Shown one piece after another: positions 1 through 64,000 of a stretch of DNA of 64,000 nt. Numbering within the stretch: the stretch's first letter is position 1; each line of letters opens with the position of its first letter. Made by a program: the position numbers and the translations under genes. The DNA is from Aestuariivirga litoralis (GTDB taxonomy: Bacteria > Pseudomonadota > Alphaproteobacteria > Rhizobiales > Aestuariivirgaceae): NCBI RefSeq assembly GCF_015714715.1, contig NZ_WAHS01000001.1, positions 2,057,001 through 2,121,000 on the forward strand, read 5' to 3'. The notes below the pieces were generated by a model. It saw nothing but the letters and a program-made list of their open reading frames with translations, ran no database searches and was not told the origin of the DNA.

Positions 1-274
1 TGGCAATGACGTGATGGTGGTGAAGATCAAGGGTGAATTCACCTGGCACAGCCATGCTGATACCGATGATTTTTTCCATGTGCTGAAGGGCAAGCTGAAG
101 ATCAAGCTGCGCGACGGCGATGTGGAACTGGGGCCGGGCGAAATCTACATTGTGCCTAAGGGTGTGGAGCATTGCCCGGTGGCGGAGGAAGAAGTGCACT
201 TGCTGCTGGTGGAGCCCGCCGGCACGCCCAATACGGGCGATATGGCGACGGCGGCGAAGAAAGAATATCTCTAG
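1..274 (+). CDS. Cupin domain protein (5' end outside window)
   Basis: The reading frame is open from the first bases (frame beginning at base 2), so the gene starts upstream of the window. The visible 90 or so residues are a small single-domain cupin. The first cupin motif is seen as WHSHADTDDFFHVLKG, with both metal-binding histidines, but aspartate where many family members have glutamate. The second motif is the GPGEIYIVPKGVEHCP stretch. Such proteins fold as a beta-barrel and often bind a metal, but the substrate cannot be told. Its 3' end overlaps the convergent phosphatase gene by 4 bp. Confidence 0.85.
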   Translation, partial: GNDVMVVKIKGEFTWHSHADTDDFFHVLKGKLKIKLRDGDVELGPGEIYIVPKGVEHCPVAEEEVHLLLVEPAGTPNTGDMATAAKKEYL

Positions 275-693
275 GCGGTAAACCGCGCCTTTACGCGTTT
301 CACCAGATCATCGCGCACCGCGCGATAGGAATCCAAAATTTGTTCGCGGCTGCCTGATGCCGTGGATGGATCGGCGATCGGCCAATTTTCCACATGGATG
401 GCATTGGTACGCGCCATGTCGTGGGCCTTGGCATCGGCTTCTGGCGACAGCGTGATCAGTAAGTCGAATGCCGAGTCCTCTAGATCTTCAAACGAATGAG
501 GGCGGTGGGTTTTGAGATCGAGGCCGATTTCATCCATGACCAAAGCAACGAAGGGATCGGGATCACCCGCTGCAATGCCGCAGGAGGCAACATAGATTTT
601 CGAACCCATATAATGATGCAGGATCGCTGCGGCCATGGGTGAGCGGATGGCATTCATGGTGCAGGCGAAAAGCACGGCGCGGGGATGGGTCAT
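271..693 (-). CDS. Low molecular weight phosphotyrosine phosphatase / ArsC-like protein
   Basis: A 140-residue protein with the CX5R phosphate-binding loop close to the N-terminus (CTMNAIRS, Cys11 to Arg17) and a late DP motif (IADPST) that supplies the general acid in this family. Members are cytoplasmic protein-tyrosine phosphatases or thioredoxin-type arsenate reductases. The sequence alone does not separate the two, and no arsenic genes are nearby. The start overlaps the stop of the UPF0262 gene by 4 bp (ATGA type), so it is translated in one operon with murA, DUF2948 and UPF0262. This order is typical of Hyphomicrobiales. Confidence 0.85.
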   Translation of the reverse strand: MTHPRAVLFACTMNAIRSPMAAAILHHYMGSKIYVASCGIAAGDPDPFVALVMDEIGLDLKTHRPHSFEDLEDSAFDLLITLSPEADAKAHDMARTNAIHVENWPIADPSTASGSREQILDSYRAVRDDLVKRVKARFTA

Positions 694-1172
694 CTCACGC
701 CTCCTGCCGTCAAGGCGCAGACCAGCGTGAACAGGCGGCGCGCCGTGTCGAAATCCATGGTGGCCTTGTCTTTCAAACGCTCCTGCAGAATCTCGCTGCC
801 TTCATTATGGATGGCGCGCCTCGCCATATCCACCGCTTCGATGGATTGCGGGTTGGAGGCCTTCACCGCCAGCACATAGGAATCGCAGATCTGCACATAA
901 TCCTTCACCACGCGCCTGAACGGCGAGAGCGACAGACCAAATGTGTGCAGGCTCTGCCCAGAATCCGATGAGAAGGCGAGCACCAGCCTCTGGTCCTGTG
1001 CGGTGACATGTAGACGGTAAGGGCCGGGCTTGCCATTGCTCAGGGCAAAGTCATTGCCTTCCAGCAGATCGTGAATAGCTTGGGCGCGGTCCTGCGCAGC
1101 CTCGGGCGTGGCATGAAGCCCTAAACTTTCATCGATGGAAACGCCAATCAGGCGGCTGGGACTGGGGGCCAA
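690..1172 (-). CDS. UPF0262 family protein
   Basis: A 160-residue protein matching the alphaproteobacterial UPF0262 family. Diagnostic stretches are SIDESLG near the N-terminus, SPFRRVVKDYVQICDSY in the middle, and FDTARRLFTLVCALT at the C-terminus. No biochemical function is established for the family. It sits between DUF2948 and the phosphatase gene on the same strand. In many relatives hisD lies between DUF2948 and UPF0262; here the two are 3 bp apart with no hisD. There is no signal peptide or membrane segment, so it is probably cytosolic. Confidence 0.85.
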   Translation of the reverse strand: MAPSPSRLIGVSIDESLGLHATPEAAQDRAQAIHDLLEGNDFALSNGKPGPYRLHVTAQDQRLVLAFSSDSGQSLHTFGLSLSPFRRVVKDYVQICDSYVLAVKASNPQSIEAVDMARRAIHNEGSEILQERLKDKATMDFDTARRLFTLVCALTAGGVR

Positions 1173-1175
1173 GAT

Positions 1176-1595
1176 TCACTCCCCGTGGGCGGGAATGTGT
1201 TGGGTGGCCCAGGCGCCGCCCAAATCTGTCAGCGTGGCATTGATGCAGGCCACTTTCAGCTTGATCGCCATACCGCCGGAAAACATCAGCGTGATGATAC
1301 CCGCCGGATCCTTTTTCGCCACAGGCGCAAAGGTCACGGCGAGCAGTGATAACACAGCGTCACGGCCAGAGGCAGGCAGGCCCGCTGACTGAACGGATTC
1401 CACATCGTCAAAATGCAGGCCAGCGCGGCGACGCTCGGATTTCGGAAGCGCGTCCCAGGCAAAGCGGTTGGTGACTAGTGCAAAGCGGCGGCGCTTCTGG
1501 TCAAAATTCAGGTCTTCGCGCTTCAACAGCGCATCCTGAATCTGGGCCGAGATCACTGCCAGATCCGCCTCGTCCGCCGCCGTCAATCGCAGCAT
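1176..1595 (-). CDS. DUF2948 family protein
   Basis: A 139-residue protein of the alphaproteobacterial DUF2948 family. Recognisable features are the N-terminal LRLTAADEADLAVISAQIQD, the FALVTNRFAWD segment, the RRRAGLHFDDVESVQSAG segment and a lysine-rich beta segment near the C-terminus (AIKLKVACINATLTDLG). Function is unknown. The gene begins 1 bp after the murA stop and is clearly in the same operon. No transmembrane or export signal is visible. Family assignment is confident; any role is not. Confidence 0.85.
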   Translation of the reverse strand: MLRLTAADEADLAVISAQIQDALLKREDLNFDQKRRRFALVTNRFAWDALPKSERRRAGLHFDDVESVQSAGLPASGRDAVLSLLAVTFAPVAKKDPAGIITLMFSGGMAIKLKVACINATLTDLGGAWATQHIPAHGE

Positions 1596-1596
1596 A

Positions 1597-2889
1597 TCAG
1601 GCCCCGGAAATGCGCGTCACATCGGCACCCACGGCCGAGAGCTTGCCTTCGAGATCTTCAAAGCCACGGTCCAGGTGATAGACCCGGTGCAGCATGGTTT
1701 CGCCTTCGGCGGCGAGTGCTGCAATGACCAGCGACACCGAAGCGCGCAGGTCAGTTGCCATCACGTCAGCGCCGGTGAGCTTCTGCACGCCATGCACTTC
1801 CGCCATGTTGCCATTGACGCGAATGTCCGCACCAAAGCGGGCCAGTTCCTGCACATGCATGAAGCGGTTTTCGAAAATGGTTTCGCGGATATGGCTCTTG
1901 CCCTTGGCCATGGTCATCAAGCCCATGAACTGCGCCTGCAAGTCGGTGGGGAAGCCCGGATAGGGATCGGTGGTCACATCCACGGGGAGAATGCCGGAGC
2001 CATTGCGCTTCACGCGCATGCCTTCATTGTTGGTGGTGATTTCGAGGCCAGCGCGCTGCAGCGTGAGGATCACGTCCGCCAGCGTATCGGCGCGCGCACC
2101 ACGCAAGGTCACATCGCCACCGGCCATGCCAGCCAGCATGGCATAGGTGCCGGTTTCGATGCGGTCTGCCACCACGGTGTGTTCCGCGCCATGCAGCGAA
2201 GTGACGCCGGTGATGTTCAGATTGCGGGTGCCGATGCCTTCGATCTTGGCGCCCATCTTCACCAGGCATTCCGCCACGTCGGTGATTTCCGGTTCGGTGG
2301 CGGCGTTTTCAATGGTGGTGTCGCCATGGGCGAGAACGGCCGCCATCAGTGCGACATGAGTGGCACCAACCGAGACTTTCGGGAAGAAGATATGTCCGCC
2401 CTTGAGGCCCTTCTTGGCCTTGGCGATGACATAGCCCTGCTCGATCACCATTTCAGCACCGAGCTTTTCCATGGCGAGCAAGAGCAGATCGACAGGGCGG
2501 GTGCCGATGGCACAGCCGCCGGGCAGCGACACCTTGGCTTCGCCCATGCGGCCCATCAGCGGGCCCAGTACCCAGAAGGAGGCGCGCATCTTGGAGACGA
2601 GTTCGTAAGGGGCCGTCGTGTCAACAATGCTCTTGGCGGAGATCTTCAGAGTTTCGCCGGCATTTTCGGCTGCACCGGCGCGCTTGCCGGCGGTCATGAT
2701 ATCCACGCCGTGGTTTTGCAGGATGCGTTGCAACTGGCGCACGTCGGCGAGGCGCGGCACGTTATGCAAAGTAACGGTGTCGGCCGTGAGCATCGGAATG
2801 ATCATCAATGGCAGGGCGGCATTTTTTGCGCCCGAAATATTGATCACGCCATTCAGCTTGTTGCCACCGCGAATGCGGATACGATCCAT
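1597..2889 (-). CDS. murA: UDP-N-acetylglucosamine 1-carboxyvinyltransferase MurA
   Basis: MurA transfers enolpyruvate from PEP to UDP-GlcNAc, the first committed step of peptidoglycan synthesis in the cytoplasm. The 430-residue length is standard. Lys22-Asn23 lie in the [11 protein letters not shown] motif, and the catalytic cysteine that fosfomycin attacks is present in [15 protein letters not shown] chose the ATG at 2889 over an in-frame start 36 bp upstream, because the protein then begins [14 protein letters not shown] like other MurA proteins. A purine-rich GGGGAC stretch precedes it. It is the first gene of the murA-DUF2948-UPF0262-phosphatase operon. Confidence 0.97.
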
Positions 2890-3028
2890 GAAAGTCCCCA
2901 AATCTGGGGTGCCTGTGAGCGCCACCCCTTAAGATTGCAATTCTTGAGCAGCTTAAATAGAGGCTGCGCCGTTCAAATCAACCTGCATTTTTGCATGTGC
3001 CTAATGGCGAAAAAGGGGCGGCAGGGGA

Positions 3029-3889
3029 CTACCCCTTCAGCTTCTTCGCCAGTTCGGCGCGGTAGGGGCTGGAGGGATAGGTGCCGAGGATTTTCATGTA
3101 GGAGGTGAAGAATTCCAACTCCTCCAGCGCAAATTGCAAGCCGCGGTCCTGTGGGTGGCCTTCCACGTCGGCGTAGAACTGCGTTGCGTTGAACTGGCCT
3201 TCGATCTGGTAGCTCTCCAGCTTGGTCATGTTGATGCCGTTGGTGGCAAAGCCGCCCATCGCCTTGTAGAGCGCGGCGGGCACGTTGCGCACCCGGAAGA
3301 CGAAGCTGGTCATCACCGGGCCATTCCCGGGCTTGGATACTTGCGGCTTCTTCGACAGGATGACGAAACGGGTGGTGTTGTGATCCTCGTCCTCAATGTC
3401 GCGGGCGGCAATTTGCAGGCCGTAGATTTCACCGGCCAGTTTGGTGGCGATGGCGGCGCGCGTGCGGTCCTTGATTTCGGCCAGCTCGCGGGCGGCACCC
3501 GCCGTATCAACCGCCACGACGGCCTGCAGCTTGTGGGCCTTGATGGCCTTGCGGCACTGGCCCAGAGCGTGGACATGACTGTGTACGGTCTTCACGTCCT
3601 TGAGCTTCACGCCGGGCAGCACCAGCAGTTGGAAGCGGATGCGCAGGAAATGTTCGCCCACGATCCACAGGCCGGAATCCGGCAGGAGATGATGCACATC
3701 GGCCACACGGCCGGCGGTGGTGTTTTCAATGGCAATCATGGCGAGATCCGCCCGGCCGTCTTTCACCGCCTGAAAGGCATCCTCGAAGGTGTGGCATGGC
3801 ATGGGCTCATGGTCGGGCCTCGCTTCCAGGCAGGCAATGTGGGAATTGGCACCCGGCTCGCCCTGATAGGCAATTTTCTTCTTCGACAT
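3029..3889 (-). CDS. pheA: Prephenate dehydratase PheA (monofunctional, with ACT domain)
   Basis: This enzyme converts prephenate to phenylpyruvate in phenylalanine synthesis. The 286-residue protein has a periplasmic-binding-like catalytic domain up to about residue 185, ending in the family motif NTTRFVIL, followed by a C-terminal ACT domain that normally binds phenylalanine for feedback control. No chorismate mutase domain is fused. The ACT motif usually written ESRP reads ESYQ here (MTKLESYQ). As far as I recall this is common in alphaproteobacterial PheA and is not damage. It follows the kdsB-like gene with 2 bp between them, so the two are probably co-transcribed. Confidence 0.95.
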   Translation of the reverse strand: MSKKKIAYQGEPGANSHIACLEARPDHEPMPCHTFEDAFQAVKDGRADLAMIAIENTTAGRVADVHHLLPDSGLWIVGEHFLRIRFQLLVLPGVKLKDVKTVHSHVHALGQCRKAIKAHKLQAVVAVDTAGAARELAEIKDRTRAAIATKLAGEIYGLQIAARDIEDEDHNTTRFVILSKKPQVSKPGNGPVMTSFVFRVRNVPAALYKAMGGFATNGINMTKLESYQIEGQFNATQFYADVEGHPQDRGLQFALEELEFFTSYMKILGTYPSSPYRAELAKKLKG

Positions 3890-3891
3890 GT

Positions 3892-4614
3892 TCAGGCTTT
3901 CCAGAGACGCCGGATGGCATCCAGATCGGAGGCCGTATCGACAGTCAAAGGCGGCCTGTCAACCTTGACGGCGGCGCATCGGAGACCGGCGGACAAAGCG
4001 CGGGGGATTTCGCTGCCCAGGGCCTTTTCCTGCGGCATCACCGGCAAGGCGGCAAATTTCTCCAGCGCGGCGCGGCGCCAGGCCAGAACCGGGATGTGCT
4101 GGTAGGCATCCTCGCCTTCGGCCAGCGGCTCAAGATTGCGCAGATAAGCGACTTCACGCTCGGTTGACAACGGGGCCACCACCTTGTTTTGGCCAGGGCG
4201 CCAGGCTTGCGCCGGGGCGGCCAGCGTGGCGAAATCCACATCGTCATTGGTGAGGCCGGCGAGGCAGAGGCTTAAATCCAGCACTGGAATGGCAGCTAAC
4301 TCGCTGGGATAGACCAGCAGATGGGTGATTGTCCGCTGCGGGTCGCGCATGGCGATGATGGCCGCCGCCAGGTCAGAGGGTGCGGGTTTCAGGCCCGAAG
4401 CCACCAGCGCATCTCCGCCGCCTACCCTCACTGATTCAGCCACCTTGTTCTCTGCGGTGGCCACCAGCACCCTGCCCAGCTTGGCCTGTTCGGCCTGTTC
4501 TATGGCCCTGAGCACCAGGGGCTTTCCGCCCACATCCAGCATGGGCTTGCCCGGCATGCCGGCACCCGCCATGCTGGCGGAAATCACAAGGACAGTGTTC
4601 TCGAATTCGATCAT
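3892..4614 (-). CDS. KdsB-like protein (CMP-Kdo synthetase fold), catalytic motifs degenerate
   Basis: At the locus where relatives carry kdsB (between cycM and pheA) lies a 240-residue protein with the overall KdsB layout: MPGKPMLDVGGKPLVLRA near the N-terminus, a VDFATLAAP segment, YQHIPVLAWRRAALEKFAAL, and a C-terminal LTVDTASDLDAIRRL. Genuine KdsB has basic residues in IPARxxSTRLPGKP, an SGTDR motif, and a QGD metal-binding motif. The equivalent positions here read VISASMAGAGMPGKP, GGGDALVASG and LLVYPSE, so all three are lost. It may be an inactive paralogue, or a sugar-nucleotidyltransferase with altered chemistry. Family placement is good; CMP-Kdo synthetase activity is doubtful. Confidence 0.7.
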   Translation of the reverse strand: MIEFENTVLVISASMAGAGMPGKPMLDVGGKPLVLRAIEQAEQAKLGRVLVATAENKVAESVRVGGGDALVASGLKPAPSDLAAAIIAMRDPQRTITHLLVYPSELAAIPVLDLSLCLAGLTNDDVDFATLAAPAQAWRPGQNKVVAPLSTEREVAYLRNLEPLAEGEDAYQHIPVLAWRRAALEKFAALPVMPQEKALGSEIPRALSAGLRCAAVKVDRPPLTVDTASDLDAIRRLWKA

Positions 4615-4735
4615 CTGATATGGGCTAAAGGGCCTTTGGGGCGCGGCAAATTGGCGTGGTGTTTATTGCGGGTGGAATCGTTATAAGCTGCCCAACTGAT
4701 TTTTGGCTTGTTATTTTTGAGAGGCTTGAGGGACG

Positions 4736-5278
4736 ATGGACAGCTTTGAGTGGAACAAGATTTTCGGCGCAGTTCTGGGCACCGGATTGCTGGTTTTCGC
4801 CTTGAAGATCGTCGCTGGCGGGCTGTTCCACGGCGAGCCGCCGGAAAAGCCGGGATTTGCCATTGCTGTCGCTGAAGCGGGGACTGCTGAAGCGGGCGCA
4901 CCTGCCGTGGCTGACGCCTCGATCGGCACCCGCCTTGCCAAGGCCGATGTGGCCAAGGGCCAGGCTGGCGCCAAGGCTTGCGCCGCGTGCCATGATTTCA
5001 CCAAGGGCGGACCTGACAAGGTTGGCCCCAATCTTTACGGCGTGGTTGGCCGCCCGATGGATGGCGACGGCAAGTTCGCCTATTCCGAAGGCATGAAGGC
5101 GATGGCCGGCCAAAACTGGGATTACGACCATCTCGATCACTGGCTGAAATCCCCCAAGGACATGGTCAAGGGCACCAAGATGGCCTTTGGCGGCATCAGC
5201 AATGCGCAGAACCGCGCCGACGTGATTGCCTATCTTGCTTCTCTGTCAGATTCGCCGGTGCCGTTCCCGGCGCCGTAA
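4736..5278 (+). CDS. cycM: Membrane-anchored c-type cytochrome (CycM/c552 type)
   Basis: The 180-residue protein has an uncleaved N-terminal membrane anchor (about residues 9-28), an alanine-rich linker, and one class I cytochrome c domain with heme site CAACH and the distal methionine in GTKMAFGG. In rhizobia and Bradyrhizobium, CycM carries electrons from the bc1 complex to aa3 oxidase at the periplasmic face. It is divergent from the kdsB-like/pheA pair, an arrangement that is common in Hyphomicrobiales. A strong intrinsic terminator follows the stop codon, so the gene is probably monocistronic. Confidence 0.92.
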   Translation: MDSFEWNKIFGAVLGTGLLVFALKIVAGGLFHGEPPEKPGFAIAVAEAGTAEAGAPAVADASIGTRLAKADVAKGQAGAKACAACHDFTKGGPDKVGPNLYGVVGRPMDGDGKFAYSEGMKAMAGQNWDYDHLDHWLKSPKDMVKGTKMAFGGISNAQNRADVIAYLASLSDSPVPFPAP

Positions 5279-5298
5279 TTTCGACATGACTGAATCCG

Positions 5299-5330
5299 AA
5301 CACCGGCTGGAACCCAGCCGGTGTTTTTTT
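5299..5330 (+). terminator. Rho-independent terminator after cycM
   Basis: A perfect 10-bp stem (CACCGGCTGG, 5301-5310, with CCAGCCGGTG, 5314-5323) has a 3-nt loop and is followed by seven T residues at 5324-5330. It lies 20 bp after the cycM stop codon and separates cycM from the yej operon. Confidence 0.95.
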
Positions 5331-5371
5331 ATGCGGATAAGTGGGTTAGGCTGAACCGAATCAATATTGGA

Positions 5372-7222
5372 ATGCTGATGATCAATCGCCGTTTGCTGCT
5401 GAAACTGGCTGGGCTTGCGCCCTTCGCGCGGGTACCTGCAGCCTTCGCAGATGAGGCCGAATTCAAGCATGCGATCTCGCTGTTCGACGACATCAAGTAT
5501 TCCCCTGGCTTCAAGCAGTTTGACTACGTGAATTCCACGGCCCCCAAGGGCGGGCGTTTCCGCATGCCGGCTTATGGCACCTTTGACAGTTTGAACCCCT
5601 ATACCGTGAATGGCGATCCGGCCGCGGTCAGCGTGCTGGACACGCTGATGGAGCGTTCGCTCGACGAGCCTTCGACCATGTATGGCCTGATCGCCGAGAG
5701 CCTGAGCTTTCCGGATGATAAATCCCGCGTGGTGTTCCGTCTCAATCCGACCGCTCGCTTTCACGATGGCAAGGCGATCACGCCGGACGATGTGATCTTC
5801 AGCCTCGAAACATTGAAGGCCAATCTCGCCACGCAAGCCGCCTATTACAAGAATGTCGAGAAGGTGGAACAGACGGGTGATCATGAAGTGACCTTCGTGT
5901 TCAACCAGAAGGACAACCGCGAGCTCCCCTCCATCGTGGCCGAGCTTCCGGTTTTGCCCAAGCATTGGTGGACGGTACTGGGTGCTGACGGCAAGCCGCG
6001 CGACACCAATGCCGCCTCGCTGGAAATTCCACTGGGTTCCGGCGCCTACAAGTTCAAGCAGGTGGTGCCCGGCTCCACCATCATCCTTGAGCGGGTGCCG
6101 GATTACTGGGCCAAGGATCTGCCGGTGAATGTGGGGCAGAACAATTTTGATGAATTGCACTATCTCTATTTCCAGAGCGTGCAGGTGGCCTTTGAGGGCT
6201 TCAAGGGCGACCAATATGACTACCAGTATGAAACCAGCTCCAAGCAATGGGCCACGGGTTACGATTTCCCGGCGGTGACTGCGGGCAAGGTGGTCAAAGA
6301 GACAATCGCGCTCAAGCAAGTGCATGGCATGCAGGGCTATGTGCTCAATCTGCGCAAACCGAAATTCCAGGACATTCGCGTGCGCCAGGCGATGAACCTG
6401 GCTTTTGATTTTGAATGGTCGAACACCAATCTGTTTTACGGGCTGTACAAGCGCTCGCGATCCTTCTTCAACAATTCCGAGCTGGAAGCCACCGGGCTTC
6501 CTTCGCCTCAAGAACTGGCATTGCTCGAGCCGCTGAAAGACAAGCTGCCGCCGGAAGTGTTCACCACCGAATATCAAAATCCCACCAATCCCGATGGCGC
6601 GGCGCGGCGCAAGAATTTGCAGGCGGCTTCCAAGCTGCTCGATGCGGCGGGCTGGAAAGCTGTCGATGATGGCGGCAAGCGCGTGCTGAAGAATGACAAG
6701 GGCGAAGTGCTGAGCGTGGAATTCGTTCTGGACAGCCCGCTGTTTGAACGCATTACCCTGCCTTACAAGCAGCAATTGGAATTGCTGGGGTTTGTTGTCA
6801 GTGTGCGCACGCTGGATGATGCGCAAATCACCAAGCTGCGGCAGACTTTCGACTATGACATTATTGTGCATTCCTATGGGCAATCGATGTCACCCGGCAA
6901 TGAGCAACGGTTTTTCTGGGGCAGTACCGAGGCCGACAAGCAGGGTTCGCAGAATTATGCCGGCATCAAGAACGAGGCGATTGACGCGCTGATCGAAAAG
7001 CTGATCTTCGTCAAAGACCGCAAGGAGCTGATCACCGCCTGCCGCGCGCTGGACCGGGCGCTGATCTGGAATAGCTATATCATTCCACAATGGTTCGGCC
7101 CCGATGAGCGCATCGCCCATTGGGACCGCTTTGGCCGCCCTGATAAAGCACCGGATTACGCATTGGGCGTGCCCACCAATTGGTGGTGGGATGAAGAACG
7201 CGCCAAGAAGATCGGCGGCTGA
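5372..7222 (+). CDS. yejA: Peptide ABC transporter substrate-binding protein (YejA-like)
   Basis: A 616-residue periplasmic solute-binding protein of the SBP family 5 (DppA/OppA type), subgroup YejA. It begins with a twin-arginine-like signal (NRRLLLKLAG, then AAFA before the mature part). The mature part has typical peptide-binding features such as GTFDSLNPYT, FRLNPTARFHDGKAITPDDV and a C-terminal NWWWDEERAKK. The earlier in-frame start at 5321 lies inside the cycM terminator, so I chose ATG 5372 (5378 is also possible). The stop overlaps the yejB start by 1 bp. YejABEF imports peptides; known family roles include microcin C uptake and resistance to host peptides. Confidence 0.92.
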   Translation: MLMINRRLLLKLAGLAPFARVPAAFADEAEFKHAISLFDDIKYSPGFKQFDYVNSTAPKGGRFRMPAYGTFDSLNPYTVNGDPAAVSVLDTLMERSLDEPSTMYGLIAESLSFPDDKSRVVFRLNPTARFHDGKAITPDDVIFSLETLKANLATQAAYYKNVEKVEQTGDHEVTFVFNQKDNRELPSIVAELPVLPKHWWTVLGADGKPRDTNAASLEIPLGSGAYKFKQVVPGSTIILERVPDYWAKDLPVNVGQNNFDELHYLYFQSVQVAFEGFKGDQYDYQYETSSKQWATGYDFPAVTAGKVVKETIALKQVHGMQGYVLNLRKPKFQDIRVRQAMNLAFDFEWSNTNLFYGLYKRSRSFFNNSELEATGLPSPQELALLEPLKDKLPPEVFTTEYQNPTNPDGAARRKNLQAASKLLDAAGWKAVDDGGKRVLKNDKGEVLSVEFVLDSPLFERITLPYKQQLELLGFVVSVRTLDDAQITKLRQTFDYDIIVHSYGQSMSPGNEQRFFWGSTEADKQGSQNYAGIKNEAIDALIEKLIFVKDRKELITACRALDRALIWNSYIIPQWFGPDERIAHWDRFGRPDKAPDYALGVPTNWWWDEERAKKIGG

Positions 7223-8304
7223 TGGGTTCCTATATCGTCAAACGCCTACTGCTGATGATCCCTACCTTGCTGGGCGCATTGGCGATCACTTTTCTGGTCA
7301 CGCAATTCGTGCCCGGCGGGCCGGTGGAACAGCTGATTTCGAAGCTGGATCAGAATAGCCAGCAGGATGCGCAGCTCAATGGCGGCAGCGAAAATCTTTC
7401 CGTCGATGCCAATGGCAATTCCACCTATCGCGGTGCGCGTGGCATTGATCCCGCCATCATCAAGAAATGGGAAAAGCAATTCGGCTTCGACAAGCCGCCG
7501 CTGGAACGCTTTGGTTCAATGATCTGGAATTATGCGCGCTTTGATTTCGGCGATAGCTATTTCCAGTCGAAGCCAGTGGGGCAACTTATTCTCTCAAAGT
7601 TACCGGTTTCGATTTCGCTGGGCATCTGGCTGATGCTGATTTCCTATGCGATCTCCATTCCGCTCGGCATTGCGAAAGCCGTGCGCGAGGGCACGCGGTT
7701 TGATGTGTGGACCTCTGCTGTCATCAGCTTCGGATATGCCATTCCGAATTTCATCTTCGCGATTTTCCTGATCGTGTTGTTTGCCGGCGGCAGCTACTGG
7801 AACTGGTTTCCGCTTCGCGGTCTGACGTCTGACAATTTTTCCGAGCTTTCATTGCTGGGCAAGATCGGCGACTATTTCTGGCATCTCACGCTGCCGCTGA
7901 TCGCCATGGGCGTTTCAGCCTTCGCCACCACCACCTTGCTGACCAAGAATTCCTTTCTGGATGAAATCCGCAAGCAATATGTGATCACCGCACGGGCCAA
8001 GGGATTGAGCGAGCGCCGCGTGCTTTACGGCCATGTGTTCCGCAATGCCATGCTGCTGGTGATCTCCGGGTTCCCCGGCGCGTTCATTAGCGCGTTTTTT
8101 ACGGGATCGCTGCTGATCGAACAGGTGTTCTCGCTGGATGGGCTGGGGTTGCTCACATACAAATCCGCGGTGAACCGCGACTATGCGGTGGTGTTTGCCT
8201 CGCTCTGGGTTTTCACGCTGATCGGGCTGTTCATCGCGCTGATTTCAGATCTCATGTATACCTGGATCGATCCGCGCATCGATTTTGAATCGCGGGAAGT
8301 GTGA
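7222..8304 (+). CDS. yejB: Peptide ABC transporter permease YejB
   Basis: A 360-residue inner-membrane permease of the DppB/OppB type. The N-terminal helix (about residues 9-28) is followed by a periplasmic insert that is long for the family, then five further helices. The cytoplasmic coupling loop is seen as YVITARAKGLSERRVLYGHVF, the EAA motif that docks on the ATPase. Start and stop both overlap neighbours by one base (TGATG), showing translational coupling in the yejABEF operon. The C-terminus DPRIDFESREV matches YejB proteins. Confidence 0.94.
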   Translation: MGSYIVKRLLLMIPTLLGALAITFLVTQFVPGGPVEQLISKLDQNSQQDAQLNGGSENLSVDANGNSTYRGARGIDPAIIKKWEKQFGFDKPPLERFGSMIWNYARFDFGDSYFQSKPVGQLILSKLPVSISLGIWLMLISYAISIPLGIAKAVREGTRFDVWTSAVISFGYAIPNFIFAIFLIVLFAGGSYWNWFPLRGLTSDNFSELSLLGKIGDYFWHLTLPLIAMGVSAFATTTLLTKNSFLDEIRKQYVITARAKGLSERRVLYGHVFRNAMLLVISGFPGAFISAFFTGSLLIEQVFSLDGLGLLTYKSAVNRDYAVVFASLWVFTLIGLFIALISDLMYTWIDPRIDFESREV

Positions 8305-9404
8305 TGGCTTTCAAGCTTACGCCCCTTACCCGCCGCCGCCTGCAACTCTTCGCCAAGAACCGGCGCGGGCATTGGTCGCTGTGGATTTTCCTCGGACTTT
8401 TTGCGGTGTCGCTGTTTGCGCCGCTGCTGGCCAACGACAATCCGATCCTGGTTTCCTACAAGGGCGAATTACTTTTTCCCCAATTGAAGGATTATCCCGA
8501 AAGCAAGTTCGGTGGTTTTCTCGCCAAGACGAATTTCCGCGATCCGGTGAATGTGGATGAGATCAATGCCAATGGCTGGATGATATGGCCGCTGATCCAC
8601 TATTCCTACAACACGGTGAATTCTGAAATTCCGGCGCCCGCCCCTTCTAAGCCCGCCTTCCTAATGAGCCGTGATGAAGCTTGTGTGAAATATCCGCTCG
8701 CTGCTCAAGATCCGGCATGCGCAGTAGGTAACATGAACTGGCTTGGCACGGATGACCAAGGCCGCGATGTGGTGGCGCGGTTGATCTATGGTTTTCGCAT
8801 TTCGGTGGCCTTCGGTTTGATCCTCGCGGTAATTTCATCCATCGTCGGCATCGCGGCTGGTGCGGTGCAGGGCTATTTCGGCGGCTGGACAGATTTGCTG
8901 ATGCAGCGCTTCATCGATATCTGGCAATCGATCCCCACACTTTACCTTCTGATCATTCTATCGGCATTCATTGCGCCAAATTTCTGGCTGCTTCTCGGCA
9001 TCCTCGTGCTGTTCTCCTGGACATCACTGGTGCATTTGATCCGTGCCGAATTCCTCCGTGCACGGAACTTTGAATATGTGCGCGCGGCGCGGGCGCTGGG
9101 GCTTTCTGATACCAAGATTATTTTCAAGCATGTGCTGCCCAACGCCATGGTATCTGCCGTGACCTTCATGCCGTTCATCGTGGCGGGGTCGGTGACGACG
9201 TTGACTGCGCTGGATTATCTGGGCTTCGGCCTGCCGCCGGGCTCGCCCTCGCTGGGTGAGCTGGTGCAACAGGGCAAGAACAATCTGCAGGCACCGTGGC
9301 TGGGCATGAGCATTTTCTTTGTCAGCTCGCTGATGCTGACGCTGCTGATCTTCATTGGCGAAGCGCTGCGTGATGCGCTTGACCCACGGAAGACCTTCGC
9401 ATGA
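8304..9404 (+). CDS. yejE: Peptide ABC transporter permease YejE
   Basis: The second permease of the Yej importer, 366 residues, DppC/OppC type. One N-terminal helix (about residues 25-45) is followed by a large periplasmic segment (about residues 46-140), which is characteristic of YejE, then five helices. The EAA loop is YVRAARALGLSDTKIIFKHV. ATG 8304 overlaps the yejB stop by one base; a GTG one codon earlier is possible but less likely. It ends [10 protein letters not shown] and overlaps yejF by 4 bp. Confidence 0.94.
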   Translation: MAFKLTPLTRRRLQLFAKNRRGHWSLWIFLGLFAVSLFAPLLANDNPILVSYKGELLFPQLKDYPESKFGGFLAKTNFRDPVNVDEINANGWMIWPLIHYSYNTVNSEIPAPAPSKPAFLMSRDEACVKYPLAAQDPACAVGNMNWLGTDDQGRDVVARLIYGFRISVAFGLILAVISSIVGIAAGAVQGYFGGWTDLLMQRFIDIWQSIPTLYLLIILSAFIAPNFWLLLGILVLFSWTSLVHLIRAEFLRARNFEYVRAARALGLSDTKIIFKHVLPNAMVSAVTFMPFIVAGSVTTLTALDYLGFGLPPGSPSLGELVQQGKNNLQAPWLGMSIFFVSSLMLTLLIFIGEALRDALDPRKTFA

Positions 9405-11011
9405 GCGCGCTGCTGGAAGTCAAAGACCTGAGCGTAGCCTTCGGCACCACGACAGTGGTGGACCATATCAGCTTCTCGCTGAACAAGGGCGAGACGCTGG
9501 CGCTTGTGGGCGAGAGCGGATCGGGGAAATCAGTCTCCGCGCTTTCGATCCTCAAGCTGCTGCCCTACCCGCCGGCTTCGCATCCATCGGGCGAGATCCT
9601 GTTCAACGGCAAGGATCTGCTGAAGGCACCTGAGCGCGAACTGCGCGGCGTGCGCGGCGCTGATATCAGCATGATCTTCCAGGAGCCGATGACGTCGCTC
9701 AATCCGCTGCACACAGTGGAAAAGCAGATCGGCGAGATTCTGGAATTGCATACCGGCTTGCGCGGCGCGAAGGCACGGGCGGAGATCGTGGCGCTGCTGG
9801 ACCGCGTGGGCATCCGCGATGCGGCTTCGCGGCTTTCGGATTATCCGCATCAGCTGTCCGGTGGGCAGCGGCAGCGCGTGATGATCGCCATGGCGCTGGC
9901 CAACAAGCCGGACATTTTGATCGCCGATGAACCGACCACCGCACTTGATGTGACCGTGCAGGCGCAGATTTTGAAACTTCTGAAAGACCTGCAGGCCGAA
10001 ATGGGCATGGCCCTGCTGCTGATCACCCATGATCTCGGCATCGTGCGGCGCGTGGCTGACAAGGTCTGCGTGATGCAGAAGGGCAAGATTGTGGAAGCGG
10101 CCAGCACCGCGCAGCTTTTTGCCGACCCGCAACATGACTATACCAGGATGCTGCTAGCGGCCGAGCCGAAGGGCCAACCGCCGGTGGCGCAGGCCGATGC
10201 CAAACCGATTGTCACCGTCAAGGATTTAAAAGTCTGGTTCCCGATCAAGCGCGGCTTTTTCCGCAAGACCATCGGCCATGTGAAGGCGGTGGACGGAATC
10301 GATCTTACTCTGCGGCAAGGTCAGACGTTGGGCATTGTGGGCGAAAGCGGATCGGGCAAGACAACCACCGGCCTTGCGATCATGCGGCTGATTTCCTCCA
10401 AGGGCGAGATTGCGTTTCAGGGTAAGCGCATTGACGGATTGCAGGCCAAGGCCATGCGGCCGTTGCGCAAGGACATGCAGGTGGTGTTTCAGGACCCGTA
10501 TGGTTCGCTGTCGCCGCGCCTGTCCGTGGCGCAGATTGTGGAAGAGGGTTTGCTGATCCAGCAACCAGACATGAATGCCAAGGCGCGGCGCGAGCGTGTG
10601 GCAGACGCTTTGACAGAAGTGGGGCTTGATGCTTCCAACATGGATCGTTACCCGCATGAATTTTCTGGTGGGCAGCGGCAACGCATTGCCATCGCGCGCG
10701 CTTTGGCATTGCAGCCCAAATTCATCATGCTGGATGAACCGACATCGGCTCTCGACATGAGCGTGCAGGCGCAGGTGGTGGAGCTGTTGCAGCGGCTGCA
10801 GGTGAAGCACAATCTAAGCTATCTGTTCATCAGCCATGACTTGAAGGTGGTGCGTGCACTGGCCAATGATGTGATCGTGATGCGCAATGGCAAGATTGAA
10901 GAGCAAGGCAAGGCGGCGGATATTTTCGCAAGCCCCAAGGCTGATTATACCAAGGCACTGCTTGCAGCGGCGCTTAATCTAAAAGCTGATGAGCGGGTGA
11001 TGAAGCAATGA
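9401..11011 (+). CDS. yejF: Peptide ABC transporter ATP-binding protein YejF (two fused ATPase domains)
   Basis: A 536-residue protein with two complete ABC ATPase domains. The first has Walker A GESGSGKS, signature LSGGQRQR and Walker B ILIADEP. The second has [16 protein letters not shown] and IMLDEP. It powers the Yej peptide importer at the cytoplasmic face. Both sites have intact catalytic residues, so both should hydrolyse ATP. It overlaps yejE upstream and the ghrA-like gene downstream, each by 4 bp (ATGA). Confidence 0.95.
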
Positions 11012-11952
11012 GTGCGCTGGTTTTTGTCACACCGACCTGGGATGCGACATCCTGGGCAGAAGCGATGCGTAAGGCGGCGCCGGGACTTGATGTGAGCATC
11101 TGGCCCGACAGTGGCAAAGCGGAAGACGTGACCTATGCCTGTGCCTGGTTACCTCCGCCGGATGTGGTGAAGAGCTTTCCCAATCTCAAAGTGATTTTCT
11201 CGCTGGGTGCGGGCGTGGATGCCATTCTGTCTGACCCGACATTACCAGTGGGCGTGCCCATTGTGCGCGTCAACGATCCGGATCTAACGAACCGCATGAG
11301 CGAATATGTGGTGCTGCATGTATTGATGCATCACCGCCAGCAGCGGCGGCTGGATGATGCGCAGGCCAAGGGCGAATGGAATTCATTTCCCCAGCATGCC
11401 GCCAAGGATTTGAGCGTGGGCATTATGGGCCTTGGCGTGCTGGGGCAGGATGCGGCGCGCAAGCTGGCGATGCTGGGCTTCAACGTGCGTGGTTGGAGCC
11501 GGACGAAGAAAGACATCCCAGGCGTAGAGAGCTTTGATGCTGCCGGGCTGGATGCGTTTCTATCTGGTACGGACATTCTGGTGTCGTTGCTACCGGCCAC
11601 CGTCGATACAGATGGCATTCTCAATACAGCCTTGTTCAAGAAACTGTCGCGTAGGGGACCGCTTGGTGCACCCGTTATCATCAATGCCGGGCGCGGGCGG
11701 CAGCAGAATGAAGATGACATTCTGGCTTGTCTCGAAGACAGCACATTGCTGGCGGCCACGCTGGATGTGTTTCACAAAGAGCCTCTGTCCACCTCAAGCG
11801 CGCTGTGGAAACATCCGCGTGTGACAATCACACCGCATGCAGCGGCGGATTCCGAGCCGGCCACCATTTGCTCCTATGTGGCTGAGCAGATACGGAAATT
11901 TGAAGCGGGTGCGCCGCTGGAAAACCTGGTTGATACCAAGCGCGGCTATTGA
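11008..11952 (+). CDS. ghrA: D-2-hydroxyacid dehydrogenase, glyoxylate/hydroxypyruvate reductase A type
   Basis: A 314-residue cytosolic NAD(P)H-dependent reductase of the D-isomer 2-hydroxyacid dehydrogenase family, closest in pattern to GhrA. The nucleotide-binding motif is GLGVLGQDAARKLA. The catalytic triad is seen as Arg in NAGRGRQQNEDD, Glu in DVFHKEPL and His in TITPHAAA. It is translationally coupled to yejF by a 4-bp overlap, which is odd for a metabolic enzyme in a peptide importer operon. Substrate (glyoxylate, hydroxypyruvate or a related 2-ketoacid) is inferred from the family only. Confidence 0.88.
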   Translation: MSALVFVTPTWDATSWAEAMRKAAPGLDVSIWPDSGKAEDVTYACAWLPPPDVVKSFPNLKVIFSLGAGVDAILSDPTLPVGVPIVRVNDPDLTNRMSEYVVLHVLMHHRQQRRLDDAQAKGEWNSFPQHAAKDLSVGIMGLGVLGQDAARKLAMLGFNVRGWSRTKKDIPGVESFDAAGLDAFLSGTDILVSLLPATVDTDGILNTALFKKLSRRGPLGAPVIINAGRGRQQNEDDILACLEDSTLLAATLDVFHKEPLSTSSALWKHPRVTITPHAAADSEPATICSYVAEQIRKFEAGAPLENLVDTKRGY

Positions 11953-12071
11953 GACTGGGAAATTGGTTAAAAGCCCTTTACGCCTGCGTTTCTTCTCGTC
12001 TATTGAGCGCTGAAACCGGGGGGTAGAGCTCAGGTTCGTTCAAGTTCATCATATATTTTCGGGGGTTTTCC

Positions 12072-12518
12072 ATGTGGAATGATTTCAAGAATTTCGCTTT
12101 CAAGGGCAATGCCTTTGATCTCGCCGTCGGTGTCATCATCGGCGCTGCTTTTGGCAAGATCGTGGACTCAATTGTGAGCGACCTGATCATGCCGATCATC
12201 AGCGCGATCACCGGCGGCATCAGCTTCAGCAACCTGTTCACGCCACTGAGTGCTGCGGTCAATTCCACCAATTATGAAGAGGCCGTCAAGCAAGGCGCCA
12301 CGCTGGGCTGGGGCAACTTCATCACGATCTTCATCAATTTCGTGATTGTTGCCTTCGTGCTGTTCCTGCTGGTGCGGTTTGCCAAGACTCTTCGCAAGGA
12401 AGAGGCTGCTGCAGCTCCCGCTGGCCCTTCAACCACGGAAAAGCTTCTGATGGAAATTCGTGACAGCCTGAAGCCTGCAGCTCCCGCTGTTAAGGCTGTT
12501 GCCAAGAAGCGCCGTTAA
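12072..12518 (+). CDS. mscL: Large-conductance mechanosensitive channel MscL
   Basis: A 148-residue inner-membrane channel that opens under membrane tension to release osmolytes during hypo-osmotic shock. TM1 runs roughly over residues 14-45 ([19 protein letters not shown]), TM2 over about residues 77-100, and a short charged C-terminal helix ends KKRR. The N-terminus [20 protein letters not shown] is canonical. The gene stands alone, with a GGGGG-containing ribosome site at about 12060-12066 and an intrinsic terminator after the stop. Confidence 0.96.
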
Positions 12519-12540
12519 TCTTTCCATCCCAAGTTGCGGA

Positions 12541-12566
12541 AAGCCCGGCCCTGTGCCGGGCTTTTT
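12541..12566 (+). terminator. Rho-independent terminator after mscL
   Basis: A 9-bp stem AAGCCCGGC (12541-12549) pairs with GCCGGGCTT (12555-12563), with a 5-nt loop and a run of five T residues at 12562-12566. It lies 22 bp after the mscL stop. Confidence 0.93.
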
Positions 12567-12708
12567 GCGTTCTGACCTGCAAAGTTTCTGTCAGCATTTT
12601 AATGATGAATGATCTGTGCATTGGACTTTAACCAAATGCATCCCTTAGCCATGAGCACAGAAAAGCGTGTCCGCAAGGCCATTTGGACACCCTTCACAGA
12701 GATGCTGC

Positions 12709-13842
12709 ATGTTGATGAAGACCCGTCAGACTGACACCCCATCCATCACTTTGGAGGCCCGGCTGGTGCCGCGTGGCCAATTTGACGACATGGTGCAGGG
12801 CTTTGACGGCGTAGTCCAAGAAGTGACCATTGCCTTTGCCGAAAGCCGCTGGCCATCGGTGGTGCTGGAACCCTGGATTTACATGCTCGACGGAGAAGCC
12901 GTGGCCGCCGTGCTTGTGATGGTGCAACCCATGCCGTTGAAGCTCGGCCATTTGGCAGTCGTCAAATGGGGGCCCATTCTCGCGCATGAAAATGGCCCAG
13001 AGGGCCGAGCGGTGCTCGATGCCGCGTCACGCCATCTGACTGAGGAATATGCGCAACGCCGCGGCATGATGCTTTCGGTGATCGCGCGCGCCGAACCGCA
13101 GCCTTCCACCTTTGCCTATGAAAGCCTGGTGACGCGCGGCTTCAAACCCGGCACTGCGTTGCCCTATCCGGACCGCTATTTCGTCAAGGTGCGCATCTCT
13201 GATGATGAGCAGCGCAAGAGCTTTGCGCAAAAGTGGCGCTATCATCTGAACAAATCCGAAAAGCAGGGGCTCGCTTTTGAAGTAGCGCTGGCTTCTGAAT
13301 TCGAGCGCTTCCGCAAGCTCTATGAATGCATGACGAAGCGCAAAAAATTCCCGGATTATTCCGCTTATCAAACGCTGCCCAAGCTGTTGTCTGATTATCC
13401 GGAGCAGCTGAAGCCGCAATTGTTCTTCGTCACGAAGGATGGCGAGGATGTTGCGGGTGCCGTGATCTTCACGGCGGGGCGCACTGCGGTTTACCTCTAC
13501 GGCGCCACCAATGAAGCGGCCTTGCCGCTGCGCGCCGGATATCTGATGCATGCGCGGATCATTTCATGGCTGCGCGACCACAGCGTGGCGGATTGGTATG
13601 ACCTTGGCGGCAATGACGGCTTCCAGGGCCTGCACCAATTCAAGAAGGGCATGGTAGGCCAAGCGGGTTCGATCACGCCGATCCCTCCGATTGCCCATTA
13701 TGCCGCGCAAGGCCGCGCCTGGCTGACGGGCAGGATCGCCCATCAAGCCCGCGACACGCTGACATCAGTGAAGGTTTTCGCCAGCCGCATGAGCGGACGG
13801 CTGTCGAAACCTGATATGCGCCCCGGTGAAAAGGCGCCATGA
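12709..13842 (+). CDS. FemAB/BioF2-like GNAT acyltransferase
   Basis: A 377-residue protein of the FemAB-related GNAT superfamily (peptidoglycan bridge-forming or CelD/BioF2-type acyltransferases). It has a double GNAT layout: KWRYHLNKSEKQGLAFEVA starts the second half, followed by VAGAVIFTAGRTAVYLYGATNEAALPLRAGYLMHA-type beta-helix segments and the family-typical DLGGNDGFQGLHQFKKGM. No membrane segment is seen. I chose ATG 12709 because upstream in-frame codons look non-coding; ATG 12715 is also possible. It overlaps the flippase gene by 4 bp, which suggests a surface-polymer role, such as modifying a lipid-linked or cell-wall precursor. Substrate unknown. Confidence 0.78.
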   Translation: MLMKTRQTDTPSITLEARLVPRGQFDDMVQGFDGVVQEVTIAFAESRWPSVVLEPWIYMLDGEAVAAVLVMVQPMPLKLGHLAVVKWGPILAHENGPEGRAVLDAASRHLTEEYAQRRGMMLSVIARAEPQPSTFAYESLVTRGFKPGTALPYPDRYFVKVRISDDEQRKSFAQKWRYHLNKSEKQGLAFEVALASEFERFRKLYECMTKRKKFPDYSAYQTLPKLLSDYPEQLKPQLFFVTKDGEDVAGAVIFTAGRTAVYLYGATNEAALPLRAGYLMHARIISWLRDHSVADWYDLGGNDGFQGLHQFKKGMVGQAGSITPIPPIAHYAAQGRAWLTGRIAHQARDTLTSVKVFASRMSGRLSKPDMRPGEKAP

Positions 13843-15176
13843 GGCTTCCGGCCAAAATCTTCACGTCATCTGCGCTGATTTTCCTCAGCCGGATCGTGGG
13901 TGCGGCCGTCATGTTTGGCGCGCAGGCGCTGATTGCCAAATGGCTGGGCGCCGAAAGCCTCGGCCAATATCTCCAAGCGATTGCCGCCGCCAATCTGTGC
14001 GGCGGGCTGTTCCCGCTGGGCTATCAAACCATTGCAGCGTATTTCGCCGCTGAATATTCGAGCCTGGGCAAGGGCCATACGCTGCGCGCCTTCATGAAGC
14101 AGACTTATATGCAGACCATCGGCATGTCCGTGATGGTGCTGCTGGTGGGCCTGTTTGTGCTCGAGCGGTTCTTCCCGGACAACGCGGCGATCACCTTCAA
14201 CTGGCCACAGATCAATCTCTACGCTACCGGCATTGCGCTGGCCGGAATCAGCGGCAATGTGCTGATCGCGATGAAGCGCCCGTTTCTCGGTATGGGTGTT
14301 GATACGATCCTGCGGCCACTGCTGATCGCCGCCAGCCTCGGCATGATTTTCATTCCGGTGACCCACAATTTCCACATCGCCGACATGCTGTGGTTTGCAG
14401 GGATCAGCTTTCTCTTCGCCGCTTTCGTCTATGTGCTCATCGCGCGCGCCGCCATTCTTAAGTTGCCATCAACTGATGCCTTGCCAGAGGGTGAGCGCAG
14501 CCGCTGGTGGCGCTATGCCCTGCCTTGGACTTTGATCGGGCTGGCCACAGATTTCTTCTTCGATCTGGACCTGCTGCTTCTTTCCAATTCGCTGTCCTAT
14601 TCCGACATTGCGGTGTTCGGCGTGATGACACGGCTGTTTTCGCTGGCGAGTTTCGGTGTTTCATCGGTCTATCTGGTCAGCCTTCCGGATGTGTTTGCCG
14701 AGCGGGCCAAGAACAACAACCAGAGCTTCAATTCGAGCCTCGTCAAAGCCAATCTGGCGGCCATGGGCATTGCGGTTCTGATGGTGGCAGGCATTGCAGT
14801 GTTCGGGCCGTTTGCACTGAGCTTCTTTGGCCCGGAGTTCGACAAGGGCACGATGCCGCTGGTGATCCTCAGCCTCGCACTCGCCATGCGTTGCGTATTT
14901 GGCCCGGCAGCGCTGATGCTGTCACTGCATGACAGGCCGTCGGCGGCCCTGCCCTCAGTGGCACTGGGTCTTGTGTGTCTCGTCGTCGGCAATCATTTGC
15001 TGGTTCCGACCTGGGGGCTTCATGGCGCGGCGTGGAGCGCGTTGATCGCGATGGCCGTTTGGTCGGGCACCATGTGGTACCGCACACTCAGAGTGACGGG
15101 CACCGATATTTCGATCTTTCTGCCGGTCTGGTCGCTTATGAAAGTGCGGCGCGCAGCCGGAGCTTCAGGTCCCTGA
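13839..15176 (+). CDS. Polysaccharide/oligosaccharide flippase (MOP superfamily, Wzx-like)
   Basis: A 445-residue integral membrane protein with about twelve hydrophobic segments spread over its length, in the pattern of Wzx/RfbX flippases that move undecaprenyl-linked sugars across the inner membrane. The N-terminal segment is ALIFLSRIVGAAVMFGAQAL. There are long helix pairs to the end and a basic tail (MKVRRAAG). It is translationally coupled to the FemAB-like gene (ATGA). No glycosyltransferases are adjacent, so the exported polymer is unknown. The 3' end overlaps the convergent GNAT gene by 41 bp. Confidence 0.85.
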   Translation: MRLPAKIFTSSALIFLSRIVGAAVMFGAQALIAKWLGAESLGQYLQAIAAANLCGGLFPLGYQTIAAYFAAEYSSLGKGHTLRAFMKQTYMQTIGMSVMVLLVGLFVLERFFPDNAAITFNWPQINLYATGIALAGISGNVLIAMKRPFLGMGVDTILRPLLIAASLGMIFIPVTHNFHIADMLWFAGISFLFAAFVYVLIARAAILKLPSTDALPEGERSRWWRYALPWTLIGLATDFFFDLDLLLLSNSLSYSDIAVFGVMTRLFSLASFGVSSVYLVSLPDVFAERAKNNNQSFNSSLVKANLAAMGIAVLMVAGIAVFGPFALSFFGPEFDKGTMPLVILSLALAMRCVFGPAALMLSLHDRPSAALPSVALGLVCLVVGNHLLVPTWGLHGAAWSALIAMAVWSGTMWYRTLRVTGTDISIFLPVWSLMKVRRAAGASGP

Positions 15177-15714
15177 TGCGGCCGGTGCTGGGCATCGGAT
15201 CATAGCCCGCAATGATTTTGTTCAGCGGGCATTCGAAAAGATAGAAATCTTCCCCGAACATGTGCTTTTCGAGCAGCGTCTTTTCACTGTAGCCGCAATG
15301 TTCCATCAGTGTCCGGGCGGTCACATTCTGTGGCCGGGTAAAGGCCGCGACCTTGTGGAAGCGGCCATTGTTCCAGAAATTCAGGAAGGAGCGCTTGGCG
15401 CGCACGGCATGAGTGCCCTTGCGGTGCTCCGGCAAAAGATATGACCAGCAGGAAATCAAAACACCTTGATCCGGCACCGCGATCATGAAACCGGTGCGGA
15501 TACCATCGGCGTTTTCGGAGATCATCACATAGGCTGGATTGGCGGCAATCAGGCTGCGCAAATAAGCAGGCGTATAGCGGCGCTTTTCGGCGGCAGCGAA
15601 ATCCGGGTTATCGCCAAAGGTCTCGTCAGCAGCGAGCGCCACGGACGCGAGGACGAAGCTGACATCCGAGAGCTTGGCTTTCCGCAGAGGCTTTTCAGGC
15701 TGCTTGTCTGACAT
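15136..15714 (-). CDS. GNAT-family N-acetyltransferase-like protein
   Basis: A 192-residue soluble protein. The central part has the feel of a GNAT acetyl-CoA-binding core: SCWSYLLPEHRKGTHAVRAK (the usual glycine/arginine turn), then FTRPQNVTARTLMEHCGY, which resembles the conserved N-x-x-S/A-x-x-x-x-x-x-GF motif. The C-terminal 30 residues are a basic tail. Its 3' end overlaps the flippase gene antiparallel by 41 bp. The substrate cannot be told. The family assignment is moderately sure because the N-terminal third has no clear match. Confidence 0.65.
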   Translation of the reverse strand: MSDKQPEKPLRKAKLSDVSFVLASVALAADETFGDNPDFAAAEKRRYTPAYLRSLIAANPAYVMISENADGIRTGFMIAVPDQGVLISCWSYLLPEHRKGTHAVRAKRSFLNFWNNGRFHKVAAFTRPQNVTARTLMEHCGYSEKTLLEKHMFGEDFYLFECPLNKIIAGYDPMPSTGRIRDLKLRLRAALS

Positions 15715-15768
15715 GGCCGGATTTTGCCCGAGTTTTGAATTTGCGGCCAGAACAGCTCTTCTGCTTGG

Positions 15769-16395
15769 TTAAGCCTGGATCAGCAGCGTGACGCCATCGA
15801 TCACGAATTGCACCGCAAGAGCAGCGAGGATGATGCCGAGCAGGCGGCTGATCACGGCGCGGCCTGTCACACCCAAGAGCATGGAGATGCGTTCTGCTGC
15901 GCGAAAAGAAAGATAGCAGGCGAACATCACCAGCCCTGCCAGTGCGTAAAGTGCCCCGAGCTTGGTGATGTCACCCTCGGCACGGCCGGCCAGCAGGATC
16001 ATGGCGGTGATGGCACCGGGGCCGGCCAGCAGCGGAATGGCCAGCGGGAAGGCGGAGATGTTGCGCACATGGTCGATGCTGATCGCCTTGGTGGCAATGT
16101 CTTGCTGGCGCTGGCCGCGGCGGTCAAACACCATTTCAGCGGCAGACGACAAAAGCAACAGCCCACCCGCAATGCGGAATGCCGAGAGCGAGATGCCGAG
16201 TATAGAGAGAAGCTTGGCACCGCCCAGCCCGGCACCCAACAGAATGAAGAAAGCAATCACCGTACCGCGCAGAGCCACTTCGGCACGTTGCTCGCGGTTG
16301 AGATTATGAGTGAGGCCGAGAAAGAGGGCTGACAGGAAAATCGGATCAGCGATCACCAGCAAGGTGGCAAGGGCGGATGAGATATAGTCCTGCAT
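15769..16395 (-). CDS. MarC family integral membrane protein
   Basis: A 208-residue inner-membrane protein with six predicted helices and the MarC-type duplicated layout: LATLLVIADPIFLSALFLGLT at the start and FPLAIPLLAGPGAITAMILL in the middle. The proline-containing DP and LAGPGAI motifs are the family hallmark. MarC was once linked to multiple antibiotic resistance, but no transport function has been shown. It lies 11 bp after the MttB-family gene on the same strand and may be co-transcribed with it. Confidence 0.9.
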   Translation of the reverse strand: MQDYISSALATLLVIADPIFLSALFLGLTHNLNREQRAEVALRGTVIAFFILLGAGLGGAKLLSILGISLSAFRIAGGLLLLSSAAEMVFDRRGQRQQDIATKAISIDHVRNISAFPLAIPLLAGPGAITAMILLAGRAEGDITKLGALYALAGLVMFACYLSFRAAERISMLLGVTGRAVISRLLGIILAALAVQFVIDGVTLLIQA

Positions 16396-16406
16396 GGCGG
16401 CTTCCC

Positions 16407-17936
16407 TCAGCTCACGTTGTCGGGAAGTTCGCGCTCGCGGCGCTTGACGAATTCATCCAGCGCCTGTGCCATGCCTTCATCCATCGGCGGCTTCTGGTAG
16501 GCGGCCAAGGCGGCGCGGGCCTTGTCGCGGCCACGCTCGTCATGGGTTTTGGCACCTTCGGCGTTCCACTGCTCATAGGAGTTGAAATCCATGATGGTGG
16601 GCATGAAGAAAGCTTTTTCAAAATGCTCCAGCGTGTGGGCCGTGCCGAGGAAGTGACCAGCGGGGCCTACTTCGCGCACCGCGTCCATGGCCTCCTTGAA
16701 GTCATCAAATTTCAATCCGCCGGCATATTTGTACCAGCCGGACAACTGCTCACAGTCGGTCATGAATTTGGAATAGCCGCAAACCAGCCCCGCTTCGAGC
16801 CAGCCCGCCACATGCCAGATGTAATTGGCACCCGAAAGAATGGCAGCATGCATCAGCATATTGGCTTCGTAGCCCGCTTGTGCGTCATTCACTTTCGATC
16901 CGACATGGAAGCCCGACGTGCGCCAGGGCAGATTGTATTTGCGGGCGAGCTGTCCCATCACGAACATCATCTGGGCTGCTTCCGGCGTGCCGCCCATCGG
17001 GGCACCGGTTTTCATATCCACCGTGACCATGAACTGGCCGTAAATCACCGGGGCACCCTTGCGCACCAATTGGGTGAAGGCCACGCCCGCCAATGCTTCG
17101 GCATTGACCTGTGCCACAGCACCAATGGATGAGGCCGAAGTGGAAGCCCCGCACAAAGCGAAGGGAGCGGCGATGATTGGCTGGTTGTTGCTGGCATAGA
17201 CGCGCATGGCATCCAGCATCGTCTGGTCCCAGACCAGCGGCGAATTGCAATTGGTGATCGAGACGACGACGGTGTTGTCCTTCACGAAGTCGTCGCCATG
17301 GACGATGCCCGCCATTTTCATCACGTCTTCGGCGCGCTCTTTCGAGGTGACGATGCCCATGAACGGTTTGTCGGTGTAAGTGAGCGCCGACTTAATGATA
17401 TGCAGATGGCGCTTGGGCACCGGGATTTCCATCGGCTCGCAAATGATCGAGCTGGCCGAATGCAGCTGCGGCGCCATCTGCGCCAGCTTGTGAAAGTTCT
17501 GCAGGTCGTCCAGCGACCCGTAACGCCGCTTGCCATCAAGGTCACGCACATAAGGCGCACCATACATCGGCACGAAAACGGTATTCTTGCCGCCGATCTT
17601 GACGGTGCGTTCGGCATTGCGCGCATGCAAAGTGAATTCAGGCGGTGCAGATGAAATCAGCTCCATCAGCAGGCCACGGTCAATCTTCACCAGCGTGCCC
17701 TGAACATCGGCACCAGCGGCCTTCCACATGGCGGGGGCCTGGTCGTCGCGGAATTCGCAGCCCACCTCTTCGAGGATTTTGAGCGATTCCTCATGGATCA
17801 GCTCGACGGCCTCGGCAGGCAGCAGCTCATAGGTAGGGATTTCGCGCACCAAAGTGGGAAGTTGCACCATGGGGGCACCACGCATGGCACGCCGGCCTTC
17901 ACGGCCCCCCGGCCTCTTGGTCTTTTCGTCAGTCAT
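16407..17936 (-). CDS. Trimethylamine methyltransferase (MttB) superfamily protein, non-pyrrolysine
   Basis: A 509-residue protein of the MttB/COG5598 superfamily. It has the TIM-barrel pattern typical of corrinoid-dependent methyltransferases: EEVGCEFRDDQAPAMWKAAG early, VSITNCNSPLVWDQTMLDAM in the middle, and GSKVNDAQAGYEANMLMHAA later. It reads through without an in-frame amber codon, so it lacks pyrrolysine. Characterised non-Pyl members demethylate glycine betaine, proline betaine or carnitine, passing the methyl group to a corrinoid protein. No corrinoid protein gene is in the window. It is divergent from an APC permease, and a BKACE enzyme lies close by. Confidence 0.88.
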   Translation of the reverse strand: MTDEKTKRPGGREGRRAMRGAPMVQLPTLVREIPTYELLPAEAVELIHEESLKILEEVGCEFRDDQAPAMWKAAGADVQGTLVKIDRGLLMELISSAPPEFTLHARNAERTVKIGGKNTVFVPMYGAPYVRDLDGKRRYGSLDDLQNFHKLAQMAPQLHSASSIICEPMEIPVPKRHLHIIKSALTYTDKPFMGIVTSKERAEDVMKMAGIVHGDDFVKDNTVVVSITNCNSPLVWDQTMLDAMRVYASNNQPIIAAPFALCGASTSASSIGAVAQVNAEALAGVAFTQLVRKGAPVIYGQFMVTVDMKTGAPMGGTPEAAQMMFVMGQLARKYNLPWRTSGFHVGSKVNDAQAGYEANMLMHAAILSGANYIWHVAGWLEAGLVCGYSKFMTDCEQLSGWYKYAGGLKFDDFKEAMDAVREVGPAGHFLGTAHTLEHFEKAFFMPTIMDFNSYEQWNAEGAKTHDERGRDKARAALAAYQKPPMDEGMAQALDEFVKRRERELPDNVS

Positions 17937-18049
17937 CAGGAACTCCTGGCTACCCGGTGTATCAGGTCCGCTAGCGCGGGCAAGCGCCAGCGCTTGGCCA
18001 AATCGGCAATGTTGCGTTGCAAACTGGTCTTATGAACTGCCGGGAATCG

Positions 18050-18065
18050 ACGTTGACTGTAACGT
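18050..18065. promoter_or_regulatory. Palindrome overlapping a possible -35 element
   Basis: ACGTT (18050-18054) and AACGT (18061-18065) form an inverted repeat around a 6-nt centre. A -35-like TTGACT sits inside it at 18053-18058. It lies in the 246-bp divergent region between the MttB-family gene and the APC permease. It could be an operator, but there is no known match and no convincing -10. Confidence 0.35.
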
Positions 18066-18182
18066 GAACTACGAGTCATCATGCCGGCAGGGGATTCCAA
18101 AGCTGGGTGTCAATTCCAGCGGGGACTTTTTCAGTGCAACAACAGCAGGCCGTTCTCCCTGGAACGCGCCGGGGAGAGCCTT

Positions 18183-19763
18183 ATGGCCAATACAAATATG
18201 ACCGAGGACGAAAAAGTCCTTCATCAAATGGGCTATGCCCAGGAATTGACGCGCCGCATGGGCGCGTTCCAGAACTTCGCTATTTCCTTCGCCATCATCT
18301 GCATCGTCGCAGGCGGCATCACATCGTTCCCGGTGGCCTTGAGCTCCGGCGGCGGTGGCGCCATTGGCATCACCTGGGTCGTCGGCTCTGCCTTCGCCCT
18401 CGTCGTGGCTGCGGCCATGGGCCAGATCGCTTCATCCTACCCGACCGCCGGCGGCATCTATCACTGGTCGTCGATTTTCGGCAGCAAGGGTTATGGCTGG
18501 GCTGCGGCCTGGTTCAACCTGCTGGGCCTGATCTTCGTGGTCTCGTCAGTCAATATGGGCGTGTTCCTCCTGTTCCGTGATCTGTTCCTGGCGCAAGTCG
18601 TCGGCATGGACACGACGGCATGGGTGTCAACCGGTGAACTCAGCCAGGGCTGGTGGATCCAGTCGGCCTTCATCGCCGGCATCACCATCGCTCAAGCCAT
18701 CATCAATCATTACTTCCTGCGTTTGACGACGATCCTGACTGACTGGTCGGGCTATATCATCATGACCACGGCTCTCGTTCTGACCGCCGCCATGCTGATC
18801 TGGGCTCCGAGCCATGATTTCAGCCGCCTGTTCAAATTCGGCAACTTCACCGGCCCTGCTGGTGGCGATGTCTGGCCGGCAGCGACCATGGGCATGTATG
18901 TGTTCGCGTTGAGCTTCCTGCATGTGGTATACACGATCACCGGCTTTGACGCTTCGGCTCACACCTCGGAAGAAACCCGTGACGCGCAGAAGGAAGTGCC
19001 CAAGGGCATGATCCGCTCGGTGTGGTACTCGTTCCTGTTCGGCTACATCATGGTCTGCTCCTTCGTTCTGGCTTTGCCGGACGGCAAGGACGCATCCGGC
19101 AACATGGTTGACGGTGTGACCGCTGGTGCAGCCCAGGGCTGGAACGCCTTCAACTGGCTGATCGCACAAGTGCCGATGCCTTCGTTCCTGCGTTCGCTGA
19201 TCATCATTGGCATCGTGGTTTCGAACTTCCTCTGCGCCCTTGCCGGCCTCACCTCCACCTCGCGCATGATGTATGCCTTCGCGCGTGATGGCGGCCTGCC
19301 GGGTTCCAAGACGCTCAGCAAGGTCAACCCCAAGCTCAGCACCCCCGGTGCTGCGATCTGGGCTGGTGGTGTGCTTTCAGTGCTGGCAACGCTTTACGGC
19401 GGCGCCTTCCTGATCCTGTCCACCGGTTGCGCCGTGTTCCTTTATCTCTCCTACCTGATGCCGATTGCGGCCGCGATGCGCGCCGAAATCGCCGGCAACT
19501 GGAAGAACAAGGGACCGTTCAACCTCAAGGGTGCTTCGCTCCTCGTCGGTGCGCTGGCCGTTGTGGGTTGTGCCGTGCTGATCTTCGCTGGCGTGCAACC
19601 GCCGCAGGAAAAGGTGTTCTACCTGATCATCGGCATGATCGTGGTCATGCTGGTCGTGTGGTTCGCTGGTCTGCGCAACTCGTTCCAGGGCCCTCCGGTC
19701 GGCGACGAAATCAAGCGCCGCCAGGCTGCGATTGCCGCTGCCGAAAAGGCAATGGGCAAGTAA
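18183..19763 (+). CDS. APC superfamily amino acid/amine permease
   Basis: A 526-residue inner-membrane transporter with about twelve hydrophobic segments. The N-terminus LTRRMGAFQNFAISFAIICI and the following SSGGGGAIGITWVVG (the TM1 unwound region) are typical of the amino acid/choline family of APC permeases (GabP/BAT1-like). I chose ATG 18183 because a strong GGGGAGAG ribosome site lies 5 bp upstream and the upstream in-frame residues are not family-like. It is divergent from the MttB-family gene, which makes a methylated amine or amino acid a reasonable guess for the substrate. A bidirectional terminator follows. Confidence 0.88.
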   Translation: MANTNMTEDEKVLHQMGYAQELTRRMGAFQNFAISFAIICIVAGGITSFPVALSSGGGGAIGITWVVGSAFALVVAAAMGQIASSYPTAGGIYHWSSIFGSKGYGWAAAWFNLLGLIFVVSSVNMGVFLLFRDLFLAQVVGMDTTAWVSTGELSQGWWIQSAFIAGITIAQAIINHYFLRLTTILTDWSGYIIMTTALVLTAAMLIWAPSHDFSRLFKFGNFTGPAGGDVWPAATMGMYVFALSFLHVVYTITGFDASAHTSEETRDAQKEVPKGMIRSVWYSFLFGYIMVCSFVLALPDGKDASGNMVDGVTAGAAQGWNAFNWLIAQVPMPSFLRSLIIIGIVVSNFLCALAGLTSTSRMMYAFARDGGLPGSKTLSKVNPKLSTPGAAIWAGGVLSVLATLYGGAFLILSTGCAVFLYLSYLMPIAAAMRAEIAGNWKNKGPFNLKGASLLVGALAVVGCAVLIFAGVQPPQEKVFYLIIGMIVVMLVVWFAGLRNSFQGPPVGDEIKRRQAAIAAAEKAMGK

Positions 19764-19783
19764 GCCTCATCAAATCGAAATCG

Positions 19784-19811
19784 AAAAGGCGGGCCATGTG
19801 CCCGCCTTTTT
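19784..19811. terminator. Bidirectional intrinsic terminator
   Basis: AAAAGGCGGG (19784-19793) pairs perfectly with CCCGCCTTTT (19801-19810) around a 7-nt loop, with T residues on the plus strand and the A-run giving T residues on the minus strand. It serves the APC permease (plus), and its right edge touches the stop codon of the DUF817 gene (minus). Confidence 0.9.
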
Positions 19812-20670
19812 ATTTGTATGCTGCGGGGAGTGTCCTGGGCTTGTGGATCAGGTTCACCAGCACGAAGGAAATGATCATCAGCAGATACCAGGAGCCGAAT
19901 TTCTCCACCGAAACCATGCTCCACACGTGCCGCTGCTGCGGATAGAGCCAAACCTTCGACCAGGTGGCGAGGTTCTCTGCGATCCAGATGAACAACGCGA
20001 CAAGGATGAAACCCAAAATCATCGGCATTTGGTGGCGGAAGCGGAAGACGCGGTAATGCACGTGGCAGCGCCAGAACAGCAAAGCCGACGCTGCGAAGAG
20101 GACGTAGCGGAAATCCCAGATGTAGTGATGGCTGAAGAAGTTGATGTAGACGGCAACTGCCAGCGCAGCGCAGCCCCAGAAGCGCGGATAGCCGGTATAG
20201 TAGAAATCAAAAATCCGCGTGGCGCGGGCGATGTATGAACCCACAGCGGCATACATAAAGCCGGAGAACATCGGCACACCGCCAATGTGGAAGAGGCTGG
20301 CTTCCGGATAGGCCCAGGAGCCGTGGGCAGTTTTGAAAACCTCCATCACTGTGCCCACAATGTGGAAGGCCAAGATAACCAACGCCTCGGCAGGCTGTTC
20401 CAGCTTCAAGACGAGCATCAGGATTTGAATCAGCAGCGCCGCGCCGAACAGGAAATCGTAGCGCGTGATGGCCGCATGTTCCGGCCAGACGAAACCAGTG
20501 ATCAGCACGAGGCCGAGAAACAATCCACCAAAGAGGCAGGCCCAAGCTTGCTTCAAACCAAAGACGAGGAACTCGACCAGCTTGCCGGAAAGCCCGCTGT
20601 CCGGCAGTTGCAACAGCAAGCGGCGCGCGGCGGCATCGATCAGTTCTTCAACGGAGGTCAGGCGAGTCAT
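19810..20670 (-). CDS. DUF817 family membrane protein
   Basis: A 286-residue protein with about eight hydrophobic segments. Family-typical stretches are KTAHGSWAYPEASLFHIGGV and FMYAAVGSYIARATRIFDF in the middle, and an LYPQQRHVWSMVSVEKFGSW segment near the C-terminus. The family (alphaproteobacteria and some others) has no known function. The conserved histidine/tryptophan-rich loops suggest a membrane-embedded enzyme or cofactor binder, but this is inference. The gene is 41 bp downstream of the BKACE gene on the same strand and probably shares its transcript. Confidence 0.88.
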   Translation of the reverse strand: MTRLTSVEELIDAAARRLLLQLPDSGLSGKLVEFLVFGLKQAWACLFGGLFLGLVLITGFVWPEHAAITRYDFLFGAALLIQILMLVLKLEQPAEALVILAFHIVGTVMEVFKTAHGSWAYPEASLFHIGGVPMFSGFMYAAVGSYIARATRIFDFYYTGYPRFWGCAALAVAVYINFFSHHYIWDFRYVLFAASALLFWRCHVHYRVFRFRHQMPMILGFILVALFIWIAENLATWSKVWLYPQQRHVWSMVSVEKFGSWYLLMIISFVLVNLIHKPRTLPAAYK

Positions 20671-20711
20671 ATGCGGCGGCTAGGTTGCCGGGCCGTGTGG
20701 CTGAATTTGGG

Positions 20712-21452
20712 CTAGCCTAATTCGACCTGCTTGCGGTCCTTGTGGCGATAGATCGCAACTGCTTCAGCAACCAGCGCGGCATTGTGGGTGGCCTCGGTGC
20801 CATCCGGCAGCAACTTGCCATCCTCCAAGCCCACACGGGTCGAGAAACCGCGCGCGCAGGCTTCATCGACGAAGGGCCAGACGGTGGCATCAAATCCATG
20901 CAGCAGGATCGATTTGCGTAAGGGCCCGGCGTCAAGGACTGCTTCAGTGGCGCGGCAGACTTGAATAGCTTCTTCCAAATTCTGTTCGCCGATCTCGATC
21001 AGGAAACGTAAAATCTTGTGGGCTTGTGGATAGGCGAGCAGAAGCTTCGCATCAGCTGCGCTGGCCAGACCCGCTTCGATGCCCACGCCTTTTTCCAGCA
21101 GCAGATCCATCACCGCGAAGGCATCAGGTTCCGACAGGTTGACGGAGGCATAGTCCGGCACATCAGTCCACGCCGCGATCAAGGCGCGCGTGGCGGCCAC
21201 GTCGTTCTCGATCCAGGCACCGGTGGAAACGCCGAACAGCGTGCCGGGGCAGGCTTTGCGCAACAAGGCGGTGGTGGCGCTCACCGCTGCGAGACTTTCG
21301 CGGTCGGGCGCGCTGCGCGGGTGAAGATGAATCTCGCTGGCACCTGCTGCAAGGCAGGCCTGCACATCGCGCAGCATGGCCTCTGCGGTGAGTGGAAGAT
21401 GTGCGTGAAACTCTTGTGGCCGGGCGCCATTGATACAAGCTTGGATGATCAT
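20712..21452 (-). CDS. BKACE family beta-keto acid cleavage enzyme (3-keto-5-aminohexanoate cleavage-like)
   Basis: A 246-residue zinc enzyme of the BKACE (DUF849) family, which condenses a beta-keto acid with acetyl-CoA and cleaves it to acetoacetate and a CoA thioester. Zinc and substrate residues are visible in HAHLP, EIHLHPR and RVGLEDG. The protein is short compared with the usual 270-310 residues, lacking parts of the N-terminal loops. BKACE members include lysine-fermentation and dehydrocarnitine-cleavage enzymes. The nearby MttB-family gene and permease make a quaternary amine substrate worth testing, but the sequence does not prove it. Confidence 0.85.
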   Translation of the reverse strand: MIIQACINGARPQEFHAHLPLTAEAMLRDVQACLAAGASEIHLHPRSAPDRESLAAVSATTALLRKACPGTLFGVSTGAWIENDVAATRALIAAWTDVPDYASVNLSEPDAFAVMDLLLEKGVGIEAGLASAADAKLLLAYPQAHKILRFLIEIGEQNLEEAIQVCRATEAVLDAGPLRKSILLHGFDATVWPFVDEACARGFSTRVGLEDGKLLPDGTEATHNAALVAEAVAIYRHKDRKQVELG

Positions 21453-21787
21453 GATTTCCTCCGTGCCAACGTTAACGTCTCGTTAGTAAAAAATATCCGC
21501 GCTGGCCAAAATAATTCTTGAAAATGACACACGACTCCATCATATGCGCCCTGTCCAAAGTCGCACGTGCCGCAAGGTCTCCCCAAAGCAACGACGGTGA
21601 TGGTTTTTTGGTCTTCGTCTGGTGTCCAAAGCCGGGAACTCTGAGAGACAACACTTTCCTTGCCCCAAGCGCGATTGGGAACTCCCGATCAAGTTAAGGC
21701 GAAACAGTCAGTCTGCTGGCATGAGCCGTGTTTCCATCGCACGTCCATGAAAGCGGAAAGGCTGGAGCATCATTTCTTTTGGGAATT
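21453..21787 (+). ncRNA. Structured 5' leader of ornithine decarboxylase, candidate speF-type element
   Basis: A 335-bp gene-free stretch precedes the decarboxylase. It contains a small hairpin CCCAA/TTGGG (21664-21668 and 21675-21679) and a purine-rich segment CATGAAAGCGGAAAGGC near its 3' end. Alphaproteobacterial ornithine decarboxylase genes are known to carry a conserved RNA leader (Rfam family speF). Position, length and gene match that family. I could not score the covariance model, so the exact boundaries and class are inferred. Confidence 0.5.
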
Positions 21788-22930
21788 ATGACAATGGCCG
21801 CTACCCAACGCATCAAAGATTTCCTCCGAAGCGAAAAGCCGGAAGGCCCGTGCCTGATCGTTGACTTGAAAGTCATCGAAGACAATTTCCGCGCCTTTGA
21901 CAGCGCGATGCCCGGCACGCGTATTTTCTACGCCGTGAAGGCAAACCCTGCTCCCGAAATCCTCAAGCTGCTGAACAGCATGGGCTCGTGCTTTGACACC
22001 GCCTCGGTTGAAGAGATCAAGATGGCCCTGGCCGCTGGCGCCACGCCGGACCGCGTCTCCTTCGGCAACACCATCAAGAAGCAGCGCGACATTGCCACCG
22101 CACACATGCTGGGCATTTCGCTGTTCGCCGTCGACTCGGTTGAAGAAGTCGAAAAGGTGGCCGCTGCCGCTCCAGGTGCAAAAGTGTTCTGCCGCATCCT
22201 CACCGACGGTGCTGGTGCTGAATGGCCGCTGTCGCGCAAGTTCGGCTGCGATCCGGCGATGGCATCAGACGTGCTGCTGGCTGCCCACAAGCTGGGTCTC
22301 ACTGCATACGGCGTGTCGTTCCATGTCGGCTCGCAGCAGACCCGTTTGGGCGCCTGGGATACCGCTCTTGGTGAAGCCAAGGCGATCTTCGACACCATGC
22401 TTCAGCATGGCATCACGCTTCAGATGGTCAATCTGGGCGGCGGCTTCCCGACCAAATATCTCAAGTCGGTTCCCGGCACGCGCTCTTACGCCGATGCGAT
22501 CCATGAAGGGCTTGCCAAGCATTTCGGCAATGCCATTCCGGAAACCATCATCGAGCCGGGCCGCGGCATGGTCGGCAATGCCGGCGTGATCAAGTCGGAA
22601 GTGGTGCTGATCTCGAAGAAGCACGCCAATGACAATGTGCGCTGGGTCTATCTCGACATCGGCAAGTTTGGCGGCCTGGCTGAAACCATGGACGAAGCGA
22701 TCCGCTATCCGATCGTGACCGACAAGGACGATGCTGAAAAGGGCCTGTGCGTCATTGCCGGACCGACCTGCGATTCGGCTGACGTGCTGTATGAGAAGGT
22801 GCCTTATCCGCTGCCGCTTACTTTGAGCGTGGGCGATGAGGTGCTGATCGAAGCCACCGGCGCCTACACCACCACCTATTCGGCGGTGGCGTTCAACGGC
22901 TTCCCGCCGCTCAAGGCCTACGTCATCTAA
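21788..22930 (+). CDS. odc: Ornithine decarboxylase (fold III, type III PLP decarboxylase)
   Basis: A 380-residue PLP enzyme of the alanine racemase-like fold, making putrescine (or cadaverine from lysine in dual-specificity members). The PLP lysine is in FYAVKANPAPEIL. Other hallmarks are FCRILTDGAGAEWPLSRKFG, the glycine-rich NLGGGFPTK, IIEPGRGMVGNAG, and GPTCDSADVLYE with the active-site cysteine-aspartate pair. ATG 21788 is preferred; ATG 21794 is also possible. The long leader upstream suggests regulation at the RNA level. A GNAT gene follows, as in many rhizobia, hinting at polyamine acetylation. Confidence 0.93.
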   Translation: MTMAATQRIKDFLRSEKPEGPCLIVDLKVIEDNFRAFDSAMPGTRIFYAVKANPAPEILKLLNSMGSCFDTASVEEIKMALAAGATPDRVSFGNTIKKQRDIATAHMLGISLFAVDSVEEVEKVAAAAPGAKVFCRILTDGAGAEWPLSRKFGCDPAMASDVLLAAHKLGLTAYGVSFHVGSQQTRLGAWDTALGEAKAIFDTMLQHGITLQMVNLGGGFPTKYLKSVPGTRSYADAIHEGLAKHFGNAIPETIIEPGRGMVGNAGVIKSEVVLISKKHANDNVRWVYLDIGKFGGLAETMDEAIRYPIVTDKDDAEKGLCVIAGPTCDSADVLYEKVPYPLPLTLSVGDEVLIEATGAYTTTYSAVAFNGFPPLKAYVI

Positions 22931-22947
22931 TCCACTCACGCGGCAGA

Positions 22948-22966
22948 CCCCGGCTTAGGGCCGGGG
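22948..22966 (+). repeat. GC-rich hairpin without T-run between odc and GNAT gene
   Basis: CCCCGGC (22948-22954) pairs with GCCGGGG (22960-22966) around a 5-nt loop, 17 bp after the odc stop. There is no T-run, so it is unlikely to be a classic terminator. It may adjust downstream expression or protect the odc 3' end. Confidence 0.5.
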
Positions 22967-23003
22967 CGAAGCCATGGCTCAACTCATGTTTGGGAGACTT
23001 TCA

Positions 23004-23534
23004 ATGGTCGCCATTCGTGCTGAAATTTCATCTGACATTCCCGCCCGCGAGGCCCTTCTGAACAAGGGTTTCGGTGGTGCTGCCAAGCGCCTGCGCAAGA
23101 CGTCTGAAAAGCTGCGCCGCGAGCGCCTGCCGGCTGAAGGCCTGGCCTTCACCGCTGTCACCGCGCGCGGCCGCGTGGTGGGCACTGTGCGCCTGTGGAA
23201 CATCATTGCCGGTTCAGCTGGGCCTGCCCTTCTGCTTGGCCCGCTCGCCGTCGATGACAGCTTCCGAGGGAAGGGCCTGGGATCGGCTTTGATGGTGCAT
23301 GCCTTGAAAGCTGCGCGCGATCTGGGCCATGCCTCGGTGATTCTGGTGGGTGATGAAGCCTATTACCAGCGCTTCGGCTTTTCGGCCGAGCACACCAAAG
23401 GCCTGCATCTGCCCGGCCCGGTGGAACGCGAGCGTTTCCTGGGGCTGGAGTTGGAAGAAGAGGCTCTGGACGATGCCGAAGGCCTGATTGCGGCTTCGGG
23501 CCGGATGGTCGAAGGCGAGCGCAAAGCTGCCTAA
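23004..23534 (+). CDS. GNAT family N-acetyltransferase
   Basis: A 176-residue acetyltransferase. The GNAT acetyl-CoA motif is clear: LLGPLAVDDSFRGKGLGSAL, with the R-G-K-G-x-G/A turn, and a C-terminal YYQRFGFSAEHTKGL, typical of the YhbS-like subgroup. I chose ATG 23004 because GGGAG sits 7 bp upstream; a start 30 bp earlier is less family-like. It follows odc on the same strand with an intervening hairpin. Acetylation of polyamines or small amines is plausible from this context but unproven. Confidence 0.85.
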   Translation: MVAIRAEISSDIPAREALLNKGFGGAAKRLRKTSEKLRRERLPAEGLAFTAVTARGRVVGTVRLWNIIAGSAGPALLLGPLAVDDSFRGKGLGSALMVHALKAARDLGHASVILVGDEAYYQRFGFSAEHTKGLHLPGPVERERFLGLELEEEALDDAEGLIAASGRMVEGERKAA

Positions 23535-23624
23535 GGTAAAGTGTCCTCTCGCCGCAGACGGGAGAGGACAGACCTTCCCTCCGCCACAATTTCCCCTATA
23601 AGGGCCGGAAATTCCGAGGCTCAC

Positions 23625-24521
23625 ATGTCTGACTTTGATACGTCCGAAACCGCCCGCATCCTGTCTGAAGCTCTGCCTTTTTTGCAGCTTTATGATGACC
23701 AGGTGATTGTGGTGAAGTTCGGCGGGCATGCGATGGTGGACGAGAAACTCGCCCTGCAATTTGCTCGCGATATGGTGATGCTGAAAGTCTGCGGGCTGAA
23801 CCCTGTGGTGGTGCATGGCGGCGGGCCGCAGATCAACCGCATGCTGGACAAGCTGGCAGTGAAGCCGGAATTCCGCGAGGGCCTGCGCGTCACTGACGAT
23901 GCCACGATGGAAATCGTGGAAATGGTGCTCTCCGGCTCGATCAACAAATCAATCGTCGCGTCGATCCAGCAGGCTGGCGGCCGCGCTGTCGGCATTTCCG
24001 GCAAGGACGGCAATCTGCTGATCGCCGAACGCTATACCAAGGAAAAGAAAGATCCGGCCACCGGCGCCATCACGCGCGTTGATTTCGGCCAGGTAGGCGA
24101 GCCGTCGCGCGTCAATACCGAGATCATCCACACGATCATGAAGAGCGATGCGATCCCGGTGATCGCTCCCGTGGGCATTGGCTGGGATGGCGGCACCTAC
24201 AATGTGAATGCCGATACGGCGGCGGGGGCGATTGCGTCTGCACTGAGCGCCAAGCGTCTCTTGATGCTCACCGATGTGGCCGGCGTTCTCGACAAGCAGA
24301 AGCAGCTGATCCGAGAATTGCGACTTGCTGATGTGCAAGGCCTGATTGATGACGGCACGATCACCGCCGGCATGATCCCCAAGATCGAAAGTGCCGCTGA
24401 CGTGGTGAAATCCGGCGTCGAAGGTGTGATTATCCTCGATGGCCGCGTGCCGCATTCGGTGCTGCTGGAATTGCTCACGCCGCATGGTGTCGGCACCCGC
24501 GTTTCTCGCGATGGCGCATGA
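23625..24521 (+). CDS. argB: Acetylglutamate kinase ArgB
   Basis: ArgB phosphorylates N-acetylglutamate, the second step of arginine and ornithine synthesis in the cytosol. The 298-residue length is normal. Motifs are VVKFGGHAM (phosphate-binding), [14 protein letters not shown] (substrate loop), and [20 protein letters not shown] near the ATP site. Arginine-sensitive forms carry an extra N-terminal helix; the first 30 residues here ([20 protein letters not shown]) fit it. ATG 23625 matches family N-termini. It is close to odc, so ornithine supply and use sit together. It overlaps the nucleotidase gene by 4 bp. Confidence 0.96.
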
Positions 24522-25165
24522 GCAAGCTGGCTCACATCGATACGTGGATCTTTGATCTCGACAACACGCTCTATCCGCCATCCTGCAAATTGTTCGACCA
24601 GATCGCAGAGCGGATGAATGAATATATCATCGCCAATATGGGGCTTTCGCGCGAAGCGGCGATCAAGCTGCGCCATGTCTATTTCAAGAAATACGGCACC
24701 ACTTTGCGCGGCCTGATGCTGGAACATGGCTGGGAGCCGACGCCCTATCTCGAATATGTGCATGAGATTGATTATGACGCGGTGAAGTTTCATCCCGGCC
24801 TCAAGGCTGCGATTGAAAACCTGCCGGGCCGCAAGCTGGTGTTCACTGCGGGCACGCGCGCCCATGCGCGCAATGTGCTGAAGAATCTCGACTGCTCTGA
24901 TACCTTCGAGGATATTTTCGACATTCATGATGCGGGCTTTATTCCGAAGCCGAGCGCCGAGCCTTATGAGCTGTTCCTCACCCGCCACGGCATTACGCCG
25001 GAGCGATCGATCTTCTTTGAAGACATCGTGGAGAACCTCATCGTGCCGCGCGCCATGGGGATGAAAACCGTTCTGGTGGGCCGCCAAGATGAGGCTTTAC
25101 TGCCCGCCCATGTTGACTATGTTACCGCCGATCTTGCAGAATTTCTCAACGGAGCCCTGAAATGA
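24518..25165 (+). CDS. Pyrimidine 5'-nucleotidase-like HAD hydrolase
   Basis: A 215-residue HAD superfamily phosphatase, SDT1/Phm8-like subgroup. Motif I is [12 protein letters not shown] (nucleophile Asp), motif II is VFTAGTRAH, motif III lysine is in [12 protein letters not shown], and motif IV is [12 protein letters not shown]. The alpha-helical cap follows motif I, beginning [11 protein letters not shown]. The subgroup dephosphorylates pyrimidine nucleotides and related compounds. It overlaps argB upstream and dapD downstream by 4 bp each. This argB-nucleotidase-dapD order is frequent in alphaproteobacteria. Exact substrate unknown. Confidence 0.9.
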
Positions 25166-25998
25166 ACAACGCCCAGACCATCATCGAGCAAGCCTGGGAA
25201 GGCCGTGACAAGGTCAATCTGGAGACCAAGGGCGATGTGCGTGATGCGGTGGAATTCGCACTGGGCCAGCTCGACGCTGGCCGCCTGCGCGTGGCTTCGA
25301 AAGAGGGCAGCGAGTGGGTTGTGCATCAATGGCTGAAGAAGGCCGTGCTGCTGTCGTTCCGTTTGAACGACATGGAACTGATCAAGGGCGGCCCCGGCCA
25401 GAGCACTTGGTGGGACAAGGTGCCATCCAAGTTTGAAGGCTGGACCGAGAAGGAATTCAAGGCCGGCGGCTTCCGCGCCGTGCCGAATGCGGTGGTGCGC
25501 CGCTCGGCCTATATTGCGCCAGGTGCGATCCTGATGCCGTCCTTCGTCAATCTGGGTGCCTATGTCGATACGGCTACGATGGTCGATACCTGGGTGACGG
25601 TGGGCTCCTGTGCGCAGATCGGCAAGAATGTGCATCTCTCAGGCGGCGTTGGCATTGGCGGCGTGCTGGAACCGATGCAGGCTGGCCCCACGATTATTGA
25701 AGACAATTGCTTTATCGGCGCGCGCTCGGAAGTGGTCGAAGGTGTTGTTGTCGGTGAAGGCTCAGTCATTTCGATGGGCGTGTTCATCGGCCAATCCACC
25801 AAGATCGTCGACCGGACTACCGGCGAAGTTCACATGGGCAAAGTGCCGCCCTATTCCGTCGTCGTTTCCGGCTCGCTGCCGCAGAAGCCATTTGCAGATG
25901 GCTCGCCATCGCCTTCGCTCTATTGCGCGGTGATCGTGAAGCGTGTGGATGAAAAGACCCGCAGCAAGACCTCGATCAATGAATTGCTGCGTGACTGA
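25162..25998 (+). CDS. dapD: 2,3,4,5-tetrahydropyridine-2,6-dicarboxylate N-succinyltransferase DapD
   Basis: A 278-residue enzyme of the succinylase branch of lysine and diaminopimelate synthesis. After an N-terminal alpha domain, the left-handed beta-helix is visible as hexapeptide repeats around [20 protein letters not shown] and [18 protein letters not shown]. The C-terminal segment [17 protein letters not shown] is typical. It is translationally coupled to the HAD gene by a 4-bp overlap. dapE lies about 1 kb further on the same strand, separated by two DUF805 genes. Confidence 0.97.
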
Positions 25999-26011
25999 TC
26001 TCTGATCGCCA

Positions 26012-26422
26012 ATGGATTATCTCAATCATCTCTTTTTCAGCCTGAAAGGGCGCTTGCCCCGGTCCGGTTTCTGGGTTGGCAGCATTGCCATTCTGGTGAT
26101 GGAAACCCTGCTGGCGCTTTACCTGGCGCAGATGTTTGAAATTCCGATCATGGATATGGGCAAGCCCGGCCTGACGGATGAGCAGTTCATCGCAATCTAC
26201 GACAAGGTGGCCACGCTGGGCCTTCTGGTCAATGTGATATTCCTTTGGCCGTGGATCGCGGTGATCGGCAAGCGAGCTCATGACCGCAACAAATCGGCCT
26301 GGTGGGTGCTGCTGACCTATGTGCCCATCGTCGGCAATATCTGGTCGCTGGTGGAATTGGGGCTGGTGCGCGGTACCTCCGGCGTTAACCGCTTTGGCAA
26401 CGATCCGTTTACCAAACCTTAA
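26012..26422 (+). CDS. DUF805 family membrane protein
   Basis: A 136-residue inner-membrane protein with three or four hydrophobic segments. The DUF805 pattern is seen in LKGRLPRSGFWVGSIAILV at the start, KRAHDRNKSAWWVLL before the third helix, and a C-terminal GTSGVNRFGNDPF. The family (often called YhaH/YhaI type) has no settled function. It begins 13 bp after dapD, so it probably shares its transcript. A second DUF805 gene follows. Confidence 0.88.
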   Translation: MDYLNHLFFSLKGRLPRSGFWVGSIAILVMETLLALYLAQMFEIPIMDMGKPGLTDEQFIAIYDKVATLGLLVNVIFLWPWIAVIGKRAHDRNKSAWWVLLTYVPIVGNIWSLVELGLVRGTSGVNRFGNDPFTKP

Positions 26423-26489
26423 CCCCCTGTCATCTTTCCCAAGTTTTGTTATAAGGGCCCGTCGGGGTTTCAACAAAAAGGGAAAAATT

Positions 26490-26885
26490 ATGGATTGGAA
26501 ATATCTGCTCACCAGCTTTTCGGGGCGCGTAAATCGCAAGCCTTATTGGCTCGCTGCCATTGCCGTCGGTATCGTCGGCTCGGTTCTTGTCTGGATTCTC
26601 ATGGCCCTATTCGGCACCATGACCGTATCGACAGATCCTGCCGTGCCGCCGATGATGGGCTTCTCGCCGATCGGCTGGGTCCTTGCTGCCATCGTCTATA
26701 TCGCCTTGATCTGGGCCAGCCTGGCTTTGGCCATCAAGCGCCTGCATGACCGCAACCGTTCCGGCTGGTTCTACCTGCTGATGCTGGTGCCGCTGGTGAA
26801 CATCTGGGTTGCTATCGAAATCCTGTTCCTCAAGGGCACTGCCGGACCCAATCGCTTCGGCGAAGACCCGCTGGCTGGCCAGTAA
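26490..26885 (+). CDS. DUF805 family membrane protein (second copy)
   Basis: A 131-residue inner-membrane protein of the same family as its upstream neighbour, with SFSGRVNRKPYWLAAIAVG, KRLHDRNRSGWFYLLMLV and GTAGPNRFGEDPLAGQ. The two share layout and key motifs but are clearly diverged, so the duplication is old. I chose ATG 26490, preceded by an AAAAAGGGAAAAA purine-rich ribosome site; upstream in-frame codons overlap the first DUF805 gene and are not family-like. A hairpin separates it from dapE. Confidence 0.88.
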   Translation: MDWKYLLTSFSGRVNRKPYWLAAIAVGIVGSVLVWILMALFGTMTVSTDPAVPPMMGFSPIGWVLAAIVYIALIWASLALAIKRLHDRNRSGWFYLLMLVPLVNIWVAIEILFLKGTAGPNRFGEDPLAGQ

Positions 26886-26897
26886 CAGTTAAACTCA

Positions 26898-26931
26898 ACT
26901 GGGGTGCCAAGGCGTTGTCCGGCACCCCAGT
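26898..26931 (+). repeat. Perfect 11-bp hairpin before dapE
   Basis: ACTGGGGTGCC (26898-26908) pairs with GGCACCCCAGT (26921-26931) around a 12-nt loop. No T-run follows, so it may be an attenuator-like or processing stem, or the footprint of a regulator, between DUF805 and dapE. Confidence 0.6.
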
Positions 26932-26971
26932 ATAGGATTGAGCGCCCGCGTGGCGGCGCTATACTCATGCC

Positions 26972-28135
26972 ATGCCCACATCAAAGCCTGCCACCACCAT
27001 CCTGCAAGATCTGATCCGCTGCCGTTCGGTCACACCGGATGAAGGTGGTGCGTTGTCTTATCTGGAAAAGCTGTTGGGTGATGCCGGCTTTGCCTGCCAC
27101 CGTCTCACTTTCAAAGCGGAAGGCACGCCGGATGTGGAGAATCTTTTTGCCCGCTTCGGCACGGCACAGCCACATCTCTGCTTCGCCGGCCACACCGATG
27201 TTGTGCCGCCCGGTGATGAGAGCAAGTGGGCGCATCCGCCCTTCGCCGCCGAAATTGCCGATGGGAAGATCTTCGGGCGTGGCGCTACCGACATGAAGGG
27301 CTCGATCGCTGCCTTTGCCGCCGCAGCGCTTGATCATGTGGCGCAGAAGGGTGTGAAGCCCGGCAGCATTTCATTTCTGATCACCGGCGATGAAGAAGGC
27401 CCCGCCATCAACGGCACGGTGAAAGTACTGCAATGGATGAAGGAGAACGGCCACATCCCAGATCATTGCATCGTCGGTGAGCCGTCCTGCGTGGACAGAC
27501 TGGGCGACACGATTAAGATCGGGCGGCGCGGCTCTTTGAGTTTGGTTGTCACAGTCGATGGCCGCCAAGGCCACGCAGCCTATCCGCACAAGGCAGATAA
27601 CCCGGTGCCAAAGCTGGCGCGCTTCATTGATCGCATTGGAGGCCTCGCGCTGGACAAGGGCAATGAACATTTCGACCCTTCCACTCTCGCAGTGACCACT
27701 TTTGACGTGGGCAACAAGGCGACCAACGTAATTCCTGCGCAGGCGGTAGCGAAATTCAATATCCGCTATTCGCCGGAATTGAATGCTGCAGCCCTCAATG
27801 CCCTCATTCAGGGCGAAGCCGACAAGGTGAAGGTGGAGTTGGGCGGCACATGGACTATTGAGGCGCATGAAGGGGCAGATGCCTTCATCACGCGGCCCGG
27901 CGCTTTTGTGGGCCTGGTGCAGGATGCCATTGCCGATGAGACCGGGCTGGTGCCCAAGCTTTCAACATCGGGCGGCACATCGGATGCGCGCTTTGTGAAA
28001 GACTATTGCCCGGTGTTGGAATTCGGCCCCACCAATGCGACCATCCACCAGACCGATGAGCATATCGACATTGAAGAGCTCAAGGCCCTGTCACGCATCT
28101 ATGCGCGGGTGATCGAGAAATATTTTCAAGCCTGA
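26972..28135 (+). CDS. dapE: Succinyl-diaminopimelate desuccinylase DapE
   Basis: A 387-residue M20 family metallohydrolase that removes succinate in diaminopimelate synthesis. Metal ligands and catalytic residues are visible in FAGHTDVVPPGD (His, Asp), FGRGATDMKGS (Asp), TGDEEGPAINGT (catalytic and bridging Glu) and a late TIHQTDEHI (His). The dimerisation domain occupies about residues 180-295. Together with dapD it supplies diaminopimelate for peptidoglycan and lysine. The 3' end overlaps the convergent membrane-protein gene by 10 bp. Confidence 0.96.
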   Translation: MPTSKPATTILQDLIRCRSVTPDEGGALSYLEKLLGDAGFACHRLTFKAEGTPDVENLFARFGTAQPHLCFAGHTDVVPPGDESKWAHPPFAAEIADGKIFGRGATDMKGSIAAFAAAALDHVAQKGVKPGSISFLITGDEEGPAINGTVKVLQWMKENGHIPDHCIVGEPSCVDRLGDTIKIGRRGSLSLVVTVDGRQGHAAYPHKADNPVPKLARFIDRIGGLALDKGNEHFDPSTLAVTTFDVGNKATNVIPAQAVAKFNIRYSPELNAAALNALIQGEADKVKVELGGTWTIEAHEGADAFITRPGAFVGLVQDAIADETGLVPKLSTSGGTSDARFVKDYCPVLEFGPTNATIHQTDEHIDIEELKALSRIYARVIEKYFQA

Positions 28136-29055
28136 GCATTCCGTGCAGTGAACCTGGCATAGGCTTCGGTGAACAAAGTGCCGAAGAACCAGATGAGCGG
28201 CACCTGCAGCAGCATGGCGATGATCTGAACCGGCATGATGCTTTTGAAAATGTCAGTCATGAAATGCGGCGGCGGGCTGCTCTGCCCCTGCATCGCCATG
28301 ATCTGCGACCAGATGGGCCAGAGGAAGATCAGGCTGATCAACAGCAGCGGTATGGCCACCACGATGGAACAAGCCGCAAGCCGCAAAGGCAGGGCGAAGC
28401 TTTCACCCCTGGCCAGCGGCCAGAGCGTTGCAAAGAAATCCGGCGTCTTCCCCATCGCCACCGCAGGCAGGCCGACGGCGTAGCGGCAGGCGAAGACCAT
28501 CAGCCCGAACATCAGCGCCACAACCACCATGATGATTGCCGGAATGAGAAAGAAGAGAAACGTCAAGTCACCCTCCTGAAAGGTCAAGGTGTTGGCCACT
28601 ATCGCTGCGATGATAGCGGCCCCAATCCCAATCACCAGAGCAGCACCCATATAGACCAGCATGGTGAGCGCCGCGATGCCCAGCACATACAGGATCACCA
28701 TCAGGATCGATTCAATCTCGCCCTTGCTGATGCCGAAGGTGGGGATTTGCGTTCCGGTCCGGAAGCGCACCACGCGCACAAACAGCCAGCACATTGAAAG
28801 CGCGCTGAGAAGGCCCGCCACTTGCAGCAATATGATGCTGCGGAACATGGAAAAGAAAATGGCGGGATCGGGCTTGTCGCCCTGCGCCACCATGGTTTCG
28901 ATAAACTCAAAGAAGCCGAACATGCTTTTCAGCTGCAGGCCGGTCATGATCAGAAACAGGCCCGCAGGCATCAGGCTGATGCGGACGAGCTCGCGCGCGT
29001 GATCCATGACAAAGCGGAAGCTTGCATGGCTGGTGCCGGGCATTACTTTTTGCAT
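28126..29055 (-). CDS. Uncharacterised multi-pass membrane protein
   Basis: A 309-residue protein that I do not recognise beyond being an integral membrane protein. Hydrophobic segments lie near residues 27-50, 70-92, 110-150 (two closely spaced helices), 165-195, 215-245 and 270-295, with a short basic N-terminus. Alternating long helices with glycine-rich runs recall YIP1/DUF6159-like bacterial proteins, but I cannot assign it. GGGGAG lies 6 bp upstream of ATG 29055, supporting this start. It lies downstream of truA on the same strand, with a 24-bp gap. Confidence 0.75.
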   Translation of the reverse strand: MQKVMPGTSHASFRFVMDHARELVRISLMPAGLFLIMTGLQLKSMFGFFEFIETMVAQGDKPDPAIFFSMFRSIILLQVAGLLSALSMCWLFVRVVRFRTGTQIPTFGISKGEIESILMVILYVLGIAALTMLVYMGAALVIGIGAAIIAAIVANTLTFQEGDLTFLFFLIPAIIMVVVALMFGLMVFACRYAVGLPAVAMGKTPDFFATLWPLARGESFALPLRLAACSIVVAIPLLLISLIFLWPIWSQIMAMQGQSSPPPHFMTDIFKSIMPVQIIAMLLQVPLIWFFGTLFTEAYARFTARNAQA

Positions 29056-29079
29056 GTGAAACTCCCCAATGGGGCGAGG

Positions 29080-29817
29080 CTAGTACAGCACTTCCACCAA
29101 ATACAAGCCATCGGGTGGGCAGACAGGTCCGCAACGCGAACGGTCCTTCGCTTCCAGCGCGCGTTTGATTTCCAGCGGGTGCCATTTGCCCTGCCCTACG
29201 CGGACAAGACTGCCTACAATCGAGCGCACCTGGTGGTGCAGGAACGAACGCGCCTCGGCCCGGATTTCCACCATCTCATCGAAGCGCATCACATCCAGCC
29301 GCTCAAGCGTTTTCACCGGCGACGGCGATTGGCACTCGGCAGCGCGGAAGGTGGTGAAATCATGCTTGCCGATCAAATGCTGGGCACCTTCATGCATGGC
29401 ATCGACATTCAGATCCATCGGCACATGCCAGACATTGTGCTTGTCCAGCGTCGGCGGCGCGCGGCGGTTGAGGATGCGGTAGAGATAGCGGCGCTTGATG
29501 GCGGAGAAACGCGCCTCGAAATCATCCGGCACTTGTTCAGCCGCAACCACGCTCACCGCGTGGGGCCGCACATTGCCATTGATGGCGTTGCACAGCACGA
29601 ACGGGTCCCAGACTTTGGGTGAATCAAAATGCGCAATCTGCGCCAGTGCATGCACGCCCGTATCCGTGCGGCCCGCGCCATGCAGCGTGATGTGCTGGCC
29701 ATGCAGCACTTCAATCGCGGCTTCCAATGCGCCTTGCACGGTGATCGATGCTGGCTGCGACTGCCAGCCGAGAAAACCAGTGCCGTCATATTCTATGGTG
29801 AGCTTGTAGCGCGGCAT
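29080..29817 (-). CDS. truA: tRNA pseudouridine(38-40) synthase TruA
   Basis: TruA isomerises uridines 38-40 in the anticodon arm of many tRNAs. The 245-residue length is standard. The catalytic aspartate is in GAGRTDTGVHA. Other motifs are EYDGTGFLGWQSQP at the N-terminus, FHAxxxARRYLY-like FSAIKRRYLYRI, and FLHHQVRSIVGSLVRVGQG. It overlaps fmt by one base and forms the conserved def-fmt-truA operon. Confidence 0.96.
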   Translation of the reverse strand: MPRYKLTIEYDGTGFLGWQSQPASITVQGALEAAIEVLHGQHITLHGAGRTDTGVHALAQIAHFDSPKVWDPFVLCNAINGNVRPHAVSVVAAEQVPDDFEARFSAIKRRYLYRILNRRAPPTLDKHNVWHVPMDLNVDAMHEGAQHLIGKHDFTTFRAAECQSPSPVKTLERLDVMRFDEMVEIRAEARSFLHHQVRSIVGSLVRVGQGKWHPLEIKRALEAKDRSRCGPVCPPDGLYLVEVLY

Positions 29818-30722
29818 TACTGGGCCCTGGTGCCCACAGGTACGGAAAAGCCGCGCAGAAAAACATCGGCTTCCATTGGGCCTTTGCCTTCGCGCTGCAA
29901 TTTCAGCACGCGGATGGCCCCCATGGCGCAGGCGAAAGTGAGCTTATCGTCAAGCAGCGTTCCGGATTCACCATTGCCTGCCACCACTTCAACATTCAGC
30001 AGCTTCAGCCGCGCGCCATCCAGCATGCACCAGGCACCGGGGAACGGCGAAAGCCCGTGGATGTGATTGCGCACCAGGGCGGCAGGTTTGTTGAAATCAA
30101 TGCGCGCCTCGGCCTTTTCGATCTTCTTGGCGTAGGTCGCGCCATGCGTGGGTTGCGCCACGCCGGGGGCGGATGGATTTTCCAGCACCTCGACCATCAG
30201 CTTGGCACCCACGCTCGCCAACTCATCATGCAGGCTGGCCGCGGTGGTGTGCTCGGTGATGCGCACCGGCAGCATCCGCATCACGGGGCCAGTATCCAGC
30301 CCCTCTTCCATGCGCATGATGGCGACGCCGGTTTCTGCATCACCTTCCATGATGGCGCGCTGGATGGGGGCGGCCCCGCGCCAGCGCGGCAATTGCGATG
30401 CATGCACATTGAAACAGCCAAAGCGGGTGGCGTTCAGAATGAATTTCGGCAGAAGCAAACCATAGGCCACCACGACGGCGGCATCGGCCTTGAGATCGGC
30501 GAAGGCCTGCTGGTCTTCCTCGGCGCGCAGGTTTTTTGGCGTGCGGACTTCGATGCCCTGCGCCTTTGCATAGGCGTGGACCGGGGTTTCCTTCAGCTCC
30601 ATGCCGCGTCCGGCGGGCCGGGGCGGCTGGGCATAGACACAAGAAATGTCGTGGCCTGCGGCGATAAGCGCTTTCAAAACGGTGACGGAAAAGTCCGGTG
30701 TTCCCATGAAAATCAGGCGCAT
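29817..30722 (-). CDS. fmt: Methionyl-tRNA formyltransferase Fmt
   Basis: Fmt formylates initiator Met-tRNA using 10-formyl-THF. The 301-residue protein has an N-terminal Rossmann catalytic domain (MGTPDFSVTVLKAL, then NVHASQLPRWRGAAPIQRA with the catalytic Asn/His, and MEEGLDTGPV) and a C-terminal OB-like tRNA-binding domain from about residue 205. It is flanked by def upstream and truA downstream on the same strand, the usual operon. Confidence 0.97.
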   Translation of the reverse strand: MRLIFMGTPDFSVTVLKALIAAGHDISCVYAQPPRPAGRGMELKETPVHAYAKAQGIEVRTPKNLRAEEDQQAFADLKADAAVVVAYGLLLPKFILNATRFGCFNVHASQLPRWRGAAPIQRAIMEGDAETGVAIMRMEEGLDTGPVMRMLPVRITEHTTAASLHDELASVGAKLMVEVLENPSAPGVAQPTHGATYAKKIEKAEARIDFNKPAALVRNHIHGLSPFPGAWCMLDGARLKLLNVEVVAGNGESGTLLDDKLTFACAMGAIRVLKLQREGKGPMEADVFLRGFSVPVGTRAQ

Positions 30723-30732
30723 GGTGCGGCGC

Positions 30733-31251
30733 TCACAGCTTGCCCAGCTTGTCGGCCTTCAAGAATTTCTTAAGCACGCGATCGCGCTTCAGCTTGGAAA
30801 TGTAATCGATGAACAGAACACCATTCAGATGGTCGATCTCGTGCTGCAGGCACGTGGCCATCACGCCATTGGCGTGAATTTCATGCGGCTCGCCCTTGCG
30901 GTCGAGATAGCGTACTTTGACTTCGGACGGGCGCTCCACCATCTCGAAAAATTCCGGAATGGACAGGCAGCCCTCTTCATAGTCGCTGCGCGCCTCTGAA
31001 GACCATATGATCTCAGGATTGGCCAGAAACAGCGGCTTGGGGTCCTCACCCTCACGCGCCAGGTCAATCACCACCTGGCGGCGCGGCACGCCGATCTGGA
31101 TGGCGGCCAGGCCAATGCCGGGCGCGTCATACATGGTGGAGAGCATGTCATCGAACAGCTTGCGCGCTTCTTCATCCACCGTTTTCAGCGGCACGGACTT
31201 CTGGCGCAGGATTTTTTCATCCGGCAGTTTGATGATCGGTTTGACGGCCAT
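30733..31251 (-). CDS. def: Peptide deformylase Def
   Basis: Def removes the formyl group from nascent proteins. The 172-residue enzyme has all three family motifs: [18 protein letters not shown] (metal-binding Cys) and QHEIDHLNG (two metal-binding His plus catalytic Glu). I chose ATG 31251, giving the usual [12 protein letters not shown] start; an in-frame start 57 bp upstream is possible, but no clear ribosome site supports either. It is the first gene of def-fmt-truA and is divergent from the DUF2239 gene. Confidence 0.95.
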
Positions 31252-31326
31252 AGGCTTGAGATAGGCGAGCGAGGACAGAGGGTCAATTGCGACAGTGAGG
31301 TGCGTCAACGACTTCGCACTTATTTT

Positions 31327-31364
31327 TATCCGGGTGATATTGACAAGGCTATTTTACCCGGATA
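31327..31364. promoter_or_regulatory. Paired inverted operator-like sites at DUF2239 promoter
   Basis: TATCCGGGT (31327-31335) and ACCCGGATA (31356-31364) are perfect inverted copies 20 bp apart. Each is itself a near-palindrome centred on CCGG. One flanks the -35 element and the other covers the -10 element, as expected for two repressor dimers. The regulator is unknown; a TetR- or MarR-type protein is a guess. Confidence 0.55.
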
Positions 31365-31368
31365 TTAA
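31340..31368 (+). promoter_or_regulatory. Sigma70-type promoter, predicted to give leaderless mRNA
   Basis: A perfect -35 TTGACA (31340-31345), a 17-bp spacer and -10 TATTAA (31363-31368) place the transcription start about 7 bp downstream, at or next to the ATG of the DUF2239 gene (31375). No Shine-Dalgarno sequence fits between them. Confidence 0.6.
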
Positions 31369-31374
31369 TTCGCC

Positions 31375-31887
31375 ATGACCCAAGCTTTTTCCGCCTTTCA
31401 CCACCACGCCCTTCTGGCCATCGGCACGCTCGAAGATGTTGCCCGCGCCTGCCGCAAAGCCGAACAAGAGGGGCTGCACGGCATCCTGATGTTCGACAAT
31501 GAAACGGGCAAACAGACCGATGTGCCGCTGGAAAGCCCCATCGCAATGCCCGAACAGCCGCGCGGCCGAGGACGGCCGGCGCTGGGCGTAACAGCTCGCG
31601 AAGTAACGTTGCTGCCGCGCCACTGGGAATGGCTGGCCACCCAGCCGGGCGGCGCATCGACCACTTTGCGCAAGCTGGTAGAGGCCGCACGGCGCGACCC
31701 TAAAGCCGAAGCCAAGCGCAAGCAGGAGCGCGCCTATAATTTCCTGCGCGCCATTGCGGGCGATTTGCCGCTTTATGAGGAAACATTGCGCGCACTGTTC
31801 GCGGGCGATGTGGCCCGCGTCACGGAGCTGACTGCAGAGTGGCCAAAAGACCTGCGTGCCCACGCACTGGATCTGCTGCAATCATGA
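31375..31887 (+). CDS. DUF2239 family protein
   Basis: A 170-residue protein of the DUF2239 family. Hallmarks are the GILMFDNETGKQTDVPL segment, the linker PRGRGRPALGVTAREVTLLPRHWEW (written in family members around GRPKLGVVAREVTLLPRHW), and the alpha-helical C-terminal half with RRDPKAEAKRKQERAYNFL. The function is unknown. The basic GRGRP hook and helical tail suggest nucleic-acid contact, which is inference. It is preceded by a strong promoter with paired operator-like sites and overlaps the next gene by 4 bp. Confidence 0.85.
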   Translation: MTQAFSAFHHHALLAIGTLEDVARACRKAEQEGLHGILMFDNETGKQTDVPLESPIAMPEQPRGRGRPALGVTAREVTLLPRHWEWLATQPGGASTTLRKLVEAARRDPKAEAKRKQERAYNFLRAIAGDLPLYEETLRALFAGDVARVTELTAEWPKDLRAHALDLLQS

Positions 31888-32393
31888 CCAGCATCCGACA
31901 ACGAAAGCTTGATGACTTCATTCGCCGCGTCTGGTCGGAAGGTGAGGTGGAAGCCTGCGATGACTATCTTGCGCGGCGCTATGCGATTGCGCATGATCCG
32001 GGTGATCCCTGGGATGGGCAAGTGCTGGATGTACCGCAGTTTCAGGAGCGGGTACGCAAGTCCCGTGCGCCCTTTCCGGATCAGCGTTTCTATATCCGTG
32101 AATGGTTTGAAAGCCGCGACGGGCTAATGATCAGCTGGGACTGGCTGGCCACCCACAAGGGTGACCTCACGGGCTTTCCAGCCAGCGGCAAGCGCCTCTC
32201 CATGTCGGGTGCCACGATCTATTACTTTGATGCGGATGACCGGATTTTCGGCCATTGGCAGATCGCCGACCGGCTGGGGGTTTACCAGCAACTGCAGAAG
32301 ACTGAACCCGCCCGGCCGAAAAATGGCACCTATACGCGCGCTGGATTTCTGCTGCGAAAAAAGAGCACGTTGGCGAGTTACGGACTGATCTGA
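31884..32393 (+). CDS. SnoaL-like / ester cyclase family protein (NTF2 fold)
   Basis: A 169-residue protein with the NTF2-like pattern of SnoaL-type polyketide cyclases and ester cyclases: an N-terminal helix pair (KLDDFIRRVWSEGEVEACDD), then FQERVRKSRAPFPDQRFYI, then beta strands in WDWLATHKGDLTGFPASGKR and GHWQIADRLGVYQQL. The conserved GDLTGFPASGK(R/x) segment is typical. Substrate unknown; many members are not enzymes of polyketide pathways. ATG 31884 overlaps the DUF2239 stop (ATGA), so both respond to the same regulated promoter. Confidence 0.8.
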   Translation: MTSIRQRKLDDFIRRVWSEGEVEACDDYLARRYAIAHDPGDPWDGQVLDVPQFQERVRKSRAPFPDQRFYIREWFESRDGLMISWDWLATHKGDLTGFPASGKRLSMSGATIYYFDADDRIFGHWQIADRLGVYQQLQKTEPARPKNGTYTRAGFLLRKKSTLASYGLI

Positions 32394-32470
32394 ACCCCAA
32401 AATTGGGGAATTAACGGTTCCGGCGCCTGCCGCCTTGCTTTTGCCCCGCCGCCCGGCCATATACGGCCCC

Positions 32471-32567
32471 GGAAGGTTGGCCTGCGGACGTGACGCTCGC
32501 CAACCGGGTCAGGGCCGGAAGGCAGCAGCCCTAACGAGCCCGTTATGGGTTGCTCGTCCAGCCTTCC
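32471..32567 (+). ncRNA. ffs: Signal recognition particle RNA, small bacterial type (4.5S)
   Basis: The universally conserved SRP apical domain is present at about 32507-32535 (GGGTCAGGGCCGGAAGGCAG, then CAGCCCTAACGAGCCC), including the GGAA tetraloop flanked by the asymmetric loop that binds Ffh. The ends close as a long helix: GGAAGGTTGG (32471-32480) pairs with CCAGCCTTCC (32558-32567) with one G-U pair. At 97 nt it is the Alu-less small type. It lies directly upstream of dnaX, the usual place in alphaproteobacteria. Confidence 0.95.
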
Positions 32568-32643
32568 ACTTCCTTCTCAACAGCATGCATCTTTCTCACC
32601 CCAAGTCTTTCAACTTGGATGCGCGATGGCTATGTTCCGGGCA

Positions 32644-34323
32644 ATGACTGACTCTCCCACGCCATACCGCGTTCTGGCGCGCAAATACCGGCCGCAGGTC
32701 TTTGATGACCTGATCGGGCAGGAGGCGATGGTGCGCACGCTGGCCAACGCCTTTGCCACGGGCCGTATCGCACAGGCCTATATGCTCACCGGCCTGCGCG
32801 GCATCGGCAAGACCACGACGGCGCGGCTGATCGCGCGGGCGCTTAATTACCCTGCTGGCCCCGCGATGGACATGCCGGAGCTGACGGCACAATGCGAAGC
32901 CATTCTTGAATCACGTCATATGGATGTGATCGAGATGGACGCCGCGTCCAATACCGGCGTCGACAATATGCGCGAGATCATTGACTCGGTGCGCTATGCG
33001 CCGGTGCAGGCGCGCTACAAGGTCTATATCATCGACGAAGTGCACATGCTGTCGAAGAGCGCGTTCAACGCTCTGCTCAAGACGCTTGAAGAGCCCCCGC
33101 CGCATGTGAAATTCATTTTCGCCACCACCGAAATCCGGAAAGTGCCGGTTACCATTTTGTCGCGCTGCCAGCGTTTTGATTTGCGCCGGATGGATGCTAC
33201 GACGCTGGTTGGCCACTATGGCAAAATCGCCAAGCTCGAAAATGTGGAAGCCGAAGATGAAGCACTGCGCCTGATCGCGCGGGCCGCTGAAGGTTCGGTG
33301 CGTGACGGCCTGTCGCTGTTGGATCAGGCGATTGCCTACGGCGATGGCAAGGTAAAGACGGCCGATGTGATGGTGATGCTGGGCCTGATGGATCGCGGCC
33401 AAGTGATCGATCTGTTTGAAGCCGTGATGGCGGGCGATGCCCCGTGCGCTTTGGCCGAGGCCGACAAGCAGTATCAAGCCGGCGGCGAACCGGTGACGAT
33501 CCTCAATGACCTTGCCGACTTCGTGCATTGGGTCACGCGGTTGAAAGTCGTCCCGCAATCGGCTGCCGCTGATGGCGCGCGCACCGAAGATGAAAAAACG
33601 CGCGGTGCGGATTTCGCCAAGCGGCTTTCGATGCCGCATGTCACGCGCGTCTGGCAGATGCTGCTGAAGGGCATTTCCGAAACCGCACTTGCTGCGCAAC
33701 CGATGCAGGCGGCGGAGATGGTGATCATCCGCCTCGCGCATGCGGCCAACCTGCCCTCTGGTGATGAGCTGTTGAAGCAGGTGCAGAGTGATCGTGCATC
33801 AGCACCGCGTGCGGCGCCGCCAGCTAACGCGCCGCAAGCCCCAATGGCGGAAGCACGGGTGACGGCGCAGATCCGTCCGCAATCCAACGAAGCGCAAGTG
33901 CCGCCCACCGTGATGCGCGGCCCAAGCGACTTTGCAGACATCGTGGCTCTCGCGGCGGAAAAGCGTGACATCAAGTTCAAGCACGATCTTGAGCGCTATG
34001 TGCGCCCGATCAGCGTGGCCGACGGGCGCATTGAGCTGGCGATGGAGCCCGGTGCCGATGCCACACTTTCCAACGAACTTTCACGCAAGCTGGAACAGTG
34101 GACGGGAAAGCGCTGGATCGTGGCCGTGTCGAAAGCGGGCGGTGAAGCGACGATCGCCCAGCAAAAGCGCGATGCTAAAGATACCAAATTCAAATGGGCG
34201 CATGAACAGCCGGATGTGCAGGCCATCCTGAAGGCGTTCCCCGGCGCCAAGGTTGAAGACGTAAAAGACCTCGACATATTGGACATCACGGAAGAGACGG
34301 AGACGGATGAAGAATCTCGCTGA
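32644..34323 (+). CDS. dnaX: DNA polymerase III subunit gamma/tau DnaX
   Basis: A 559-residue clamp-loader ATPase. Motifs are Walker A GLRGIGKTTTARL, Walker B YIIDEVHML, the sensor LSRCQRFDLRR arginine finger, and the tau-specific C-terminal region from about residue 390. The zinc module that holds four cysteines in E. coli has only one left (TAQCEAILESRHMDV). This appears shared by alphaproteobacterial relatives. I chose ATG 32644 (MTDSPTPYRVLARKYRPQ); ATG 32626 is an alternative. ybaB and recR follow, the classic operon. Confidence 0.96.
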   Translation: MTDSPTPYRVLARKYRPQVFDDLIGQEAMVRTLANAFATGRIAQAYMLTGLRGIGKTTTARLIARALNYPAGPAMDMPELTAQCEAILESRHMDVIEMDAASNTGVDNMREIIDSVRYAPVQARYKVYIIDEVHMLSKSAFNALLKTLEEPPPHVKFIFATTEIRKVPVTILSRCQRFDLRRMDATTLVGHYGKIAKLENVEAEDEALRLIARAAEGSVRDGLSLLDQAIAYGDGKVKTADVMVMLGLMDRGQVIDLFEAVMAGDAPCALAEADKQYQAGGEPVTILNDLADFVHWVTRLKVVPQSAAADGARTEDEKTRGADFAKRLSMPHVTRVWQMLLKGISETALAAQPMQAAEMVIIRLAHAANLPSGDELLKQVQSDRASAPRAAPPANAPQAPMAEARVTAQIRPQSNEAQVPPTVMRGPSDFADIVALAAEKRDIKFKHDLERYVRPISVADGRIELAMEPGADATLSNELSRKLEQWTGKRWIVAVSKAGGEATIAQQKRDAKDTKFKWAHEQPDVQAILKAFPGAKVEDVKDLDILDITEETETDEESR

Positions 34324-34630
34324 CATCATGAAATCGGCCGGCCAGATGCAGGCCAAGATGGCGGATATGCAAGCCAAACTGGAACAGCTGGTGGTCGAAG
34401 GCCAGTCCGGCGGCGGGCTGGTGAAAGTGAAAATGTCCGGCAAGTTCTCAGTCACGGCAGTGGAGATTGATCCTTCGCTGCTCAAGGATGGCGAGAAGGA
34501 AATTCTGGAAGACCTGCTGATGGCTGCATTGGCCGATGCCAAGGGCAAGGCGGAAACCATGGCTGCCGAACAGATGCAATCCCTGACCGCAGGCCTGCCG
34601 CTGCCACCCGGTTTCAAGCTGCCATTCTAA
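34307..34630 (+). CDS. ybaB: YbaB/EbfC family nucleoid-associated protein
   Basis: A 107-residue small DNA-binding protein. The N-terminal helix MKNLADIMKSAGQMQAKMADMQ and the central KMSGKFSVTAVEIDPSLL and EDLLMAALADAKGKAE segments fit the family, which forms tweezer-like dimers on DNA. The start overlaps the dnaX end by 17 bp, so it is translationally coupled. dnaX-ybaB-recR is conserved across bacteria. Confidence 0.95.
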   Translation: MKNLADIMKSAGQMQAKMADMQAKLEQLVVEGQSGGGLVKVKMSGKFSVTAVEIDPSLLKDGEKEILEDLLMAALADAKGKAETMAAEQMQSLTAGLPLPPGFKLPF

Positions 34631-34633
34631 AAG

Positions 34634-35236
34634 ATGAAGCGCCAGGCCGGGCCTGAAATTGAAAGATTGATCCAGCTACTGGCCAAGGTGCCGGGGCTTG
34701 GGCCGCGCTCGGCACGGCGCGCCGTGCTGCATCTGGTGAAAAACCGCGACAAGCTGCTGGGGCCGCTGACACTGGCGCTGAAAGACGCGCATGAGAAAGT
34801 GTCCGAATGCTCGGTCTGCGGCAATGTCGATACGCTTGACCCGTGCACGATCTGCATTGATGTGCGCCGCGACAAGACCACGCTTTGCGTGGTGGAAGAA
34901 GTGGGCGACCTCTGGGCGCTGGAACGCGCAGGCGCGTGGAACGGGCAGTATCATGTGCTAGGTGGCACGCTGTCAGCACTGGGTGGCATACGCCCGGAAG
35001 ACCTTGATATTGATCGATTAGTGAGCCGTGTGGCGGAAGGCCAGATCAAGGAAGTGGTGCTGGCCAACAATGCTACAGTGGAAGGCCAGACCACCGCACA
35101 TTACATCACCGAGCGGCTCAAGAAATTGGGTGTGGCCACCTCGCGGCTGGCGCATGGTGTGCCGGTGGGTGGCGAGCTGGACTATCTTGATGAAGGCACG
35201 CTGACGCAGGCGATGCGCGCGCGGCGGCCCTTCTAG
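34634..35236 (+). CDS. recR: Recombination mediator protein RecR
   Basis: A 200-residue protein that works with RecO and RecF to load RecA on gapped DNA. An N-terminal helix-hairpin-helix ([20 protein letters not shown]), a C4 zinc finger ([16 protein letters not shown]) and a Toprim domain with [15 protein letters not shown] are visible. It ends [15 protein letters not shown], as is usual. It begins 3 bp after ybaB. Confidence 0.97.
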
Positions 35237-35265
35237 ATACAACGGCGAGCGCCTATATTGCGCTT

Positions 35266-36660
35266 ATGAACGCACCGCAAATTTCGCAGAATTATTCTGA
35301 CCTGCCACCCGTGCTGCATGCTCCGGCGGAGCTGTTGCCCGTCGCGGAACCGCAGCTGGCCATAGCAAATGACAAGCTGGCTGCAGCTCTTGGTATCAGC
35401 CGGGACTGGCTGCATGGCGAAGAGGCGTTGAAGCTGCTGTCAGGCAGCGCCCCCGCCGCGCATGGCCAACCGCTGGCCATGGCCTATGCCGGGCATCAGT
35501 TCGGCGGGTTCAATGCCAGCCTGGGTGATGGCCGGGCCATGCTGCTGGGTGATGTGATGGGTGTGGATGGGCAGATTTATGAGCTGCATCTCAAGGGCAC
35601 CGGGCGCACGACATTCTCGCGCGGGGCCGATGGGCGTGCCACTTTGTCTGCCATGCTGCGTGAATATATTATCAGCGAGGCGATGGCTGCGTTGAGTGTG
35701 CCCACCACGCGGTCGCTCGCCGTAGTGTCGACCGGTGAACGGGTTTGGCGGCAAAGGCCGGAACAAGGTGCCGTGTTAACTCGCGTGGCGAAGAGCCATG
35801 TGCGCGTGGGCACGTTCCAATATCTGGCAGTGCGGAGCCAAGTGGATGCGATCCGCGCTTTGATGGAACATGAAATCGCGCGGCACATGCCGGGTGTTTC
35901 TGGTTCGCGCGCTTTTCTGGCGGAAGTGATCGCGCGGCAGGCGAAGCTGATCGCGCAGTGGATGAGTTTCGGCTTTATTCACGGCGTGATGAATACCGAC
36001 AATATGCAGATTGCCGGCGAGACGATTGATTACGGCCCCTGCGCCTTCATGGATATGTTTCATCCGCAGAAGGTGTTTTCTTCGATTGATGAAAATGGCC
36101 GCTATGCTTTCGACAAGCAGCCAGTGATCGCGCTGTGGAACTGCACGCGGCTGGCCGAGTGCCTGTTGCCACTGCTGGATGACGACAAGGCTACTGCGAT
36201 CAAGATGGCAGAAGCCGAGCTGATGAATTTCATGCCGCAGTTCGAAAAGGAATTCGAGCGGCGCATGCTGGCAAAGCTGGGGATTTCAGATGTCGCACAA
36301 GTGGAATTCATCACCCAGACCATCATGGAGATGGCCAATTCAAGGTTGGATTTTACGCAGTTCTTCACGTCGCTGACGCGCGGCGAGGATGTGGCCATGC
36401 CGGACGCATGGAAGCAGAAACGCAACGGCTTGCTGGCCTCTGATGCGCAGGCGCTGATGGCAGCTCATAACCCGGTTTACATCGCGCGCAACCACCGGGT
36501 GGAAGAAGCGCTGGCAGCGGCGGGTGAAGGCAATCTGTTGCCACTGCACCGGTTGTTGCTGGCCGTGCAGCAGCCGTTCATTGCGCGGGCGGAATTGGCC
36601 GAACTGGAAAAAGCACCGGGGCCGCAGGAAGAAGTGCTGCAGACGTTCTGTGGAACGTGA
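35266..36660 (+). CDS. selO: Protein adenylyltransferase SelO (YdiU/UPF0061)
   Basis: A 464-residue pseudokinase-fold protein that AMPylates other proteins on Ser/Thr/Tyr residues, linked to oxidative stress. Conserved blocks are AMAYAGHQFGGFNASLGDGRA, ELHLKGTGRTTFSRGADGRA, GFIHGVMNTDNMQIAGETIDYGPC-type residues around the Asn/Asp metal ligands, and the C-terminal LQTFCGT, where many eukaryotic members carry selenocysteine and bacteria use cysteine. It starts 29 bp after recR, preceded by a CTATATT -10-like element, so it may have its own promoter. Confidence 0.95.
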   Translation: MNAPQISQNYSDLPPVLHAPAELLPVAEPQLAIANDKLAAALGISRDWLHGEEALKLLSGSAPAAHGQPLAMAYAGHQFGGFNASLGDGRAMLLGDVMGVDGQIYELHLKGTGRTTFSRGADGRATLSAMLREYIISEAMAALSVPTTRSLAVVSTGERVWRQRPEQGAVLTRVAKSHVRVGTFQYLAVRSQVDAIRALMEHEIARHMPGVSGSRAFLAEVIARQAKLIAQWMSFGFIHGVMNTDNMQIAGETIDYGPCAFMDMFHPQKVFSSIDENGRYAFDKQPVIALWNCTRLAECLLPLLDDDKATAIKMAEAELMNFMPQFEKEFERRMLAKLGISDVAQVEFITQTIMEMANSRLDFTQFFTSLTRGEDVAMPDAWKQKRNGLLASDAQALMAAHNPVYIARNHRVEEALAAAGEGNLLPLHRLLLAVQQPFIARAELAELEKAPGPQEEVLQTFCGT

Positions 36661-36666
36661 GCACTC

Positions 36667-37812
36667 TTACTTGATCAGTCTCGGCTTCGGTGCGACGGCC
36701 TGAATCTCTTCCAGCTCCAAACTCTCGATCTTGTTCGCGCGGCGGATGATCTTGTCTGTTGATGTTGAAAGCTGATCGAGGTCACCCGCCGTCTGGGCGA
36801 AATGCTGGCGCAGTTTGCCGACGCGCTCATTCATGCGGTTCACATCTTCCAGCAGCTTCACCACTTCGGCCTGGATCACGCCGGCTTGCTCGCGCATCGC
36901 CGCATCGCGCACGATGGCCTGCATGGTCTGGATCAGCAGCATCAGCACATTGGGCGAAGCCAGAATGATATGCGCACGATGAGCGCGCTGGATCACATCC
37001 TCGAAGCGTTCATTGAGTTCGACATAGATCGATTCCGAAGGCACGAACATGATTGCGGTTTCGTGCGTCTCGCCGCCAATCAGGTATTTCTCGGAAATGT
37101 CCTTGACGTGTTTCATCACGTCTGACTTCAAGCGCGTGATGGCCTCTTGGGCCGAAACCTCGTCCACCGCTTCTTTCATGTCATTATAGGCTTCGAGCGG
37201 AAACTTGGCGTCGATCACCAGTTTCAGCCGCGAATCTGGCAGGGTGATGATGCAGTCCGGCCTTGTGCCATTGGAAAGCGACGCCTGGAATTCATAGGCC
37301 TTGGAATGCAGCCCGTCTGAAATGATCGCTTCCATCCGGCCTTGGCCGAAGGCACCGCGCGTCTGCTTGTTGGAAAGAATGTCTTTCAACGTCAGCATTT
37401 CATTGGACAGCGCCACAAGATTGTTCTGCGCCACATCAATCACGGCGAGGCGTTCGTGCAATTGGCCCAGCGATTCCGCCGTGCGCTGCGACTGGTCGGC
37501 AAGCCCCTGGCCCACGCGGTGGGTGACGGCGGCAAGGCGTTCATCCAGCGTGGTTTGCAGGACGGCCTGCTGGTTTTGAGCCTGATTGGAAAACTGGTTC
37601 ATGGCGCCGGAAAGTTCGGCGAGGCGCACTTCAAGCTCGATGGTGCGAGCCTGTGCATCAGCGCGTTCCGCCCGCCTTCCACTCTGCGCGCGCCAAGCGA
37701 GCACGAGGGTGACGATGAGCAGGAAGAAGAGCAAGCCCAAGACAATTTCGATCACATCGATGAGACCGAAGGCGTGGGAACCGATTTGCAGGACGGTGGG
37801 ATTAAAGAACAT
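36667..37812 (-). CDS. rmuC: DNA recombination protein RmuC
   Basis: A 381-residue protein of the RmuC family, which limits DNA inversion at short repeats in E. coli. It has an N-terminal membrane anchor (about residues 18-42), a long coiled coil (about residues 50-150), and the RmuC nuclease-like domain with ARGAFGQGRMEAIISDGL-type residues, KLVIDAKFPLEAYNDM (conserved Asp and Lys) and MFVPSESIYVELNE. It converges with selO with only 6 bp between stops. A 375-bp gene-free stretch with a strong hairpin precedes it. Confidence 0.93.
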   Translation of the reverse strand: MFFNPTVLQIGSHAFGLIDVIEIVLGLLFFLLIVTLVLAWRAQSGRRAERADAQARTIELEVRLAELSGAMNQFSNQAQNQQAVLQTTLDERLAAVTHRVGQGLADQSQRTAESLGQLHERLAVIDVAQNNLVALSNEMLTLKDILSNKQTRGAFGQGRMEAIISDGLHSKAYEFQASLSNGTRPDCIITLPDSRLKLVIDAKFPLEAYNDMKEAVDEVSAQEAITRLKSDVMKHVKDISEKYLIGGETHETAIMFVPSESIYVELNERFEDVIQRAHRAHIILASPNVLMLLIQTMQAIVRDAAMREQAGVIQAEVVKLLEDVNRMNERVGKLRQHFAQTAGDLDQLSTSTDKIIRRANKIESLELEEIQAVAPKPRLIK

Positions 37813-37852
37813 GGAACGAAACTAGCAGATTCGTCGTTGTTCTTAAAAGGGT

Positions 37853-37886
37853 GGGGTCCGCCCACCTACTGGGTGGAGCGGACCCC
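37853..37886. repeat. Strong GC-rich hairpin in the rmuC/NlpC intergenic region
   Basis: In the 375-bp stretch 37813-38187, GGGGTCCGC (37853-37861) pairs with GCGGACCCC (37878-37886), and inside it CCACC (37862-37866) pairs with GGTGG (37872-37876), leaving a 5-nt loop and one bulged A. On the minus strand it follows the NlpC/P60 gene by about 300 bp and is followed only by a weak T-rich run, so terminator function is unsure. The rest of the stretch holds a small AACGC/GCGTT inverted repeat (about 38097-38114) and no convincing gene. Confidence 0.7.
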
Positions 37887-38187
37887 GGGGCCTATATCAG
37901 TTCGGGACGGCGACAGGAACCGACACAGGCTTTGCAGTACGGGATTTCTGGCTTGGCACTCTTTGGGAAATGTTTGGCCCCGACCCCCGCGAATGAGCAC
38001 AGAGTGCCGAGCAAAGGCGGCACCAAAACAGCGCGAAAAGGACTTCGCCAAGGTTATATTTGGGCGGGAATGTGGCTAGAGCATTGCGGATTTTGCAACG
38101 CTTGAATCAGCGTTCTGTCAGAGAGATTTGCGCAAGCACACAGCGCATTGATAACGCAGCATTCGCGAAATTTTTCACAACCTCGCG

Positions 38188-38976
38188 TTAGAGCGAAAGC
38201 CGCTTGATGGCGGTGACCGGCGTAGGCGTACGCGCAATCGCGTCAGCTAAAGGTTCACTCACGGTTTTCATCCAGTGGCCATTGGCATGCAGCAGGGTTT
38301 TTGCATCCTGCATGATTCCCACATGGCCCTTCCAGAAGACCAGATCGCCGCGTTGGAGATTGCGGTGATCGTTCACCAATACACCGAGCTCATGTTCCTG
38401 CATGTCGGCGTCGCGCGGGGCGACGACGCCGGTGGCCTGCAGCGAAACTTGCACGAGGCCGGAGCAATCCAGTCCGTGTACGGATTTTCCGCCCCAGTAA
38501 TAGGGTGTGTGCAGCATTTGCTGTGCGACGGCGACGAAATCTTTTTCCTTCACAGACTTTGCGGCGAGATGCCCTGCGAAGACAAAGCCGCCGGTGGCGA
38601 GCCCGACAAAGTCGCCTTCGGCGCCGATCACCTTGAATTCGGCATTCATCGGCAGGAAGCGCACGGGATGCGATTTGAGATCAGGCCAGGGATAAAGCAG
38701 CGTTGAGGGCACAGTGACGCGGTGGGTGGTTTCAACAATGTCAGCGGTGAGGGCGGCGGTTTCGACAAAGCCGACATAGCCATCGCGTGACAGCTGGATC
38801 CAGGAATAAGCACCTCGTATGTCGAGCAGCGTGCAAAGCTCGCCCATCAAGGCCTGAGTTTCCTGCCTTGAATCAGCCTCGGGGCGCTTGAGTACGGGCG
38901 CGATCGGCACGGTGAACTGCCGCTTCTCGCCCTTGGCCAGAATATCTTCATCCACATGGCGGCGCGCATCAACCAT
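38188..38976 (-). CDS. NlpC/P60 family cysteine peptidase
   Basis: A 262-residue probable cell-wall endopeptidase. Two SH3-like regions (about residues 18-75 and 95-140) precede the C-terminal NlpC/P60 domain with catalytic Cys in HGLDCSGLVQ, His in FWKGHVGIM and a third polar residue in LLHANGH. No signal peptide is evident, so export would need another route, or the protein acts on cytoplasmic peptides. ATG 38976 overlaps the MarR stop by one base (TGATG). The MarR-NlpC-aminopeptidase neighbourhood is recurrent in alphaproteobacteria. Confidence 0.9.
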   Translation of the reverse strand: MVDARRHVDEDILAKGEKRQFTVPIAPVLKRPEADSRQETQALMGELCTLLDIRGAYSWIQLSRDGYVGFVETAALTADIVETTHRVTVPSTLLYPWPDLKSHPVRFLPMNAEFKVIGAEGDFVGLATGGFVFAGHLAAKSVKEKDFVAVAQQMLHTPYYWGGKSVHGLDCSGLVQVSLQATGVVAPRDADMQEHELGVLVNDHRNLQRGDLVFWKGHVGIMQDAKTLLHANGHWMKTVSEPLADAIARTPTPVTAIKRLSL

Positions 38977-39332
38977 CAAATCACCTTCGAAGAATTAGCA
39001 ACGAGATCGCCCAGTCGTTCGAGAAACAGCGAGCCTTTCACTGTGCGTTGCACGAGCACATTGCGCAAATCCTTCTCGTCGCGGCGGCGGGACACAAGGC
39101 CGAGCTTGCCCATCGCATCCAGCGCGCGGGTGATCACCGGCTTCGACACATTGAGCTTGGCGGCCAGCCCACGCACTGTGTGGGGCGGCGGTTCGAGATA
39201 AATGTGAAGCAAAATCGTCATCTGCCGCAATGAGAGATCGGGTTCGTCATCTTTGACCTGGGCCAGGCCCACATCATGCCATAGGCGAAGCGCCTGCGCG
39301 GTGGACAAGGGTTGCAACATGTTCGGCTCCAA
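38976..39332 (-). CDS. MarR family winged helix transcriptional regulator
   Basis: A 118-residue DNA-binding protein, short for MarR. The winged helix-turn-helix is seen as LSLRQMTILLHIYLEPPPHTVRGLAAKLNVSKPVITRALDAM-type spacing, with the recognition helix at VSKPVITRALDAMGKLG and the wing at SRRRDEKDLRNVLVQRT. It is translationally coupled to the NlpC/P60 gene, so it may control that gene and itself. The ligand is unknown. Confidence 0.88.
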   Translation of the reverse strand: MEPNMLQPLSTAQALRLWHDVGLAQVKDDEPDLSLRQMTILLHIYLEPPPHTVRGLAAKLNVSKPVITRALDAMGKLGLVSRRRDEKDLRNVLVQRTVKGSLFLERLGDLVANSSKVI

Positions 39333-39380
39333 TCATTACGGAACCGTTTCATTTTCGGACTCTTTGGCCCCCGACGCAAG

Positions 39381-40739
39381 CTATTTTGCGAAGCGTTCGG
39401 CGATCACTGCAAAGAGCGCCCGCATGGCTTGGGCCTCGCCGCCCTTGGGCCGGCCCGGCTTGGTGTTCGGCACCCAGCCAAAAATATCAAAATGGGCATA
39501 GGCCTTCGCCTTCTCGACAAAGCGGCAGAGGAACAAGGCAGCCGTGATCGAGCCGGCGAAACCACCAGCACCGGCATTGTTGAGATCGGCGATGGGCGTT
39601 TCGATCAGGCTGTAATAGGGCCGCCACAATGGCAGCTGCCAAAGGGGATCATTCTCCTTCATGCCGTGAAGGTTGAGGCTGGCGGCGAGTGCGGCATCAT
39701 CGGTGTAGAAGGGCGGAAGATCCGGCCCCAGCGCCACGCGGGCAGCACCCGTCAGCGTGGCCATGTCGATCAGCAGATCAGGCGCTTCTTCATCGGCCAG
39801 GGCCAGCGCATCGGCCAGGATGAGGCGGCCTTCAGCATCGGTGTTGCCAATTTCAACGGTGAGGCCTTTCCTCGTCTTGAACACATCACCGGGGCGGAAG
39901 GCATCGCCAGCAATGGCATTCTCCACGGCGGGCACGAGAACACGCAAACGCACAGGCAGCTTCGCCTCCATGACCATTTGCGCGAGGCCGAGTACATTGG
40001 CGGCACCGCCCATATCCTTCTTCATCAGCAGCATGGAGGACGAGGGCTTGATGTCGAGGCCGCCGGTGTCGAACACCACGCCCTTGCCGACCAGTGTGAC
40101 TTTCGGATGTTTGGGATTACCCCAGGTGAAATCAATCAGTCGCGGGGCGCGGGTGGCAGCGGCACCAACCACATGGATCAGCGGGAATTCCTTCTCCAAC
40201 TTCTTACCTGAGATGACGGTGATCGCGGCCTTGTGCGCCCTGGCGATCTTGCGGGCAGCGGCTTCGAGTTCATCCGGGCCGAGAATATTGGCGGGGGTGT
40301 TGATCAGGTCGCGCACCAGGAAGGTGGCATCGACTTCGCGCAGGAGCCGCGCTTCATCCACGCCCTTGGGCAGGACGAGTTTGACTTTCTTGGCTTCTGC
40401 GGGTCGGAAGGGGTCGTAACGATAAAGCTCCAGCGCCCAGCCCAAGGCGGTGAGATGGGTGGCCGCTGCGCATTCATAAGTGCCGGGCGGCAGCTTGGAA
40501 GAAATCGCACCCAGTGCAAAGGGATCAGCATCGGTAGATGGCGCACCCACCAGAAATTCCTGCACCGCACCGTTCGCAGAAAGCACCGGCATCAGGGACA
40601 GAGGCGATGCCTCAAATCCCAAGCTTTGCGCCTGCAGCTTGAGAGCCGCCGGCAGGCTGGCCAATTCAGCCTTGCTGATGAGCCTCAGGCTCACGGCCTT
40701 CGACCCCTCGGCGGCAAAAATTTCCTTTGCATTCAGCAT
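39381..40739 (-). CDS. M17 family leucyl aminopeptidase
   Basis: A 452-residue cytosolic dizinc aminopeptidase. The catalytic C-terminal domain contains VTLVGKGVVFDTGGLDIKPS (Lys and Asp metal ligands), MKKDMGGAANVLG (Asp), and NTDAEGRLILADALA (Asp, Glu and the catalytic Arg). The N-terminal macro-like domain is short compared with E. coli PepA. I chose ATG 40739: GGGAA sits 6 bp upstream, and it gives MLNAKEIFAAEG. It is divergent from the TPR lipoprotein gene. PepB/PepA-like subgroup; peptides are the likely substrates. Confidence 0.92.
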   Translation of the reverse strand: MLNAKEIFAAEGSKAVSLRLISKAELASLPAALKLQAQSLGFEASPLSLMPVLSANGAVQEFLVGAPSTDADPFALGAISSKLPPGTYECAAATHLTALGWALELYRYDPFRPAEAKKVKLVLPKGVDEARLLREVDATFLVRDLINTPANILGPDELEAAARKIARAHKAAITVISGKKLEKEFPLIHVVGAAATRAPRLIDFTWGNPKHPKVTLVGKGVVFDTGGLDIKPSSSMLLMKKDMGGAANVLGLAQMVMEAKLPVRLRVLVPAVENAIAGDAFRPGDVFKTRKGLTVEIGNTDAEGRLILADALALADEEAPDLLIDMATLTGAARVALGPDLPPFYTDDAALAASLNLHGMKENDPLWQLPLWRPYYSLIETPIADLNNAGAGGFAGSITAALFLCRFVEKAKAYAHFDIFGWVPNTKPGRPKGGEAQAMRALFAVIAERFAK

Positions 40740-40798
40740 GTGCATTTCCCTGATTCTGGCTGGGAACATGGTTAATCGTTTCTTTAACAAAAATCAGC

Positions 40799-41626
40799 AT
40801 GCTCAGCCTCATGTCCGTCATGCGTTTTTCCGTTCAGATTTCCGCCATCGTTTTTCTGGCTTTAGCTGCGTCCGGCTGTGTTTCGCACCGGGCCGATTCG
40901 AGTGCTGACCAGTTGACCACGGGCAGCACGTCTCCAGCCATGGCGCCCGCGCCCAATACCGGACCGGCGGGTTCATATCTTGGAACACGCAAGCTGGCTG
41001 ATGATTGGGCCGCACATCCGGGCGATGAAAAAATCGGCCTCGCTTATGCGGCAGCCCTTGGCAAATTGGGCCAGCAGCAGACGCAGATCGATGTACTGAA
41101 GGCCGTTTCCGTGGCACATCCGAGCGATGCGGGCACGCAGGCTTCCATCGGCAAGGCATTGCTTGCGGCCAACCGCCCGGGCGAAGCGGCCGCCGTTCTC
41201 GAACGCGCCGTGGCCACCGGCCGGGCCGATTGGAAAACCTATTCCGCCTTGGGCTCTGCTTATGACGCGCAGGGCCAGTATGATATGGCACGTGCGCAGT
41301 ATGGCAAGGCACTGCAGCTGCAGCCGGGCGCGCTTTCGGTGCAGAATAATCTGGGCATGTCCTATGCCCTGCAGGGCAACCTACCGCAGGCTGAAAAAGT
41401 GCTGCGTGTGGCGCTGGCGCAGAATGGCTCGGCGACCGAACCGCGCATCCGGCAGAACCTCGCACTGGTGGTTGGCTTGTCCGGCCGTTTCGATGAAGCG
41501 CGCAAGATTGCTTCGGCTGATTTGCCACCCGATCAGGTGGAAGCCAATCTGGCCTTCCTGCAGGATATGCTGAACAAACCCAATACCTGGGCGCAACTGC
41601 AGAACCAGAACACTACGGCAAACTGA
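40799..41626 (+). CDS. TPR-repeat lipoprotein, TadD-like
   Basis: A 275-residue exported protein. It has a signal peptide with a lipobox LAASGC, with lipidation expected on the cysteine at about residue 27 (ATG 40799; ATGs at 40811 and 40820 are alternatives). Tetratricopeptide repeats follow from about residue 75 to 230 (AALGKLGQQQTQIDVLKAV, LGSAYDAQGQYDMARAQYGK, LGMSYALQGNLPQAEKVLRV). The pattern resembles TadD, the Flp/Tad pilus assembly lipoprotein, but no other tad genes are in view, so the role is open. Confidence 0.85.
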   Translation: MLSLMSVMRFSVQISAIVFLALAASGCVSHRADSSADQLTTGSTSPAMAPAPNTGPAGSYLGTRKLADDWAAHPGDEKIGLAYAAALGKLGQQQTQIDVLKAVSVAHPSDAGTQASIGKALLAANRPGEAAAVLERAVATGRADWKTYSALGSAYDAQGQYDMARAQYGKALQLQPGALSVQNNLGMSYALQGNLPQAEKVLRVALAQNGSATEPRIRQNLALVVGLSGRFDEARKIASADLPPDQVEANLAFLQDMLNKPNTWAQLQNQNTTAN

Positions 41627-41628
41627 GC

Positions 41629-42174
41629 TTAAGGCTTCTTCTCAACCCAATCGAGAAATGCCTTGAGCCAGGTGGCCAAGTGGCGTTTCACGTCGTCATC
41701 AATGACATTGCCATCGGCATCAAAGGTCTTGCTGTTGTTTCCGGCGAAGACTTCGGGCTTTGGCATCACAATGGCTTGCAGGCCCTGCATGTTCTGGCGC
41801 AAAGCGAGTTGCGAGCGTGCGGCACCCAAAGGCCCATCAGCAGCGCCAATGATACCAACACGCTTCCAGTGAAACGGCGAGCCGCCGCGTGACATCCAGT
41901 CGGTGGCGTTTTTCAGCACACCAGGAATGGAGCCATTATATTCCGGCGTGGCGACGATGATGCCATCAGCGGCCTTTACCTTTTCGCTCAACGTTACCGC
42001 CGCTTCCGGCTTGCCATGGGCCCTTTCCGCATCGCCATCATAAAGCGGGATGCCATGCAAAGTGGCCATTTCATATTCAACATGGCCGGGCATGATGTCC
42101 TTCAGGGCGCGCAGCAGGCCGGTATTGGTGGAGCCTTTGCGCAATGCGCCTGAAATGCCGATGAGCTTCGTCAT
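41629..42174 (-). CDS. NADPH-dependent FMN reductase family protein
   Basis: A 181-residue flavodoxin-like flavoprotein of the ArsH/ChrR/YieF type. The FMN phosphate loop is ISGALRKGSTNTGLL, and TPEYNGSIPGVLKNATDW is the second flavin contact. Members reduce quinones, azo dyes or chromate; the in vivo substrate is unknown. ATG 42174 gives the normal N-terminus and overlaps the photolyase stop by 4 bp, so it is the second gene of a photolyase operon, and may help keep flavin reduced. Confidence 0.88.
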   Translation of the reverse strand: MTKLIGISGALRKGSTNTGLLRALKDIMPGHVEYEMATLHGIPLYDGDAERAHGKPEAAVTLSEKVKAADGIIVATPEYNGSIPGVLKNATDWMSRGGSPFHWKRVGIIGAADGPLGAARSQLALRQNMQGLQAIVMPKPEVFAGNNSKTFDADGNVIDDDVKRHLATWLKAFLDWVEKKP

Positions 42175-43574
42175 GCCTGTTCCTTCTTGATACTTGCTAG
42201 GGCGGCCATGGCGCGGGTGCGGGCCTGCGCATGGTCCACCATGGGTGCAGGGTAATCTGCCGGAGGATTTGGCATGTTCCAAGGGGCATGGATGAATTCT
42301 GCCGATACATGCTTCAGCTCCGGCACCCAGCGTTTCACATAGTCGCCCTGGGGATCAAATTTCACGCCCTGCAGGACGGGATTGAAGATGCGGTAATAGG
42401 GCGAGGCATCAGCGCCGGAACCCGCCACCCATTGCCAGCTGGCGGCGTTATTCGCGATGTCAGCATCGACCAACGTGTCCCAGAACCAGCGCTCACCTTC
42501 GCGCCAATCAATCTGCAGATGCTTGATGAGGAAGGAGGCCACCACCATGCGGACCCGGTTGTGCATGAATCCTGTCGCCCAAAGTTCACGCATTCCGGCA
42601 TCGACGATGGGATAGCCGGTCTGGCCCTTTTGCCATTTGTGCAAGTGGTCAGCACTTTTCGCCCACGGCATGTCATCAAATTCAGGGCGGTAGGACTTGG
42701 TGGGAAAATCGGGAAACAGCACGAGCAGGTGATTGGAGAATTCGCGCCACAGCACTTCGTTCAGGAATTTTTCGGCGCTGTGGTCGAGCTTGCCCAGCTT
42801 GCGGTCCATCGCGGCGCGGATGGCAGACCACGCCTGATGCGGAGAGATTTCTCCCCAATGCAGGTGAGGACTGAGGCGCGAGGTGAGCGGCTGGTCCGGG
42901 CGATCACGTCCATCGGCATAATGTTCGAGCGCATCATCGATGAAGCTCGCGAGAGCTTTCTGTGCACCCTGCTCGCCCGGCTGCCAGTGGCCTTCGAAAC
43001 TCTTGGCCCAATCCGGCTTTGAAGGCGTGAGTTGCCAGTCGTCAAGCCTGTCGGATTTCAAACCGTGTTTGGCGATTTCAAATTTCGGCACAGGCTTTGG
43101 TGCACGCGGTTCGCCGCTGGCGAAGCAGGCACGGGAGAAAGGCGTGAAGACCTTGTAGGTTTCGCCCGATCCGTTCTTGATCGCCTCCGGCTCATGCAGC
43201 AAAAAGCCGCCGTGGCGATGGCACGTCACATTCAAATCGTCACAGATTTTCTTGACGCAGGATTCCAACGCGGGCGACCAGGGTGCATAGTCGCGGGTGA
43301 AATGCAGGCTGGTGGCTTCGGTCTGCTTCAGGACCTCCGCGATCACGTCGTCGGCGCGGCCCTTGCGCAAAACGAGCGGCAGATTTTTACCAAGTGCCGC
43401 AAGCGAGTGATGCAGCCACCAACGCGAAGCGCCGCCCCAGCGCCATTCGCCCGGCGTATCATCGTCCAGTACGTAAAGCGGTATGATGGCACCCTTTGCC
43501 GCTGCGGCGGTGAGGGCGGGATGATCAGAAAGCCGCAGATCCTGCCGCAGCCAGAGAAGAATGGGTGGTGCCAT
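42171..43574 (-). CDS. phr: Deoxyribodipyrimidine photolyase (class I CPD photolyase)
   Basis: A 467-residue FAD enzyme that repairs UV-induced cyclobutane pyrimidine dimers with light energy. N-terminal antenna-binding domain: LLWLRQDLRLSDHPAL, then DDDTPGEWRWGGASRWWLH. C-terminal FAD domain: SRLSPHLHWGEISP, VLWREFSNHLL, YPIVDAGMRELWATGFMHNRVRM-type residues and ASWQWVAGSGADASPYYRIFNP. ATG 43574 gives the canonical start. It is divergent from a second photolyase gene, with only 36 bp between the two starts. Confidence 0.95.
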   Translation of the reverse strand: MAPPILLWLRQDLRLSDHPALTAAAAKGAIIPLYVLDDDTPGEWRWGGASRWWLHHSLAALGKNLPLVLRKGRADDVIAEVLKQTEATSLHFTRDYAPWSPALESCVKKICDDLNVTCHRHGGFLLHEPEAIKNGSGETYKVFTPFSRACFASGEPRAPKPVPKFEIAKHGLKSDRLDDWQLTPSKPDWAKSFEGHWQPGEQGAQKALASFIDDALEHYADGRDRPDQPLTSRLSPHLHWGEISPHQAWSAIRAAMDRKLGKLDHSAEKFLNEVLWREFSNHLLVLFPDFPTKSYRPEFDDMPWAKSADHLHKWQKGQTGYPIVDAGMRELWATGFMHNRVRMVVASFLIKHLQIDWREGERWFWDTLVDADIANNAASWQWVAGSGADASPYYRIFNPVLQGVKFDPQGDYVKRWVPELKHVSAEFIHAPWNMPNPPADYPAPMVDHAQARTRAMAALASIKKEQA

Positions 43575-43610
43575 GAGATCCAATGGTTTGTTACATCCGT
43601 AATACGCTGA

Positions 43611-45128
43611 ATGGCGCGTTTGGATCACAAAATTCTGCTGATTACCGGGGATCAGCTGTCGCTGAATTTGTCTGCGCTGCGGGCAGTTGAACCGGCTCAC
43701 ACTCACATCTTGTTGGCAGAAGTGGTGCCAGAGGCCACCACCGCCAAGCACCACAAGAAGAAGATCGTTCTGGTGTTTTCAGCGATGCGGCATTTTGCCG
43801 AGGAACTCCGGCGTGCGGGTTGGAATGTCGACTATGTCACGCTTGATGATCCGGAAAATTCGCAAAGCCTGAGCGGCGAGGTAAAGCGTGCGATGACGCG
43901 GCATCAGGCCGACACGGCGGTGATGACTGCGCCCAATGACTATCGTTTGCGGGGCGAATTGGCCTTCGTGGAGCAATTGGAGGACAACCGCTTTTTCAGC
44001 AGCGAAGCGGAATTCAGGTCTTTTGCTGAAACACACAAAAACCTGCGGATGGAATTCTTTTACCGGGCCCTGCGGCAGAAAACCGGACTGCTGATGGAAA
44101 ACGGGCAGCCTGTCGGTGGGCGATGGAATTACGATACCGAGAACCGCAAACCGGCAAAGTCCGCAGCTTCATTCGTGCCGCCGCCACGATTTGAGCCCAA
44201 TGTCATCACGCGGGAGGTGATTGACCTAGTGAAAGCGCGGTTCGACGACCATTATGGTTTGCTTGAGCCCTTCTGGTTTGGCGTGACCCGTAGTGATACG
44301 CAAGCCGCCTTCGAGTCATTTTTGAAGAATGCGCTGCCCCATTTCGGCGTCACCCAGGACGCGATGCTGGAGAATGAGTATTTTCTCAACCACAGCATGA
44401 TCTCGCTCTATCTCAATCTTGGCCTTCTGGATGCTCGCATGATCTGCAAGGCGGCAGAAGCTGCCTATCTCTCCGGAGACGCGCCGCTGGAATCAGTCGA
44501 GGGTTTTATCCGGCAAATCCTGGGCTGGCGTGAATATGTGCGCGGCGTTTACTGGATGAAGATGCCGGATTATCTCTCCAGCAATTTCCTGAAGGCGGAT
44601 GTACCGATTCCTGATTTCTATTGGTCAGGGGACACCGACCTGAATTGCGTGAGCCAAGCTCTGCGACAGACCCATGATGAAGCCTATGCCCATCACATCC
44701 AGCGGCTGATGATCACCGGAAATTTTGCGCTGCTTGCGGGCATCAATCCGTTTCAGGTGCATGAATGGTATCACGCCGTCTATGCCGATGCGTTTGAATG
44801 GGTGGAAGCGCCCAATACAATCGGCATGGCTTTGCATGCCGATGGCGGGCTGATGGGCTCCAAGCCCTATGCGGCCTCGGCCAATTACATCAACAAAATG
44901 TCGAACTACTGCAAAGCTTGCCGTTACGACCCGAAGCAAAGATTGGGGCCTGAGGCTTGCCCGTTCAATGCGATGTACTGGAATTTCATCGGCAAGCACC
45001 AGGACGTTTTCAGCCACAATCTGCGCATGGGGCAGATTGTGAATGCCTACCGCAAATTCAGCGCGGATGAAAAACAGGCGATTGCCAATCAGGCAAATGG
45101 CTTTATCGGCAGATTGAAGCCGTATTGA
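43611..45128 (+). CDS. phrB: Iron-sulfur bacterial cryptochrome/(6-4) photolyase (PhrB type)
   Basis: A 505-residue member of the FeS-BCP family, which repairs (6-4) photoproducts or acts as a blue-light receptor, using FAD, a lumazine antenna and a [4Fe-4S] cluster. The N-terminal ITGDQLSLNLSALRAV and late FAD-domain blocks HHIQRLMITGNFALLAGINP and MGSKPYAASANYINKMSNYC match the family. Cluster cysteines fit the known spacing: one in DLNCVSQALRQT, two in NYCKACRYDP and one in GPEACPFNAMYW. Divergent from phr. A shared bidirectional control region of 36 bp is implied. Confidence 0.93.
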   Translation: MARLDHKILLITGDQLSLNLSALRAVEPAHTHILLAEVVPEATTAKHHKKKIVLVFSAMRHFAEELRRAGWNVDYVTLDDPENSQSLSGEVKRAMTRHQADTAVMTAPNDYRLRGELAFVEQLEDNRFFSSEAEFRSFAETHKNLRMEFFYRALRQKTGLLMENGQPVGGRWNYDTENRKPAKSAASFVPPPRFEPNVITREVIDLVKARFDDHYGLLEPFWFGVTRSDTQAAFESFLKNALPHFGVTQDAMLENEYFLNHSMISLYLNLGLLDARMICKAAEAAYLSGDAPLESVEGFIRQILGWREYVRGVYWMKMPDYLSSNFLKADVPIPDFYWSGDTDLNCVSQALRQTHDEAYAHHIQRLMITGNFALLAGINPFQVHEWYHAVYADAFEWVEAPNTIGMALHADGGLMGSKPYAASANYINKMSNYCKACRYDPKQRLGPEACPFNAMYWNFIGKHQDVFSHNLRMGQIVNAYRKFSADEKQAIANQANGFIGRLKPY

Positions 45129-45135
45129 ACATAAA

Positions 45136-45162
45136 GATGCCGGACCAAAGGCCCGGCATTTT
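45136..45162. terminator. Intrinsic terminator between phrB and wrbA (convergent)
   Basis: ATGCCGG (45137-45143) pairs with CCGGCAT (45153-45159) around a 9-nt loop, followed by T residues (45159-45162) on the plus strand and preceded by an AAAG run that gives T residues on the minus strand. It probably ends both convergent transcripts. Confidence 0.75.
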
Positions 45163-45178
45163 CATCATTGCAGAGAAA

Positions 45179-45781
45179 TTACTTGGCGGCCAGCTTGGCT
45201 GCGATCTTGGCAACGTGTTCGCCCTGCCAGGCGGCAGCTTCGAGATCCTGCTTCGAGGGCATGCGCGAACCATCGCCACCGGTGGTGGTGGAGGCGCCGT
45301 AAGGCGAGCCGCCCTTGATGTCGTCATGGCCCATCTGGCCCTGATAGGCGTAAGGCAGGCCGACAATCACCATGCCGTGATGCAGCAGCACCGTGTGGAA
45401 GTTGAGGGCAGTGGATTCCTGGCCGCCATGCTGGTTGGCAGCGCCGACCATGACGGAACCCGGTTTGCCGACAAGGGCGCCCTTCATCCAGATGCCGCCG
45501 GTCTGGTCGATGAAATTCTTCATCTGGGCGGCCATCATGCCATAACGGGTCGGGGTAGCGAAGATGATGCCATCGTAATCCGCCAGCTCATCCGGCTTGG
45601 CCACGGGGGCCTTCTGGTCGGTCTTGTAGTGATAGGCCTTCTGAACATCTTCCGGAACGGTTTCGGCCACGCGCTTCACGTCAACCTTGGCGCCAGCGGC
45701 CTTGGCACCTTCAGCGGCAGCGTTGGCCATGGCTTCCATGTGGCCCCAGGAGGAGTAATAGAGAACGAGAATTTTGGTCAT
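45179..45781 (-). CDS. wrbA: NAD(P)H:quinone oxidoreductase type IV (WrbA)
   Basis: A 200-residue tetrameric FMN enzyme that reduces quinones by two electrons, avoiding semiquinones. Flavodoxin-like motifs are [17 protein letters not shown] (phosphate loop), [24 protein letters not shown], and [20 protein letters not shown] near the C-terminus. ATG 45781 has AAGGAAG four bases upstream. A VOC gene ends... upstream at 45800, 18 bp away on the same strand, so the two form a small redox/detoxification unit. Confidence 0.95.
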
Positions 45782-45799
45782 TGGTCTTCCTTTCAAAAA

Positions 45800-46297
45800 T
45801 CAGATTGTGGCTTGCGCAAGAAGGTCGCGCAGATCGAGGCGGCGGGTGAACATGGTGAGCTTGCCGTCGGGGTCCTTCGGCCACTGGTCCTTGGGGCGAT
45901 CCCAATAAAGCTCAACGCCATTCTGGTCGGGGTCACGCAGATACAGCGCTTCAGACACACCATGGTCCGAGGCGCCATCGAGGGTGACGCCAGAATCGCG
46001 CACGCGCTTCAGCGCGTTGGCGAGGTCGGCGCGGGTGGGATAAAGAATGGCGGTGTGGAACAGGCCTGTCGTGCCGGGTGGCGGCGGCGAACCGCCCTTG
46101 CTTTCCCAGGTGTTCAGGCCGATGTGGTGGTGATAGCCGCCTGCTGAAATAAAGGCAGCATCAGTGCCGTACATGACCTGCAGCTCGAAGCCGAGTAAGC
46201 CGCAGTAAAAGCCCAAGGCGCGATCAATATCCGCGACTTTGAGATGAACATGGCCGATATGGGTGCCGGCCGGCACGACGTAGCTTGGGGATGTCAT
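45800..46297 (-). CDS. VOC family protein (glyoxalase/extradiol dioxygenase-like)
   Basis: A 165-residue vicinal oxygen chelate protein with two beta-alpha-beta-beta-beta modules. Candidate metal ligands are the His in IGHVHLKVADIDRALGFY, the His in GLFHTAILYPTR, and the Glu in DQNGVELYWDRP. The sequence resembles catechol 2,3-dioxygenase-like members that often sit beside wrbA in proteobacteria. The substrate is not known. It is the first gene of the VOC-wrbA pair, 82 bp from the divergent upp gene region. Confidence 0.87.
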   Translation of the reverse strand: MTSPSYVVPAGTHIGHVHLKVADIDRALGFYCGLLGFELQVMYGTDAAFISAGGYHHHIGLNTWESKGGSPPPPGTTGLFHTAILYPTRADLANALKRVRDSGVTLDGASDHGVSEALYLRDPDQNGVELYWDRPKDQWPKDPDGKLTMFTRRLDLRDLLAQATI

Positions 46298-46424
46298 ATC
46301 TGTAACTTTCTAAGTTACCGATAAATACTCTTCCTTAAGACGAATTGCAAGGGCTTGGCCGAAAAAAGTGGATAGCTGAATGGCCGCAGTGGGCAAGGCC
46401 TCTCTCATGCGGCAAGATGGTTTT

Positions 46425-47069
46425 ATGACCTTCAAAGCCCCCGCCAATCTCACCATCGTCAACCACCCGCTCGTGCTGCACAAGCTCACTTTGATGCGCG
46501 ACAAGAACACGCCCACCGCCGTGTTCCGCCAATTGCTGCGCGAGATCAGCCTGCTTATGGCCTATGAAGTGTGCCGCGATCTGCCGATGACCACCCGGCA
46601 TATCGAGACCCCGCTGGAACCCATGGAAGCGCCGGTGATCAAAGGCAAGAAGCAGGTGATTGTTTCGGTGCTGCGCGCCGGCAGCGGGCTGCTTGAGGGC
46701 ATGCTTGATCTCATTCCGTCAGCGCGCGTCGGCCATATCGGCCTTTACCGCGATCCGAAGACGCTGCAGCCGGTGCAATACTACATGAAGGTGCCGGAAG
46801 ACATTGCCGAGCGGGACACATTCGTGGTCGATCCGATGCTAGCCACCGGCAATTCGGTGGCCGCGGCTGTTGACCGGCTCAAGGAAAAGGGTGCCAAGGG
46901 AATCCGCCTGGTGACGCTGCTCGCCGCACCGGAAGGCATTGAACGTTTTCACAAAGCGCATCCCGATGTGCCGATTTTCACGGCAGCGGTGGATTCGCAT
47001 CTCAATGACCATGGCTATATCGTGCCGGGCCTGGGCGATGCCGGCGACCGGATGTTCGGGACGAAATAA
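46425..47069 (+). CDS. upp: Uracil phosphoribosyltransferase Upp
   Basis: A 214-residue pyrimidine salvage enzyme making UMP from uracil and PRPP. The PRPP-binding motif is [19 protein letters not shown], the uracil-binding end is [20 protein letters not shown], and the flexible-loop segment is [20 protein letters not shown] chose ATG 46425 to match family N-termini; an upstream ATG at 46407 is possible, and no strong ribosome site is seen for either. Confidence 0.96.
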
Positions 47070-47146
47070 GAGACCATTAATCATCACCCCGGTTTGGCCC
47101 CGGCGTTAAGGTATTGGGCAAGGAGTGGCGGGATAGGTTAATCCCA

Positions 47147-47881
47147 ATGACCGCCTCCTCCGCCGCCCGCACCGTGATTTTCCCCCGTCCCGATGGCAAG
47201 CCCCGCCGCGTCCTCTATGCCGAGGACCAGGAAACCTCACGCGTGGTGACCAAGGCCATGCTGGAACGCATGGGCTTTCTGGTGGATGCCGTGGAAGATG
47301 GCGAACTGGCGCTGCATGCCGCCCGCAATGACAATTATGATGTGATCCTGCTCGATATCGAAATGCCGGTGATGGATGGCGTGACCGCTGCCCGGATGAT
47401 CCGCGCCGAGCTGGAGCATGTGGCGTCCACCCCTATTCTGGCCCTTTCGGCTTTCCTTGCTGATTCCACCGAACATTCGATCTGGCGCGATGCCTTTGAC
47501 AGCGCGCTTCCCAAACCCACCACCACGCGTGAGCTGTTCAAGGTGATGCATGCGGCCGTAACCTCGCGCGACACCCGTGCCAAGGCAGCAAAGCCGAAAC
47601 AGGCTGCGCCGAGCATGACGGATTATTTGAATGCGTTGAAAACCAGCCTGCCTTCAGGCCTGTGGCGCAGACTTTCAGCCACGGCGGCGCAGGACATGCA
47701 TCACCTGGTGAATGTGCTGGGTGCGGCCCAGCAGACCAATGACAAGGACTTGTGTGCCGAAGCGGCGCGGAAGCTGATCCAGATGGCCACGACGTTCGGT
47801 GCGGCCAAGGTAGCGGAACTGGCCCGGAATGCCGAAGTTGCGGTGTTGCGCCGCGAAGTCACGAACTGGGCGATGGGGTGA
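47147..47881 (+). CDS. Response regulator receiver protein with HPt-like C-terminal segment
   Basis: A 244-residue two-part protein. Residues about 20-140 form a complete receiver domain: acidic pair in VLYAEDQETSR, phosphoacceptor Asp in VILLDIEMPVMDG, Thr/Ser in LALSAF, and Lys in ALPKPTT. A linker rich in lysine and alanine follows, then a helical tail whose ARKLIQMATTFGA stretch (about residues 207-219) looks like an HPt phosphotransfer motif (AHxLKGxxxxFGA), but with Arg in place of the phosphorylatable His. It may be a docking or decoy module. No kinase is adjacent. Start at 47147 is chosen; TTG 47114 is an alternative. Confidence 0.8.
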   Translation: MTASSAARTVIFPRPDGKPRRVLYAEDQETSRVVTKAMLERMGFLVDAVEDGELALHAARNDNYDVILLDIEMPVMDGVTAARMIRAELEHVASTPILALSAFLADSTEHSIWRDAFDSALPKPTTTRELFKVMHAAVTSRDTRAKAAKPKQAAPSMTDYLNALKTSLPSGLWRRLSATAAQDMHHLVNVLGAAQQTNDKDLCAEAARKLIQMATTFGAAKVAELARNAEVAVLRREVTNWAMG

Positions 47882-47918
47882 GTTTATGCCTCTGCCTCAA
47901 GCAGGGGTAACGGAAATC

Positions 47919-48041
47919 TTAGTTCTGCAGCGCGCGGGCTTCGAGCGACTTCAGAACCTTCAGCTCTTCCAGGACCTCCGGGCTCATGCCCTGGGTGGCG
48001 CCGATTTGGCGGTATTGGCTGGGGGTGGACTTCTTTTTCAT
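47919..48041 (-). CDS. Small hypothetical protein (40 residues)
   Basis: A 40-codon reading frame on the minus strand in the 400-bp gap between the REC protein and cytochrome c'. It begins MKKKSTPSQYRQIGATQG and ends with an acidic/basic helix EVLEELKVLKSLEARALQN, followed by TAA. A GAGA ribosome-binding stretch lies 6 bp upstream of ATG 48041. The composition (Lys-rich start, amphipathic helix) is protein-like, not random. I do not recognise it. The remaining parts of the gap, 48042-48281, hold only the ribosome site of the next gene. Confidence 0.5.
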   Translation of the reverse strand: MKKKSTPSQYRQIGATQGMSPEVLEELKVLKSLEARALQN

Positions 48042-48281
48042 GATCAATCTCATTTGCGAGCATTTAAAGCTTGGAACTTAAAACAAGCCTAACCCGCACA
48101 GCCTGAATGCCATTGGAAGGCGCTATTCATGGGGCGTTCACCGGGCGAAATCGCGGCATTTGCGTTAAATTACGGCAAGATGATGCGTGACGCAGTATTT
48201 CGGCTCTGGACAGGGAATAAAGAGATGTCCAAACTGTAATCAATCATGTGGCAATAGGCCCAGAGTTGGAGGAATTGAACC

Positions 48282-48740
48282 ATGTCTAAGCTGAAAGTAG
48301 GACTGATCGCTGGCATTTTGGCGCTTACCGTGGGCGCTGGCGTTTCATTGGCCGCAATGAGCGCTGATGACGCCATCAAGGGCCGCCAGGCCTGCATGAA
48401 ACAGGGCCATGGTGGGGTGATGAAGGTGGCCGTGCCGATCATGAAGGGCGAAGCGCCTTTTGACGCTGCGGCTTTGAAAGCCGCCTATGATGGCGAAGAC
48501 GCCGCCTGCAAGGATTGGGACGCGTTCTGGGCGCCCGGGACCGAAAAGGGCACGGTGGAAACCCATGCTTTGCCCGCCATCTGGACGGACAAGGAAGGCT
48601 TCGCTGCCGCCGGCAAGGCCTGGTATGACGCCGCCACCAAGCTGCGCGCCGCCACCGATGAAGCCAGCTTCAAAGCTGCCTTCCCCGCCGTGGGTGCCGC
48701 CTGCAAGGGCTGCCACGAAAAATTCCGCGCTGCTGACTGA
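48282..48740 (+). CDS. Cytochrome c' (class II c-type cytochrome)
   Basis: A 152-residue periplasmic heme protein. A signal peptide (VGLIAGILALTVGAGVSLAA, cleavage near residue 25) is followed by a four-helix bundle, with the heme site at the very C-terminus, CKGCHEKFR, as in cytochromes c' and c556. These bind NO or CO, or transfer electrons. It has a strong GGAGG ribosome site. A diheme cytochrome gene follows 12 bp later on the same strand, so the two are likely co-expressed. Confidence 0.92.
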   Translation: MSKLKVGLIAGILALTVGAGVSLAAMSADDAIKGRQACMKQGHGGVMKVAVPIMKGEAPFDAAALKAAYDGEDAACKDWDAFWAPGTEKGTVETHALPAIWTDKEGFAAAGKAWYDAATKLRAATDEASFKAAFPAVGAACKGCHEKFRAAD

Positions 48741-48752
48741 TCTCACGCCGCG

Positions 48753-49646
48753 ATGAAACGCACTCTTCCAGCCCTGGCAGTTCTCATACTGCTGGGGCTT
48801 GGCTTTTTCTGGTGGATCACCAGCCCACAGCCCTTTGCAGCCGACGATATTCCCGAGCATGTTGCCAATCTCGAAAACGGCAAGCTGATCTTCCATGCCG
48901 GGGGTTGCATGTCCTGCCATGCGCCGGGGGCTGACCTGAAGGATGTGGCGGCTGATGTGCCGGCGGGCGGCAAGCCGTTGGTCACCCCGATCGGCACGCT
49001 CTATCCGCCTAATCTGACACCCGATCCTGAAACGGGTTTGGGCAAATGGAGTGATGCGGATTTCGTCAATGCCGTGCAGCGCGGACTCTCACCTTCAAAC
49101 GCGCATCTCATTCCGGCCTTTCCCTATACGTCCTATGCCCACATGAAGGTGGAAGACGTGCTGGATTTGAAGGCCTATCTCGCCTCGCTGCCGCCGGTGG
49201 TGAATAAGGTACCGGAAGAACCATTTCCGGCCATTCTGCGGCGCGGCATCGGCGCGTGGAAATGGGTGAGCTTTGACAGCACGCTGTGGAAGCCTGACCC
49301 CGCACAAAGTGAAAGCTGGAACCGCGGATCTTACCTCGTCAATGGCCCCGGCCATTGCCAGGAATGCCACACGCCGCGCAATCTTTTCATGGGGTTGAAT
49401 TCATCCAAGGCTTTTGCCGGCGGGCCGCATCCGGAAGGCAAGGGCAAGGTGCCCAGCCTGCGCTCCCTCGTGGAGCGTGAAAAATACAAGGACGCTGCGG
49501 ACCTTGTGCTGGCCTTCCAGAATGGTGAGACGCTGGGTTATGAACATATGAGCTCCGGCGGCATGGGCGATGTGCAGAGCAATCTTTCCAAATTGCCCGA
49601 CGCGGATTTGACCGCAATTGCGGATTATCTGCTCAGCCTGAAATAG
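48753..49646 (+). CDS. Diheme c-type cytochrome, dehydrogenase-subunit type
   Basis: A 297-residue periplasmic protein with an N-terminal membrane anchor or signal (LPALAVLILLGLGFFWWI) and two cytochrome c domains: the first heme site CMSCH (about residue 52), the second CQECH (about residue 208). GTLYPPNLTPDPETGLGKWSD and FPYTSYAHMKVEDVLDLKAYL are typical of cytochrome subunits of alcohol, aldehyde or gluconate dehydrogenases, which carry three domains; this one has only two. No dehydrogenase gene is adjacent. The 3' end overlaps the convergent hydrolase by 14 bp. Confidence 0.9.
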   Translation: MKRTLPALAVLILLGLGFFWWITSPQPFAADDIPEHVANLENGKLIFHAGGCMSCHAPGADLKDVAADVPAGGKPLVTPIGTLYPPNLTPDPETGLGKWSDADFVNAVQRGLSPSNAHLIPAFPYTSYAHMKVEDVLDLKAYLASLPPVVNKVPEEPFPAILRRGIGAWKWVSFDSTLWKPDPAQSESWNRGSYLVNGPGHCQECHTPRNLFMGLNSSKAFAGGPHPEGKGKVPSLRSLVEREKYKDAADLVLAFQNGETLGYEHMSSGGMGDVQSNLSKLPDADLTAIADYLLSLK

Positions 49647-50316
49647 ACAGAAAGCCCGCCACGCTGCGGGCGGTTTCCTCTGGATATTCCAGTGTGGGGA
49701 AATGCCCACAATCCTTGATCAGCACCGCCGTTCCGCGCGGCACGGAAGTCGCGATCTTCATCGCGGTTTCTGCTGGGGAATATTGATCATGCTCGCCCCA
49801 GAGGCAGAGGACTGGGCAGGTAATTTTGGAAAGAAGCGGCCAGAGATCGGTGCGATGTGCCATGGCGTCTGACTGCAGGGCAAATCGTTCCGGCCCGCCT
49901 TTGCGGCTCATGGCGCGGAAGGCTTCCATGGTTTCAGGCCCGCGCGGACCGGGCAGATGCGAAACGATGTCACCCATTTCCTTCAGCACCACTTCAAACT
50001 CGGTACCGCGCACGCGTTCAGACCGTTTGAGGCCGGCCGCCTGATCGACAACTGGGCCTGCGCCCGCACCGATGATGATCAAGACTTTCACGCGCTCAGG
50101 CGACGCCACCGCAGTTTCCAAAGCCACGCGGCCGCCGAAGCTGGTGCCCAGCAGGAAGAATTCTTTCGGCGCCTGCGCCAGAACCTGATCGACGCAAGCA
50201 TCCATACGACTGCCAGAAGCAACCACCACCTTGGTCTCAAGACCGAGTGCAGCATTGAAGGTTTCGTACAAGCCTTCGTCACAACCGAGGGCAGGGATTT
50301 CGAGAAGCAGCGTCAT
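49633..50316 (-). CDS. Alpha/beta hydrolase
   Basis: A 227-residue alpha/beta-hydrolase fold protein. The nucleophile elbow is LLGTSFGGRVAL (Ser), the acid is in LCLWGEHDQYSP (Asp), and the base is in IKDCGHFPTLEYPEE (His). No signal peptide is present. Substrate unknown; the lid region (about residues 105-150) is short. It converges with the diheme cytochrome gene, overlapping it by 14 bp, and stands alone upstream. Confidence 0.85.
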   Translation of the reverse strand: MTLLLEIPALGCDEGLYETFNAALGLETKVVVASGSRMDACVDQVLAQAPKEFFLLGTSFGGRVALETAVASPERVKVLIIIGAGAGPVVDQAAGLKRSERVRGTEFEVVLKEMGDIVSHLPGPRGPETMEAFRAMSRKGGPERFALQSDAMAHRTDLWPLLSKITCPVLCLWGEHDQYSPAETAMKIATSVPRGTAVLIKDCGHFPTLEYPEETARSVAGFLSISG

Positions 50317-50379
50317 GCAGCGATCCTATCATGAAACCAAAACGTCTGGGAGGCGTTGGTTCCGCATAGGAGAACCATC

Positions 50380-50571
50380 ATGCCGCATAAATATTCCGCA
50401 GCCGCTGAAAAGAAAATTCACACGGTGATGCACGAATTCAAAGAAGGTGACCTGAAAGGTGGCAACGGTGACCACCCCAAGGTGACGAGCCGCAAGCAGG
50501 CAGTGGCCATCGCTTTGTCGGAGGCGCGCGCTGCAGGCAAGAAAGTGCCGCCGAAAAAGAAGTCTCATTAA
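50380..50571 (+). CDS. Small basic protein, DUF6496-like
   Basis: A 63-residue lysine- and histidine-rich protein: KYSAAAEKKIHTVMHEFKEG, then VTSRKQAVAIALSEARAAG, and a KKVPPKKKSH tail. This matches the DUF6496 pattern of small proteins of unknown function, common in bacteria that live in soil. AGGAGA lies 6 bp upstream of ATG 50380, making this start firm. It converges with the GH25 gene with a 4-bp overlap. A nucleic-acid contact role is suggested only by the charge. Confidence 0.8.
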   Translation: MPHKYSAAAEKKIHTVMHEFKEGDLKGGNGDHPKVTSRKQAVAIALSEARAAGKKVPPKKKSH

Positions 50572-51305
50572 GTCGGCTTGGCGAAGCATTTGAAGGATGC
50601 TTTGAAACTTTGGAATTCGGCGTTGTTGCCGCGAAAGACGTTGAGATCGACAGGCGTTGCAATGCCGGGACGAGCAGCGCTGTCGTGGTATTGCCAAAGA
50701 ATCCAGCTTCGTTGCCTGTAAAAAGGCGGCAGCCCGATGCTGCGGGCCCATATTTTTTCGCTTGCGCTCAGCCCACTGAGATAGACTTGATCGAAACTCT
50801 CATCCGTATAGACCAGAGGTCGGCAACCCGCTTCTGCTTCCACTTTGTCGAGAAAGGCCACAACTTCCTTCGGCACGTCGATAACTGTGGTACCATCGCT
50901 GCAGGATTCCATTTTTTCTGCATCAAGCACGGGCGGCAATTGATCGGCGTCTTTCGGCAGTTGCGCCAGAAAGCTCTTGGCCTGTTCCTCTCCGGTTTTG
51001 CATTGGGTCAGGAAATGATAGGCGCCGACGAAAAGCCCTGCATCGCGCGCGGCCTTCCAATTTGCGACGAATTGGTCATCCACAAAAGTGCCGCCCTCGG
51101 TGGCCTTGATATAGGCGAAGCGGATATCGCTCTTGGCCACCAATGGCCAATCGATCTTGCCCTGATGATGCGACACGTCGATGCCTTTCACACCGGAATA
51201 GAGCCAAAAGAAGCCCGCATAATTCCAGCCGAAATAGAGCCCCGCGCCTGCTGCCAGCAACAGGACGAGGATCGCGCGATACACTATGCGGCTGAAACGC
51301 TTCAT
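50568..51305 (-). CDS. Glycoside hydrolase family 25 lysozyme-like protein
   Basis: A 245-residue exported or anchored muramidase-like protein. One hydrophobic helix near residues 10-30 is followed by the GH25 domain: GIDVSHHQGKIDWPLVA (first catalytic-site strand), FAYIKATEGGTFVDDQF, YHFLTQCKTGEEQA, and the catalytic DAEKMESC (Asp/Glu pair). GH25 enzymes cut the MurNAc-GlcNAc bond of peptidoglycan. ATG 51305 is chosen; upstream in-frame codons are in the pnp terminator. Could serve wall remodelling or competition. Confidence 0.9.
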   Translation of the reverse strand: MKRFSRIVYRAILVLLLAAGAGLYFGWNYAGFFWLYSGVKGIDVSHHQGKIDWPLVAKSDIRFAYIKATEGGTFVDDQFVANWKAARDAGLFVGAYHFLTQCKTGEEQAKSFLAQLPKDADQLPPVLDAEKMESCSDGTTVIDVPKEVVAFLDKVEAEAGCRPLVYTDESFDQVYLSGLSASEKIWARSIGLPPFYRQRSWILWQYHDSAARPGIATPVDLNVFRGNNAEFQSFKASFKCFAKPT

Positions 51306-51336
51306 GCGTTGAGTGTTAGCAGGCATCGCCCAAAAT

Positions 51337-51366
51337 AAAAACGCGGCACCTTTCGGCACCGCGTTT
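51337..51366 (-). terminator. Rho-independent terminator after pnp
   Basis: On the minus strand AAACGCGG pairs with CCGCGTTT (plus-strand 51359-51366 and 51339-51346) around a 12-nt loop containing a short inner CC/GG pairing, followed by a run of five T residues. It lies 25 bp after the pnp stop. Confidence 0.85.
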
Positions 51367-51390
51367 GATAACTACTTACCTGAGTAACGC

Positions 51391-53550
51391 TTATGCGTCG
51401 CTCTCGGCATTGGCTTCAGCCGGGGCTTCGCCGCCGGCCTTCTTGGTGAGGTCTTCACCGGTGGCCTGATCGACAGCCTTCATCGAAAGCTTGATCTTGC
51501 CGCGGTTGTCGAAGCCCATGAGCTTGACCTTGACCAGATCGCCTTCCTTCACAACGTCCGACACCTTGTTGACACGGTGCGAGGCGAGTTCGGACACATG
51601 GATGAGACCGTCCTTGGCGCCGAAGAAGTTCACGAAAGCACCGAAGTCCATGATCTTGACGACCTTGCCTTCATAGATTTCGCCGACTTCCGGCTCAGAG
51701 ACGATGCCCTTGATCCACTTCAAGGCAGCGGTGATCGCTGCACCCGAAGACGAAGCCACCTTGATGGTGCCGTCGTCCTGGATGTCGACCTTGGCGCCGG
51801 TCTTTTCCACGATTTCGCGGATGACCTTGCCGCCGGTGCCAATCACTTCACGGATCTTGTCGGTGGGGATCTTGATGGTTTCGATGCGCGGCGCATGCTC
51901 GCCAAGGCCCGGACGGGCCTTTTCGAGGGCTTCTGACATCTTGGTCAGGATGTGCAAACGGCCATCCTTGGCCTGCCACAGAGCAACCTTCATGATCTCT
52001 TCGGTGATACCGGTGATCTTGATGTCCATCTGCAGCGAGGTGATGCCTTCAGACGTGCCGGCCACCTTGAAGTCCATGTCGCCCAGGTGATCTTCATCAC
52101 CCAGGATGTCGGACAGAACGGCAAAGCGCTCGCCTTCCTTGATCAGGCCCATGGCGATACCCGCCACCGGAGCCTTCAGCGGAACGCCAGCATCCATCAA
52201 TGCGAGCGAAGCGCCGCAGACGGAAGCCATCGAGGACGAACCATTCGACTCGGTGATCTCGGAGACCACGCGGATCGTGTAGGGGAACTGATCCTTCGGC
52301 GGCAGCATCGGATGGATGGCACGCCAGGCGAGCTTGCCATGGCCGATTTCGCGGCGGCCGGTGGCACCCATGCGGCCCACTTCACCCACCGAGTAGGGAG
52401 GGAAGTTGTAATGCAGAAGGAAAGTTTCCTTGTACATGCCGTCGAGGCTGTCGACATATTGTTCATCTTCACCGGTGCCGAGCGTGGTCACGACCAGCGC
52501 CTGGGTTTCACCGCGGGTGAACAGGGCCGAGCCGTGGGTGCGCGGCAGGACAGAAGCTTCAGCAACGATGGCGCGAACCGTTTTGGTGTCACGGCCGTCG
52601 ATACGCAGGCCGGTATCAAGGATCGAGTTGCGGACGATGTCCTTCTCGAGATGCTTGAAGGCTTCGCCAACCTTTTGCTCGGTCGGGGCCTTGGCGTCTT
52701 CCTTGTTGACCAGAGCGGCCTTCACGGCATCCTTGGTCTTGGCAACGGCGTCCTGGCGGTCTTCCTTCTTGGCGATGGAATAGGCAGCGCGCAGGTCCTT
52801 CTCGGCGTTCTTCTTCACGGCCTTGAAGAGGGTTTCTTCATCCGGAGGGGTGAAATCGCGCGGGCTGCGGGCAGAGCGTTCTGCCATGCGGATGATGGCT
52901 TCGATCACCGGCTGGAAGCCAGCATGACCGAACATCACGGCGCCGAGCATGATTTCTTCCGAAAGCTCCTTGGCTTCCGATTCAACCATCAGCACGGCGT
53001 CCTGGGTACCGGCCACCACGAGATCCAGGGTCGATTCCTTCATCTGTTCCTGGGTGGGGTTCAGCACGTATTCGCCATTGATCATGCCGACGCGGGCTGC
53101 ACCGACCGGGCCCATGAAGGGAATGCCGGAGAGGGTGAGCGCTGCGGACGAGCCCACAAGGGCCACGATGTCCGAGTCATTTTCAAGGTCGTAGGAAATG
53201 GTGGTGGCGATCACCTGGGTTTCCACGCGGAAACCTTCCGGGAAAAGCGGGCGGATTGGGCGGTCGATCAGGCGGGAAACCAGGGTTTCCTTTTCAGTCG
53301 GGCGGCCCTCACGCTTGAAATAACCACCAGGGATCTTGCCGGCGGCATAGGTCTTTTCCTGGTAGTTCACGGTGAGCGGGAAAAAGTCGATGCCGGGCTT
53401 TTCAGCGCGGGCGGCAACGGCGGTGGAGAGAACGGTGGTTTCACCGTAGGTGGCGAGAACCGCACCGTCGGCCTGACGAGCCACGCGGCCCGTTTCGAGG
53501 CGAAGTGTACGGCCGCCCCATTGGATTTCTTCAACGTCAATGTTGAACAT
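51391..53550 (-). CDS. pnp: Polyribonucleotide nucleotidyltransferase (PNPase)
   Basis: A 719-residue 3'-5' phosphorolytic exoribonuclease, part of the RNA degradosome. Two RNase PH domains (about residues 10-145 and 315-460) flank an alpha-helical domain. The KH domain is seen in [19 protein letters not shown], and the S1 domain in [19 protein letters not shown]. Catalytic residues in [20 protein letters not shown] and [12 protein letters not shown] are intact. I chose ATG 53550 ([14 protein letters not shown]), with AAGGAAAAG upstream; longer in-frame starts run through the rpsO-pnp spacer. It follows rpsO after a terminator-like hairpin. Confidence 0.97.
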
Positions 53551-53715
53551 GTTTTCTTTTCCTTTGTCCTGCGCTGCCGCTTTGTCACCGAGCCTGTGGG
53601 CAGCATCCCCTTTGGACAAATCGTTCACGGCCCCATTGCCGCTTTCCGAAGTCGGGGACGCGGGCAGCAATCCGGTGTCTGCCCGCTCGTATATTAGTTT
53701 CGTCGCATCTGACGA

Positions 53716-53743
53716 TTTTGGCTTTTCTTGCGAAAAGCCAAAA
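53716..53743 (-). terminator. Terminator-like hairpin between rpsO and pnp
   Basis: A perfect 12-bp stem, TTTTGGCTTTTC (53716-53727) with GAAAAGCCAAAA (53732-53743), loop of 4 nt, starts 4 bp after the rpsO stop on the minus strand and ends in T-rich sequence. The position equals the rpsO t1 attenuator of E. coli. The remaining 165 bp (53551-53715) are the pnp leader, where PNPase autocontrol acts in other bacteria. Confidence 0.8.
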
Positions 53744-53747
53744 CGCT

Positions 53748-54017
53748 TTAGCGGCGGATTTCGAGGCGCTTGATCAGGGTCTGATAGCGCGCGTCATCCT
53801 TGCTCTTCAGATAGTCGAGCAGCGAACGGCGGGCAGCAACCATCTTCAAAAGGCCACGGCGGGAATGGTTATCCTTCTTGTGGGTCTTGAAATGGTCGGT
53901 CAGATAATTGATGCGTTCCGTGAGGATCGCGACCTGAACTTCAGGCGAACCGGTGTCACCGGTCTTGGTTGCGTATTCTTTGACAAGCGCAACTTTGCGC
54001 TCTGCAGTCATCGTCAT
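53748..54017 (-). CDS. rpsO: 30S ribosomal protein S15
   Basis: An 89-residue protein that binds 16S rRNA early in 30S assembly. [20 protein letters not shown] at the start, then [40 protein letters not shown] and a final KRLEIRR are canonical. I chose ATG 54017, with GGAG 8 bp upstream, giving the usual length; an upstream in-frame start adds six residues. It begins 21 bp after truB. Confidence 0.98.
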
Positions 54018-54038
54018 AGTTTCTACTCCGGACATCGG

Positions 54039-54959
54039 TTAAAGATTGAAAAGTCTCTTGATTTTCAATGCGCCCTGGGAGATTTCGCCTAATCCGACGA
54101 GGTCTGTGCCTGAGCGCACCAAAACCGCCGCCTCGCTCACGGGAGCATTTGCTCCACGCAACAGGACCTTTTGGCCCTGTCTCAGTCTGGCGGCATCATT
54201 TTCCATAACGGCCAGTGCCGGGATGCCGTCCAGCACGGTCTCAATGGGAAACAAGGCGCCTTGCAGCGCCTCTTGGCCCGGCATATGGCTCATTTCCTCC
54301 AGCTTTTCCAGCGAAATCATCTGGTTTTCCGTGAGCCCGCCGACTTGGGTGCGGCGCAAAGCGGCGACGTGACCATAGCAGCCGAGGGTGCGCCCGATAT
54401 CACGCGCCAAGCTCCTGATATAAGTGCCTTTTCCGCAGACGATTTCAAAATCAGCAAAATCCGCGGTGGCTTCGTTGAGTTTCAATTCCTCAATGAAAAC
54501 CGGGCGTTCCACCATCACAGGAGCTTCCCCGGCGCGGGCCAGGTCATAAGCGCGCTCACCGTCGATCTTGATGGCCGAAAAGGCGGGGGGAGCCTGCATG
54601 ATTTCGCCGGTGAACCGAGGCAAAATGGAAGCAATTTGGAGCTCATTGGGACGGTTTGGGGAGGTGGCCGTAGCTGTTCCCTCGAGGTCGTCTGTCGTTG
54701 TCTCAGAGCCCCAGGCCACGCGCACCCGGTAAATCTTGCGGCCATCCATCGCCCAGTTCACCGTCTTGGTGGCCTCGCCCAGGGCGATCGGCAGCAAGCC
54801 GGTGGCCAGCGGATCAAGCGTGCCGCCATGGCCGGCCTTGTCGGCGTTGAACAGCCAGCGCACTTTGCCCAGCGCCTGGGTTGAGGTCATGCCATAAGGC
54901 TTGTCGAGGGCGAGCCAGCCATTGATCTTGAGGCGCGGTTTTTTGGTTGGGCTTGTCAT
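54039..54959 (-). CDS. truB: tRNA pseudouridine(55) synthase TruB
   Basis: A 306-residue enzyme making the universal pseudouridine 55 in the T-loop. The catalytic Asp is in [21 protein letters not shown], the [17 protein letters not shown]-terminus is canonical, and RAYDLARAGEAP plus a C-terminal PUA-like part (about residues 240-305) complete it. It is the first gene of truB-rpsO-pnp. In most relatives rbfA lies immediately upstream; here rbfA is 6.8 kb away. A diverged copy of its 5' end lies at 58822-59013. Confidence 0.96.
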   Translation of the reverse strand: MTSPTKKPRLKINGWLALDKPYGMTSTQALGKVRWLFNADKAGHGGTLDPLATGLLPIALGEATKTVNWAMDGRKIYRVRVAWGSETTTDDLEGTATATSPNRPNELQIASILPRFTGEIMQAPPAFSAIKIDGERAYDLARAGEAPVMVERPVFIEELKLNEATADFADFEIVCGKGTYIRSLARDIGRTLGCYGHVAALRRTQVGGLTENQMISLEKLEEMSHMPGQEALQGALFPIETVLDGIPALAVMENDAARLRQGQKVLLRGANAPVSEAAVLVRSGTDLVGLGEISQGALKIKRLFNL

Positions 54960-55047
54960 GGTTGCGGCGGGTGATAGCCTTGAACGATGCGCCTTGCCAT
55001 TGTTTCCGACTTCCACGGATTTTGCCGGCCCTTGAGGAGGTGATTGC
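54790..55047. repeat. Direct repeat, left copy (truB 5' end plus phosphoesterase 5' stub)
   Basis: About 258 bp matching 58843-59102 at roughly 90% identity by eye in the truB part (about 13 differences in 147 bp before the start codon) and less in the 26-bp spacer. It holds the first 57 codons or so of intact truB, the divergent spacer ending GATAGCCTTGAACG, and the first 20 codons of a metallophosphoesterase gene. The two copies flank a 3.8-kb segment. Confidence 0.85.
54987..55047 (+). pseudogene. Truncated, frameshifted metallophosphoesterase 5' stub
   Basis: Reads MRLAIVSDFHG, then loses the frame by a 1-bp deletion just after the HG codons compared with the intact gene at 59041, and stops at TGA about 17-18 codons in. 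The homology ends at about 55047; the following 100 bp up to the histidine kinase stop hold no gene that I can recognise. Confidence 0.8.
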
Positions 55048-55150
55048 GGCTTCCCACTTGGACTTTGGTGACAGCATTGCAGTTGCTTATCCCACCATTG
55101 CCAGCAACTTAAGAGATTCGCTGCCCGGACCGCACTGTTCAATGTGTAAA

Positions 55151-56182
55151 CTAGTGCAATCTGGCTTCGGATTGGTGGTGTTCAACCGACACTCGGGTAC
55201 CACCAACACCCGTTGCCACGACAACTTCGGCCTCTAACTGCTGAGCCAAAGCTTTCACAATCGACGTTCCCAACCCTCCGGTTCGGTGATCTGTAACGCC
55301 AGACATGCCGCAACCATTGTCGGACACGGCCAAGGTCCAATCCTCGCCCGAAACCTTGTACTCAACTTTGATTTCACCCAAATCCGCAGGCGGCGGAAAA
55401 GCGTGTTTGAGCGCGTTGATGGCGAGTTCTGTGACAACTAACCCCATGCCGACCGCGCGTTCGGATACCACAGCACCTGGATCGGCAAATACACGTATTG
55501 TAATTGATCGTCGGTCACCAATCATGGATGCCGCTAAACTCTCACAAAGTCGTGTCAGGTATTCGCCGATCTCAACCTTCTCGCCACTGCCGGATGCTGT
55601 GAGCTGCTGTTGCAGGGCTGCAACCGACATAACGCGCCGATGGGCATCCTCCAGATGGCCGCGTGTCTCATCTGACGTCACTTTGCGCGCCTTCAGAAGG
55701 AGAATGCTGGCGATGATCTGAAGGCTATTGGCAACACGATGGCTCATCTCGGCCATCAGTGTATCTTTCCGATCACTCAAGGCCTTGAGTAGTCGTTCGT
55801 TATTACGACGCTCTGTAATATCCTCGATGGCGAGCAACAATGTCGAATTGGTATCGTTCTTGTAAAAGACTTTTCGAGCATTGAGCAACATCACTCGCGG
55901 GCCGAGGCGCGCAAAATTCTGCTCCAGCACAAAATCGTCCATCACATCATGTTCGGGAATGACGCGCTCAAGGAGATGTCGCAGCGCTTCGCTTTGCCAC
56001 TCACCATTTCCGAGATCATATATTCGATGGCCGATTGTGTCTGATGGCGTGGTCAGGAATTTCGAATAGAATGATCGGCTGGCGGCTACCACCTTCAGGT
56101 TTTTATCCAGTACCAAAAGAGCGTCGCGTACGGTGTCGACCATGGCGTGAGCCAAGGTTTTCCCATCTTCCATCGAATCCAT
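55151..56182 (-). CDS. PAS-domain sensor histidine kinase (HisKA_2 type)
   Basis: A 343-residue soluble kinase. An N-terminal PAS-like domain (about residues 8-125: DTVRDALLVLDKNLKVVAAS to TLLLAIEDITERR) is followed by the HisKA_2 phosphoacceptor EMSHRVANSLQIIASIL (His) and a HATPase domain with N-box ELAINALKHAFP, G1 box DNGCGM and a GGLGTSIVKAL motif. This class signals in alphaproteobacterial stress and light pathways. No response regulator or membrane segment is present, so the signal is probably cytosolic. It is in the inserted cassette, apparently its own transcript. Confidence 0.88.
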   Translation of the reverse strand: MDSMEDGKTLAHAMVDTVRDALLVLDKNLKVVAASRSFYSKFLTTPSDTIGHRIYDLGNGEWQSEALRHLLERVIPEHDVMDDFVLEQNFARLGPRVMLLNARKVFYKNDTNSTLLLAIEDITERRNNERLLKALSDRKDTLMAEMSHRVANSLQIIASILLLKARKVTSDETRGHLEDAHRRVMSVAALQQQLTASGSGEKVEIGEYLTRLCESLAASMIGDRRSITIRVFADPGAVVSERAVGMGLVVTELAINALKHAFPPPADLGEIKVEYKVSGEDWTLAVSDNGCGMSGVTDHRTGGLGTSIVKALAQQLEAEVVVATGVGGTRVSVEHHQSEARLH

Positions 56183-56294
56183 TGATACCTGCTGAACACC
56201 TTCCCAAGGAAGGAAAGAACAACACTGCGCCCCATTTATGTGAATAGCAAAGACTAAACGGATGAACGCAGTCGAAATAGATGTTCTGTATGAC

Positions 56295-56690
56295 TTAATG
56301 CAAAATCATGGCGTCCACGGGTTTAAAGAATTTGCGCGCATAGGCGACTATTTCCCCGTCGCTGGGGTGGTCGACGGTCTCGACGCCGAGAATTTTGGCC
56401 TTGAGTTTAGGGCTGTATTTTTCAAGGTATGTCATGAATTCTGTCTTGGCGTTGCCTGGGCCGATTACAAGAACCTCACCTGACTCGGAAACAGCCAAAG
56501 CGATTTCATTCATAAAGGCAGGTTCCATAACTTCGTGCCCAGACCCTATTGTATTTGCCTTGTGGTGAAGGTGCATTGCGGTGTCTTGCGCATGCACACT
56601 TTGACTATCTTCTTCCCTTGCATTGAAGTGAAAGACCTTGGCCTGGCGGTGGTCGAGCCAGATGACAGCGTGGAAATGTGAACTGCTCAT
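56295..56690 (-). CDS. eRF1-domain-like 'translational machinery protein'
   Basis: A 131-residue protein of the family annotated as translational machinery protein, resembling one domain of eRF1/Pelota. Signature stretches are HAVIWLDHRQAKVFHFN at the start, HHKANTIGSGHEVME in the middle and AKILGVETVDHPSDGEIVAYARKFF at the end. Function is unproven; it is common in stress gene clusters of proteobacteria with zinc alcohol dehydrogenases, as here. GGAGGA lies 7 bp upstream of its ATG. It is 17 bp downstream of the dehydrogenase, so the two form an operon. Confidence 0.82.
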   Translation of the reverse strand: MSSSHFHAVIWLDHRQAKVFHFNAREEDSQSVHAQDTAMHLHHKANTIGSGHEVMEPAFMNEIALAVSESGEVLVIGPGNAKTEFMTYLEKYSPKLKAKILGVETVDHPSDGEIVAYARKFFKPVDAMILH

Positions 56691-56707
56691 TTTTGAATCC
56701 TCCTGGA

Positions 56708-57748
56708 TTACTTAAATTCGATGATGACTTTGAGTGCCTTGGTTTTTGCCGCGTTGCCAAACGCCTCATAGGCATCCAGAATTTTGTCGAATTTGAAATG
56801 GTGGGTGATCAGTTTCCTGGGTTCGATCTTGCGGGAAGTGACAGTTTTGAGAAGCATGGGAATCGTGGCCGTATCCACCAAACGCGTGGTAATGGATATG
56901 TTGCGATCCCAGAGTTTTTCCAGATGGAGGTCCACCTTCTTCCCGTGAACTCCAATGTTGGCGATGGTGCCTCCCGGTGCGATGATGGCCTGACAAAGTT
57001 CAAATGTCGCCGGAATGCCCACAGCTTCGATGGCTGTGTCGACGCCGCGATTTGCCGTGAGCTTCATCAGTGCGTCTAACGCCTGGCCATCGGCACTATT
57101 GATCGTGTCCGTGGCGCCAAATTGCTTGGCTACTTCGAGGCGATTGTCATCCAGGTCGATCATGATGATCTGGGCCGGCGAGTAGAACTGCGCCGTCAGC
57201 AGCGTTGCAAGGCCAATGGGCCCAGCACCCACAATGGCAATTGAACTTCCCGGCTGGACCTTGCCATTCAGCACACCGCATTCAAAGCCTGTTGGTAGAA
57301 TGTCACTCAGCATCACCAGGGCCTCTTCGTCCGCACCCTTCTGGATGGGATAAAGGCTGGTATCGGCATGTGGAATGCGAACATATTCGGCCTGGGTCCC
57401 ATCAATGGAATTGCCGAGGATCCATCCACCGGTGGTGCAATGGGAATACATCTGCTTGCGGCAATATTCACATTTTCCACACGCGCTCACGCAAGAGATG
57501 ATGACGTGGTCGCCTGGTTTGAAGGCGGTGACAGCCGGTCCGGTCTTGTCAACGATGCCAACGCCTTCGTGGCCCAGGATGCGGCCTGGCTGGCAGGTGG
57601 CCACGTCGCCTTTGAGAATGTGAAGGTCGGTGCCGCAGATCGTCGTCTTGGTCATCTTGATGATGGCATCGGTGGGATCGAGAATGACAGGATCTGGACA
57701 TTCCTTCACGGCCTTGTCCGACGGGCCAATATAGACGAGAGCTTTCAT
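56708..57748 (-). CDS. Zinc-dependent alcohol dehydrogenase family protein
   Basis: A 346-residue medium-chain dehydrogenase. Catalytic zinc ligands are Cys and His in TTICGTDLHILKGD and GRILGHEGVG; structural zinc cysteines are in SCVSACGKCEYCRKQMYSHC; the NAD(P) motif is AIVGAGPIGLATLL. ATG 57748 with GGAAG upstream gives the canonical MKALVYIGPSDKAV; the longer in-frame start is not family-like. Likely reduces or oxidises small alcohols or aldehydes under stress. First gene of the operon with the eRF1-like gene. Confidence 0.93.
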   Translation of the reverse strand: MKALVYIGPSDKAVKECPDPVILDPTDAIIKMTKTTICGTDLHILKGDVATCQPGRILGHEGVGIVDKTGPAVTAFKPGDHVIISCVSACGKCEYCRKQMYSHCTTGGWILGNSIDGTQAEYVRIPHADTSLYPIQKGADEEALVMLSDILPTGFECGVLNGKVQPGSSIAIVGAGPIGLATLLTAQFYSPAQIIMIDLDDNRLEVAKQFGATDTINSADGQALDALMKLTANRGVDTAIEAVGIPATFELCQAIIAPGGTIANIGVHGKKVDLHLEKLWDRNISITTRLVDTATIPMLLKTVTSRKIEPRKLITHHFKFDKILDAYEAFGNAAKTKALKVIIEFK

Positions 57749-57787
57749 GCGGCGCTTCCTCTGTTGTGAATTGAAGATGAAGCGCCA

Positions 57788-57818
57788 GGCAGAACGAACG
57801 GTGTTCGACACGTCTGCC
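57788..57818. promoter_or_regulatory. Nested inverted repeats upstream of the alcohol dehydrogenase
   Basis: GGCAGA (57788-57793) and TCTGCC (57813-57818) enclose a perfect palindrome CGAACGGTGTTCG (57795-57807). It lies 40-70 bp upstream of the ADH start codon, a normal operator position. The regulator is unknown. Confidence 0.45.
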
Positions 57819-57889
57819 AGAACAAGGGTGGCTACGACGAGTTTGTTCCCTGACTTTAAAACTTAATTTGCTGATTTGGGCCAAGCGAC

Positions 57890-57915
57890 GGAACAATGAG
57901 CCGCTAGGTATTGTT
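57890..57915 (+). promoter_or_regulatory. Possible EcfG-type general stress promoter for the BON gene
   Basis: GGAAC (57890-57894) followed by a 17-bp spacer and TGTT (57912-57915). The alphaproteobacterial general stress sigma factor EcfG recognises GGAAC-N16/17-CGTT, so there is one mismatch. It is oriented toward the BON-domain gene, which starts 101 bp further on. Confidence 0.35.
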
Positions 57916-58016
57916 GGATGCGTGATGCGTCCTCAGTCGCCATGAAGAGGCAAGGGCATTGAGACAAGCCAGGTTTAGCCTAGCTTTCCCAGATAATTCG
58001 GCGACAGGAGATGATC

Positions 58017-58667
58017 ATGTCCGACAAAAACCTTCAAGACAATGTGATGGCGGAACTGAATTGGGAGCCGCGTGTGAACGCAGCCCATATTGGCGTGACC
58101 GCCAAGCAGGGCGTCGTCAGTTTGACTGGCCATGTCGAAACCTATTCTGAAAAGAATGCGGCAGAAGCAGCAGCTTGGCGTGTGAAAGGCGTTAAAGGCA
58201 TTGCTCAGGAAATCGACGTCCGCCTGCCCAATTCGGTGAAACATACCGATGAACAGATCGCGGAAGCCGCGCTCAGCCGGCTGTCATGGGATGTGACCGT
58301 TCCCAAAAATTCGGCTTCTGTGAAAGTCCAGGAAGGTTGGCTTACCTTGACGGGCGAAGTTGAATGGCAGTACGAGAAAAACGACGCTGAATATGATGTG
58401 GCACGCCTTCCGGGTGTCACCGGCGTTTCCAACCAGATCACTCTCAGGCCACGGGTTGACACCACCGATATCAGCAACGGCATCCGTACCGCACTTCACC
58501 GCTCTTGGTTTTTTGATCCAGACACAATCCGAGTCAAAGCCGATGGCGGGAAAGTCACTCTGAGCGGAACGGCCAATTCCTGGCACGATCGCGAGGTGGC
58601 GGGCAGCACAGCTTGGGCCGCGAAAGGCGCAACTTCTGTCCAAAACGACATCACGGTTGCCTTCTAA
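58017..58667 (+). CDS. Triple BON-domain protein
   Basis: A 216-residue protein with three BON repeats (about residues 6-70, 77-145 and 152-215): VMAELNWEPRVNAAHIGVTA, ALSRLSWDVTVPKNSASVKV and IRTALHRSWFFDPDTIRVKA each start a unit, each ending in a VxLxGxV-type strand. OsmY-like BON proteins are usually exported, but no signal peptide is seen here. Such cytosolic triple-BON proteins are often stress-induced. ATG 58017 has GGAG upstream. Part of the inserted cassette; divergent from ADH. Confidence 0.88.
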   Translation: MSDKNLQDNVMAELNWEPRVNAAHIGVTAKQGVVSLTGHVETYSEKNAAEAAAWRVKGVKGIAQEIDVRLPNSVKHTDEQIAEAALSRLSWDVTVPKNSASVKVQEGWLTLTGEVEWQYEKNDAEYDVARLPGVTGVSNQITLRPRVDTTDISNGIRTALHRSWFFDPDTIRVKADGGKVTLSGTANSWHDREVAGSTAWAAKGATSVQNDITVAF

Positions 58668-58675
58668 GTAGATTT

Positions 58676-58702
58676 GCCGCCGGTTCTCATAGGGTCGGCG
58701 GC
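58676..58702 (+). terminator. Hairpin after BON gene, possible terminator
   Basis: GCCGCCG (58676-58682) pairs with CGGCGGC (58696-58702) around a 13-nt loop, 9 bp after the BON gene stop. Only short T clusters follow, so terminator strength is uncertain. Confidence 0.4.
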
Positions 58703-58821
58703 ATTACTTTGGCGCTCTGATGTCAATAGGACCGACGATTGTGGCTAGCGAATCTCGGGTGAGCGCGAACGTGGTTCCACCACGTCTTATGAACTGAACC
58801 CTTACGGCACATACGGACGTG

Positions 58822-59013
58822 TTAGGTTTTCCTGCCGTCCATCGCCAGCAAGCCGATAGCCAGGGGATCAAGCGTGCCGCCATGGCTGGCCTTGTCGGCA
58901 TTGAACAGCCAGCGCACTTTACCCTGCGCTTGCGTCGAGGTCATGCCGTAAGGCTTGTCGAGGGCGAACCAGCCGTTGATCTTCAGGCGCTGTTTTTTGG
59001 TGGGGCTTGTCAT
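58822..59013 (-). pseudogene. Truncated truB 5' fragment
   Basis: A 63-codon frame starting [20 protein letters not shown], closely matching the N-terminus of the intact truB at 54959. After LDPLAIGLL it lacks 39 bp (13 codons in frame) present in truB, resumes with AMDGRK, then stops at TAA. It lacks most of the enzyme and cannot be active. It faces away from the intact phosphoesterase gene at 59041, recreating the original divergent junction. Confidence 0.88.
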
Positions 59014-59102
59014 GATTGGGCCGGATGATAGCCTTGAACGATGCGCATCGCCATTGTTTCCGACATTCACGGCAACTTGCCCGCCCTTGAGGCGGTGATT
59101 GC
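58843..59102. repeat. Direct repeat, right copy (truB 5' stub plus phosphoesterase 5' end)
   Basis: Counterpart of 54790-55047. Here the phosphoesterase side is intact and the truB side is broken. Orientation is the same as in the left copy, so the pair forms a diverged direct repeat flanking the stress cassette. Confidence 0.85.
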
Positions 59103-59787
59103 CAATATCAACGCGGCCAAGCCTGATCTGGTGATCAATCTGGGCGACCTCGTTTCCGGGCCGTTGTGGCCGAAGGAGACGCTGCAGCTTTTGCAGAGCC
59201 TCAACTGGCCGACGATCAGAGGCAATTGCGACCGCGCGGTGGGTGCGCATCCGGCGGAGAAGCTTGGCGCATCGGATCGATTTGCTTATGACCGGCTATC
59301 TGTGGACGAACGCCAGTGGCTGCGCGACTTGCCCCTCACGCATCAGGTTTCAAAACGGGTCTTCGCCTGTCATGGCACGCCGGATGATGATGACACTTAT
59401 TTGCTGGAGCGGGTGGAAGGCCAATATCTGGTGACGGCGCCACGCGAAATCATTCTGCAAAAGCTCGGCAAGATCACCACGCCGCTGGTGCTGTGTGGGC
59501 ACAGCCATATTCCGCAATTCATCCAAGTGGCGGACGGGCGCTTCGTGTTGAATGTGGGTAGCGTGGGCTTGCCCGCGCATGATGCGCGAAACGTGGCGGA
59601 GCATGTGTATTTTTCCGAGTCCGGCACACCGCATGCGAAGTATGCCCTCGTGACGGTGCGGGATTCAGGTGGGTTCAATGTGCAGCAGCGTTGCGTGGAT
59701 TATGATTTCAACGCGGCCGTTGCGAAGGCGGCGGAAGCCGGACGTGCCGACTGGGTACAGGGATTGAAAACAGGTGCGATGACTTAG
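59041..59787 (+). CDS. Metallophosphoesterase family protein (YfcE/ApaH-like)
   Basis: A 248-residue calcineurin-like phosphoesterase. Metal ligands are in [12 protein letters not shown] (Asp, His), INLGDLVSG (Asp), TIRGNCDR (Asn), [11 protein letters not shown] (His) and [10 protein letters not shown] (two His). All are intact. The fold suits phosphodiesters or protein phosphates; substrate unknown. It is divergent from a truB fragment, and its 5' end is duplicated at 54987. Converges with the LysR gene with 1 bp between them. Confidence 0.9.
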
Positions 59788-59788
59788 G

Positions 59789-60673
59789 TCATGCCCGCAT
59801 CGCTGCAATCACCGCACGCAGGCCGGCGGAGAGATATTTGCGGGTGGGATAATAGAGATAGAGCCAATCCTCTGGCGGGCACCAGGACTCGAGACAGCTG
59901 ACCAAAGTGCCATCCTTCAGATCGCGGACCGCACGGCTTTCCCACACGAAGGCGAGGCCCATTCCGGCGCGGGCCACCTGCACCAGCAATTCATGATCAT
60001 CGGAGGCAAATGGCCCGCTGGGTTGGAACTCTACCGCCTTGCCATCCTTCTCGAACACCCAGCTATAGCGCACGCCGCTGGGATAAAGATTCTGCATACA
60101 GATATGGTTTTTGAGATCTGCCGGCATGCGCGGCTTGCCGTGCTTTTTGAAATAGTCTTTTGAACCCACCAATACGAAACGCAGGCGGGGTTTGATTTTC
60201 ACTGCCGTCATGCCATCGCGCAGGCTTTCGCCCAGTCTAATGCCGGCGTCAAAACCATCCTCCGCGATATCAACCAGCCGGTCGGTGGCTATGACTTCGA
60301 GGGTGAGATTAGGGTTGGCCTTGATAAGCGGCCCAAGCACCGGACCGATCACGAAGGGCGCAATCGAACTTGGAACATTGATGCGCACTTTGCCGAATGG
60401 CGTATCGCGAAACTGATTAAGCCCATCCAGTGCTGAACCCATGTCCAGCAAGGCCGGCGAAAGCCGCGCCACCAGCACGCTGCCCGCATCCGTCAGCGAG
60501 ACGCTGCGCGTGGTGCGATTGAGCAGGCGCAAGCCGATGCGCGCCTCCAGATTGCTCACCGCGTGGCTGATGGCAGAAGCCGTAACACCGCGCTCCTCAG
60601 CCCCACGGCGGAAATTCTTGTGGCGCGCCACGGCATCGAAGGCCGCAAGTTCGGAAAGATCGGTCACCCGCAT
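59789..60673 (-). CDS. LysR family transcriptional regulator
   Basis: A 294-residue regulator. The N-terminal winged HTH (AFDAVARHKNFRRGAEERGV then TASAISHAVSNLEARIGLRL and LLNRTTRSVSLTDAG) is typical of the CrgA/DsdC-like subgroup, followed by a substrate-binding domain (about residues 90-294). It is divergent from a VOC gene, with an 18-bp near-palindrome between them, so it probably regulates that gene. The inducer is unknown. Confidence 0.92.
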   Translation of the reverse strand: MRVTDLSELAAFDAVARHKNFRRGAEERGVTASAISHAVSNLEARIGLRLLNRTTRSVSLTDAGSVLVARLSPALLDMGSALDGLNQFRDTPFGKVRINVPSSIAPFVIGPVLGPLIKANPNLTLEVIATDRLVDIAEDGFDAGIRLGESLRDGMTAVKIKPRLRFVLVGSKDYFKKHGKPRMPADLKNHICMQNLYPSGVRYSWVFEKDGKAVEFQPSGPFASDDHELLVQVARAGMGLAFVWESRAVRDLKDGTLVSCLESWCPPEDWLYLYYPTRKYLSAGLRAVIAAMRA

Positions 60674-60686
60674 TACTGAACAAGAC

Positions 60687-60704
60687 TCATCATTTAAACG
60701 ATGA
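60687..60704. promoter_or_regulatory. 18-bp near-palindrome in the LysR/VOC divergent region
   Basis: TCATCATTTAAACGATGA is palindromic at 8 of 9 base pairs. It lies 14 bp upstream of the LysR start and about 85 bp upstream of the VOC start, the usual place for a LysR binding site. A TGCGCAAT direct repeat also occurs twice in the remaining spacer. Confidence 0.55.
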
Positions 60705-60788
60705 CAAGCAATCTAATCAGAACAATCACAATGCGCAATAAGTCTCCTCACGCACTGATCATCACTGCGCAATTCAAGGAGAAATATC

Positions 60789-61250
60789 ATGGCCGATTTC
60801 ATTCCGCCCGCCAAAAACACCACATCCGATTTTGCCGATATGCGCGGCCACCATGTGGCCATCCGCACGCCGGATTATCCTTCCGCCAAGGCCTGGTATG
60901 TCGAGAAGTTGGATTTCCGCGTGGTGGCAGAATGGCCTTATGCAGATGAGCAGTTGGCCTATCTGGCGCCCGCCACTGACGATCATTTCTATATCGAAAT
61001 TCTCGGCGGCGGCGAGCCTGCTCCGGTGGAAGCGCGGCCCTATACAGATCTGGGCGACAGCCTGAAATATCGCGGGCTGCACCATTTCTGCCTGAACGTC
61101 ACAAGCGTTGACGAGACCGTGGCCAAGCTGCGCGCGCGTGGTGTGAAGATTGTGACCGAGCCCTTCATCCTGCCGGTGATCAGCCGCAAGCTTGCTTTCT
61201 TCTGCGATCCGTTCGGAAACCTGATTGAGCTGGCGGAAGTTCTGGCCTGA
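60789..61250 (+). CDS. VOC family protein
   Basis: A 153-residue vicinal oxygen chelate protein: the first module starts RGHHVAIRTPDYPSAKAWYV (His), the second GLHHFCLNVTSVDETVAKLR (His), and FFCDPFGNLIELAEVL carries the C-terminal Glu ligand. Glyoxalase I-, fosfomycin resistance- or dioxygenase-like; the substrate cannot be told. AAGGAG ribosome site 8 bp upstream. Divergent from LysR, which probably controls it. Confidence 0.87.
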   Translation: MADFIPPAKNTTSDFADMRGHHVAIRTPDYPSAKAWYVEKLDFRVVAEWPYADEQLAYLAPATDDHFYIEILGGGEPAPVEARPYTDLGDSLKYRGLHHFCLNVTSVDETVAKLRARGVKIVTEPFILPVISRKLAFFCDPFGNLIELAEVLA

Positions 61251-61257
61251 TCCCAGA

Positions 61258-61286
61258 CGCCCTTCTTCCCCTGTGGAAGAAGGGCG
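61258..61286. terminator. 12-bp hairpin between convergent VOC and secreted-protein genes
   Basis: CGCCCTTCTTCC (61258-61269) pairs perfectly with GGAAGAAGGGCG (61275-61286) around a 5-nt loop, in the 43 bp between two convergent stops. There is no T-run on either side, so it may be a transcript-end stabiliser or a weak shared terminator. Confidence 0.55.
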
Positions 61287-61293
61287 AACTCAA

Positions 61294-61737
61294 TCACTCG
61301 CCGCATTCAAATGGAATCTCATTGTTCCATTTGTGCTTGCCGGAGGTGATGACGATTTTTAGATGTTGGCAGGTTACGTCGCGTAGCAAGAAGGCTTTGC
61401 TTGAATCTGCTTCGCCAACGAAGGTGAGATAGAAGTTCTTCAGTGCGTAGACCTGCTTGCCATCCTTGTCGGTGACTTTGATCGACGGTCTGTCCGGCTT
61501 TTTCGCCTGCGCGATTGTTTTGAAATGTGCCACCAGCAGCACGTCATCGGCGCGCGCACCGTCACTGGCGATAACGGTATTCCACAATGCGGGCTTGGTG
61601 GTGATCAGGTCGTCCGACAGCTTTCCGTCTCGGCTCGAAATCAGGAAGGCTTCCAGCTTGTCGAGAGTGACTTGTTCTGCCTGCGCTGCGCCTGAGAGTG
61701 TTGCCATCAAGATCATTGAGAACAACAGGCGGCGCAT
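61294..61737 (-). CDS. Uncharacterised exported protein
   Basis: A 147-residue protein with a clear signal peptide (RRLLFSMILMATLSGAAQA, cleavage after AQA). The mature part is about 125 residues with two cysteines (in DVTCQHLKIV and at the C-terminal PFECGE) that may form a disulfide. No known family is recognised. ATG 61737 begins 2 bp after the rbfA stop; a TTG that overlaps the stop is possible. It appears co-transcribed with rbfA, which is unusual since truB normally holds this place. Confidence 0.72.
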   Translation of the reverse strand: MRRLLFSMILMATLSGAAQAEQVTLDKLEAFLISSRDGKLSDDLITTKPALWNTVIASDGARADDVLLVAHFKTIAQAKKPDRPSIKVTDKDGKQVYALKNFYLTFVGEADSSKAFLLRDVTCQHLKIVITSGKHKWNNEIPFECGE

Positions 61738-61739
61738 GC

Positions 61740-62135
61740 TCAATCCTTCTTGTCGAGATCCCGCTGCACTTCGGGTTTGTGCAGGATGTCGTCGATCTTG
61801 TTGGCGTAATCGAGCGAGGTGTCGATGCGGAAACGGATTTCCGGGGTGAAGCGCATTTCAAGCTTGGGCGCCAAAAGTCCGCGGATGAATTTGCGGTGCT
61901 TGTTCAGCACGTCGAGCGCCTGTTTTTCCTTGCCTACAATCAAACTGCGCATGAAACATGTGGCAATTTTCAGATCGGGCGAGAGCTGCACTTCGGTAAT
62001 CGTCGGGGCGAGCCGGTCAATCTCCGGATCGCCCACATCGCCACGCTGGATGACTTGCGCCAGCGCATGGCGGATCAATTCGCCGGCGCGAAGCATTCTT
62101 TGGGATGGTGCGGAACCTGCCATAGATTGTGACAT
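61740..62135 (-). CDS. rbfA: 30S ribosome-binding factor RbfA
   Basis: A 131-residue KH-like protein that helps mature the 5' end of 16S rRNA, needed in the cold. QRMLRAGELIRHALAQVIQR, VQLSPDLKIATCFMRSL and KFIRGLLAPKLEMRFTPEIR, FRIDTSLDYANKIDDIL are canonical. ATG 62135 is chosen. infB is not upstream in this window, and truB is not directly downstream, so the usual infB-rbfA-truB order is broken on both sides. Confidence 0.95.
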   Translation of the reverse strand: MSQSMAGSAPSQRMLRAGELIRHALAQVIQRGDVGDPEIDRLAPTITEVQLSPDLKIATCFMRSLIVGKEKQALDVLNKHRKFIRGLLAPKLEMRFTPEIRFRIDTSLDYANKIDDILHKPEVQRDLDKKD

Positions 62136-62170
62136 AGTGAAAATGGAGCCGCACTTCAACCCGGCGTCGA

Positions 62171-62198
62171 TTGACAGGTTTAACGATTGAACTAGCGT
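62171..62198 (+). promoter_or_regulatory. Possible promoter of the Rieske oxygenase gene
   Basis: TTGACA (62171-62176), 16-bp spacer, TAGCGT (62193-62198), about 30 bp upstream of the gene start. The -35 is perfect but the -10 matches poorly. Confidence 0.35.
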
Positions 62199-62227
62199 GG
62201 GCGCCCAGCCTTTGCCAGGAAGCCAAC

Positions 62228-63232
62228 ATGCTCAATCTTGATGCCCGCTATTATGTTTCACCGGACACGTTGTTGAAGGAGCGCAGCTCGATCTTTGCGC
62301 GCAGCTGGCAGCATCTGGGGGCGGCCTCGCAAGTGGCTGAGCCCAATGCCTATCTGGCAGCGGATATTGCGGGCTACAAGATTTTCGTTTTGCGCGGCAA
62401 GGATGGCGTGTTGCGCGCCTTCAAGAATATGTGCCGGCATCGCGGCGCGCAGCTGCTGGAAGATGGCAATGGCAAATGCAACGGGGTGCGCTGCCCCTAT
62501 CACCAGTGGCTTTACAACGACAAGGGCGACTTGTTGAGCGCACCTTGGTTTGGCGACAAGCCGCCCATCGTGCTGGAAGACTGGCCGCTGGAGGCCATCC
62601 ATGTGGATGTATGGCGCGGGCTGCTGTTTGCGGCGCTTGATCCGGAGATGAGCCTGATCGAACAGCTGGGTGCGCTGCCGGAAGAATTGGCTGATGAGCC
62701 GATCGAGACCTACATGCTCGACAGGCAGGACAAGGTGGAGTTTGACGCCAATTGGAAAGTCTATACCGACAATTTCGTTGAGGGCTATCACATCCCCGGT
62801 ATTCACCCGGGCTTCTTTGCGGCGATTGATTTCAAGCAGTTTGCAACGACGGCGCATAAAGGCTTTGTGCGGATGACCTGCCCGCCGCGCGAGGACTTGT
62901 TTTATCGCGGCAAGTGGCTGTGGATGTGGCCGAACTGGACGCTGAGCCTGTTTGAAGGCGGGATGAATACATCGCGCATCAATCCGCTGTCAGTGGGGCG
63001 CACCGAGCAGCTCTACAATTTCTATTTCGATGATCTGACACCCGCCACCAAGGCGGCGCGCGACAAGACGATCGCCGGGAACCTGGCGGTGGTGCAGGAA
63101 GATTGCGATGTGTGCGCCGGCACCCACAAGAACTACGAGACGGGGATGTTCACCACCGGGCCGCTCTCGTCACGGCATGAAGAGGGCGTGCATTATTTCC
63201 AGCAAAGGGTGGCCGGGGCGCTGGGGATCTGA
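62228..63232 (+). CDS. Rieske non-heme iron aromatic ring-hydroxylating oxygenase, alpha subunit
   Basis: A 334-residue oxygenase. The Rieske [2Fe-2S] cluster ligands are MCRHRGAQLL and RCPYHQWLY (Cys-X-His and Cys-X2-His). The mononuclear iron site is DNFVEGYHIPGIHPGFF (two His), with a late Asp in VQEDCDVCAGTHKNYET. Family members dioxygenate aromatics or demethylate N-methyl compounds such as stachydrine or carnitine. It needs a reductase, which is not adjacent. ATG 62228 gives the usual N-terminus. Shorter than typical (380-450), lacking some C-terminal sequence. Confidence 0.9.
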   Translation: MLNLDARYYVSPDTLLKERSSIFARSWQHLGAASQVAEPNAYLAADIAGYKIFVLRGKDGVLRAFKNMCRHRGAQLLEDGNGKCNGVRCPYHQWLYNDKGDLLSAPWFGDKPPIVLEDWPLEAIHVDVWRGLLFAALDPEMSLIEQLGALPEELADEPIETYMLDRQDKVEFDANWKVYTDNFVEGYHIPGIHPGFFAAIDFKQFATTAHKGFVRMTCPPREDLFYRGKWLWMWPNWTLSLFEGGMNTSRINPLSVGRTEQLYNFYFDDLTPATKAARDKTIAGNLAVVQEDCDVCAGTHKNYETGMFTTGPLSSRHEEGVHYFQQRVAGALGI

Positions 63233-63332
63233 AACCCGAGATTGCTGAGAAAATTCCACCTTTCTTCACCATTTCCCACCACGGATTCTTAAACAGGGTC
63301 GGTTACGCCTTGTGGTTTATAGTGGGAACCCG

Positions 63333-64000
63333 ATGACCAAGGTTACGAATGAACAACAGTTGCCCGCCGGCGTGGGCCTGTCGGAAATGGTCAGTGCGCT
63401 CAGCTATGCGCTGGACATCAGCGAAGGCCATGCCACCGGGCATTGTGTGCGCGCCTGCTGGATTGGCTTTCACATTGGCCGTGAAATCGGCATGCGGCCG
63501 AAGGATTTGACCAATCTCTATTATACGCTGCTTTTGAAAGATGTGGGCTGCAGCAGCAATGCGGCCCGCATTTGCAATCTGTATCTCGCTGACGACATCG
63601 CGCTGAAACATGATTTTCAAAAGGTGAATGACAGCCTGCCGCAGATCCTGCGCTTCGTGCTGTCGCGCACCGGCGTGCAGGCCAAGCTGGCCGAGCGTTT
63701 CCGCGCACTGGTCAATATCGCGATGAATGGCGGCACCATTGCCAAGGAGCTGTTCCACACACGCTGCCAGGCGGGCGCAGACATTGTGCGCCAGATGCGC
63801 TTCCCCGAAGCGGTGGCCAAGGGTGTGATGGATCTCGACGAGCACTGGAACGGGGAAGGCCAGCCCGCCAAACTTGAACGCGAAGAGATTTCTCCGCTGG
63901 CGCGCATCGCCCTCGTGGCGCAAATCTGCGATGTGTTTTACACCAGTGGCGGCACGGCAAGTGCGATGGCCGAGTTGCGTGCGCGTTCCGGCACATGGTT
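63333..64000 (+). CDS. HD-GYP-like phosphohydrolase domain protein (3' end outside window)
   Basis: A frame starting ATG 63333 stays open to the window end, giving 222 residues. The pattern is that of HD-GYP cyclic-di-GMP phosphodiesterases: EGHATGHCVRACWIG (the first His), then LLLKDVGCSSNAARI, and later DLDEHWNGEGQPAKLEREE followed by ISPLARIALVAQICDVF. The HD pair is KD (residues 69-70), and GYP reads GQP, so two signature positions differ. This variant is seen in other proteobacteria and may be inactive or use another ligand. The upstream 100 bp (63233-63332) holds no gene. Confidence 0.8.
   Translation, partial: MTKVTNEQQLPAGVGLSEMVSALSYALDISEGHATGHCVRACWIGFHIGREIGMRPKDLTNLYYTLLLKDVGCSSNAARICNLYLADDIALKHDFQKVNDSLPQILRFVLSRTGVQAKLAERFRALVNIAMNGGTIAKELFHTRCQAGADIVRQMRFPEAVAKGVMDLDEHWNGEGQPAKLEREEISPLARIALVAQICDVFYTSGGTASAMAELRARSGTW

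Follow-up and report, generated by a model that had tools for sequence, protein, structure and literature searches.

A gene cassette between two diverged copies of a truB/metallophosphoesterase junction in Aestuariivirga litoralis, probably gained by recombination with sister-lineage DNA

How does a set of genes come to lie between two copies of the same pair of divergent gene starts, with one gene of the pair intact at each end? This question is raised by a stretch of 64,000 nucleotides from Aestuariivirga litoralis (contig NZ_WAHS01000001.1), here called the window, in which the gene for tRNA pseudouridine-55 synthase (truB) and a metallophosphoesterase gene (MPE) are arranged as follows.

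54042 to 54959, minus strand: truB, intact, tRNA pseudouridine-55 synthase (Pfam TruB_N, E 9e-48; TIGR00431 above its cut-off)
54787 to 55047, plus strand: left copy of the truB/MPE junction repeat, one of only two copies in the genome
54987 to 55047, plus strand: broken 5' piece of MPE, matching the beginning of intact MPE in 53 of 62 columns
55048 to 58815, no strand assigned: inserted cassette, low in G+C and absent from the truB neighborhoods of the 35 relatives fetched
58816 to 59013, minus strand: broken 5' piece of truB, a protein search match containing one TAA
58841 to 59102, plus strand: right copy of the truB/MPE junction repeat, from alignment to the left copy and genome search
59041 to 59787, plus strand: MPE, intact metallophosphoesterase gene (Pfam Metallophos, E 3e-20)

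The flanks, which a preliminary description of the locus had judged by eye to be about 260 bp long, about 90% identical and in the same orientation, are indeed homologous over their whole length. Alignment of 54787-55047 with 58841-59102 yields a direct repeat with 232 of 262 columns identical and one gap. Each copy comprises, in one orientation, the start-to-start junction of truB and MPE, with identities of 154/171 over codons 1-57 of truB, 23/27 over the spacer of 27 bp that separates the start codons, and 53/62 over the MPE start. A genome-wide search with the repeat finds these two places only, and their E values (1e-133 and 2.5e-92) place the similarity far beyond chance. The genes are complementary across the repeat, truB being whole at the left end and MPE whole at the right end. 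The intact gene and the broken neighbor had been correctly recognized at either end, and it is the description of the stubs that needs amendment. Besides its truncation, the left MPE stub carries a 1-base deletion at codon 11, which shifts the reading frame; beyond 55047 there is one in-frame match (P 0.008-0.02, with competing alignments present). Differences within its 20 codons, judged by eye, are mostly amino-acid-changing, and the stub itself is therefore without a functional signature. For the right truB stub, the extent given earlier was too short: codons 1-57 are followed by a 39-bp in-frame deletion and a short, degraded remainder containing a TAA stop, which reads DGRKT*HVRM vs DGRKIYRVRV in truB (P 0.037 for that piece alone).

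Four genes and a hairpin are situated between the two junction copies.

55151 to 56182, minus strand: PAS-HisKA_2-HATPase histidine kinase (Pfam), GC3 0.558
56295 to 56690, minus strand: 131-aa protein, weakly pelota/eRF1-like (TIGR00111, E 0.005), GC3 0.568
56708 to 57748, minus strand: zinc-dependent alcohol dehydrogenase with ADH_N and ADH_zinc_N (Pfam), GC3 0.646
58011 to 58667, plus strand: triple BON-domain protein (PF04972, three stretches, E 3e-48), GC3 0.590
58675 to 58703, plus strand: terminator-like hairpin of 13 pairs behind the BON gene, from a consensus scan only

The G+C content of 55048-58823 is 0.528 vs a window mean of 0.580, and 0 of 302 cassette-sized sliding windows are as low. 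Pfam confirms the kinase, the zinc alcohol dehydrogenase and the three BON domains of the cargo listed in the preliminary description, but the eRF1-like label is weak, as the match of the 131-aa protein to pelota lies far under the TIGR00111 cut-off and no Pfam family matches it at E 0.001. Relatives of the histidine kinase are found at 64-65% in two genomes (G027 and G024), whereas the other three proteins have theirs in a third (G033), i.e., the eRF1-like protein at 75%, the BON protein at 71%, and the dehydrogenase as pieces of 73% and 87% on two contigs. On plasmids, the eRF1-like gene is represented by six records, each below 60% identity; in a Bradyrhizobium plasmid record, a zinc alcohol dehydrogenase and a universal stress protein are encoded nearby. 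Terminator-like sites in the region number five, no excess over shuffles (mean 5.3), and the promoter scan gives four sites vs a shuffle mean of 2.3 (sd 1.3), and both repeat copies are free of them. No Rfam family reaches its gathering threshold in 53500-62500.

Among the 35 genus relatives fetched at truB, none has the cassette genes there, nor do these relatives share the arrangement and its stubs, and a second truB piece was not found in the other genus genomes searched. The gene order truB-rpsO-pnp is conserved in relatives. The whole truB-rbfA interval is covered in 33 of the 35, and in 28 of these 33 the two genes are at most 214 bp apart, the gaps being approximate as they are taken from tblastn ends. 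Of the two neighborhoods in which rbfA is not seen, one (L108) ends close to truB and the other (L121) offers 6.3 kb before truB with no match; one further genome (G012) has no truB match. Either of two findings in relatives, a single junction with no cassette or the cassette elsewhere, had been named beforehand as support for an insertion; the first was encountered, and so was the second for most of the cargo. Only one truB/MPE junction, free of any cassette, is present in genome G008, an MPE relative (about 54-56%) being placed between truB and rbfA. In G033, truB and rbfA lie side by side, and three cargo genes out of four (BON, dehydrogenase, and eRF1-like) are located elsewhere in the same order as in the cassette, on two contigs that both break inside the dehydrogenase gene; a gene neighboring this trio was not found in the Aestuariivirga litoralis genome. 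Searches for a donor genome, a circle, or a relative sharing this junction at the DNA level gave none: 0 of 27 loci of MPE relatives in named genomes have a truB match in their flanks (up to 8 kb), and in 397 genomes of the order (own included; two candidates scored per genome), none among the matches listed, except its own, extends past base 162 of the 261-base junction query.

Could a mobile-element enzyme have brought the cassette in? Neither recombinase nor transposase families are matched among 18 proteins scanned with Pfam from about 46.4-63.9 kb, a set that left out pnp and rbfA, which agrees with the earlier remark that no integrase or transposase is present. ARAGORN detects no tRNA in the window. 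The flanking repeats consist of truB and MPE coding sequence, not IS ends, which, with no transposase family matched in these 18 proteins, speaks against a composite transposon or an IS insertion. An integrase-type island might instead have inserted at the truB 5' end, given the gene another start and since lost its integrase. Islands in dusA or prfC leave the gene with an exchanged 5' end and a displaced 5' stub on the far side, which is the geometry seen here. The 5' part of the left truB, moreover, is unusually near relatives given the rest of the gene (median z 1.41, controls -0.86 to 0.83; codons 1-7 and 59-69 left out), with the right copy within the control range (0.17). This closeness would make the 5' part of the left truB a candidate for the incoming copy, although at synonymous third positions both the left (1.59) and the right copy (1.22) are outside the control range of -0.93 to 0.95. 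Identity of truB to relatives gives no clean crossover breakpoint; a drop at codons 76-95, common to all three near relatives, was discarded as other windows vary equally. Nevertheless, such an island remnant is very unlikely, considering that the scanned proteins include no recombinase, that the duplicated block of 262 bp extends over two genes and far exceeds the usual att core, and that a literature search on truB as an island site returned no supporting report among the matches listed.

The history of the two truB starts bears on the source of the second copy. A comparison of the tree placement of the repeat copies had been suggested, and in it the right truB copy is the sister of the left, five other placements being 6.4-8.6 lnL worse. 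The right stub differs from the left truB by dS 0.34 and dN 0.040. In codon models of 56 codons (codon 57, at the deletion edge, being dropped) and nine taxa (the two copies and seven relatives), the right-stub branch has an omega of 0.095 vs a background of 0.072, and omega = 1 on this branch is rejected (lnL -812.65 vs -807.24). With six sequences, the likelihood ratio statistic against right-stub neutrality is 14.6, a value that none of 107 data sets simulated under neutrality reaches. A neutral right stub is also rejected if both branches are forced to be equal (lnL -813.80 vs -808.81). While diverging, the right stub was part of a functional truB. Branch lengths are 0.13 (left) vs 1.12 (right) in the codon model and 0.015 vs 0.128 in the nucleotide tree, although equal lengths are not rejected (2 delta lnL 3.1). 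Polarized sites likewise assign the majority of changes to the right copy (13 vs 0 with G020, 9 vs 3 with G013); the simple right-copy decay that this suggested was abandoned, as the codon model fits a long, constrained branch instead. An unpolarized count test (11 of 18 differences synonymous vs 6.1 expected, P 0.009) is superseded by the codon model.

These results bear on the possibility that the junction was doubled in the organism's own ancestor, cargo then landed between the copies, and the stubs decayed in place. Such an intra-lineage duplication would suit the sister position of the two copies, the short left branch, and the changes L30Q, G43S, and T53I of the right stub, which hit positions conserved in the aligned relatives. 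The selected divergence of the right stub, however, rejects in-place neutral decay of an old duplication, also with equal branches and in every simulation, and a second truB would have to have been kept working for long, of which other genus genomes show no trace. We therefore regard this history as quite improbable. Of the two origins offered in the preliminary description for the divergence, a copy from another lineage is supported, as a sister-lineage copy, and an old event diverging in place is not. The junction copies probably stem from two sister lineages, most simply via a single homologous crossover.

Our main reading, to which we give a probability of about 0.6, is that homologous (RecA-type) recombination brought in the cassette, DNA of a sister lineage having crossed over once at the resident junction. 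It is based on the repeat geometry, the absence of the cassette at truB in the relatives fetched, the foreign composition of the cargo, the sister relationship of the copies, and the functional right stub. The incoming DNA would have carried the cargo together with a fragment of its own truB/MPE junction, presumably as a circle or as a linear piece closed into one. A single crossover with the resident junction would then have duplicated the shared fragment around the cargo, with the outcome that neither gene is broken and that the spacer of 27 bp, along with a stub of the other gene, accompanies truB as well as MPE. Against this crossover, it must be said that the junction fragment of such a circle is cut at both ends, which calls for a second, illegitimate join. 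The lack of a donor in the genomes searched, the amino-acid-changing differences of the left MPE stub, the much shorter left branch, and the closeness of the left truB 5' part to relatives weigh on the same side. The recombination-driven entry proposed earlier agrees with the repeat geometry and with the lack of a recombinase among the 18 proteins, and it may have been enzyme-free.

Alternatively, linear DNA might have been integrated by homology-facilitated illegitimate recombination, with the truB/MPE homology as anchor and a chance join near MPE codon 20. In that case everything in the left copy would be native, and the donor would have supplied the right copy as far as truB at the least, which would account for a diverged right truB stub with a functional history as well as for a decayed left MPE stub. 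Such events are known in competent bacteria (PMC3240628) and are proposed for immunity-gene arrays of the Vibrio cholerae type VI secretion system (T6SS; PMC5361080). According to PMC3240628, however, they generally delete recipient DNA of similar size and apparently make up 4 of 60 Lac- clones, vs 56 that gave a duplication product. A recipient deletion at the illegitimate end, usual though not invariable, is absent at truB/MPE, where 262 bp are duplicated and both neighbors are whole. This course of events seems unlikely.

Under the crossover reading, duplication of the junction damages neither gene nor the start region that they share and would, if true, permit survivable entry of cargo requiring no mobile-element enzyme. 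Many small gene gains between core genes lack a recombinase, and their entry route is often unknown. At the truB/MPE locus, both the duplication of the junction and the record of how its copies diverged are preserved, so that codon statistics can be used to test where the second copy came from. More tentatively, and with somewhat less than even confidence, we suggest that end-trimmed DNA of a sister species was closed into a circle and entered via the divergent junction, and that such junctions are recurrent, survivable entry points. A screen of many genomes for diverged direct repeats of divergent gene starts in which either end keeps one gene intact could gauge how frequently this happens. 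Literature searches by mechanism and site returned no report of this truB/MPE locus among the matches listed.

Compared with known systems, integrase islands at gene ends resemble the truB/MPE locus in having cargo between direct repeats and a stub at one end; unlike them, this locus is devoid of an integrase among the 18 proteins, its repeat spans two genes, and its copies are diverged. The proposed entry mechanism is already known from laboratory work, and the truB/MPE cassette would be a natural example. In E. coli, according to PMC3240628, 56 of 60 Lac- clones yielded a duplication PCR product, and in 14 sequenced clones 109-950 bp of the homologous locus were duplicated, which was explained there by trimming and re-circularization followed by a single crossover. 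Such single-crossover (Campbell-type) integration of non-replicating circles duplicates the shared fragment as direct repeats around the incoming DNA, an arrangement also seen at truB/MPE, and needs no integrase. In contrast to these laboratory cases, the truB/MPE locus is natural, its copies differ by about 11%, it involves a divergent-gene junction, and the circle is not seen. Similarly, in the proposal for the Vibrio T6SS arrays (PMC5361080) foreign genes enter via one stretch of homology and pieces of displaced genes are left behind; there the old effector is displaced, whereas both neighbors of the truB/MPE cassette are intact.

In the preliminary description, two copies of the truB/metallophosphoesterase (MPE) junction bracket a cassette in front of truB, and this proved correct: alignment of the copies over 262 columns gives 232 identities and one gap, and a search of all four contigs of the genome (3.3 Mb) locates the junction repeat in these two places only. 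The genes truB, rpsO, and pnp are on the minus strand, and the start codons of truB and MPE stand back to back, 27 bp apart.

54787-55047: left junction copy, running on into intact truB (minus strand) at one side, with a frameshifted MPE start at the other
55048-58823: cargo (3776 bases), encoding a PAS/HisKA_2 histidine kinase, a 131-residue protein with weak likeness to pelota/eRF1, a zinc alcohol dehydrogenase, and a three-BON-domain protein
58841-59102: right junction copy, running on into intact MPE at one side, with a piece of truB at the other
54960-61739: truB-rbfA interval (6.8 kb) with the cassette, MPE, LysR, VOC, and a small protein

The right truB piece had been delimited too short, as a 39-bp in-frame stretch is absent after codon 57 and a few further truB codons, with a TAA among them, follow. 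The left MPE stub offers too little sequence for a separate test; by eye, its differences seem mostly amino acid-changing.

In-place decay of an old duplication would be expected to leave changes in the truB stub that are random with respect to the code, which is not the pattern seen. Between the left and right truB copies, dS is 0.34 and dN 0.040, and a codon model of 56 codons including relatives gives an omega of 0.095 on the right-stub branch versus a background of 0.072. Fixing omega at 1 on this branch lowers the log likelihood (lnL) from -807.24 to -812.65, and in a six-taxon test the likelihood ratio was 14.6, a value that 107 neutral simulations never reached. Neutral decay in place with the left and right branches set equal was also rejected, being still worse (lnL -813.80 versus -808.81). 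The right copy is placed as sister of the left, five alternative placements being 6.4 to 8.6 lnL units worse, and the dS between copies (0.34, repeat stretch) is below that to the genus relative G020 (0.88, whole truB). Judged from these sequence comparisons, constraint, sister placement, and distance together indicate that, for most of the time since they separated, the two copies were most likely functional, each in one of two sister lineages, and that they were brought together only recently. A truB paralogue that stayed functional within one lineage is a less probable source of the right stub and is unsupported, and no second truB was detected in any genus relative. A few changes of the right stub at positions conserved among aligned relatives (L30Q, G43S, and T53I), together with its deletion and stop, are compatible with a short time as a stub.

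Measured against the remainder of the gene, the 5′ part of the left truB lies closer to relatives than expected (median z 1.41, with controls between -0.86 and 0.83), whereas that of the right copy is as close as expected (z 0.17). At synonymous third positions, however, both copies (left 1.59, right 1.22) exceed the control range of -0.93 to 0.95, so that closeness does not tell the native from the incoming copy. A window scan of truB gave no clean crossover breakpoint. Possibly truB was given a new start, the right stub being the displaced native one.

The cargo has a G+C content of 0.528, a value below that of every one of 302 sliding windows of equal length across the 64 kb (mean 0.580, sd 0.015). 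GC3 is 0.56-0.65 in the four cargo genes versus 0.68-0.75 in truB, MPE, LysR, VOC, pnp, and rbfA, and the shift in composition falls at the repeats. The conjugative Bradyrhizobium plasmid NZ_CP088289.1 (L169) carries a relative of the eRF1-like gene near genes for a zinc alcohol dehydrogenase, a universal stress protein, and a CBS-domain protein, company similar to that in the cassette.

The genus sample comprised 37 genomes including the source, and 35 of the 36 others had a truB hit. In the 35 fetched truB neighborhoods, some shortened by contig ends, no cassette genes were detected at truB (E 1e-6). rbfA is seen beside truB in 33 of them, at a distance of at most 214 bp in 28; the five larger gaps measure about 0.65 kb (two), 0.8 kb (G008), and 2.0-2.2 kb (two). 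G008 has a single junction, with MPE between truB and rbfA (protein identities 57% for TruB and 54% for MPE). In G033, among the nearest relatives in a core-gene tree, rbfA adjoins truB, and the BON, dehydrogenase, and eRF1-like genes keep the cassette order, spread over two contigs that break inside the dehydrogenase gene and presumably adjoin each other; no kinase was found beside this trio. The nearest relatives of the cargo kinase are in G027 and G024. When the repeat was compared with 397 genomes of the order (two candidates scored per genome), the DNA matches listed end inside truB or just beyond, and among them a match reaches into MPE in the source genome only. Neither donor, circle, nor empty site at high identity was found in the genomes searched.

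Drawn from the window and the fetched neighborhoods L091, L095, L102, L104, and L106, the truB-rbfA interval of the genus seems to have gained genes repeatedly. In G002 (L095) it contains two short open frames resembling a toxin-antitoxin pair, whereas in G013 and G021 it encodes proteins of 687 and 630 residues, respectively. The truB of G021 (L104, C57:64985-65947) is split into two neighboring hits whose query ranges overlap (7-168 and 164-307), which may reflect a small insertion within the gene. At 54042-56182, truB-rpsO-pnp lies directly behind the same-strand kinase and dehydrogenase genes and not behind rbfA; its transcription may thus have been rewired.

One crossover between the chromosome and a circle with a junction fragment would generate exactly the observed anatomy, each end of the insert being native as far as the crossover point and foreign beyond. 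Both genes remain whole because the duplicated fragment contains both gene starts, and their intactness may be the reason for the survival of this outcome. In a study in E. coli, a PCR product of the duplication was obtained in 56 of 60 Lac- clones, the 14 duplication clones sequenced carried duplications of 109-950 bp from the homologous locus, and the authors interpreted the duplications as single crossovers with circles whose homologous fragment was partly lost by trimming and re-ligation (PMC3240628); 4 of the 60 were apparently of the illegitimate type (PMC3240628). Illegitimate recombination generally deletes recipient DNA, whereas no loss is seen at the truB/MPE locus.
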